A DNA stretch of 37,168 nt from a bacterium. GTDB taxonomy: Bacteria > Patescibacteriota > Patescibacteriia > SG8-24. The notes below the pieces were generated by a model, which saw only the letters and a program-made list of their open reading frames with translations, was not told the origin of the DNA and made no database searches. Shown here in pieces: positions 1 to 37,168 of the stretch (positions are counted from its first letter, which is position 1; each line of letters opens with the position of its first letter). The stretch spans positions 1-37,168 of the forward strand of contig JAKAKZ010000008.1 in the NCBI GenBank assembly GCA_021824285.1. Direction: 5' to 3'. A program made the translations under genes and the position numbers.

Positions 1-1
1 C

Positions 2-379
2 ATCAATCTCAAGGGCAAGGACTGCGTGGTCGGCATGGACGTGGTCGATCCGGAGCTCGCCAAGAAGGGCCGGTTCGACCTGCTCGTGGTCATGGAGAAC
101 GGCTTCGGCAAGCGCACCAACATGACCGCCTACAAGACCCAGGGCCGGGGCGGCTCGGGTATCCGCACCGCGCACATTACCGAGAAGACGGGCGAAGCCG
201 TGCTCGGCATGATCATCAACGCCAAGGAGGAGCGCGACCTGCTCGTAGTCTCGCAGAAGGGCCAGATCATCCGCCTGCCGATCTCGAGCGTCAGCACGCT
301 CGGCCGCGACACGCAGGGCGTGCGCATCATGCGGTTCAAAGAGGATAAGGACGGCATCGCGAGCGTGACGGTGGTTTAG
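2..379 (+). CDS. gyrA: DNA gyrase subunit A, C-terminal end (5' truncated by window)
   Basis: Frame opens at base 2; GyrA C-terminal beta-pinwheel type repeats (DLLVVSQKGQIIRLPISSVSTLGRDTQGVRIMRF). Confidence 0.9.
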   Translation: MNLKGKDCVVGMDVVDPELAKKGRFDLLVVMENGFGKRTNMTAYKTQGRGGSGIRTAHITEKTGEAVLGMIINAKEERDLLVVSQKGQIIRLPISSVSTLGRDTQGVRIMRFKEDKDGIASVTVV

Positions 380-610
380 TGAAAATCTGACAGATGAAGA
401 CGGCTGCCGTTGATAACGGCGGCCGTTCTGTCTAAGCCGTCGGCGGGCGGTCTGCCAGCTCCGACCTGTTCGACGGCGGCCGCTCTCTGACTTGGCTGAA
501 TTACCGCCGTCTCACGCGGTCGTCGCCGACAGCCGCCCGCCGACTCATGCCACGCTCACGACGGGTGGGGATGGGACTGCTGTGAGTAGAAGATCCGTTT
601 CGTCTCCGCA
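350..610 (+). repeat. Copy 1 of diverged tandem duplication beginning inside the gyrA 3' end
   Basis: 350-375 gacggcatcgcgagcgtgacggtggt is identical to 664-689; diverged similarity continues through cacgcggtc and gactgctgt..gtagaag to about 610. Confidence 0.8.
439..544 (+). ncRNA. Candidate structured RNA, copy 1
   Basis: Outer stem GTCGGCGGGCGG (439-450)/CCGCCCGCCGAC (533-544), GACC/GGTC closing pair, inner stem GACGGCGG (472-479)/CCGCCGTC (504-511), loop motif CTTGGCTGAAT. Confidence 0.5.
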
Positions 611-663
611 GGGTCCTGTCGTCCGGTGTGAATTTTCTCTCATATCAGTTTTTTGGCATCTTT

Positions 664-928
664 GACGGCATCGCGAGCGTGACGGTGGTGTAGTCGGAAT
701 TCAGATATAAAAAGACCGGTTGCCGTTCATTGCGACAGCCGGTTTGTTCTTGCGCCGGCGGCAGGCTGCCTCCGCTGACCTGTTCAGTGCCGGCCCGTAT
801 TTATCTTGGTTGAATCGCCAGCACTTCACGCGGTCAGCGGAGTCAGTCTTCCGCCGGCCTGGTTCCCCGCTCACGATGGGTGGTGAGGGGGACTGCTGTA
901 GGTAGAAGTGCCGCTTCGGCTCCGCCGC
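664..928 (+). repeat. Copy 2 of the diverged tandem duplication, including a copied gyrA 3' tail and stop
   Basis: Aligns to 350-610 at an offset of about 314 nt. Confidence 0.8.
754..858 (+). ncRNA. Candidate structured RNA, copy 2
   Basis: 27-nt imperfect outer stem (754-780 with 832-858, 23/27 paired), inner stem AGTGCCGGC (786-794)/GCCAGCACT (817-825), loop motif CTTGGTTGAAT. Confidence 0.5.
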
Positions 929-1014
929 AACGTTATCTCTAGGCATGATTACGCAAGCGAATCACCACCGCGCCTTCCGCCGCCTCGCGCCCAATGTTAT
1001 ACTTTTCCCAAGCT

Positions 1015-1836
1015 ATGTCTTTCGCCCAGCGGCTCCGACAATCTGCCTCGGCTTTTTTCACGGATCTTTACCGCAGCTGTTTCGACATGGAATGGTACCG
1101 CGGCGTCCGCACGCGACCGGTGGGGGACTCGTTCCGCTACGCCGCCGCGCTGTTCGCGCTCTTCGCGGCACTCACGATCGCCGTCATGGCGCCGGGCATG
1201 GTGTCGCTCGTCGGCGACATCCGTGCGTGGACCCAGAGCAACCTGCCGGACTGGGCGGAATTCGGCGTCGACCACGGCCAGTTCTACACGTCGCTCGCCA
1301 TGCCGGCGGAGTTCAAGACCGACGGCGGCCGGATGGTCATTGATACCACCATCGCCGGAATGGAGTTCCCTCCGGCCTCCGCCGATACCATCGTCGTGGT
1401 CGGCCGCGACGCGGTGTTCATCCGCGACGGCGTGAATAACCAGCAAGCAGTCTCCTTCAAGGACACGCCGGGCTTCCGGACCGACAAGACCGCTTTCTTG
1501 GGTCTCATCGACCGTTGGGGCCCATGGTTGGCCCTGCTCATCCTGCTCCTGGCGGGGCTCGGCACCTTTTTGGCGCTTGTCGCCGCTGAAGGCGTCTTCG
1601 TGCTGCTGACGTCCGGCGTTATCGCGCTGTTTCTGCGCTTCGGGCGGACCAAGCTGACCTTCCGGCAGCTCCTGGCGACCGGACTCCATGCCCTGACCCT
1701 GCCGCTGGTCGTCGATTTCGTGACCGGTCTCTTCGGCCTCACCCTGCCTTTCGCCTTCCCCTTCATCTATCTGATGTTTTTCGCGGCCGTGCTGGCGGAT
1801 GAGCGGGCCCGGCCGGTTGAGGCGAATCGGGTTTAG
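1015..1836 (+). CDS. Multi-TM membrane protein, DUF1189-like
   Basis: MSFAQRLRQSASAFFTDLYRS start; several C-terminal TM segments; -10-like TATACT at 998-1003. Confidence 0.7.
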   Translation: MSFAQRLRQSASAFFTDLYRSCFDMEWYRGVRTRPVGDSFRYAAALFALFAALTIAVMAPGMVSLVGDIRAWTQSNLPDWAEFGVDHGQFYTSLAMPAEFKTDGGRMVIDTTIAGMEFPPASADTIVVVGRDAVFIRDGVNNQQAVSFKDTPGFRTDKTAFLGLIDRWGPWLALLILLLAGLGTFLALVAAEGVFVLLTSGVIALFLRFGRTKLTFRQLLATGLHALTLPLVVDFVTGLFGLTLPFAFPFIYLMFFAAVLADERARPVEANRV

Positions 1837-1837
1837 G

Positions 1838-1949
1838 GGTTTAAGAGTGTAAAAGTCTAAAGGTTAAAGTAAACCGCGCCTGCGAATGGCGCGGTTTGAT
1901 GTTTAAGTCGCACGACCTTTCGACCTTTCTACCCTTCGACCCTCAAACC
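1838..1949. repeat. C-poor/G-poor quasi-palindrome QP1
   Basis: ggtttaagagtgtaaaagtctaaaggttaaag ... acctttcgacctttctacccttcgaccctcaaacc around a terminator. Confidence 0.75.
1871..1897 (+). terminator. Hairpin terminator
   Basis: aaaccgcgcc-tgcgaat-ggcgcggttt. Confidence 0.7.
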
Positions 1950-2038
1950 ACCCACCTTGATATTTCCCCCCAAACCGGCTATTCTCCCGCCGTGTTCCCG
2001 CAAGGGACGCAGTTCTTTGCCAAGTCGGAGGTCAATCA

Positions 2039-3166
2039 GTGAAGGTCTCGTTCAAGGAACGTGTCGCGTCGCTGTTCAACCCGCATTCCGGGAAGAACAC
2101 CCCGCGCTACGGTTTCGGCAAGATCGTCGCCGACATTCTCTCCGGGCCGCGCTATTCCTACAGCACCTCCACCTTGGAGGAGCTCAGGCTGGCGGCCCGT
2201 CAGATCTGCATCAAGCAGCCGGAAATCGTCAACATCACCGGCGGCGACGGCACGCAAAGCCTCTACCTGACCGCGCTCATCAAGGAGTACGAGTCCAAGG
2301 GGCAGCCGCTGCCGAAGTTCATGGTCACGCCCGGCGGTACGCGGAACGTCTTGGCGCTCAACCTGGGCATCACCAACATGTCCGGCTGGGACTACGTGCA
2401 CCGCATCCAGCACAAGGTCGAGCGCGGCCTGCCGCTCGACACCGTTCAGCTGAACCCGCTCAAGATCAACGGTTCGTACGGGTTCATGTACGGCGCGGGC
2501 CTCGTGGCCCAGGGAGTCGAACTCTACTACGCCGGCGCGCCCTACCAGTGCGAGGACGCGGTCCGCGACTACGGCTTCGCCGAGGCGCTGAACGCGGAAA
2601 AGCTGCCCTGCCGCTTCAGCTGCCGGGCCGACAAGGCCGAACGCTACGGCGGCTGGTGCCCGAAGTGCGGCAAGAAGCTGCGCCGTCGGCTCGGTGACCG
2701 CCGCGCGCTCGAGGTCGCGGCCGAGGTCTTCTGGGACGAGCTCAAGTCCAAGCTGCTTTTCCGCAAGTCCCGGGAACTGATTACCAAGCCGGTGTACGCG
2801 GAGATCAGCCTGACCGGACACGAGGAGCCGTTCGCGCCGTTCCTGACGCATACCGGCATCTTCTGTTCCACGCTCGAGTACATGGGGCGCGGGTTCCGGG
2901 CCATGCCCGACGCGCGCAAGGAGCCCAACAACTTCATGCTCCGCACCATCAACCTGAGCTTCTGGGGGCTGGCGCGCAACCTGCCGTTCCTCTGGAGCGG
3001 CCTGCCGCTCCCCACCAAGCAGTGCTTCGACGCCGTGGTTCCGGCGCTGACCATCAAGTACAAGTCGCCGACGGTCAGGCAGATCGACGGCGACCTGAAC
3101 AAGGACGACCCGTCCCAGGTCGACCGTCTGGAGGCCGGGCCGCTCCTGACCTTCGTCGTGGGCTAG
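2039..3166 (+). CDS. Diacylglycerol kinase-like lipid kinase with embedded Cys4 motif (GTG start)
   Basis: GGDGTQ, PGGTRNVLALNLGI, SYGFMYGAGLVAQG and terminal DGDL...GPLLTFVVG match DAGK-cat/YegS-like motifs; CRFSCRADKAERYGGWCPKC insert. Confidence 0.75.
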   Translation: MKVSFKERVASLFNPHSGKNTPRYGFGKIVADILSGPRYSYSTSTLEELRLAARQICIKQPEIVNITGGDGTQSLYLTALIKEYESKGQPLPKFMVTPGGTRNVLALNLGITNMSGWDYVHRIQHKVERGLPLDTVQLNPLKINGSYGFMYGAGLVAQGVELYYAGAPYQCEDAVRDYGFAEALNAEKLPCRFSCRADKAERYGGWCPKCGKKLRRRLGDRRALEVAAEVFWDELKSKLLFRKSRELITKPVYAEISLTGHEEPFAPFLTHTGIFCSTLEYMGRGFRAMPDARKEPNNFMLRTINLSFWGLARNLPFLWSGLPLPTKQCFDAVVPALTIKYKSPTVRQIDGDLNKDDPSQVDRLEAGPLLTFVVG

Positions 3167-3171
3167 TCTTA

Positions 3172-3195
3172 CCCGCCGTTCTCGGCGGGTTTTTG
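3172..3195 (+). terminator. Hairpin terminator
   Basis: cccgccgttctcggcgggttttt. Confidence 0.75.
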
Positions 3196-3303
3196 CTGCC
3201 CAGGGGCGCGTAACCGCCTCATATCGGGACATGCTATAAGTAATTTTCAATGACAAGACATAAGTCGGGCATGCTAATATGCATGGGTGTGTAACCTGCG
3301 CAT

Positions 3304-5109
3304 ATGAAATTGACTCCCAAAACGCGTTTGGTCGTCGGTGCCGGCCTGATTCTTGCCATAGTCGCCATGCTGGCCGTTTGGCGCCAGTTGGATCTGCGGT
3401 CGGCCGACCGGCTGTCCGGCATTCCGTCCGTTGAGGGGCTGGCGGCACCTGAGAACGGCAGCTTGGCTGTAAGCGTTGAGGGATTCATATACGAGCCGTT
3501 CGGCACAATGAAACTTCAGGTGGCGGGGCTTGATGCCGAGGCGGCAACGTCAGTGGTGTTCACTGGGCGAACGGGAAAACGCATTACCGTCCCGGCGCTC
3601 GACGTTACGGCCGCGGGCCTGGAAGTGCCGGTGCCGCCGTTCATGTATGACGCCAAGAAGGGCGAGTTCACGCCGGACCAGGCCACGCTCATTGTGGTGC
3701 AGGCCAAGCGGGTCGGCGACAAGATGATGTTGCGCTCATCCAATAGGAGTCGGCAGTTTATGGTTTCGGCCCCGCAGCGGCCGCGCGGCAACGACGGTCA
3801 GGAAGCGAGCAGGTCGGTTGGGGCAATCGCTCAAATCGTGCTGTCTGTGGCGGAACAGCGGCTCATATCGTCCGCAGCCAAACTTCCGGAGGCGCAGGCC
3901 GAGGTCATCGCGGCCATCGACTCGGCGCGCGCCGGCATGACGGAACTGCGCGTCGGCATCGAAAAGATCAAGCGCAATCCGAACACGACCGTGAAGGTCA
4001 AGATGACCGACGGCTCCGCCGCGACGCTCGGACGGCAGGAAGTGGCGGCGCTCGATGCGCTTTTCAGCGGTTATCTCGGGCATTTCTCCTCTGGCAGGGC
4101 AGTAGGCGCCGGACGGCCGAATACGCTCTTTGCGCCTGCGGCAGAAGCGGCTAAAGGCAGTGCCTGCGTCGATGCCATCCTCGGCAATCCAAACACCGAA
4201 GCCGGCCTGTCGAACCTCGTCGTCTTCCTCTGCAACGTCACCGACGGCGACATGAAGCTGCTGCCCTCTAATGACGTGCTACCGTTCAATTTCTATTACA
4301 TGGCGCAGATGGCCGCATCCTTCGCTCTCGACGAGGCTTCGGGACCTTGGGGCTTGGCGGCCAAAATCGCTTCCGGTACCGAGCTGTCGATGGCCTTCGA
4401 TTTGGCCGTGAGCGGTAAGCTGCCGGAGCTGGGCGGAGTGTCGCTCGACCTATTGCGAGGCTTGGGAGGAGAAATAGCCGACATGATACTGAAGAACCGC
4501 GGCCTGCTGAAAACTGGACCGGGACTTTCGCAGCTGATGCTCTGTATCGACGCCTGGGACCTGCTCGCCAAGGCTTTTCCGAACCTGCACCTGCTTTCTT
4601 CCAAAGACATCCTGTTGGGCGTCAGGGATATCCTGATCGACATCGGCGAGCGGATGATAGATGGCACGCCACAGCCGCTCGTAGATGCGATGCCCGTGCC
4701 CGACGAGTCGTCTTATCTTGAATTGGGTCCGTCGGGTTTGGATGGAGGATACGATCCCATCGTCGGCCCTGACGCGGTGCCGGATACGATGCCCAGACCT
4801 TATTACGACGGCGCCATTACGCCGCTGCCGACGCCGCCAGCACCCCGCCCGACGCCTACTCCCGTTCCGACTCCGACCTGTTCGGAACAGAAGGAGGCAG
4901 CACTCAAGCAATGCCAAGCCGACTGCCCGAACGAAATGACAATTGAAGAATATAGCGATTGCACGGCGGGCTGCGACGGCGTTCGCGATCTGCTAGAGAA
5001 GTCGAACTGCTCTAATCGCTGCATCGGAGCCTGGACCAAATCCAAAACAGTCAGGTCAGATTGCATTCGGTCGTGCCTGAACGCGAATTATGCCGTGAAG
5101 TGCCCATAA
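3304..5109 (+). CDS. Secreted/membrane-anchored protein with Pro-rich linker and C-terminal four-CX3C domain
   Basis: N-terminal signal anchor (LVVGAGLILAIVAMLAVW), PTPPAPRPTPTPVPTPT linker, 10 Cys in the last ~76 aa. Confidence 0.8.
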   Translation: MKLTPKTRLVVGAGLILAIVAMLAVWRQLDLRSADRLSGIPSVEGLAAPENGSLAVSVEGFIYEPFGTMKLQVAGLDAEAATSVVFTGRTGKRITVPALDVTAAGLEVPVPPFMYDAKKGEFTPDQATLIVVQAKRVGDKMMLRSSNRSRQFMVSAPQRPRGNDGQEASRSVGAIAQIVLSVAEQRLISSAAKLPEAQAEVIAAIDSARAGMTELRVGIEKIKRNPNTTVKVKMTDGSAATLGRQEVAALDALFSGYLGHFSSGRAVGAGRPNTLFAPAAEAAKGSACVDAILGNPNTEAGLSNLVVFLCNVTDGDMKLLPSNDVLPFNFYYMAQMAASFALDEASGPWGLAAKIASGTELSMAFDLAVSGKLPELGGVSLDLLRGLGGEIADMILKNRGLLKTGPGLSQLMLCIDAWDLLAKAFPNLHLLSSKDILLGVRDILIDIGERMIDGTPQPLVDAMPVPDESSYLELGPSGLDGGYDPIVGPDAVPDTMPRPYYDGAITPLPTPPAPRPTPTPVPTPTCSEQKEAALKQCQADCPNEMTIEEYSDCTAGCDGVRDLLEKSNCSNRCIGAWTKSKTVRSDCIRSCLNANYAVKCP

Positions 5110-5174
5110 GGCGGCGATTTCGGCCGTCGGATCAGGCCCCGAACATTTTACCGCGCATCCGCACCTCCCACCCA

Positions 5175-5204
5175 TTGACAGCACTGCCCGTATTTGGCTA
5201 TAGT
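5175..5204 (+). promoter_or_regulatory. Sigma70-like promoter of rpmF
   Basis: TTGACA 5175-5180, 18-nt spacer, TATAGT 5199-5204. Confidence 0.7.
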
Positions 5205-5269
5205 TACGCCGTAAAACGGGTTCCTGCCGCCAAAGGCCGAAACCGCTGAACCATTTATTTAGCTGAACT

Positions 5270-5491
5270 ATGGGACTTCCTGGACATCGCAGGACCAGTT
5301 CTCACAAGCGCCGCCGCGCTGCCCATTTCGCCTTGACGAAGATTTCGCTCGCCAAGTGCCCGAAATGCAAGGAGCCGGTGCTGCCGCACCGCGCCTGCAC
5401 CAACTGCGGCACGTACGCCGGCCGGCAGGTCATCGCGCTCAAGAACCCGGTCGCCAAGAAAACCGGCCACGAGGGCCACAACCACGAATAA
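5270..5491 (+). CDS. rpmF: 50S ribosomal protein L32
   Basis: MGLPGHRRTSSHKRRRAAHFAL.. with CPKC..CTNCG zinc motif. Confidence 0.9.
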   Translation: MGLPGHRRTSSHKRRRAAHFALTKISLAKCPKCKEPVLPHRACTNCGTYAGRQVIALKNPVAKKTGHEGHNHE

Positions 5492-5497
5492 TAATTC

Positions 5498-5527
5498 ATG
5501 AAGCGAGCCTTCGCCGGCTCGCTTCAT
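5498..5527 (+). terminator. Perfect 12-bp hairpin after rpmF
   Basis: atgaagcgagcc-ttcgcc-ggctcgcttcat. Confidence 0.6.
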
Positions 5528-5550
5528 GCGCACATTAAGCCGAGCTCCTT

Positions 5551-6069
5551 ATGTCCAACCGTCATCTCGCCCGCACCATCGCGATGCAGTCCCTCTATCA
5601 GTGGGATTTCAACGGCCGTCCCAAGGACCGTCTCGATGCGATCGTGCAGGACAATATCACCGAATTCGCGCCCGATTTCGACGAGAAGGAGTTCATCGTC
5701 AAATTGGTCGAAGGCGTCATGGGACACATCGACGAGCTTGACGGCATCATCACCAAGTTCGCGCCCGACTGGCCCATCGACCAGATCACGGTCGTCGACC
5801 GCAACATCCTGCGCATCGGCGTGCACGAGCTGAAGTTCGAGGAAGGCATCCCGTCCAAGGTCGCCATCAACGAGGCGATCGAGTTGGCCAAGACCTTCGG
5901 CGGCGAGTCCTCCGGACGGTTCGTGAACGGCGTGCTCGGCGCGATCTTCAAGGAGATGATCGTGAAGGGACAGACCAAGGAGGCGGACAAGCAGGACGTG
6001 CCCAAGAAGGAGAAGAACGGCGAGAAGAAGAAAAAGGAGGAGGCGGAATCCGAACCGGCCAAGGACTGA
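5551..6069 (+). CDS. nusB: Transcription antitermination factor NusB with charged Lys/Glu tail
   Basis: [20 protein letters not shown]...[16 protein letters not shown]...[30 protein letters not shown]. Confidence 0.93.
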
Positions 6070-6097
6070 TTTCCGCTTATTTAAGCCAAATAAGTAA

Positions 6098-6164
6098 CCA
6101 TCGGAAACGGTCGATGGCGGTCGCGGGCGAATCCCGCACCGCTGTGGACTGCAGCCGATATCGG
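6098..6164 (+). other. Hairpin-rich intergenic region nusB/rnc
   Basis: ccatcg/cgatgg (6098-6117), gcggt-c-gcggg/cccgc-accgc (6117-6142), palindrome ccgatatcgg (6155-6164). Confidence 0.4.
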
Positions 6165-6238
6165 GAGTGTGGAGAGGGAAGTGTGGAGCGTGGAGCCGTC
6201 AAAACTCCATGCTCCAAACTCCACGCTTCCCACTCCGC
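6163..6238. repeat. Quasi-palindrome QP2
   Basis: ggagtgtggagagggaagtgtggagcgtggag ... actccatgctccaaactccacgcttcccactcc. Confidence 0.8.
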
Positions 6239-6247
6239 ATCGCGACT

Positions 6248-6940
6248 ATGATGAAAGATTTTTCAAAGTTCGAAGAGAACGTCGGTTTCGTATTCAAAGA
6301 CAAGTCACTGCTGACGCAGGCCTTCGTCCACCGCTCTTACCTGAACGAGCACCCGTCCTTCGCGCTCGGGCACAACGAGCGTCTGGAGTTCCTCGGCGAC
6401 GCTGTGCTCGAGCTCGTCGTCACCGAGCACCTCTACGCCAACTACCCGAACCCGGAAGGGGAGCTGACTAACTGGCGCGCCGCGCTCGTGAACGCCAAGG
6501 CGCTCGCCGAGACGGCCAAGGAAATCGGGATGGAACAGTATCTCTACCTGTCGCATGGCGAGTCGAAGGATGCCGGCAGCAAGGCCAGGATGTACATTTT
6601 GGCGAACGCCATCGAGGCGCTCATCGGCGCGATGTATCTCGATCAGGGTTATGCGGGCGCCAAGGGCTTTATCGACCGTTACGTTCTCTCCCGCCTGCAG
6701 CATGTGCTGGACCACAAGCTCTACCTGGATCCGAAGAGCCGTTTTCAGGAAGCGGCGCAGGAGTTCGTCGGCGTCACCCCATCTTATCGCGTGCTCGAGG
6801 AGGTCGGTCCGGATCACGCCAAGCAGTTCACTGTCGGCGCCTATCTTGGCGAGGAACTCGTCGCCAAAGGTGTCGGGACTTCCAAACAGGAAGCGCAGAT
6901 TGCGGCCGCAGAGAAGGCTGTGGAGGTAAAGGGGTGGTGA
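6248..6940 (+). CDS. rnc: Ribonuclease III
   Basis: HNERLEFLGDAVLELVVTEHLY signature plus C-terminal dsRBD; start at MMKDF, not the upstream in-frame extension. Confidence 0.95.
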   Translation: MMKDFSKFEENVGFVFKDKSLLTQAFVHRSYLNEHPSFALGHNERLEFLGDAVLELVVTEHLYANYPNPEGELTNWRAALVNAKALAETAKEIGMEQYLYLSHGESKDAGSKARMYILANAIEALIGAMYLDQGYAGAKGFIDRYVLSRLQHVLDHKLYLDPKSRFQEAAQEFVGVTPSYRVLEEVGPDHAKQFTVGAYLGEELVAKGVGTSKQEAQIAAAEKAVEVKGW

Positions 6941-6946
6941 TCGGAC

Positions 6947-7070
6947 GGTTGAGAGTTGATAGTTCAGAGTTGAAAGGCTTGGGTAAAAACCGCGTAACTA
7001 CGCGGTTTTTCCTATTCAAATGAGATCGTCGGCGGCGACTCTCGACTCTCAACTCTCAACTTTGAACACC
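6947..7070. repeat. Quasi-palindrome QP3
   Basis: ggttgagagttgatagttcagagttgaaag ... gactctcgactctcaactctcaactttgaacacc around a terminator. Confidence 0.8.
6985..7010 (+). terminator. Hairpin terminator after rnc
   Basis: aaaaaccgcg-taacta-cgcggttttt. Confidence 0.8.
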
Positions 7071-7074
7071 GGCG

Positions 7075-7083
7075 TGGTATAAT
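7075..7083 (+). promoter_or_regulatory. Extended -10 promoter upstream of pilT
   Basis: TGG-TATAAT. Confidence 0.55.
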
Positions 7084-7120
7084 TATATTGATGCGCCGCC
7101 TGCGGCGCGCTACCCACGGT

Positions 7121-8197
7121 ATGACCACCATCAAATCAAACGAACCGCTTCGTCCGATCGACGCCATGGATCGGCTCTTCGAGCACACGGTCGAGATGGG
7201 CGCTTCCGATCTTCACTTGGTGGTAGGGAAGCCGCCGCTCCTGCGCGTTTCCGGCCTCCTGGTGCCGGTCGAGGGGGCCAAGGATCTGACCGCCAAGACG
7301 GCCGAGGAGCTGATAGACTCGCTGATGACAGTGGAGGAGAAGGCGCGTTTTTTGGCGAATAAGGAGCTCGATATCGCCCACCAGTCGCCCTCCGGCCGGC
7401 GCTTCCGCATCAACCTGCACTGGGAAAAGACCTTCCCGGCGCTCGCGGCGCGCGCCATCCCGTCTGAATGCCCGACGCTCGAAGGGCTGAACATGCCGGC
7501 CGTAGTGCACAAGATGGTGGACTATCCGCACGGCCTGGTGCTCGTGACCGGTCCGACGGGTTCCGGAAAATCCACGGCGCTCGCGGCCATGATCGACCGC
7601 ATCAACGAAGTGGAGTCGGGCAACATCATCACGCTCGAGGACCCGATTGAGTTCCTGTTCCAGCCCAAGAAATCGATTATCCGCCAGCGCCAGTTCGGAC
7701 AGGATTTCATCTCCTTCGACGACGCCCTGAAGCACATCCTGCGCCAGGACCCGGATGTCGTCATGGTCGGCGAAATGCGCGACCCGGAGACCATCGCAAC
7801 GACGCTGACCATCGCCGAAACCGGCCACTTGGTCTTTGCCACGCTGCATACCTACAGCGCCGCCCAGACCATCGACCGCATCATCGACGCCATGCCGCCG
7901 CACCAGCAGAATCAGGTCCGCTCCCAGCTGGCCCTGTCGCTCCGCGCCGTCATTTCGCAGCAGCTGCTGCCGCGCCAGGGCGGCGGCCGCATCGCGGCAC
8001 GTGAAGTATTGGTCAACAATCCCGCCATCGCCAACCTCATCCGCGAGAACAACATCGCCCAGATCAAGAACGTCCTGCAGACCTCGGCCAGCGAAGGCAT
8101 GACGACGCTGACGCAGGACCTCAAGCGGCTGATCTCTTCGGGCGAGGTCTCCAAAGAGACCGCCCAGCAGTACATCGTCGGTTCGGAGAAGCTCTGA
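7121..8197 (+). CDS. pilT: Type IV pilus retraction ATPase PilT (alternative start 7091)
   Basis: GASDLHLVVGKPPLLR, Walker A GPTGSGKSTALAAM, RQDPDVVMVGEMRDPETI, ATLHTYSAAQTIDRIID. Confidence 0.92.
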   Translation: MTTIKSNEPLRPIDAMDRLFEHTVEMGASDLHLVVGKPPLLRVSGLLVPVEGAKDLTAKTAEELIDSLMTVEEKARFLANKELDIAHQSPSGRRFRINLHWEKTFPALAARAIPSECPTLEGLNMPAVVHKMVDYPHGLVLVTGPTGSGKSTALAAMIDRINEVESGNIITLEDPIEFLFQPKKSIIRQRQFGQDFISFDDALKHILRQDPDVVMVGEMRDPETIATTLTIAETGHLVFATLHTYSAAQTIDRIIDAMPPHQQNQVRSQLALSLRAVISQQLLPRQGGGRIAAREVLVNNPAIANLIRENNIAQIKNVLQTSASEGMTTLTQDLKRLISSGEVSKETAQQYIVGSEKL

Positions 8198-8315
8198 CCC
8201 GCCGATGGCGGAGCGGCGGTTGTGCCCTGCCGCGCCGTTTGTTATACATTGGGGCAGGCTGTTCGGCAGATCAGACCACACAGCTGCAAGTTTCGATGTT
8301 TTTAGCCTTAACAAT

Positions 8316-8390
8316 GCGCCCTTAGCTCAACGGATAGAGCTCTGGTCTTCGGAACCAGTGATGGGGGTTCGATTCCCTCAGGGCGCACCA
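8316..8390 (+). tRNA. tRNA-Arg (TCG), CCA encoded
   Basis: Acceptor gcgccct/agggcgc, anticodon arm ctggt-cttcgga-accag, T-arm ttcgatt. Confidence 0.95.
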
Positions 8391-8396
8391 GCGAAG

Positions 8397-8418
8397 ACCG
8401 CACGCAAGTGCGGTTTTT
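8397..8418 (+). terminator. Terminator after tRNA-Arg
   Basis: accgca-cgcaag-tgcggtttttg. Confidence 0.65.
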
Positions 8419-8485
8419 GCGTTAATAGCCGATGGTCTAGTTGACCCTGGTTTAGCCACATGTCATCTTGGAATCATCCGTCGTC

Positions 8486-8761
8486 ATGGAGGCGCAGATG
8501 GCCAGAAACAAGAAAGATTCCGCCGCGGATTTCCTTCGCCGCCTGATGCAGATGGATCAGCAGCAGCTGTACGAGCTCTTTTCCCTGCACGCCGATACCG
8601 AATTGATGAAGTTTCTCTCCGCGTTCGGGTACGCGGCGGCCAAGCAGTACCGCCAGCTGTCGCCGGAGCAGTTGGCGTCTTTCATGCTCATCACCGGCTA
8701 CATGGTGCGCGTGAACGAGTCGCTGCCGTCCGCGAACGGTCGTCCGCCCCCTTCAGCCTGA
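8486..8761 (+). CDS. Small hypothetical protein
   Basis: Plausible ATG ORF followed by hairpin aagccacctggcttgttttt. Confidence 0.55.
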   Translation: MEAQMARNKKDSAADFLRRLMQMDQQQLYELFSLHADTELMKFLSAFGYAAAKQYRQLSPEQLASFMLITGYMVRVNESLPSANGRPPPSA

Positions 8762-8942
8762 CAAGCCACCTGGCTTGTTTTTTATAAATTCACTTATTTT
8801 AGCTGTTTTTTCGGCCCGGACTTGCCTTTCGTATTTGGCGCTTCTGCGGCCGTCCGTTTCGGTCTTTACTAATCTGTGCCAACATGCTATAACTTCTCCA
8901 CCGTTCGCGCCCAAATTAAAACAAAATAAGCATCGATCACAT

Positions 8943-8963
8943 GGGTCGGTAGCTCAGCTGGTA
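8943..8963 (+). pseudogene. 5' fragment of a duplicated tRNA-Lys (acceptor 5' strand and D-arm)
   Basis: gggtcggtagctcagctggta identical to 9204-9224; resumes at 9162-9172 (gagcaagcgcc); upstream leader also duplicated. Confidence 0.8.
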
Positions 8964-9161
8964 AGCCGCCGCGCAGAAGCTCGCTCTAGCTCGCTTCGCG
9001 CGATACTGCGGCTTTCGCCGAGAAGTGGCGGCCGAAGCCGCCTTCTCTAATCTTTCGCCTTCGGCGAAAACCGGCGTAAGCTGCGACCGTGCAGCTTGCC
9101 CCGCAAGGTGGCGGTCGAAGCCGCCTTCTCTAATCTTTCGCCTTCGGCGAAAACCGGCGTA
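8964..9161 (+). repeat. GC-rich hairpin-chain insert in the tRNA-Lys fragment
   Basis: Contains two 54-nt direct repeats (9025-9078, 9108-9161; one mismatch) and hairpins ggcggcCGAAgccgcc, tttcgccTTCggcgaaa, aagctgc..gcagctt. Confidence 0.75.
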
Positions 9162-9203
9162 GAGCAAGCGCCCGAATTAAAACAAAATAAGCATCGATCA
9201 CAC

Positions 9204-9279
9204 GGGTCGGTAGCTCAGCTGGTAGAGCAAGCGCCTCTTAAGCGTTTGGTCCTGGGTTCGATCCCCAGCCGACCCACCA
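9204..9279 (+). tRNA. tRNA-Lys (CTT), CCA encoded
   Basis: Acceptor gggtcgg/ccgaccc, anticodon arm agcgc-ctcttaa-gcgtt, T-arm tgggttcgatcccca, ACCA 3' end. Confidence 0.95.
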
Positions 9280-9283
9280 GAAA

Positions 9284-9317
9284 GAAGCCCTGTCCAACGG
9301 ACGGGGCTTCTTTCTGT
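9284..9317 (+). terminator. Terminator after tRNA-Lys
   Basis: agaagccctgtccaacggacggggcttcttt. Confidence 0.75.
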
Positions 9318-9394
9318 TTTCGCGGGAGGCTGGGGATCGAAGACGACGGACTCGGAGTGCCTAGTATGGGCCGGCCGCGAGTCGGCGAGCGGCC

Positions 9395-9684
9395 GACGGG
9401 CGGCATCTGCAGCCCCGGGTCCGATGAGCGCTTCCGATCATTCGCGAATCGGACCTCCGAGGGCGCGGCGGGCGACGGAGGAGACGTGAGCACTTGGGGT
9501 GAGCTGTGAGCCGGCGAGCAGCGAACGGCCGCATCGGCGGCCGCGGCTCGGCCGAAGCCCTCCGCCTATTGCTGAGGCCGAGGGCCCCAAGTAGCGAGCG
9601 TCGGGGGAGGAGGATCCCCAGCCGCTTCGCCTCGGCAATAGCGGGAAGGCCTCGGCGAAGCCGGGGCGTCCGATGCCGCCCGTC
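9395..9684. repeat. Large imperfect inverted repeat with nested hairpins
   Basis: gacgggcggcatc (9395-9407)/gatgccgcccgtc (9672-9684) exact; ctattgctgaggc (9566-9578)/gcctcggcaatag (9629-9641) 12/13. Confidence 0.7.
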
Positions 9685-9790
9685 AGTCGCTGCGTGTCTC
9701 GCGCCTGACCCACCATGTAAAATGCCCCATCGCCAAGATGGGGCATTTTGCTGTGCGAGCGATGGCTCGCAATAATGCTGCATCCCACAA

Positions 9791-9957
9791 GTGTTTAGAG
9801 GTTTAGCGGTTTAGGAGTTTCCCCGTCACTTAACTTTGTTTTAAGGAAGGCGGGGTCCCGCCCGAAAGGCGGGAAGGGGTCATGATTGAAAAAATCGCGC
9901 CGGGCGGCGCGCCTTGAAAGGCAGCCTCTAAACCTCTAGACCCCTAAACTTCTACAC
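9791..9957. repeat. Quasi-palindrome QP4
   Basis: gtgtttagaggtttagcggtttaggagttt ... cctctaaacctctagacccctaaacttctacac. Confidence 0.75.
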
Positions 9958-10096
9958 CCGCCCGTCGGGATCCCCAGCCGGTCCCCCCACAGCCTTATTA
10001 CAATCCACAGGCCACCTCATTTTTAAGCTTGTTGAACAGCTCAAAAAACGATAAAATATATTGTGTAAGCATTGTTCATTTAGACAAGGACAATAA

Positions 10097-12592
10097 ATGT
10101 CCGTCCTCGCCATAATTTCGGCCATTTTCACGGAACACCTGATTGCCATACTTTGCTTTGGCGGTGCTTTTTTCGCTTTGCGCGAATACTTGGTCCGTCG
10201 TCAGCATCACCTGCTTCTCGCGACGCTTTACTTCACCGGCGGCAGCATCGCTTTCCTGTCGCTTTATGCGACTCACATATTTGCGTCCCTGGGCCTGACG
10301 CCTTGGGCATTTGTGGCCGGCCGGGTGTTCTGGGTGTTTTTTGCGATTGATGACGGCTTATTGGCTGCGAGTTTCATCGATATCGTTTTTGGGAAAATCC
10401 CCACTTGGCGCAAATTTGCCATCGCCGTCGCCGTGTGGGTTCCGGCCGTCGCCGCCTCGCTCGGGACAATGGCCATGGGCTCGGTGGGCGGATTGATATT
10501 TCCGATTCCGACCCTGGCCTTGGGGGCCGTACTCTTCGGCATCCGATCGGTCGTGGATCTGGCCTTCGCATCGATTCCGTGGTTCCTTCGTCGGCGTCAC
10601 GTCGCGCCCACGGCAGCGCATGCCTCCCTTTCGCGCGCGGGACTTTTCGGTCTGGCCTTCTCCGCCGCCTCGCTGTCTTCCCTGCAACCCGACTTGCGGG
10701 CACTGCTCATCGTGGGTTGGGCCGCCTTCATCGCCCGCACGTTCTGCCTGATTTTCGGCTCATTGGCGGTCGGCCATCCTGACCCCCGCCTTACTTCGAA
10801 ACCCGTGAGGATTTTGGACCGCAGCTTGGCGTTCAAGATCGCCGCCTCGACTGCGCTGATGTTCTGGCTGCTGGCCTACTTCCTGCTCGCGACTACCTCC
10901 GGCTATTTCGTGCGTTACACGACAGATTCGCTCGAGACCACAATCCGCCGCGACGTCCATGGTTTGGCCAGGTCATATTCCGGTTTTAAGGCCTTGTTCC
11001 TGGAAGAGACTTCGCGGTTGGCTGATCAGCTGAATTCGCTCGGCAAGATCGACAGCCAGACCATAAAGACAGGCCCGATCGCGCGGTTTTTGGGCGTGGA
11101 GCCGAACCGGCGGCTGCTGCGCATCGTCGATAAGAGCGGGCGCATCCTGTACAGCTCCTGGTCCGACAGCGAGGTCGGCAAACAGATTGCTGCCGTCACG
11201 GCGGTCAAGGAGGCCCTAGAAGGCAACAAAACAGTGTTGGCGGCGCGCGATCCGACATTTGGCCGCTGGAGCATTTGGGCCGCGGTGCCGGTCGATATCG
11301 GCATCGAACGCGCCGTAATCCTGGCCGCCGACATCTCGGCCGGCATCGACTTCGCTGATTTCCAGGACGGTTACCCGGGCCTCTGGACCGCCGCCGGCTT
11401 TGTTTCCTCTGACGGCGATCTCGTCTACGGCACCGGCAGCACGCCTGACCGCACCACCATCCATCGGCTGGTCCAGCTGGCCGGCCAGAATCGCGCCCCC
11501 GGACTCCAGGACATCGGCGGCGACCGGTATGCTTGGGAGCCGGTTTCGGACGGCAAGAATCCCGACGGTTTCTTTTTCGTCGAGGTGTCCGGCCAGCAGA
11601 TTTCTGATCTGCTCATCAGGATAGTCGCGACGGTGCTGGCCGCGGTGATGCTCCTTCTGGCCGTCTTCACGCTCGTCATCGTGCTCAGCACCGTGTACCT
11701 GCTCCGGCCGGTCCGGTCACTGCGCGATGCGGCGCGTTCCGTCGAAAAGGAGAATTACGATGTCCGCGTCCCGTTCAAGTCCTTTGATGAGTTGGGCGAC
11801 ATGGCCCGCGCCTTCAACGGCATGAGCGCCGCCATCGCCGACCGCACCGAGCGGTTGCGCCTCGCGCTCAACGAGCAGCACGACTTCTTGGCCCATATGG
11901 TCCATGAGATGCGCACGCCGCTCAACGTCTTCCGCTGGACCACGGAGATGATGCGCTTCGGCGATACCGGCCGGCTCTCCCGCGAACAGACCGAGCTCGT
12001 GGAGCAGATGAGCCAGGTGACGCAGCGTCTGCTCGAGGCGGTCCGCAAGCTCGACGACGTCTCCAAGCTGGATCGCGGCCTGATGCGGTTGGTGATGGAT
12101 TCCATCTCCATGGAGGAGATTATCGACGATGCCGCCGGCATCCAGGCCGTGCAGATCCGTGAGAAGAACATCAACCTCCACTGGAACCGTCCTCAAGAGC
12201 CCTGGCCGAAGGTGAACGGCGACCGCCGTCGGCTCATCGAGATCATGGTCAACCTCATCGACAACGCGGTCAAATACACGCCGCGCAACGGGCACATCGA
12301 GATTACGGGACATGTGCGGGCCGCGGACGCCGCCGACCCGACCGCGCACCTGGAGCTGACCGTGGAGGACAATGGCCGCGGCATCCCCAAGGACCGCCAG
12401 GACCGCGTCTTCACCCGCTTCTTCCGTTCCGTCGACCCCACCCGCGAAGAGATAGCCGGCACGGGTTTGGGACTTTACATCGTCAAGGAGCTCGTGAAGC
12501 TGCACGGCGGCCGCATCTGGTTCGATTCGGAAGAGGGGACAGGGACCGCCTTTCATTTCACCTTGCCGATTACCCGCGCCGACGGCGCTTGA
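10097..12592 (+). CDS. Sensor histidine kinase: N-terminal multi-TM region, Cache-like periplasmic domain, HAMP, HisKA, HATPase
   Basis: HDFLAHMVHEMRTPLNVFRWTTEMM (H-box), NLIDNAVKYTPRNG (N-box), DNGRGIPKDRQDRVFTRFFR, GTGLGLYIVKELVKLHGG. Confidence 0.92.
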   Translation: MSVLAIISAIFTEHLIAILCFGGAFFALREYLVRRQHHLLLATLYFTGGSIAFLSLYATHIFASLGLTPWAFVAGRVFWVFFAIDDGLLAASFIDIVFGKIPTWRKFAIAVAVWVPAVAASLGTMAMGSVGGLIFPIPTLALGAVLFGIRSVVDLAFASIPWFLRRRHVAPTAAHASLSRAGLFGLAFSAASLSSLQPDLRALLIVGWAAFIARTFCLIFGSLAVGHPDPRLTSKPVRILDRSLAFKIAASTALMFWLLAYFLLATTSGYFVRYTTDSLETTIRRDVHGLARSYSGFKALFLEETSRLADQLNSLGKIDSQTIKTGPIARFLGVEPNRRLLRIVDKSGRILYSSWSDSEVGKQIAAVTAVKEALEGNKTVLAARDPTFGRWSIWAAVPVDIGIERAVILAADISAGIDFADFQDGYPGLWTAAGFVSSDGDLVYGTGSTPDRTTIHRLVQLAGQNRAPGLQDIGGDRYAWEPVSDGKNPDGFFFVEVSGQQISDLLIRIVATVLAAVMLLLAVFTLVIVLSTVYLLRPVRSLRDAARSVEKENYDVRVPFKSFDELGDMARAFNGMSAAIADRTERLRLALNEQHDFLAHMVHEMRTPLNVFRWTTEMMRFGDTGRLSREQTELVEQMSQVTQRLLEAVRKLDDVSKLDRGLMRLVMDSISMEEIIDDAAGIQAVQIREKNINLHWNRPQEPWPKVNGDRRRLIEIMVNLIDNAVKYTPRNGHIEITGHVRAADAADPTAHLELTVEDNGRGIPKDRQDRVFTRFFRSVDPTREEIAGTGLGLYIVKELVKLHGGRIWFDSEEGTGTAFHFTLPITRADGA

Positions 12593-12619
12593 ATCCTTAA
12601 TTAAAAATTGACCAAGCAT

Positions 12620-13024
12620 ATGGACAATGAGACCAAAAAACCGATACGCGTCCTGGTCGTCGACGACGAGCCGGCGCTGCTCGATATCTACACCACCAAA
12701 CTCAAAATGGAGCACTATGACGTACTGACCGCCAGCGACGGCCTGTCCGGCCTGGAGCTGGCGCTGCACGAGTCTCCGGACATCATGCTCTTGGATGTGC
12801 TCATGCCCGGCAAGGACGGCTTTGACGTCCTGCGCGATCTCCGTTCCGCGCCGCAGACCAAGGATCTGCCGGTCATCATCCTCTCCAATCTCGGCCAGGA
12901 ATACGAAGTGCGCCGCGGCCTGTCCCTGGGCGCGAACCGTTTCCTGACGAAGGCGGACCTGACGCCGGCCCGCGTGGCCCAGGCGGTCAAGGAGACGCTT
13001 GAATCGCCGAAGGCGAAGGGCTGA
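12620..13024 (+). CDS. Single-domain response regulator (receiver only; alternative TTG start 12608)
   Basis: VLVVDDEPALLDIY...IMLLDVLMPGKDGFDVL...FLTKADLT. Confidence 0.9.
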   Translation: MDNETKKPIRVLVVDDEPALLDIYTTKLKMEHYDVLTASDGLSGLELALHESPDIMLLDVLMPGKDGFDVLRDLRSAPQTKDLPVIILSNLGQEYEVRRGLSLGANRFLTKADLTPARVAQAVKETLESPKAKG

Positions 13025-13102
13025 CCGCCTTTCCCCGCGGTCCGGTATCGCAAAAGATGCCGGCCAGCGGGGACAGAGGGTCATCAATCTGTCCCGGACG
13101 TT

Positions 13103-13540
13103 ATGCCTCTTAGCGCCACGGCCGGAACCCTTCCGGCCGGAGCACAACCGAAGATCCTGATCGTCGAGGACGACAGGTTTCTGATCAAGATCCTGCTGGC
13201 TAAGTTCCAGAAGGAGGGTTTTGAGACGCGCGCCGCGCTGGAGGGCGAGGCGGCGTTGCGCGAACTGGAGAGCTTCTCGCCCTCCGTGATTCTGCTTGAC
13301 ATCATCATGCCGAAACTCAACGGTTTTGAGCTCCTGGCCATCCTGAAAGCCAATCCGAAGTACGCCGACATTCCGGTCGTCGTGCTCTCCAACCTCAGCC
13401 AGGAGGAGGATACGCGGCGCGCCAAAGACCTCGGGGCCGCTGACTTTTTCGTGAAAGCCGACGTTTCCATCAATGAAGTCGCCTCCCGTGTCCGGGAGGT
13501 CATCGCCAAGCAGCTGGCCAAGCGTCCGCATCGGTCATGA
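13103..13540 (+). CDS. Single-domain response regulator (receiver only)
   Basis: ILIVEDDRFLIKIL...VILLDIIMPKLNGFELL...FFVKADVS; 4-nt ATGA overlap with pilB. Confidence 0.9.
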   Translation: MPLSATAGTLPAGAQPKILIVEDDRFLIKILLAKFQKEGFETRAALEGEAALRELESFSPSVILLDIIMPKLNGFELLAILKANPKYADIPVVVLSNLSQEEDTRRAKDLGAADFFVKADVSINEVASRVREVIAKQLAKRPHRS

Positions 13541-15240
13541 CGGTCTGCCGTATGCCGCTCAGCCAGCCCCAGCTCCGCAGCCTGCTCGTGGATCCCGGCC
13601 TCGTGACGGCCGACGATTTCGAAACGGCCGCGAAGACGTCCGCCGCCTCCGGCCGGCCCATTGATGAAGTGCTCGTCGCGAACGGAGTCATGCCGGACCG
13701 CTATCTCGGGCAGATCATCGCCGACGCGCTCGGCTTTCCCTTTGTCCGGCTCGAGAACATCAGCATCGCGGACCATGTTCTGCAGGCCGTGCCTGAGCGG
13801 GTCGCCAGGAGCAGCCGCGCCGTCGCTTTCGGCATGGATGACGGCAACAAGCTGCGGGTGGCCATGCGCGACCCGGATGACTTGGAGACATTGCGCTTCA
13901 TCGAGAAGAAGATGGGCCTGCGGGCCGTGCCGTACTACGCCACGGCGCTCGGGCTGGAGGCGGCGATCGAGCACTACGCCAAGGATCTCGGCAGCGCCAT
14001 CAGCCGCATCCTGGAAGGCGCGCCGACGGAGGATGTCGGCGGCGAGGAAGGCGAAAGCCGCGTCATCAGCGTGGTGGAGCTGGTCATGAACTACGCCTAC
14101 CAGAACAACGCCTCCGACGTGCACATCGAGCCGCGCGAGAAGGAGATCGTGGTCCGCTACCGCATCGACGGCATCCTGCACGACGTGGTGATGATGCCGC
14201 GCGCCTATCTCGAGCCGGTGGTGAGCCGCATCAAGATCCTGTCCAAGATGCGGACCGACGAGCACTACGCCGCCCAGGACGGCAAGTTCCAGGAGATCAT
14301 CAACGGCGTGCGTATCGACGTCCGCGTCTCCGTGCTTCCGGTCGTCGACGGCGAAAAGGTAGTCATGCGCCTGCTGACCGAGAAGGGCAAGCGCTTCACG
14401 CTGCGCGACTTGGGCCTGTCCGAGCACGACCTCAAGGTCGTCGACCGTCATACCCAGAAGTCCTTCGGCATGATTCTGGCGACCGGTCCGACCGGATCAG
14501 GCAAGACCACGACCATGTATGCGGTGCTCAAGGTGCTCAACACGCGCGACGTCAACATCGCCACCATCGAGGACCCGATTGAGTATGCCATCGAGGGCGT
14601 GAACCAGATCCAGGTGAACCCCAAGACCGGCCTGACCTTCGCCTCGGGGCTGCGCTCCATCGTCCGTCAGGACCCCGACATCATCATGGTCGGCGAAGTC
14701 CGCGACGAGGAGACGGCCGGCATTTCCGTGAACGCCGCCATGACCGGTCATCTGGTCCTATCCACCCTGCACACCAACGATGCGGCCACGACCCTGCCGC
14801 GCCTGCGGGACATGAAGATCGAGCCGTTCCTCATCGCCTCATCCGTGAATCTGATCATCGCCCAGCGCCTGGTCCGCAAGATCTGCCCGCGCTGCATCAT
14901 GAGCTATGAGGCCAAACTGGAAGAGGTCAAGTCGCAGCTGCCGAGCGCGCTGTTCGCGCAGCGCTTTAAGGGCGCCAAGAAGAAAACCGTCGGCCTGTAT
15001 CGCGGCAAGGGCTGCCCGGTCTGCAACCGCACCGGCTACCAGGGCCGTGTCGGCATCTACGAGACGCTGGAGATCGAGGACAACATCCGCGAGCTGATCA
15101 TGCGCGGCGCGCCGGGCAACGAGATTGCCGCGCAGGCCGTAAAGAACGGGATGGTCACCATGCTCGAGGACGGTCTGGATAAGGCGCTCACCGGCGTGAC
15201 GACCATGGAAGAGGTCGTGCGCGTCGCGGGCGTAGCCTGA
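13537..15240 (+). CDS. pilB: Type IV pilus assembly ATPase PilB/GspE
   Basis: N-terminal GspE domain, ASDVHIEPREKEIVVRYRIDG, GPTGSGKTTTMYAVL, RQDPDIIMVGEVRDEETA, C-terminal CxxC zinc region. Confidence 0.94.
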   Translation: MTVCRMPLSQPQLRSLLVDPGLVTADDFETAAKTSAASGRPIDEVLVANGVMPDRYLGQIIADALGFPFVRLENISIADHVLQAVPERVARSSRAVAFGMDDGNKLRVAMRDPDDLETLRFIEKKMGLRAVPYYATALGLEAAIEHYAKDLGSAISRILEGAPTEDVGGEEGESRVISVVELVMNYAYQNNASDVHIEPREKEIVVRYRIDGILHDVVMMPRAYLEPVVSRIKILSKMRTDEHYAAQDGKFQEIINGVRIDVRVSVLPVVDGEKVVMRLLTEKGKRFTLRDLGLSEHDLKVVDRHTQKSFGMILATGPTGSGKTTTMYAVLKVLNTRDVNIATIEDPIEYAIEGVNQIQVNPKTGLTFASGLRSIVRQDPDIIMVGEVRDEETAGISVNAAMTGHLVLSTLHTNDAATTLPRLRDMKIEPFLIASSVNLIIAQRLVRKICPRCIMSYEAKLEEVKSQLPSALFAQRFKGAKKKTVGLYRGKGCPVCNRTGYQGRVGIYETLEIEDNIRELIMRGAPGNEIAAQAVKNGMVTMLEDGLDKALTGVTTMEEVVRVAGVA

Positions 15241-15251
15241 TATTTAAGACG

Positions 15252-15335
15252 CGGAGGTTCGGAGGTGCGGAGATGCGGAGTAGCCGATTGAGTCGCCGTT
15301 CAACTACTACGCATCTCCGAACCTTCGCAACTCCG
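15252..15335. repeat. Quasi-palindrome QP5 (pilB/pilC gap)
   Basis: 15252-15283 cggaggttcggaggtgcggagatgcggagtag versus reverse complement of 15304-15335: 27/32 identical. Confidence 0.85.
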
Positions 15336-15349
15336 TAACTACAACCGTT

Positions 15350-16573
15350 ATGCCCTTCAATTACGTCGCCACCTCCGCTAGGGGAAAGGTCCGCCGCGGG
15401 ACCGTCGATTTGGGCAGCCGCGAATCCGTGCTCGAATGGCTGGACCGGCAGAAGCTGATGGCTATTTCCGTGGACGAGGTCCAGCCGCGGCGGTTCGTCG
15501 AATGGTTCAGCGGGCTGTTCTTGGGTACCGTGGCGCACGTGGACCGGCTGATTTTCACCAAGCACCTGGCGGTGATGCTGCAGGCCGGCCTGTCGCTCCT
15601 TGAGTCTTTGGAGATCCTCTCGGAACAGGCCGTGAACTGGCGCTTCCGCACCATCATCAACCGTCTGGCCGAACGCGTGCGCCGCGGCGACCGGCTCTCG
15701 GACGCGCTCTCCGCCTTTCCCGGCGCGTTCAACGATTTCTTCGTCAACATCATCCGTGCCGGCGAGGCCTCGGGCAATCTGGAAAAGAACCTCAATCATC
15801 TGGCGACCCAGATGCAGAAGGAACACGAGCTGCGGGCGCGCGTGCGCACGGCCCTGCTCTATCCGGGCATCGTGCTGACCGCGGCGGCGGTAATCGGCTT
15901 CTTTTTCGCCAGTTACGTCCTGCCCCAGGTCGCCAACCTGTTCGTCGGACTGAAGGGCATCCAGCTGCCGTTCGTGACGGTCCTGCTGCTGGAAGTTTCG
16001 GCCTTCCTGCGCGTGCATGCCGCGGCGACCTTCTTCGGCCTGGTCGCGGCCGGTGGCGGCCTTGTCCTGCTCCTGCGCTGGCACCGGCTGGCGCCCGTCA
16101 CGCACCGCGTCGTCCTGGTCATCCCAATCGTCGGCAAGATCGTCCAAGACGTCAATCTGGCACGTTTCGCGCTGGTGCTTAGTGCCCTGTTGCGCTCCGG
16201 CATCGACATCACGAAGGCCGTGGAGATAACTTCCACCGTCATCGGCAACCTTTATTACCGCCGGGTCCTCGAGCGGACGCTCTATTTACTTCAACGCGGC
16301 ACGCCGATGTCCGAAGTGCTCGTGAAGGAAGGCCGTCTCTTCCCCAAGCTCTGTTCCCGCATGGTCGCGGTGGGGGAGCGGACAGGCAAACTGGACGAGG
16401 TGCTGGGTTATCTGGCCGATTATTATGAATTGGAGGTCGAGACCGCGACCAAGAACCTTTCGACGGTGCTCGAACCGCTGCTCCTGCTCTTCATCGGCGG
16501 CGTCGCTCTGGCCTTGGCTTTCGCCATCCTGATCCCGATTTACAACTTCATCGCCGCCATCAGGCGGATTTAG
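15350..16573 (+). CDS. pilC: Type IV pilus inner-membrane protein PilC/GspF
   Basis: Two GspF domains; FTKHLAVMLQAGLSLLESLEILSEQ and MVAVGERTGKLDEVLGYLADYYELEVE. Confidence 0.94.
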   Translation: MPFNYVATSARGKVRRGTVDLGSRESVLEWLDRQKLMAISVDEVQPRRFVEWFSGLFLGTVAHVDRLIFTKHLAVMLQAGLSLLESLEILSEQAVNWRFRTIINRLAERVRRGDRLSDALSAFPGAFNDFFVNIIRAGEASGNLEKNLNHLATQMQKEHELRARVRTALLYPGIVLTAAAVIGFFFASYVLPQVANLFVGLKGIQLPFVTVLLLEVSAFLRVHAAATFFGLVAAGGGLVLLLRWHRLAPVTHRVVLVIPIVGKIVQDVNLARFALVLSALLRSGIDITKAVEITSTVIGNLYYRRVLERTLYLLQRGTPMSEVLVKEGRLFPKLCSRMVAVGERTGKLDEVLGYLADYYELEVETATKNLSTVLEPLLLLFIGGVALALAFAILIPIYNFIAAIRRI

Positions 16574-16580
16574 CTTTGAC

Positions 16581-16660
16581 AGGTTCGGAGATGCGGAGAC
16601 GCGGAGGCTCGGAGTAATCGTCGCCACTCCGCCTCTCCGCAACTCCGTATCTCCGCATCT
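16581..16660. repeat. Quasi-palindrome QP6
   Basis: 16581-16615 versus reverse complement of 16626-16660: 27/35 identical; CGGAGnnn period of 8. Confidence 0.85.
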
Positions 16661-16673
16661 CACAAGAAGCCCG

Positions 16674-17159
16674 ATGCCGCTCCACGCTCCACACTCCAAA
16701 CTCCACGCCCCCGACCGCGGTTTCACTACCCTGGAACTGATGGTCGTCATCGCGGCCATCGCCATGGTCGCGGCCTTCGCGTCCCCCTTCCTGGCCGGCG
16801 GCCTGTTCCGTCGCGACGCTTCCTCTTCGGCGGCTTTGGCGGTTGACGCCCTGCGGGAAGCGCAGTCCGCGGTCATGTCCGGCAAGAACGGCGCGCGTTA
16901 TGGCGTCCACTTCGAGGCCGATCGTTTCGTGCTGTTCCGCGGTGCCGCTTACGCCTCCGGTGATTCCCTGAATGCCGTGCGCCTGCTCGACGGGGGCGTT
17001 CGCATCGGGCCGATTACGCTCACGGGCGGCGGCAGCGATGTCCACTTTTCCGACCGCCGCGGCGTGCCGACCGAATCCGGCACCGTCGTTTTCACCGCTG
17101 CCGCCGGTTCGCCGATTACCGTGACTGTCGGCGCCGCCGGCATGTTCGACGCAAATTAG
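16674..17159 (+). CDS. Prepilin-like protein (GspH/FimT type)
   Basis: Type III leader DRG^FTTLELMVVIAAIAMVAAFASP. Confidence 0.82.
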   Translation: MPLHAPHSKLHAPDRGFTTLELMVVIAAIAMVAAFASPFLAGGLFRRDASSSAALAVDALREAQSAVMSGKNGARYGVHFEADRFVLFRGAAYASGDSLNAVRLLDGGVRIGPITLTGGGSDVHFSDRRGVPTESGTVVFTAAAGSPITVTVGAAGMFDAN

Positions 17160-17212
17160 GCAACTGGTCCGCGCGGAGCATCTCCGCATAGACCGGACAA
17201 TAAGCCCAAACC

Positions 17213-20200
17213 ATGCGTACGCAGCCAGTCATCCGCCATCTCACGCCGCGCAAGGCCTTCTCGCTCATTGAGGCCATCATTGCGATCGGCGTCTTTGCGG
17301 TACTGGCTGCCGGCATTTTCTCCCTGGTGCTTTTCCCGCTGACGGCTTCCGGCGTCGCCCAGGAGCGGGCTCGCGCCTCCTTTTTGGCCGAAGAGGGCCT
17401 GGAAGCGGCGCGCAGCATCCGCAACGAAGCATGGCTCAATGTGGCGACGCCAGGGACTTTCGGATTGGCCAAAACGGTCAAGTGGTCCTTTACCGGCACT
17501 TCGGACCAGACCGTTGACGGGCCGCTCGTCTACACCCGCGCCGTGGTCCTGAATCAGGTGTTCCGCGACGGCTCCGGCAATATCGTCCTGTCCGGCGGTA
17601 CGGTCGACCGCCGCACCGTCTCCGCCACCGTGACGGTCAATTGGCTGTCCGCCACCGGCCAGGCGAGGTCGGTGAGCGCCGTGACCTACCTGACCAACTG
17701 GAATTCCTTCGACTGGAAGCAGGATACGGACGTGGATTTCAACGGCGGCACCAAGTCCGGCACGGCCGTGAACGGTACCGGCACTGCCGGCCAGGTGATC
17801 CTGGCTTCCGGCGCTATGGTCAAGAACTGGACCTTGAGTTCCGGCGGGCTCATCCGCCACACGACAGACGTGGATTTCAACGCGGGTACGTTCGATAATA
17901 CGCAAGTTTCCGGCGTCGGAGCGTCAGCCGACGTGATTGCCATCGGCACTCCGAAATGGATAAGCATCGCCCAAGGGCGTCAGTTCCTGGACATGACGGA
18001 CGCGGATTTCGCACTAGGCACCAAGACGAATACGGTCGTCGTCGGCACCGGCACGCCAGCCACCGTGCGCCTGGATTCGTCAACGCAATGGTCGGCTTTG
18101 CCGTCGCCGCATACCAAGGATGTCATGGGCATCTCCATGTTGAGTTCCACGGAAGGCTGGTCGGTGGCGCTCGCCGGCAATATCGCCCGCTGGAACGGCA
18201 CGGCCTGGTCGTCTTTTGCCTCGCCGACGGCGCAGGATCTTTATGCCATCAAGATGCTGACTGCGAGCGACGGCTGGACAGTCGGCAAGTCCGGCAACAT
18301 CTTCCGCTGGAACGGCACGGCCTGGTCCGCGGTCACGAGCCCGGTCAGCCAGAACCTCAATGCCATCGCTTCCGTGGCCTCAAACAACGTCTGGGCCGCT
18401 GGCGCGAGCGGCAAGATTCTCCGCTGGAACGGCACGGCCTGGTCGCAGTTCGTCGATACGGGCAACCAGACCTGGGCCGGCATCGCCCTGCCCTCGGCGA
18501 CTCTCGGCTTCGTGGTCGGTAACGGCGGCGCCATCTACCGGTATAACGGCACGGCCTGGGCGACCATCGCTTCCGGCACGACCGCCAATTTGAGCGCGGT
18601 GTCCTGCGCGTCTACCACTCTGTGTTTTGCGGTCGGCGCCGGAGGGGTCATCCGGCAGTGGAACGGCACTTCCTGGGGCGCCGCGACTTCGCCGACGGCC
18701 AATACCCTGAACGCGATACACATGATCTCCACCACCGAGGGCATGGCAGTGGGCATAACCGGCACCATCATCCGCTGGAACGGCGCCAACTGGTCGTCCA
18801 TGACGACTCCGGGCGGCATCCCGATGTATGCGATTGCGGAAATTTCCGCCAACGAGGCGCATGCCGGCGGAGCCGGCGGGGTCTTCTGGCGTTACGGCAG
18901 CGCCTATTTCGCCAGCGGCACCTATGTTTCGGCCGTGTTCGATGCCGGCGCTGCCGCGGCCTGGGGACACGTCTTTTGGAGCGAGGTCACCACGGCCAAT
19001 ACGACCGTGACCATCGCGACCCGTTCCGGCAATACGTCGACGCCGGACGGCACCTGGTCCGGCTGGAGCGGCGAGCTGATCGATCCCACCGGTTCGATAA
19101 TCGGTTCCGGTTCGGCCCGTTACATCCAGTATCGCGCCACTCTTTCCACGACTACCGGCACCGAGACGCCGATTCTCGACGATCTGCTTATAACGTACGA
19201 CGAACCAGGCGCGACAGCGCTGTATGAGGTCGTGGTGACGGCCGCGAATGACGGCTGGATGGTCGGCTCCGGTGGCTCCCTGGTCCGATTCGACGGCACC
19301 TCGTGGGCCAACTACCCGTCGTCACCGACGACGAACAACCTGCTTAGCGTCGATGCGGCCGGTGCCAACAACGTCTGGGCCGTCGGCGCCAAAGGCACGG
19401 TCATCAAGTGGAACGGCGCTTCTTGGGTCACGCAGACTTCGGGCGTGACCGCGGACCTCAATGACGTGAGCGCGGTCAGCGCCTCCTCGGCTTTCGCCGT
19501 CGGCGCTAAGGGCACCATCATCCGCTGGAACGGCACGGCATGGTCCGCGTTGGCCTCCGGCGTGACGCAGGCCCTGAACGCGGTCGACATGCTTTCGGCC
19601 ACGGACGGCTTCGCCGTGGGCAACAACGGCATCATTCTCCGCTGGAACGGCACGGCCTGGTCGGCGGTCACCTCGCCGACTAACTCCGGACTGAACGGCG
19701 TGGCCATGCTCTCCACCACGGACGCCTACGCCGTCGGCGGCGGCGGCGTCATCCTGCATTGGAACGGCACGGCCTGGAGCGCGATGGTCTCCGGCACGCC
19801 GAACGACCTGCGCGACATCTATTGCACGGGCGCGACCGACTGCTGGGCGGTCGGCATCCAGGAGACTTTCATGCATTGGGACGGCACTACCTGGTCCCAG
19901 TATGTGTTCAGCAATCCGTCCAACCCGATCATGTCCGGCGTCTTCCTTTCGGCGCCAGGCGACGGTTGGTCGGTCAGCGAGAACGGCTCCATTTATCATT
20001 ATTTGAGTTCGTTCGTTTCCCCTTCGCATTACACCAGCCCGGCGCTCGACAGCGGCACTACCGATGCGGTCTGGAACCTTGCCGCCTGGGATGCCACCTT
20101 GCCTTTCGCCACGAACCTTACGGTCAGCACTAGGACCGGCAATACGCCGACGCCGGACATCACTTGGTCGGCCTGGAGCGCGGAGCTGATCGATGCCGGC

Positions 20201-21418
20201 GGCAGCACGGTGGCTTCGCCGACCGGCCGTTATCTTCAGTATCGTCTTACCTATACCACCACGAACGTGGCGGCCATGCCGACGTTCAGCGAGATGCGGC
20301 TGATCTACGGTGCGGTCACGGGCCAGAACCTGTTCGCCGTCGACGGTACGGCCACGAGCGATGTTTGGGCTGTGGGCCGGTCGGGGACTATCGTCCATCT
20401 GGGAACCGGCAGCTGGGGTGTCGTGCCGGCCGGCACTTCCGTTGACCTGTCCGGCGTCAGTGCCGTCAGTGCGGCCTCGGCCTTCGCCGTCGGCGTCGCC
20501 GGCACGATTACCCGCTGGAACGGCTCGACTTGGGCGACGATGACTTCGCCGACCGGCAACGATCTGTACGCCGTTTCCCTTTCGGCGACCGCAGACGGGT
20601 TTGCCGTCGGTCTCGGGGGCGTCATCATCCGGTGGAACGGTTCGCTGTGGTCCACCGTAACTTCGCCGACGGGTAATGCCCTATATGGCGTAGACGCCTA
20701 CAGCCCGTCCTCGGCCTTCGCCGTGGGCGCCGGCGGCACCATCGTCCGCTGGAACGGCTCGACCTGGGCGACGATGACTTCGCCGACTTCCTCCATTCTG
20801 CGCTCCGTACACCAGTATTCGGCCACGTTGGCCATGGCGGTCGGTGACGGCGGCACCATCGTCCGCTGGAACGGCACGGCCTGGTCAACCATGACCTCGC
20901 CCGTGACCTCCAACTTGCGGTCCGTGGACATCCGCAGCCCGACCGAGGCCTGGGCGGTCGGCGACTACGGCGTCATCCTGCATTACGACGGGACGACTTG
21001 GGCGACGTTCGCTTCCGGCACCACGCTGACGCTCTACGGCCTGACCGTCTCCGCGCCGACCGACGGCTGGATCTGCGGACAGAACGGCATCCTGATCAAG
21101 GATCCGCCGCCCTACAACCTGAACGGCACCTTCACGTCGTCCGTGTTGGATACGGATGTCGGAACTTCCTACTGGGATGTCGGTTACTTTTCCTCGAACC
21201 TGCCGGCATCTACCTCATTGGGCGTGCGGTTCCGTTCCGGCGATGTTCCCACGCCGGACGGCACCTGGTCGGCCTGGACCGGCGTCGTCACGACCGGCAG
21301 CGGTTTCCTGATTGCCGCGCCGCCCGCCCGGTACCTGCAGTACGAGGCCGATTTGGGCACGCTCGACAACAACGTCACGCCCAGCCTGGACGACATCACC
21401 GTGACCTACCAGAGGTGA
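17213..21418 (+). CDS. Giant pseudopilin with three YCF48/BNR-like beta-propeller blocks
   Basis: KA^FSLIEAIIAIGVFAVLAAGI leader; ~20 repeats of about 39 aa (xIxRWNGTAWSxxxSPTxxxLxAVxxxSxxxxFAVGxxG) in three blocks alternating with three copies of a ~95-aa spacer domain. Confidence 0.92.
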   Translation: MRTQPVIRHLTPRKAFSLIEAIIAIGVFAVLAAGIFSLVLFPLTASGVAQERARASFLAEEGLEAARSIRNEAWLNVATPGTFGLAKTVKWSFTGTSDQTVDGPLVYTRAVVLNQVFRDGSGNIVLSGGTVDRRTVSATVTVNWLSATGQARSVSAVTYLTNWNSFDWKQDTDVDFNGGTKSGTAVNGTGTAGQVILASGAMVKNWTLSSGGLIRHTTDVDFNAGTFDNTQVSGVGASADVIAIGTPKWISIAQGRQFLDMTDADFALGTKTNTVVVGTGTPATVRLDSSTQWSALPSPHTKDVMGISMLSSTEGWSVALAGNIARWNGTAWSSFASPTAQDLYAIKMLTASDGWTVGKSGNIFRWNGTAWSAVTSPVSQNLNAIASVASNNVWAAGASGKILRWNGTAWSQFVDTGNQTWAGIALPSATLGFVVGNGGAIYRYNGTAWATIASGTTANLSAVSCASTTLCFAVGAGGVIRQWNGTSWGAATSPTANTLNAIHMISTTEGMAVGITGTIIRWNGANWSSMTTPGGIPMYAIAEISANEAHAGGAGGVFWRYGSAYFASGTYVSAVFDAGAAAAWGHVFWSEVTTANTTVTIATRSGNTSTPDGTWSGWSGELIDPTGSIIGSGSARYIQYRATLSTTTGTETPILDDLLITYDEPGATALYEVVVTAANDGWMVGSGGSLVRFDGTSWANYPSSPTTNNLLSVDAAGANNVWAVGAKGTVIKWNGASWVTQTSGVTADLNDVSAVSASSAFAVGAKGTIIRWNGTAWSALASGVTQALNAVDMLSATDGFAVGNNGIILRWNGTAWSAVTSPTNSGLNGVAMLSTTDAYAVGGGGVILHWNGTAWSAMVSGTPNDLRDIYCTGATDCWAVGIQETFMHWDGTTWSQYVFSNPSNPIMSGVFLSAPGDGWSVSENGSIYHYLSSFVSPSHYTSPALDSGTTDAVWNLAAWDATLPFATNLTVSTRTGNTPTPDITWSAWSAELIDAGGSTVASPTGRYLQYRLTYTTTNVAAMPTFSEMRLIYGAVTGQNLFAVDGTATSDVWAVGRSGTIVHLGTGSWGVVPAGTSVDLSGVSAVSAASAFAVGVAGTITRWNGSTWATMTSPTGNDLYAVSLSATADGFAVGLGGVIIRWNGSLWSTVTSPTGNALYGVDAYSPSSAFAVGAGGTIVRWNGSTWATMTSPTSSILRSVHQYSATLAMAVGDGGTIVRWNGTAWSTMTSPVTSNLRSVDIRSPTEAWAVGDYGVILHYDGTTWATFASGTTLTLYGLTVSAPTDGWICGQNGILIKDPPPYNLNGTFTSSVLDTDVGTSYWDVGYFSSNLPASTSLGVRFRSGDVPTPDGTWSAWTGVVTTGSGFLIAAPPARYLQYEADLGTLDNNVTPSLDDITVTYQR

Positions 21419-21421
21419 TAT

Positions 21422-21988
21422 ATGCGCTTAATCTACGCAAAAAAACGGCATCATGGTCTGGTCTGGACCAATCATGGCACCTCATTGCTCGAGTTTCTGA
21501 TCTATATCGCCTTGTTCGGCGTTATTCTCGTGGCCGTGACCCGGTTCTCCCTCGATTTCCTGTCCGCGAGCGCTAAGGCTTCCGCTATGGAGCAGGTCCA
21601 GCGCAACGGCCGCTTCGCTCTCGATCGCGTCGCGTTGGAGGTCCGTGAAGCCGCCAGTGTCGCTGTAGCTTCCTCGGATTTTGGAATCAATCCAGGCACG
21701 CTCACCCTCTCGACGGGTTACGCCTCGACCGACCCGACGGTCATCGCCATTTCCGGCGGCGCGCTCACCATCAAGCAGGGGAGCGGTCCGGTCCTGCCGC
21801 TCACTGACTCCAAAGTCACGGTCTCAAATTTCACGCTTGAGAACCTGGCGCCGAATCCCCGCACGCAGGTCGTCCGGCTGCTCTTGACCATCACCTCGAC
21901 CGACACGGGCGCGATTTTTGGCACGCCTTCCCAACAGAGCTTTTCCACGACCGAACGAGTGCGCAAAAACGACGGCTATTCCAACTGA
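21422..21988 (+). CDS. Prepilin-like protein (PilW/GspJ type)
   Basis: HG^TSLLEFLIYIALFGVILVAVTRF. Confidence 0.82.
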   Translation: MRLIYAKKRHHGLVWTNHGTSLLEFLIYIALFGVILVAVTRFSLDFLSASAKASAMEQVQRNGRFALDRVALEVREAASVAVASSDFGINPGTLTLSTGYASTDPTVIAISGGALTIKQGSGPVLPLTDSKVTVSNFTLENLAPNPRTQVVRLLLTITSTDTGAIFGTPSQQSFSTTERVRKNDGYSN

Positions 21989-21993
21989 CCATT

Positions 21994-22443
21994 ATGGCCC
22001 TCCTTCGCCACCTGACCGATTTGCCGCTGCTCCGCCGGCTTTTCGCTGCGCGGGGTGCCGTCGCGCTTGCCTCTGTCATCGTCGCCGGGGCGATTCTGCT
22101 TGTCGTGGGCATCTCCATCGCCTATATCGGCCAGACCGAGGTCATCTTGGCCGGCGATGCCGACTGGTCCCAGAGCGCCCGTTATGCCTCAGGCACCTGC
22201 CTGGAGGAGTCATTACTGCGCCTGAAGCGCGATTCCGCCTACACCGGTGGCACCCTGACGCTTGCCGGATATACCTGCTCGGTGGCGGTGAGCGGTTCCG
22301 GCTCCTCCCGCACCATCACAGCCAACGCCACGACCGACATCTACGTTAAGGCAATCAGCGTCACGGTGTCGCGTCGCAGCAATAGCGCCAATAGCGCCAG
22401 CGGCTGGCATATCGATACGTATCAGGAGCTTAGCCCGCCGTAG
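21994..22443 (+). CDS. PilX-like minor pilin candidate
   Basis: ARGAVALASVIVAGAILLVVGISIAYI hydrophobic N-terminus; position in T4P operon. Confidence 0.7.
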   Translation: MALLRHLTDLPLLRRLFAARGAVALASVIVAGAILLVVGISIAYIGQTEVILAGDADWSQSARYASGTCLEESLLRLKRDSAYTGGTLTLAGYTCSVAVSGSGSSRTITANATTDIYVKAISVTVSRRSNSANSASGWHIDTYQELSPP

Positions 22444-22575
22444 GAGTGGGGAGGGTGGAGTGGGGAGTTGGCCATATTTCAAGATATGAATCGCGCCTCG
22501 GGCGCGATTTTCTCTATCTTTACCCTTAATGATAACTTCACGCTCCACACTTCAATCTCCACACTCCCACACCCC
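22442..22575. repeat. Quasi-palindrome QP7
   Basis: aggagtggggagggtggagtggggag ... cttcacgctccacacttcaatctccacactcccacaccc around aatcgcgcctcgggcgcgatt. Confidence 0.75.
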
Positions 22576-22635
22576 CGCCCTCATATGCTATCATGGGGGC
22601 GGAGGCAATTTTTGGCGTTAACCGCCGCATTTGTC

Positions 22636-22706
22636 TTGCCACGTCGTTCGCGAACGACGCGGCTTGCCCCAAGGCACGTCGTTCGCGAGCGACGCGCCAA
22701 GCCGTT
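22636..22706. repeat. Nested palindrome: two 18-nt palindromes inside a ~70-nt quasi-palindrome
   Basis: CGTCGTTCGCGAACGACG (22642-22659, perfect) and CGTCGTTCGCGAGCGACG (22677-22694). Confidence 0.8.
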
Positions 22707-22716
22707 CTCGCCAGCT

Positions 22717-25350
22717 ATGCAGCGCTTCGCCTTCGGGCTGGACATTTCGGATCGGTCAGCTGAATTGGTCTCGCTCCTTTCATTGAAAGGCCGGGTCGCC
22801 ATTGACCGTTACGGCCGCATCGAGCTTCCTCCGGGGATTATCGACCGTGGCGTCATCAACGACCAGGATAAGCTGGAGTCCCTGCTGTCCACGTTTCTGG
22901 ATGAGTTCATCGGTCCGAAGCGTGCCATCGTGCCGGTCGGCGTTTCCTTGCAGGAGAATCTGATCTACAGCAAGGTCTTTAGCCTGCCGGCCGCGCTTGA
23001 TGAATCGATGGCCGAAAAGGCCATGCATCTTGCCGCCGGCGAACGCTTGCCGCTGCCTTTCGGCGATCTGGCCGCCGCCAGCCTGCCGCTCGGCCACGAC
23101 GAGAAGCAGCAGGACTGGCTGTTCAGCGCGACCTCCCATTCCGTCCTGGAGTCCTACCGCCAAGTGCTGCAGCGTGTCCGCCTGAAACCGCTGTTCTTCG
23201 ACACCGAGGCTCTCGCGCTCGGACGCGCCATCGCCGACCGCAAGGAGGCGGGCGCCCAGCTGCTCGTGGATATCGGTGCGCGCACTACGGCCATCGACGT
23301 CTGGGACCGTGGCGGCATCCGCTTTTCATCCGCGGTACCGCTCGCCGGCGACCAGCTGACTTCGGCCATCGAGATCCAGCGGAATATTCCCATGGAGCAG
23401 GCCGAACAGATGAAGAACCAGGAAGGTTTTGATCCTGCCGCCGGCGATGGCCGGACCTTCCTCATCCTCCAGCGGCCGATGTCGGATATCATCGAAGAGA
23501 TTCGCCGCACCATCAGCTTTTACGAGAGGACGACCGGCCATAAAATAAGGAAGGTGATTCTTGCCGGCGGCACCTGTCTGGTGCCGCACCTCGGAGAATA
23601 TCTGACCTCCAACCTGCATGGACTTCCGGTCAGCCGCGGCAATCCGCTTTCCGGCATTTCCGTGGACAACCTGCACAACATCGATAAATTCACTAAAATA
23701 TCAATAATTTACGCGACTGCCATCGGTCTGGCCCTCCGGGCCATGGGCGTCAGGGAAGGCCCTGGCGTCGACCTCGCCCTCGATAAGAGCGCGGGCAATG
23801 GCACGGGCCTAATCAGCGGACTGCGGACCGCCGCGGCATCGCTCATCGCTATGGTCACCCACAAAAAAACGCACCATAAGAAAAAGGGTGCCGCGGATAG
23901 CGGCGAGCCCTTGAAGTCGACGTCCGCCGTCTCGTCGGAGCCGCCGGCGGTGGAACCGGAGGCCGCCGCGTCCCCGGCCGTCGACCAGATTTTGCCCTCG
24001 GATGATGAACTGGCGTCTTCCCGGCCGGTTTCCGTGTCGCACGACTACGTCGGTGCCGCCGAAGAGCCGGTGGCCGAAGAAAAGGAAACGGAACCAGAAC
24101 CGCAGTCGGAACAGCAACCGGCGGCGGAGGCGGCGGCTCCAAAATCCAAACCGGAGCAGACTGCGGATTACGGACGTGGCATCGGCGATATCCTGGGGTC
24201 AGCCTATACCATCGAAGGTCAGGAAGATGAGGAGAATGAGGAGCCGGGCACGGAAATCCGCCCCACCAAACCGTCACGTGAACGTTTGGCCATCGAGTCC
24301 ATTCTGACCAAGGCCAAAAAAGGCGGCTCCATCCTTGAAGAACGCGCCGGACGCGGGCGTTCGTTCGTGCTCACGGCGGTGCTTGCCGTCCTGGTGCTGA
24401 TCTTCCTAGCCATCGCCGTCTTCGGCATAATCATGTTCATCCGCAAGAACGGGCTGCCGAAGATACCGCAGTTCCAGAAGGCGCCGGCCGCCCAAGCGCC
24501 TGCCCAGCAGCCGGCGAAGACCGGCGCTCCGGCCTCCGTCAGCCTGCTGGCGCATCTGGCGCTGGACCGTAATACGGCCGGCGACAAGGTGTTCCTGCAG
24601 GGCCGTGCCATCGAGACCGACGCGTCGCTCGAGGATACTTTCCAGACTTCCGGTCAGGCGGCGGCCTCGCCCAACGCCAAGGCCAAGGGCATCATCACCA
24701 TCGTCAACACTACTTCAAAGAGCTACACCTTCGTCGCGACCACGCGGTTCCTGACCAAGGATAACGTCCTGTTCCGGATGGATAAGGCTACGGTTATCCC
24801 GGCCAACGGCTCTGTCCAGACGGCAGTGACGGCCGACAAACCCGGTCCGTCCGGCGATATCGGTCCGACGGAGTTCACTATCCCAGGCCTGTCCCAGAAC
24901 CTACAGCCGCTGATTTACGGCAAGAGCGAGTCCGCCATGACCGGCGGTTCCAGCACGGCCAAGGCCATCGCCGCCGTGGACCTGACGGCCGCCAAGGCTA
25001 AGCTCACGGAACGGCTTTCGGCCGAGGGGATGAAGAATTTCTCCGCCATGCTGGCGACCGGCGAAAAAATAATGCCGGAACTCATCACCTCGTCGGAGCT
25101 GTCCTTTGACGCGCCGAAGGCCGGCACGGTCGGCGCCTCGTTCGTGGCCAAGCTCACTCTCCGCTTCCGGACGCTCGTCATCCCAGAGCGTGATGTCATG
25201 ACCGCTCTTCAAGGCAAGCTTTCAGCGGCTCTGCCGAGCGGCCAGTCCGCCGCCGATTACACGCTGGCCCAGCCGCAGTACGTGATTGAGGCCTACGAGT
25301 CCGCTAAGGACCAGGCTGAAATCCGCGTCGAGGCCGCGGTCCAGAAGTAA
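22717..25350 (+). CDS. pilM: PilM-like actin-fold protein fused to disordered linker, TM helix and extracytoplasmic domain
   Basis: FGLDISDRSAELVSL, LLVDIGARTTAIDVWDRGGIRFSSAVPLAGDQLTSAI, KVILAGGTCLVPHLGEYL; TM FVLTAVLAVLVLIFLAIAVFGIIMFI. Confidence 0.87.
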   Translation: MQRFAFGLDISDRSAELVSLLSLKGRVAIDRYGRIELPPGIIDRGVINDQDKLESLLSTFLDEFIGPKRAIVPVGVSLQENLIYSKVFSLPAALDESMAEKAMHLAAGERLPLPFGDLAAASLPLGHDEKQQDWLFSATSHSVLESYRQVLQRVRLKPLFFDTEALALGRAIADRKEAGAQLLVDIGARTTAIDVWDRGGIRFSSAVPLAGDQLTSAIEIQRNIPMEQAEQMKNQEGFDPAAGDGRTFLILQRPMSDIIEEIRRTISFYERTTGHKIRKVILAGGTCLVPHLGEYLTSNLHGLPVSRGNPLSGISVDNLHNIDKFTKISIIYATAIGLALRAMGVREGPGVDLALDKSAGNGTGLISGLRTAAASLIAMVTHKKTHHKKKGAADSGEPLKSTSAVSSEPPAVEPEAAASPAVDQILPSDDELASSRPVSVSHDYVGAAEEPVAEEKETEPEPQSEQQPAAEAAAPKSKPEQTADYGRGIGDILGSAYTIEGQEDEENEEPGTEIRPTKPSRERLAIESILTKAKKGGSILEERAGRGRSFVLTAVLAVLVLIFLAIAVFGIIMFIRKNGLPKIPQFQKAPAAQAPAQQPAKTGAPASVSLLAHLALDRNTAGDKVFLQGRAIETDASLEDTFQTSGQAAASPNAKAKGIITIVNTTSKSYTFVATTRFLTKDNVLFRMDKATVIPANGSVQTAVTADKPGPSGDIGPTEFTIPGLSQNLQPLIYGKSESAMTGGSSTAKAIAAVDLTAAKAKLTERLSAEGMKNFSAMLATGEKIMPELITSSELSFDAPKAGTVGASFVAKLTLRFRTLVIPERDVMTALQGKLSAALPSGQSAADYTLAQPQYVIEAYESAKDQAEIRVEAAVQK

Positions 25351-25369
25351 CAGGCCGCATCATATATAG

Positions 25370-25401
25370 AAGGGTCCGACCCCGGGGTCGGACCCTTTTG
25401 G
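25370..25401 (+). terminator. 28-nt perfect palindrome plus T-run
   Basis: aagggtccgaccccggggtcggacccttttgg. Confidence 0.75.
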
Positions 25402-25477
25402 TTTCACCGCCACTAAGCGTTCGCCGCTCACGCCGCTACCCTAGCCACCCATCTCTCGATGATCTACACTATCAGTC

Positions 25478-26023
25478 ATGAAACTCACCAGACTGCATCT
25501 GGCCGTCGCTGCGCTCTCCGCGATCACTTTCGCGCTGCTCGCCGCACTGTGGCTTTACTCCTGGCGCTTGGAGTCCGAATTGCGCGACCTGCGGAATGAA
25601 CGGCGCTCTTTTGACGTCCATGACATATTCTCCGCCGCGGGCCGCGATCTGGCCGCCGGTGGCCGGCAGCTCACGGCCAGCCAGGAAGCCCCGGCGATTG
25701 TCCATCCGACTTTCAGCCAGGTCATCGTGAGCGACAGTTCCGGTATCGTCTGCAGCGATCAGGCGCGGCGACCGTCCTGCCCCGGACAGATCCTGGATTA
25801 CAGCGGCCGCGACGCCAAATGCGTGGCGGATTTCGGGGCGCTGTTCGGTCCAGCCGGTTTAGTGCCGGAAGATCCGTCGACCATAAGCCGGATGCCGGCC
25901 AACAAGTCGTTGCCCATTGGCCCTAAAAATTCCGGCTACTATATCCACATCACCGCTGGTAATCGCCTGGAAATCGGCGCCTGCTGGCCGGAAGATCAGA
26001 CGGAAATTCGCCTCAAAAGGTAG
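25478..26023 (+). CDS. Signal-anchored protein with pilin-like C-terminus but no prepilin leader
   Basis: SGYYIHITAGNRLEIGACWPEDQTEIRLKR resembles the C-termini of the two downstream pilins; N-terminus LHLAVAALSAITFALLAALWLYSW. Confidence 0.78.
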   Translation: MKLTRLHLAVAALSAITFALLAALWLYSWRLESELRDLRNERRSFDVHDIFSAAGRDLAAGGRQLTASQEAPAIVHPTFSQVIVSDSSGIVCSDQARRPSCPGQILDYSGRDAKCVADFGALFGPAGLVPEDPSTISRMPANKSLPIGPKNSGYYIHITAGNRLEIGACWPEDQTEIRLKR

Positions 26024-26102
26024 TTTTTTAGCTGTTTTAAGCCAAAAAGTAACTGTGGATTACTGGCGCATATGTTCCTTGCGCCAAATTTAGGCGATTT
26101 TG

Positions 26103-26111
26103 TGCTATAAT
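26103..26111 (+). promoter_or_regulatory. Extended -10 promoter of pilin 1
   Basis: TGC-TATAAT, about 80-nt leader to ATG at 26192. Confidence 0.6.
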
Positions 26112-26191
26112 AAATGTACTATCGTGCCTTAACGCTGATTCCCAGTTAGCGTCGGGTACCGTGCTCAATCGGCTAATAATTTTTCCGCTCT

Positions 26192-26737
26192 ATGTCGAAG
26201 CAGGATAACTCGGGCAAGAAGGGCTTTACTCTCATCGAATTGCTGATTGTCATCGGCATCATCGGCTTCCTGGCCGCTGCCATCCTCGTGGCCGTCGACC
26301 CGGTCAAGCGCATTCAGGACGCTCGCAATGCCAAACGCTGGTCCGAAGTGAACGGCATCTTGAATGCCATCCTCAACAAGCAGGTCGATGACCGAGCGCT
26401 GTTTAACGGCACGACTCCGGTACTTCGCTCTGCTACCACTGCAGCACAGGTGATTGTCACAACCAGTGCCGGTTTAGCCAACTGCACGTCGGCGCCACCG
26501 ACCTGCGCAGCCGTGACGACGCTTAACGTCAGCTCGTCGGACTCCTGTTTCGTCAATCTCTCCAGTCTGGCACCATCCTATATCGCTCAGCTGCCGATAG
26601 ATCCGGGTAGCGGCTACTCGAGCACCGATACCGGCTATTACATGGTTCGCGGCACTGAGGGCCGCATCGAGATCGGCGCCTGCAACCCCGACACGAACGG
26701 TTCCGACCCGAACATCAGGATCAGCGTCAAGCGCTAA
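26192..26737 (+). CDS. Type IV pilin
   Basis: KKG^FTLIELLIVIGIIGFLAAAILVAVDPVKRIQDARNAKRW. Confidence 0.93.
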   Translation: MSKQDNSGKKGFTLIELLIVIGIIGFLAAAILVAVDPVKRIQDARNAKRWSEVNGILNAILNKQVDDRALFNGTTPVLRSATTAAQVIVTTSAGLANCTSAPPTCAAVTTLNVSSSDSCFVNLSSLAPSYIAQLPIDPGSGYSSTDTGYYMVRGTEGRIEIGACNPDTNGSDPNIRISVKR

Positions 26738-26753
26738 ACTTGATTCGAAGAAG

Positions 26754-26780
26754 GGCCCGCCTCATGGCGGGCTCTTTTTG
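26754..26780 (+). terminator. Terminator after pilin 1
   Basis: gcccgcc-tcat-ggcgggctcttttt. Confidence 0.75.
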
Positions 26781-26819
26781 GTATAGGTATCAGCTACCCC
26801 GGTAGCAGCTACCGATATT

Positions 26820-26941
26820 GTCATTGCGAGGAGGCCGCAGGCCGACGACTTGTCACCATCATTATTCATATAAGACGGAAGGTGAAGCAATCCCGTCCTT
26901 AGAGCTGGATTGCTTCGCTCCCTTCGGTCGCTCGCAATGAC
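26820..26941. mobile_element. MITE/REP-like element with 11-bp terminal inverted repeats
   Basis: GTCATTGCGAG (26820-26830)/CTCGCAATGAC (26931-26941); internal gaagcaatc/gattgcttc. Confidence 0.65.
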
Positions 26942-27117
26942 GAAGACGGGGGCGCTTGCACGGCGGGCGCTCGGCGCATTTGTGGCAATGTTTAAGGCGC
27001 TGTCCCCGGCTGGGGCGGACACCCACTCTACCCGCGGCCCAAAATGTGTTATTCTATCCACATCTTCGTTTCGGCCTTGTTAAGGCCCAATTAGGCTTAC
27101 CAACCGGCGTCCGGTAT

Positions 27118-27660
27118 ATGCGGTTCAATAACCACGAACCAGGTCAGGGGTTCACACTCATCGAACTGCTGATCGTCATCGGCATCATCGGCTTTCTGGC
27201 CTCCGCCATTCTTGTGGCTGTCGATCCGGTCCGCCGCATCCAGGATTCCCGCAACGCGCGGCGCTGGTCTGAAGTTAACGCCATCCTGAACGCCATCCTC
27301 AACAAGCAGGTCGATGACCGCGCCCAGTTCAGCGGCTCCACGCTCGTGCCGATCATCGATAGCTCTAACGCCCAGATACTCGTCAACACGGACAGCGGCC
27401 TCCTGGACTGCACGGTCGCGCCGCCGACTTGCGATTCGCTGACGCTCAACACCACGGGCACCAGGACCTGTTACGCGAATGTCTCCGGCATCACGCCGGA
27501 TTACATCGCCGACCTGCCGTTCGACCCCGGCGGCGGCTCCGGCACGAATTCCGGCTATTACATCCGTCGGACCGTTCCGGGCAGCTCAAATTCCACCGGC
27601 CGCATCGAAATAGGCTCGTGCAAGGCGGAATTGAACGCCACGATCAAAGTAAAGAGATAG
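27118..27660 (+). CDS. Type IV pilin, tandem paralogue
   Basis: GQG^FTLIELLIVIGIIGFLASAILVAVDPVRRIQDSRNARRWSEVN. Confidence 0.93.
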   Translation: MRFNNHEPGQGFTLIELLIVIGIIGFLASAILVAVDPVRRIQDSRNARRWSEVNAILNAILNKQVDDRAQFSGSTLVPIIDSSNAQILVNTDSGLLDCTVAPPTCDSLTLNTTGTRTCYANVSGITPDYIADLPFDPGGGSGTNSGYYIRRTVPGSSNSTGRIEIGSCKAELNATIKVKR

Positions 27661-27682
27661 GCCATACACCTAAGAGATTTAC

Positions 27683-27708
27683 ACCCGGCCGACCGCCGGG
27701 TGTTTTTA
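27683..27708 (+). terminator. Terminator after pilin 2
   Basis: cacccggc-cgacc-gccgggtgttttt. Confidence 0.75.
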
Positions 27709-27716
27709 TGCTCTTA

Positions 27717-27844
<128 letters not shown>

Positions 27845-27947
27845 CCCCTTTACCATTCCCCAATATTTGGCTATATTCCGTATGTTTCATCGGACCACTC
27901 AACCCGTAACTTTCAACTGTAAACTCTCAACTTTAAACTCCAAACCG

Positions 27948-29222
27948 ATGCGCTATTCCCGCCTGTTCGGTCGTACGGCCAAGACCGCGCCGCACGATGC
28001 CGACTCCGCCAATGCCCGCCTGCTCGCGCAGGGCGGTTTTGTCGACCAGCTCATGGCTGGCGTCTATACTTTCCTGCCGCTCGGCCTGCGCGTGCTCCAC
28101 AAGGTCAAGAATATCATCCGCGAGGAAATGAACGCGGTCGGCGGCCAGGAGATCCTGATGCCCGCCATCCTGCCCAAGGAGCCGTGGGAAAAGACCGGCC
28201 GCTGGTCCGATCCGGGCCCGGAGGTGATGTTCCAGTTCAAGGGCCGCGGCGGCGCGGACATGGGGCTCGGCTGGACGCACGAGGAGATCGTCACGCCGCT
28301 CGCCAAGCAGTTCATCCGCTCCTACAAGGACCTGCCGTTCAGCGTCTACCAGATTCAGGACAAGTTCCGCAACGAGCCGCGCGCCAAGTCCGGCCTGCTG
28401 CGCGGTCGCGAGTTCAGCATGAAGGACATGTATTCGTTCCATAAGGACGAGGCCGACCTGGTCCAGTACTACGACAAGGTGCGCGACGCTTACCTGCGCG
28501 TCTTCGAGCGCTGCGGCCTGCACGCGCTCGTGGTCGAAGCCTCCGGCGGCGCGTTCTCCAAGTACTCGCACGAGTTTCAGACGCTCACGGACAGCGGCGA
28601 GGATATCGTCTACTACTGCGGCAAGTGCGAGTACGCGCAGAACCGGGAAATCAGCGAGTATAAGGCCGGCGACACCTGCCCGAAGTGCGGCGGCACCATG
28701 AAGGAGGGGAAAGCTATCGAGATCGGCAACATCTTCAAGCTGATGACCCGCTTTTCCGCGGCCTTCGACGTCGGCTACACCGATGCTGACGGCGCCAAGA
28801 AACCGGTCCTCATGGGCTGTTACGGCATCGGCCCATCCCGTGTGGTCGGTACGGTCGCCGAGATTCACCATGACGAAAAGGGCTTGATCTGGCCCAAATC
28901 GGTGGCGCCGTTCCAGGTCCACCTGGTCATGCTCACTGCCAAGGAAGAGACCGCGACCGCCAAAGTCCGCGAGACCGCCTATCGGCTGGAGCAGGAACTG
29001 GAGTCCGCCGGCATTGAGGTGCTCTTCGATGACCGCGAGGAGGTCCGCGCCGGCGAGAAGTTCGCCGATGCCGACCTGATCGGTAACCCGCTCCGCCTGG
29101 TCGTCTCCGAGAAGACCTTGGCGCAGTCTTCGGTCGAATGGAAACCGCGCATGTCTTCCGAAGCGGCGCTCGTGCCGCTCGCCGAGGTGGTGGCCAAGTG
29201 TCGGGAATTCCTGGCGGCCTGA
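27948..29222 (+). CDS. proS: Prolyl-tRNA synthetase lacking the large insertion/editing domain
   Basis: GGQEILMPAILPKEPWEKTGRW, FRNEPRAKSGLLRGREFSMKDMYSFH, YGIGPSRVVGTVAE; about 425 aa. Confidence 0.95.
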   Translation: MRYSRLFGRTAKTAPHDADSANARLLAQGGFVDQLMAGVYTFLPLGLRVLHKVKNIIREEMNAVGGQEILMPAILPKEPWEKTGRWSDPGPEVMFQFKGRGGADMGLGWTHEEIVTPLAKQFIRSYKDLPFSVYQIQDKFRNEPRAKSGLLRGREFSMKDMYSFHKDEADLVQYYDKVRDAYLRVFERCGLHALVVEASGGAFSKYSHEFQTLTDSGEDIVYYCGKCEYAQNREISEYKAGDTCPKCGGTMKEGKAIEIGNIFKLMTRFSAAFDVGYTDADGAKKPVLMGCYGIGPSRVVGTVAEIHHDEKGLIWPKSVAPFQVHLVMLTAKEETATAKVRETAYRLEQELESAGIEVLFDDREEVRAGEKFADADLIGNPLRLVVSEKTLAQSSVEWKPRMSSEAALVPLAEVVAKCREFLAA

Positions 29223-29238
29223 CCGTCTGCGATAAACG

Positions 29239-29268
29239 AAAACCGTCCCCCTGCGGGGACGGTTTTTG
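29239..29268 (+). terminator. Terminator after proS
   Basis: aaccgtcccc-ctgc-ggggacggttttt. Confidence 0.8.
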
Positions 29269-29276
29269 CGCTGTCC

Positions 29277-29558
29277 TTATTTGCCCTTGAGAGCGTCCTT
29301 GAGGGCCTTGCCGGCCTTGAACTTTGGGACGGTCACCGGCGGAATCTGGATCTTCTCGGAAGGATTCTGCGGGTTAACGCCCATGCGGCCGGCGCGGCGC
29401 TTGGCGGAGAAGGAGCCGAAACCGGCGATCGTGACCTCGCCGCCGCCCTTCAGGGTCGAAGTGACGGTTTCGGTGAAGGCCTCAATGGTGTCCTCGGCCT
29501 GCTTCTTGGAGATTTCGACCTTTTCCGCCAGTTTGGCGACGAGCTCTGCCTTGTTCAT
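29277..29558 (-). CDS. hup: HU-family DNA-binding protein
   Basis: MNKAELVAKLAEKVEISKKQAEDTIEAFTETVTSTLKGGGEVTIAGFGSFSAKRRAGRMGVNPQNPSEKIQIP. Confidence 0.95.
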   Translation of the reverse strand: MNKAELVAKLAEKVEISKKQAEDTIEAFTETVTSTLKGGGEVTIAGFGSFSAKRRAGRMGVNPQNPSEKIQIPPVTVPKFKAGKALKDALKGK

Positions 29559-29657
29559 AGCGGTAGCTACGTAGTGGTTATTAGCTCGGAATGCCCTATG
29601 CATTCCATTGGGCCTAGTTTATCAAGGGCGTTTTTTCGTGGCAATAGGGGCAAATTT

Positions 29658-29816
29658 AGTGTGGGGTGGGGAGTGTGAAGGGTGGAGCATGGGTAGGAAA
29701 ATAATGGATCTGTAATTATCGGCCAGCATTATATTTTTGCGGTAATCAAAACCGCCCGGCATCGCCGGACGGTCTCAATCGCTTCACGCTTCAAACTTCA
29801 CGCTGCACACTCCGCT
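29658..29816. repeat. Quasi-palindrome QP8
   Basis: agtgtggggtggggagtgtgaagggtggagcatggg ... cgcttcacgcttcaaacttcacgctgcacactccgc around accgcccggcatcgccggacggt. Confidence 0.75.
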
Positions 29817-31369
29817 TAGCGCGCGTACTCGATGACGCGGGTCTCGCGGATGACGTTCACGCGGATTTCGCCGGGATAGGTGAGTTCGGATTCGATCTTC
29901 TTGGCGATGTCTTTGGCCAGGCGGAACGCGGCGAAGTCATCCACCTGCTTCGGCTCCACGAACACGCGGACTTCGCGGCCCGCCTGAATGGCGTAGACCT
30001 TCTCCACGCCAGGGAAGCCGTGCGCGGTCTTCTCGAGCTCCTCGAGGCGCTGGATGTACAGTTCGAGCGTATCCTTGCGCGCGCCTGGGCGGCCGCCGGA
30101 GATGGCGTCAGCCACCTTCACGATGATGCCCTCGATGGTCTTGGGCTTGTCCTCGTGGTGACCAATGGACTGGTAGCAGATCTCCTCGGGCAGGCCGAAC
30201 TTTTTCATGATGTTGTAGCCGATTTCCGGGTGCGCGCCCTGCACGTCGTGGTCCACGGCCTTGCCGATGTCGTGCAGGATGCCGCCCTTCTTGCAGACGG
30301 ACACGTCCGCGCCCAGCTCCTGGGCGATCATGCCGGCGATGTGGGCGACTTCGGTGGAGTGTTTGAGCACGTTCTGGCCGTAGCTCGTGCGGTACTTCAG
30401 GCGGCCCAGAATCTGGACCAGTTTGGGGTCGAGCGACGTGACCGGGATGCCGAGCTCATAGAGCGCGTCCTCGCCGGCCTTCTTGATGTCCACGGCCAGC
30501 TCCTTCTTGGCGTTCTCGACCGCATCCTCGATCTTGGCCGGCTGGATGCGGCCGTCCTTGATCAGGTTCTCGAGCGCGATGCGGCAGACCTGGCGGCGGA
30601 TAGGGGAGAAGCCGGAGATGGTGATGGCCCCCGGGGTGTCGTCCACGATGATTTCGCAGCCGGTCAGCTGCTCCACGGCCTTGATGTTGCGGCCCTCCTT
30701 GCCGATGATGCGGCCCTTCATCTCGTCGCTCGGCAGGTGCACGACCGTGGTCGTGGTCTCGACCGCGTGTCCGGTGGCGACCCGCTGCATGGCGAGCGCG
30801 ATGATGTTCTTGGCCTTGCGCTCGTACTCCTCCTCGCCGCCGCGTTCGATCTTGTGCAGACGGCTCTCGAATTCCTCGGCCACGGTGGCTTCCATCTCCT
30901 TAAGCAGGATGTCCTTGGCCTCCTCGCGGGAGAGCTGGGCGACCGCTTCGAGTTTTTTGACCTGCTCGTCCTTGACCTTCTGGGTCTCGGAGATCAGCGC
31001 TTCGACTTTGGCGTTGCGCTCGAAAAGGTCCTCCTGCTTCTTCTGCAGTTCGCGGAAGCGGTTCTGGTATTCGGCGTCGTATTTTTCGAGTTTCTGCTGG
31101 ATGACGCGGAGTTCCTTGCGGCGGTTCTCATCCTCCCGCTTGGACTCCTCCTGCATCTCCAAGGCCTTCTTTTTGCCCTCGACGACCAGGGCCAGGCTCT
31201 GGGCATCGGCTTCCTTGAGCTTGCTTTCGGCCTGCTTGATGAGCAGTTCCGCTTTGGCTTCGGCTGAATCGGCATTGCGTTTGGCCAGATTCTGGCGCAC
31301 CGCGTAGCCGATGGCGCCGCCGACAGCCGCGCCCACTATTAGGGCGAACACGGCGTAGACAAATGACAT
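29816..31369 (-). CDS. rny: Ribonuclease Y
   Basis: N-terminal TM and coiled coil, KH domain GRIIGKEGRNIKAVEQLTG, HD domain LHDIGKAVDHDVQGAHPEIGY. Confidence 0.96.
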   Translation of the reverse strand: MSFVYAVFALIVGAAVGGAIGYAVRQNLAKRNADSAEAKAELLIKQAESKLKEADAQSLALVVEGKKKALEMQEESKREDENRRKELRVIQQKLEKYDAEYQNRFRELQKKQEDLFERNAKVEALISETQKVKDEQVKKLEAVAQLSREEAKDILLKEMEATVAEEFESRLHKIERGGEEEYERKAKNIIALAMQRVATGHAVETTTTVVHLPSDEMKGRIIGKEGRNIKAVEQLTGCEIIVDDTPGAITISGFSPIRRQVCRIALENLIKDGRIQPAKIEDAVENAKKELAVDIKKAGEDALYELGIPVTSLDPKLVQILGRLKYRTSYGQNVLKHSTEVAHIAGMIAQELGADVSVCKKGGILHDIGKAVDHDVQGAHPEIGYNIMKKFGLPEEICYQSIGHHEDKPKTIEGIIVKVADAISGGRPGARKDTLELYIQRLEELEKTAHGFPGVEKVYAIQAGREVRVFVEPKQVDDFAAFRLAKDIAKKIESELTYPGEIRVNVIRETRVIEYAR

Positions 31370-31465
31370 AAAACCTCGCTATCCTGCGGGGTCGGTTTGG
31401 GCGGTCGCGCTGACCTGTGGTCAGCGTGACGTGCTGGGGTCGGATACGCCGAAAATGGCGCTATT

Positions 31466-31600
31466 TCACGCCTTTTTGACGTCGTTGCCGGGTCCGTTTC
31501 CCTGGTCTGTTTCCGGTTTGGCCTTATGGCTCAGGGCCGGAAAGAAGTTAGAGATGACGGAATCGATCCATTCGCGGTCAACATGTTCCGAGTTCGCCAT
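31466..31600 (-). CDS. Possible 44-aa small ORF upstream of rny
   Basis: MANSEHVDREWIDSVISNFFPALSHKAKPETDQGNGPGNDVKKA*; below the length cutoff of the supplied track. Confidence 0.35.
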   Translation of the reverse strand: MANSEHVDREWIDSVISNFFPALSHKAKPETDQGNGPGNDVKKA

Positions 31601-31737
31601 ACGTATCAGGACTTCCCAGATTTCGCTTCATTGACGTCCGTTTCTGGGTCGTTCTGGACCACCCGCGCTTCGTCGCAGGCTGATTATTAGTTCGTATTTG
31701 GAGCGTAACACGGTGGTTTAAAGAGGTAAAGGGGTTT

Positions 31738-31835
31738 GTGGCGGGTGATTGGTGGCTAGTGGTTGGTGGCTCGCGAATCTTAAAATGGGGCGACGCCGTA
31801 AAATCACCAGGCACCAGCCACTAACCATTAGCCAC
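31738..31835. repeat. Quasi-palindrome QP9
   Basis: gtggcgggtgattggtggctagtggttggtggct ... caccaggcaccagccactaaccattagccac. Confidence 0.75.
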
Positions 31836-31856
31836 TGAAAAAGCCCCTAACGGGGC

Positions 31857-32483
31857 TTAAGCGACCTGAACCAGCCAGGTTCCAGGGGAGAACTTCGTCA
31901 GTTCGCCGAGGAGGGCGACCTTCTCGTAGAGCTCCATGAGCGGTTCGACGCGGTCCGCGAGCGCACGGTAGCCGCGGCAGTGGAGCATGGCCCACCAGAT
32001 GACCGCGCTGCTGCGGCTGCTGACGGCGCGGCGGCCGATGGCGTCCGACTGCGGATAGACGTTCTTCAGCTCCATGCCGACCCGCGTCTCCATGTCCTGG
32101 TGGCAGTGCGGACAGCGCGTCTCCACCATCTTGTGGAAGACGGTCAGGAGTTCATCGTGGATGCTGGCACTGTCGAGCGCCTTATCCGCCAGCGCGTCGA
32201 ACAGGTCTGGCGGTCTGACGTCGGTCCATGTCGGCCAGTCGCTGACCGGTTGGGAACGCGAGGTCACCATGACGCGCAGGCACGGCCGGCCGAACGCTTG
32301 GGTGATGGCGGACGAGATGAAACTGGTGTTGGCGCCGCTGCGCGCCACCGGCCAGCGGCTCTCCGCGGTCATGGTCCGCCGTATGCGGTCGAGCACGCGC
32401 AGGGCCAGAGTCTCGTCCGCAATGCCGCTACCGATGTGGTTCGCGATCAGCTTCTCGAAAGTGTTGGCTTTTTGCCAGTCCAT
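31857..32483 (-). CDS. Orphan hypothetical protein with CPHC motif
   Basis: Long ATG ORF followed by hairpin aagcccctaacggggctt. Confidence 0.65.
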   Translation of the reverse strand: MDWQKANTFEKLIANHIGSGIADETLALRVLDRIRRTMTAESRWPVARSGANTSFISSAITQAFGRPCLRVMVTSRSQPVSDWPTWTDVRPPDLFDALADKALDSASIHDELLTVFHKMVETRCPHCHQDMETRVGMELKNVYPQSDAIGRRAVSSRSSAVIWWAMLHCRGYRALADRVEPLMELYEKVALLGELTKFSPGTWLVQVA

Positions 32484-32636
32484 TGGCGGCTCCTCCGTGC
32501 CGGGCTGGAGCTTTGAGCTCGAAGTCGGAAGGTTGCGAAAGGTACTGCATTGGATTTAGCATCTCCGGACGTAACAGACAAGACCCGCATGGCTACGAAA
32601 AAACCGGCCTAGAGGCCGGTTTAAGGCGGAATTCGC

Positions 32637-33326
32637 TCATGCCACTTCGATGAGCAGCGTGTCGTCGCGGAAGCCCCGCCGGCGGCCGATCAGCCCGCCG
32701 TAGCGGAAGGAGCGGACCAGCGGTTCGAGCTTCTCGGCCGGGTTCAGGTTGCCGGCGGCCAGAAGCTGGATGTAGTGCGCGATGATGGCACGGCGGTTGG
32801 CGTGGGCGGTGCCGTCGCTGTCCGGCGGCAGTACCGAATCGCCGATGATTTCCAGTACGCTCTCCTCGAGGGTCCGATCGCGGCAGTAGGAGTGGTCACA
32901 GATGCAGTACTTGCCGCACATCAGGTTCCGCACGCCGAAGGCCTCGCGGACGTCGCTCCGCAGGTCGGACTTCAGCAGGCCACGGAAGTGCCGATCCAGC
33001 GCGTCGCCGTGCGGGTCGGCGCCGTTCTCGCGGCACCACTCGGAGCGCGAGACCTTCTCCACCTTCTTGAGGTCCAGGCAGAAGGTCTCGTTGTAGGCCT
33101 GCAGGATGAATGCACCGTTGACGTTGCCGTGTCCGGCCGGCCATCTGTGGAGGTCGACTGAATCGAAGACGACGTTCTTGGCCCGCTCGGCCAGCTCGCT
33201 GCCGAGCGTGGAGTCTAGGCCATGGTGGGACAGGTGCCAGCGTATGAAGCCGTAGACGGCCGGGATGCGGCTGCCGTCCGGCATCGTCGTGGTTTCGGGC
33301 TCGATACCGTCTATCAAGACGCTCAT
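32637..33326 (-). CDS. Orphan hypothetical protein with CGKYCICDHSYC cluster
   Basis: Long ATG ORF followed by hairpin accggcctagaggccggt. Confidence 0.65.
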   Translation of the reverse strand: MSVLIDGIEPETTTMPDGSRIPAVYGFIRWHLSHHGLDSTLGSELAERAKNVVFDSVDLHRWPAGHGNVNGAFILQAYNETFCLDLKKVEKVSRSEWCRENGADPHGDALDRHFRGLLKSDLRSDVREAFGVRNLMCGKYCICDHSYCRDRTLEESVLEIIGDSVLPPDSDGTAHANRRAIIAHYIQLLAAGNLNPAEKLEPLVRSFRYGGLIGRRRGFRDDTLLIEVA

Positions 33327-33493
33327 CGTTTACTCCTTGGAAAGGTTCGACTGCTCTGAAAGGCAGTATTGCGCGTAATCTAGCGCATTTATTGGGTTCA
33401 GTCAAGGGTGCGATTGCTGGCTGAAAGTTCGGAGTTGCCCCGCCCCCTATCTTCAGTCAAAGAAGGCGGGGTCCCGCCTAAAGAGGCGGGAAA

Positions 33494-33557
33494 AGTTGAG
33501 AGTTGATATTTGAAAGTTAGACGATAACTTTCAACTCTCAACCGTTCAACTTTCAAC
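33494..33557. repeat. Quasi-palindrome QP10
   Basis: gttgagagttgatatttgaaagttag ... aactttcaactctcaaccgttcaactttcaac. Confidence 0.75.
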
Positions 33558-34230
33558 GACCGACAGCAATCAGCCGCCCGCTCCAGTTCTCTTTCGTCAG
33601 ATCCTCCAGCTTGGTCGCCTCATGCACGCTTACCGCGCCGATGGCCGTGCGCCGTAGGGATTCCAGGTAAGCGCCGCAGCCGAGCGTCTGGCCCAAATCA
33701 TGCGCCAGCGTGCGGATGTAGGTGCCGGAGGAGCAACGCACCGCGAAGGTGAAGCGTGGCGGCTCGAAGGCAACAGGGTCGAAATGGGTGATCGTGATTT
33801 CGACCGGCTGCCGCTTCACGGTCTGACCGGCGCGGGCCAGCTCGTACAACTTTTTGCCCGCGATCTTCTTGGCCGAATACATCGGCGGCACCTGTTTGAT
33901 GGTGCCCATGAAGCGGGGGAGCGCGGCGCGGACCTGTTCTTCTGTCGGGATTACCGCGCCGGAAACCGGCTCAACCCGGCCAGTACCGTCCTGCGTATCG
34001 CTCGTGGCGCCGAATACCAGAGTGCCCAGATAGGCCTTATCCGAGCCCATTAGCGACGAGAGCTGTTTAGTGGCCGACCGGCCTACGCCCACGATCAAGA
34101 GACCCGTGGCGAAGGGGTCTAGCGTTCCGGCGTGTCCGACGGTCCGTTCGCCAGACAGGCGGCGCACGTGGTCCACCACGTCATGGGAGGTTATGCCGGC
34201 TGGTTTGTCGATGTAGAGGAAGCCGCTCAT
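33553..34230 (-). CDS. truB: tRNA pseudouridine(55) synthase
   Basis: GFLYIDKPAGITSHDVVDHVRR, VGHAGTLDPFATGLL, CSSGTYIRTLAHDLG. Confidence 0.96.
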   Translation of the reverse strand: MSGFLYIDKPAGITSHDVVDHVRRLSGERTVGHAGTLDPFATGLLIVGVGRSATKQLSSLMGSDKAYLGTLVFGATSDTQDGTGRVEPVSGAVIPTEEQVRAALPRFMGTIKQVPPMYSAKKIAGKKLYELARAGQTVKRQPVEITITHFDPVAFEPPRFTFAVRCSSGTYIRTLAHDLGQTLGCGAYLESLRRTAIGAVSVHEATKLEDLTKENWSGRLIAVGR

Positions 34231-34328
34231 TTGTCGGGATTTTCTCCTATGGGCTAAAAGCTTTCAAAGTATATTACTTCGTCAGTCAAAGCTTCAAGCT
34301 CAAATTTAAGACCCTAAGCGCGCAACGA

Positions 34329-34357
34329 TTGACGTTTTTTCCTCTAAAAGTTAGGAT
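34329..34357 (+). promoter_or_regulatory. Promoter of infB
   Basis: TTGACG 34329-34334, 17-nt spacer, TAGGAT 34352-34357. Confidence 0.55.
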
Positions 34358-34368
34358 ATACCAGCTAT

Positions 34369-36369
34369 ATGAATATATCTGAACTGGCCCGCCGCCTGCG
34401 CACCACACCGGATGAGCTCCGCGAGAAGCTGCCCATCCTGGGTTTTGACGTTGGTCATCGCGCCATTAAGGTGGATGATCGGCTGGTGGATAAGATCATG
34501 CAGAAGTGGTCGGAGCAGCTCAAGATGGAGCGCCTGAAGGCCAAATACAAGCGCGAGGAGGCCGTTAAGGAAGCGGCCGTGGCTAAGGTGAAGAAGGTGC
34601 TGCTGCCGAAAGTCATCACGGTGCGCGATTTCTCCACCAAGATGTCCCTGCCGCTCAACATCGTCATTTCCGAACTGATGAAGAACGGCATCCTGGCGTC
34701 GCTCAACGAGCGCATCGATTTCGAGACTGCCAGCATCATCGCCAACGACCTCGGTTTTGATGTCGGCCGCGAGGAGGACACCCAGGCCGCCATCGAGGAC
34801 GGCAGCATTTCCGCGGAAAAGGTGAAAGAAATGACTGCGGGCGAGAAGGAAGAGGCCCTGCAGACCCGCGCGCCGGTGGTCGTAGTCATGGGTCACGTGG
34901 ACCACGGCAAGACCGCGCTCCTCGATGCCATCCGCAAGACCGACGTGGCCAAGGGGGAGGCCGGCGGCATCACCCAGCACATCGGCGCCTACCAGAAGGA
35001 GAAGAAGGGCCGCAAGATCACCTTCATCGATACCCCGGGCCATGAGGCCTTCACGGTCATGCGTTCGCGCGGCGCCCGCATCGCGGACGTCGGCGTGCTC
35101 GTCGTGGCCATGGATGATGGCGTCCAGCCGCAGACCGTCGAAGTCATCAAGATCCTGAACGCGGCTAAGCTGCCGTTCGTTGTGGCGCTCAACAAAGCGG
35201 ATAAGCCGGATGCCGACATCCAGCGCGTGAAGACCCAGCTGTCCGAACAGGGGCTGATTCCGGAGGATTGGGGCGGCAAGACCATCATGGTTCCCGTCTC
35301 CGCCAAAACCGGTAAGGGACTGGACGGGCTGCTCGACATGATTCTGCTTGTGGCTGACTTGGACAAGGAGAAGATCCGCGCCAACCCGGACCGCCGCGCG
35401 GTCGGCAGCATCATCGAATCGCACGTGGACAAGGGCGAAGGCCCGGTGGCTACGGTGCTCGTCCAGGCCGGCACGCTGCGCCGCAACGACCTCCTGTCCG
35501 TGGGCGGCCAGCTCTATGGCCGCGTGCGCGCCATGCGGGACTGGAACGGCCAGAGCGTGGAGGAGGCCGGTCCGAGCATGCCGGTGAAGATCCTCGGATT
35601 CAAGAGCGCGCCGCAGGTCGGTGATGTCTGCGAAGTGCCGGAGGACGGCGCCGATCTCAAGCAGGTCCGCAAGCAGTATGCCATCGATAAGCAGGTTGTG
35701 GCCGCCACGGCCGGCGGCGGCGACCTCAAGGACGCCAAAGACCGCAAGATGGTCAATATCGTGCTGAAGTGTGACGTGCTGGGCTCGCTCGAGGCCATCA
35801 TGGGCACGCTCGAGAAACTGCAGACGCCGGAAGTCGGCATCGCCGTGGTCGGCAAGGGCCTCGGGAACATCACGGACGGCGACATCCTGCGGGCCGAATC
35901 CACGGGCGCCTTCCTCATCGGCTTCAACGTCCAGGCCACCCGCCAGGCCCAGATTTTGGCCCGCGACAAGAAGGTCAAGATCAATCTCTACCGCATCATT
36001 TACGAGATTTTCGACGAGCTGAAGAGGCGCATGCAGGATCTCGTGCCCGCCGAGGTCATCACGACCCAGCTCGGCAAGCTGGAGGTGCTGGCCGTGTTCC
36101 GTTCGGACAAGACCGGACAGATCGTCGGTGGCCGCGTCACGGACGGCAAGCTGCAGGCCGGGGCCAACTGCGTCGTCTACCGCGGCCAGGATCCCATCGG
36201 CGAAGGCTCGGTGCTCCAGCTGCAGACCGGCAAGACCGATACGAAGGAAGTGCGGAGCGGCCAGGAATGCGGCATCAAGGTCTCGGTCCGGCCCGCCATC
36301 CTCGTCGGCGACATCATCGAGGTCTTCCTCCAGGAGAAGAAGGAGAAGAAACTGACGTTCAACGCGTAA
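34369..36369 (+). CDS. infB: Translation initiation factor IF-2
   Basis: [50 protein letters not shown]. Confidence 0.97.
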
Positions 36370-36370
36370 C

Positions 36371-36403
36371 AGAAAAACCGGCCCTTGCGAGGGCCGGTTT
36401 TTT
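36371..36403 (+). terminator. Terminator after infB
   Basis: aaaaccggccc-ttgcga-gggccggtttttt. Confidence 0.85.
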
Positions 36404-36407
36404 GTTG

Positions 36408-36529
<122 letters not shown>

Positions 36530-36636
36530 AAAATCTACTCTTGACCGCAACTCCTTTTTTTGCGCAGTGGGTGTTATCATTAACGCGGTACCAGTGGGTA
36601 CCAATCTTTATCTTCCGTCACACCAGGAGCAACCAT

Positions 36637-36960
36637 ATGGCCCGCGCTTTCACCGACGACAATTTCCAGGAGGAAGTCCTCAAATCGCCGGAACCGGTGC
36701 TCGTCGACTTCTGGGCGCCCTGGTGCGGTCCGTGCCGCATCCTGGGGCCGATCATCGATGAGCTGCACACCGAGCTCGACGGCAAGGGCTACCGCGTCGG
36801 TAAGGTGAACGTCGACGAGAACCAGACCACCGCCGCGAACTACGGCATCATGAGCATCCCCACGACCATGATCTTCAAGGGCGGTCAGCCCGTGGACGTG
36901 GCCGTCGGCGTCCAGACGAAGGAGGCCATTCTGGAGCGCCTGAAGAAGGCCGCCCAATAG
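36637..36960 (+). CDS. trxA: Thioredoxin
   Basis: VLVDFWAPWCGPCRILGPIIDEL, YGIMSIPTTMIFKGG. Confidence 0.96.
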   Translation: MARAFTDDNFQEEVLKSPEPVLVDFWAPWCGPCRILGPIIDELHTELDGKGYRVGKVNVDENQTTAANYGIMSIPTTMIFKGGQPVDVAVGVQTKEAILERLKKAAQ

Positions 36961-36976
36961 GTTTTCGCTCCGCCTC

Positions 36977-37007
36977 AAAGCTTCTTTACCAAAGGAGCTT
37001 TTTTATT
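36977..37007 (+). terminator. Terminator after trxA
   Basis: aaagcttctttaccaaaggagctttttta. Confidence 0.65.
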
Positions 37008-37042
37008 CTATAATTGGCTTAATTTTACAATAGAGATGTATA

Positions 37043-37145
<103 letters not shown>

Positions 37146-37168
37146 CCAACCAAAATATGCGCCACGTC

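Follow-up and report, generated by a model that had tools for sequence, protein, structure and literature searches.

Tandem gene-less inserts with a conserved hairpin core behind gyrA, and a third behind rplL, as candidate mobile elements in one bacterial genome

Introduction

The described systems closest to the locus reported here are integrated elements that enter bacterial or archaeal genomes at the ends of housekeeping genes. Streptococcal ICEs with tyrosine integrases insert precisely at the 3' terminus of rplL and are flanked by direct repeats 12–54 bp long (PMC4701971); at rplL such elements accrete in tandem, and a single integrase family covers both guaA and rplL (PMC5357655). Casposons generate target duplications of up to 27 nt (PMC4046053), often at the 3' ends of elongation-factor genes, and tandem insertions are known (PMC6563490).

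We describe here a set of inserts, two of them in the window (the whole 37,168-nucleotide stretch of DNA that was analysed), which resemble each of these systems in part. With the streptococcal ICEs and IMEs and their decayed forms at the 3' ends of rplL, rpsI, rpmG and guaA, they have in common exact entry at a gene end, repeats of that gene end, and tandem accretion (PMC4701971, PMC5357655); however, the streptococcal elements run to approximately 10–41 kb and carry integrase and transfer genes, whereas the inserts at this locus carry a conserved hairpin in place of any gene and measure less than 300 bp. The thaumarchaeal integrated elements and casposons offer parallels in the replacement of a stop codon by the element's own (as in NitEve-E2), the use of ef-2 3' ends, long target duplications, and tandem insertion (PMC6563490, PMC4046053), but the genome studied here has no Cas1, and its inserts are far smaller and have no terminal inverted repeats. 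Bacterial MITE-like elements such as the Rickettsia palindromic elements, Correia and RUP are likewise small, non-coding, foldable as RNA and bounded by direct repeats at their ends (PMC2229807). Those reviewed are mostly shorter than 200 bp and have terminal inverted repeats; the present inserts are short, gene-less and flanked by 26-bp repeats of the target, but they lack such inverted repeats, number only three copies, and sit at precise gene ends. Finally, the long imperfect hairpin with invariant loops is reminiscent of the structured RNAs collected in Rfam 15, from which it differs in matching none of them at gathering score.

Results

Anatomy of the inserts behind gyrA and rplL

The gyrA gene ends at position 379 of the window, and two hairpins then follow. 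A 26-base stretch at the 3' end of gyrA, reaching to the second position of the final codon (350–375, plus strand; placed by gyrA homology and reading frame across 10 family genomes), recurs exactly at 664–689, an offset of 314, so that the pair form attL-like and attR-like flanks. Directly after the left repeat, the insert completes the final codon with a third base of its own (T in place of G, Val either way) and adds a TAG stop (376–379, plus strand), followed by a terminator-like hairpin with a weak T run at the left end of insert 1 (400–433, plus strand), the first hairpin core (439–544), and a tail (545–663) in which GCTGTGAGTAGAAG at 579–592 represents the motif TGTRRGTARAMG. The right repeat is the displaced gyrA end, lying on the plus strand and no longer translated within gyrA; it leads into the displaced last base and TAG stop (690–693, plus strand) and then into the next terminator and insert 2, which comprises a second terminator-like hairpin with a T run on the minus side too (713–746), the second core (754–858), and a tail (859–925) with GCTGTAGGTAGAAG at 895–908. 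A right-hand repeat of insert 2 was not found, the best later match being 12/26. The two gyrA terminators are homologous to each other (z 7.1), as are the two tails (z 14.9). The inserts themselves differ by approximately 30% while the right-hand gyrA repeat is identical at 26/26 positions, and thus either the insertion is recent or the repeat has been kept.

The same arrangement, with a single hairpin, is present behind rplL, where 26 bp of the gene's 3' end are repeated exactly (L009 2648–2673 and 2956–2981, offset 308). At both genes the repeats run as far as the second position of the final codon, one base short of the stop codon. The left repeat leads into a synonymous third base, a TAG stop, and then a terminator-like hairpin; the right repeat leads into the displaced final base, the former stop codon, and a further terminator. 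In the case of rplL, the insert carries A-TAG and the displaced end reads G-TAA, as in most relatives. The fully bounded inserts, 282–288 bp long, thus lie between exact 26-bp gene-end repeats. They contain no genes and show no ORF likeness; an 81-aa minus-strand ORF in copy 2 (701–946) was set aside, as it has no counterpart in copies 1 and 3. The resemblance between the gyrA and rplL inserts is slight once the core is disregarded and hardly extends past the TGTRRGTARAMG motif, so homology does not define the ends of the element. Comparison of the two different 26-mers with the inserts gave no significant likeness, comparison of insert ends gave no significant match of the terminal inverted repeat kind, and guide-like complementarity between insert and target did not rise above that of shuffles. 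An assembly artefact is unlikely because both loci have their expected neighbours.

When 86% of the genome was scanned, stretch by stretch, for exact direct repeats of at least 16 bp ending at a stop codon, this anatomy appeared at gyrA and rplL only. Tolerating mismatches adds gyrB, whose 3' end recurs over 24 bp at an offset of 141 (L082, G000:C34, left repeat 1100–1123), after which GAT-ATC-TAA stands against GAC-ATT-TGA, both reading Asp-Ile-stop. The 110-bp gyrB insert has no clear protein family and is without the hairpin core, and gene-end repeats may therefore extend beyond the hairpin inserts in this genome. The remaining matches of the mismatch-tolerant scan, judged by eye, were repeated genes, tRNA clusters, spurious frames, and low-complexity tracts.

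Empty sites in relatives

The arrangement without an insert exists in relatives. In 9/9 other members of the family, which represent other genera rather than strains, rplL has neither the core nor the repeat. Most of these genes end in AAG or AAA and then TAA, and in several a terminator leads directly to the next gene, matching the displaced right-hand end in the present genome (CAAG-TAA, terminator); the right-hand end here thus looks native, and the left-hand end appears to have come with the insert. As to gyrA, its stop codon and terminator in relative G004 are followed, with no insert, by a gene homologous to the one that comes next in the window (33% identity, E 3e-52). The hairpin is missing behind both genes in relatives. 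In the genome G007 (L040, L113, L157–L176), a palindromic repeat occurs behind both gyrA and rplL and is 75% alike over 279 bp; it is unrelated to the core and so abundant in a 400-kb sample that its presence behind those two genes means little.

The hairpin core

The first-pass annotation had described two copies on one fold plan behind gyrA, and refolding bears out both the coordinates and the fold: positions 380–640 fold at −128.5 kcal/mol (z −5.2) and positions 694–940 at −117.9 kcal/mol (z −5.5), with no shuffle equally stable in either case. The two gyrA cores are diverged, with approximately 71% identity. Searching the whole genome (1.33 Mb, 75 contigs) by BLAST with copy 1 returned copy 2 and a third core 3' of rplL (G000:C21:2727–2835; BLAST E 5.6e-15, 76%; covariance model E 7.7e-20), and a covariance model built from the three copies identified no fourth in the genome. 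All three cores contain the invariant blocks GACCTGTTC, TTGGYTGAA, and TCACGCGGTC, and TGTRRGTARAMG is kept in every copy; the strings gctcacgaygggtgg and gactgctgt, previously noted as conserved further 3', are indeed common to the two gyrA copies but confined to them.

In the consensus helix of the three copies, 88.8% of cells are paired. On the plus strand, 10/33 pairs are altered on both sides and yet still pair (shuffle mean 3.9, with 0/500 shuffles reaching 10), and on the minus strand 8/36 (shuffle mean 3.0); counted over three copies in one genome, such two-sided changes are far above shuffled or slid controls. That pairing persists through sequence change, as proposed from the two gyrA copies, accordingly holds for all three, with 8–10 stem pairs altered on both sides. 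Pair-keeping changes of this kind mark the hairpin as maintained. As evidence for an RNA they are suggestive, drawn as they are from three copies in one genome, and they fall short of proof because the same signal is expected of a DNA palindrome.

For each of the three cores, the minus-strand fold is more stable than the plus-strand fold (−76.1 versus −61.3, −66.8 versus −66.2, and −68.0 versus −61.9 kcal/mol), and the same holds for the consensus (−54.4 versus −42.4). Several one-sided changes are of the G-C to G-U kind when read on the minus strand, on which the invariant parts become GACCGCGUGA, UUCARCCAA, and GAACAGGUC. If the hairpin acts as an RNA, the minus strand is thus more likely to be the transcribed sense, and the transcript should run towards gyrA; a simple scan detected no promoter-like site. 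The stabler minus-strand fold had escaped the earlier reading from sequence alone, as had the 26-bp gyrA-end repeat and the rplL copy. Its "structured RNA after gyrA" is therefore a real structure but an incomplete description, since the same core occurs 3' of rplL, inside an insert flanked by 26-bp repeats, and is missing in relatives. The alternative it had raised, decayed mobile palindromes, comes nearer, although the inserts are not simply decayed, with two of the three keeping intact flanking repeats.

Searches for homologues and enzymes

In agreement with the initial failure to recognise an RNA family, no Rfam 15 family matched at its gathering score; the best sub-threshold matches were miRNA precursors at 19–22 bits, against gathering scores of 70–197. 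The hope of further homologues in related genomes was disappointed, with covariance-model searches of 286 class and 380 phylum genomes (overlapping samples) placing the core in this genome only. Two weak class matches had many broken pairs, and a third (G206/L017) lay at the start of another apparent coding frame; all three were discounted. The core likewise had no match in phages or plasmids. An exact-pattern scan of a collection of genome contigs gave 7 matches, and one of viral contigs gave 0, then 12 with a looser pattern; none of these combined a paired inner stem with the loops, and all were taken as chance. With no copy outside this genome, we infer mobility from the repeats. There is no integrase in or beside the inserts, the genome's only match to the phage-integrase family being Xer-like, and both Cas1 and reverse transcriptase are absent from the genome.

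Discussion

We consider it somewhat probable that the hairpins are the cores of two tandem, gene-less integrated mobile elements, with a third at rplL, which entered by site-specific recombination of the tyrosine-integrase type, helped by an enzyme acting in trans. Recombination would take place between the 26 bases that end the gene and a like site on the element, through an enzyme presumably encoded by an element absent from the assembly, and entry would replace the last codon base, stop codon, and terminator with the element's own, which would leave the protein unchanged. A second entry at the same gyrA site would then yield the tandem. The hairpin itself might be a cis-acting structure of the element, acting either as RNA read from the minus strand or as single-stranded DNA in folded form, and serving replication, transfer, or recombination. 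We favour integrase-type entry on the combination of gene-end repeats, a host gene restored by an element-borne end, empty sites in relatives, and the tandem arrangement, for which the streptococcal elements provide precedent. Since the element encodes no integrase, we do not file it as an ICE or IME, but only as one that may work like them with help. Against this reading speak the lack of an integrase in or beside the inserts, the missing right-hand repeat of insert 2, the slight likeness of the gyrA and rplL inserts beyond the core, and the coreless insert at gyrB; one recombinase would also need to accept two different 26-mers.

In a transposon-like alternative, an integrase would cut the two strands of the gene end 26 bases apart, and gap filling would then create a 26-bp target-site duplication, as casposon Cas1 can. 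The equal repeat length at two unrelated targets keeps this alternative alive, since it fits a fixed stagger better than a shared attachment sequence, and casposons are known to make duplications of 1–27 nt (PMC4046053) and to insert in tandem in ef-2 (PMC6563490). We nonetheless regard this as unlikely, given the lack of Cas1, of reverse transcriptase, and of significant terminal inverted repeats, and given that the gyrB repeat is 24 rather than 26 bp long and has a different end point relative to the stop.

Local tandem duplication would instead have doubled the gyrA end, terminator, and hairpin in place, with later divergence, making the hairpin an old 3' feature of the gene. The homology of the gyrA terminators and of the tails is what such a history predicts, but a non-coding gyrA end would hardly be preserved at 26/26 beside cores so diverged; moreover, a single hairpin accompanies the same anatomy at rplL, and the hairpin is missing behind both genes in relatives, all of which makes this origin improbable. 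Still more doubtful is a homing-endonuclease remnant, that is, an endonuclease gene beside a gene-end copy, spread by break repair and later stripped of its ORF. Small GIY-YIG genes do lie between partial and complete tRNA-Asp and tRNA-Ser copies in this genome, but the tRNA inserts have no significant sequence in common with the core, the inserts under study bear no ORF likeness, and their identical repeats show no recoding of the target to resist cleavage. Least probable of all is a cellular non-coding RNA carried along by chance, acting on gyrA and rplL, for example, from the 3'-UTR or as an antisense regulator. The invariant loops, the pair-keeping changes, and the one-sided minus-strand changes of the G-U type might suggest such an RNA, but it sits poorly with Rfam matches far below threshold, the lack of a promoter-like site, and the absence of conservation in the family.

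Returning to integrase-type entry, we tentatively suggest that the inserts could represent a minimal class of gene-less integrating element, composed of the hairpin and a "gene-end cap" (last codon base, stop, and terminator) that would insert without harm at the final codon of essential genes, leaving a 26-bp repeat and relying on a recombinase acting in trans. If so, they would rank with the smallest integrated elements observed at the ends of housekeeping genes, in a lineage of small genomes with little-known mobile DNA, where a parasite would sit in gyrA and rplL at no protein cost. Genome size and relatives suggest that this lineage may lie within the candidate phyla radiation. More generally, tandem structured-RNA candidates with pair-keeping changes may turn out to be the cores of mobile inserts; a cheap way to test such candidates is to check whether the end of the adjacent gene is repeated.

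Other repeats in the genome

Several further repeats came to light in passing. In the window, the region upstream of tRNA-Lys together with its first 21 bases is repeated at an offset of 261 (8914–8963 and 9175–9224), and the extra tRNA-Lys copy is broken in its D-loop by a palindromic insert (GGTA|AGCCGCC...GGCGTA|GAGC); inserts of like make-up occur at tRNA-Ala (L097, near 13087–13345) and tRNA-Thr (L050/L122). The small GIY-YIG endonuclease genes between partial and complete tRNA-Asp and tRNA-Ser copies (30-bp and 71-bp repeats) are at L121 (G000:C58:6628–6828) and L123 (G000:C54:26445–26651). Long (TC)n tracts lie at approximately 27786–27837, 36463–36526, and 37095–37144 of the window, two of them being near copies of a longer repeat at an offset of 632, and at approximately 3114–3160 of L009 behind rplL. 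A 1401-aa ORF at 17213–21418 of the window is internally repetitive, with spacings that are multiples of 117 bp (39 aa).
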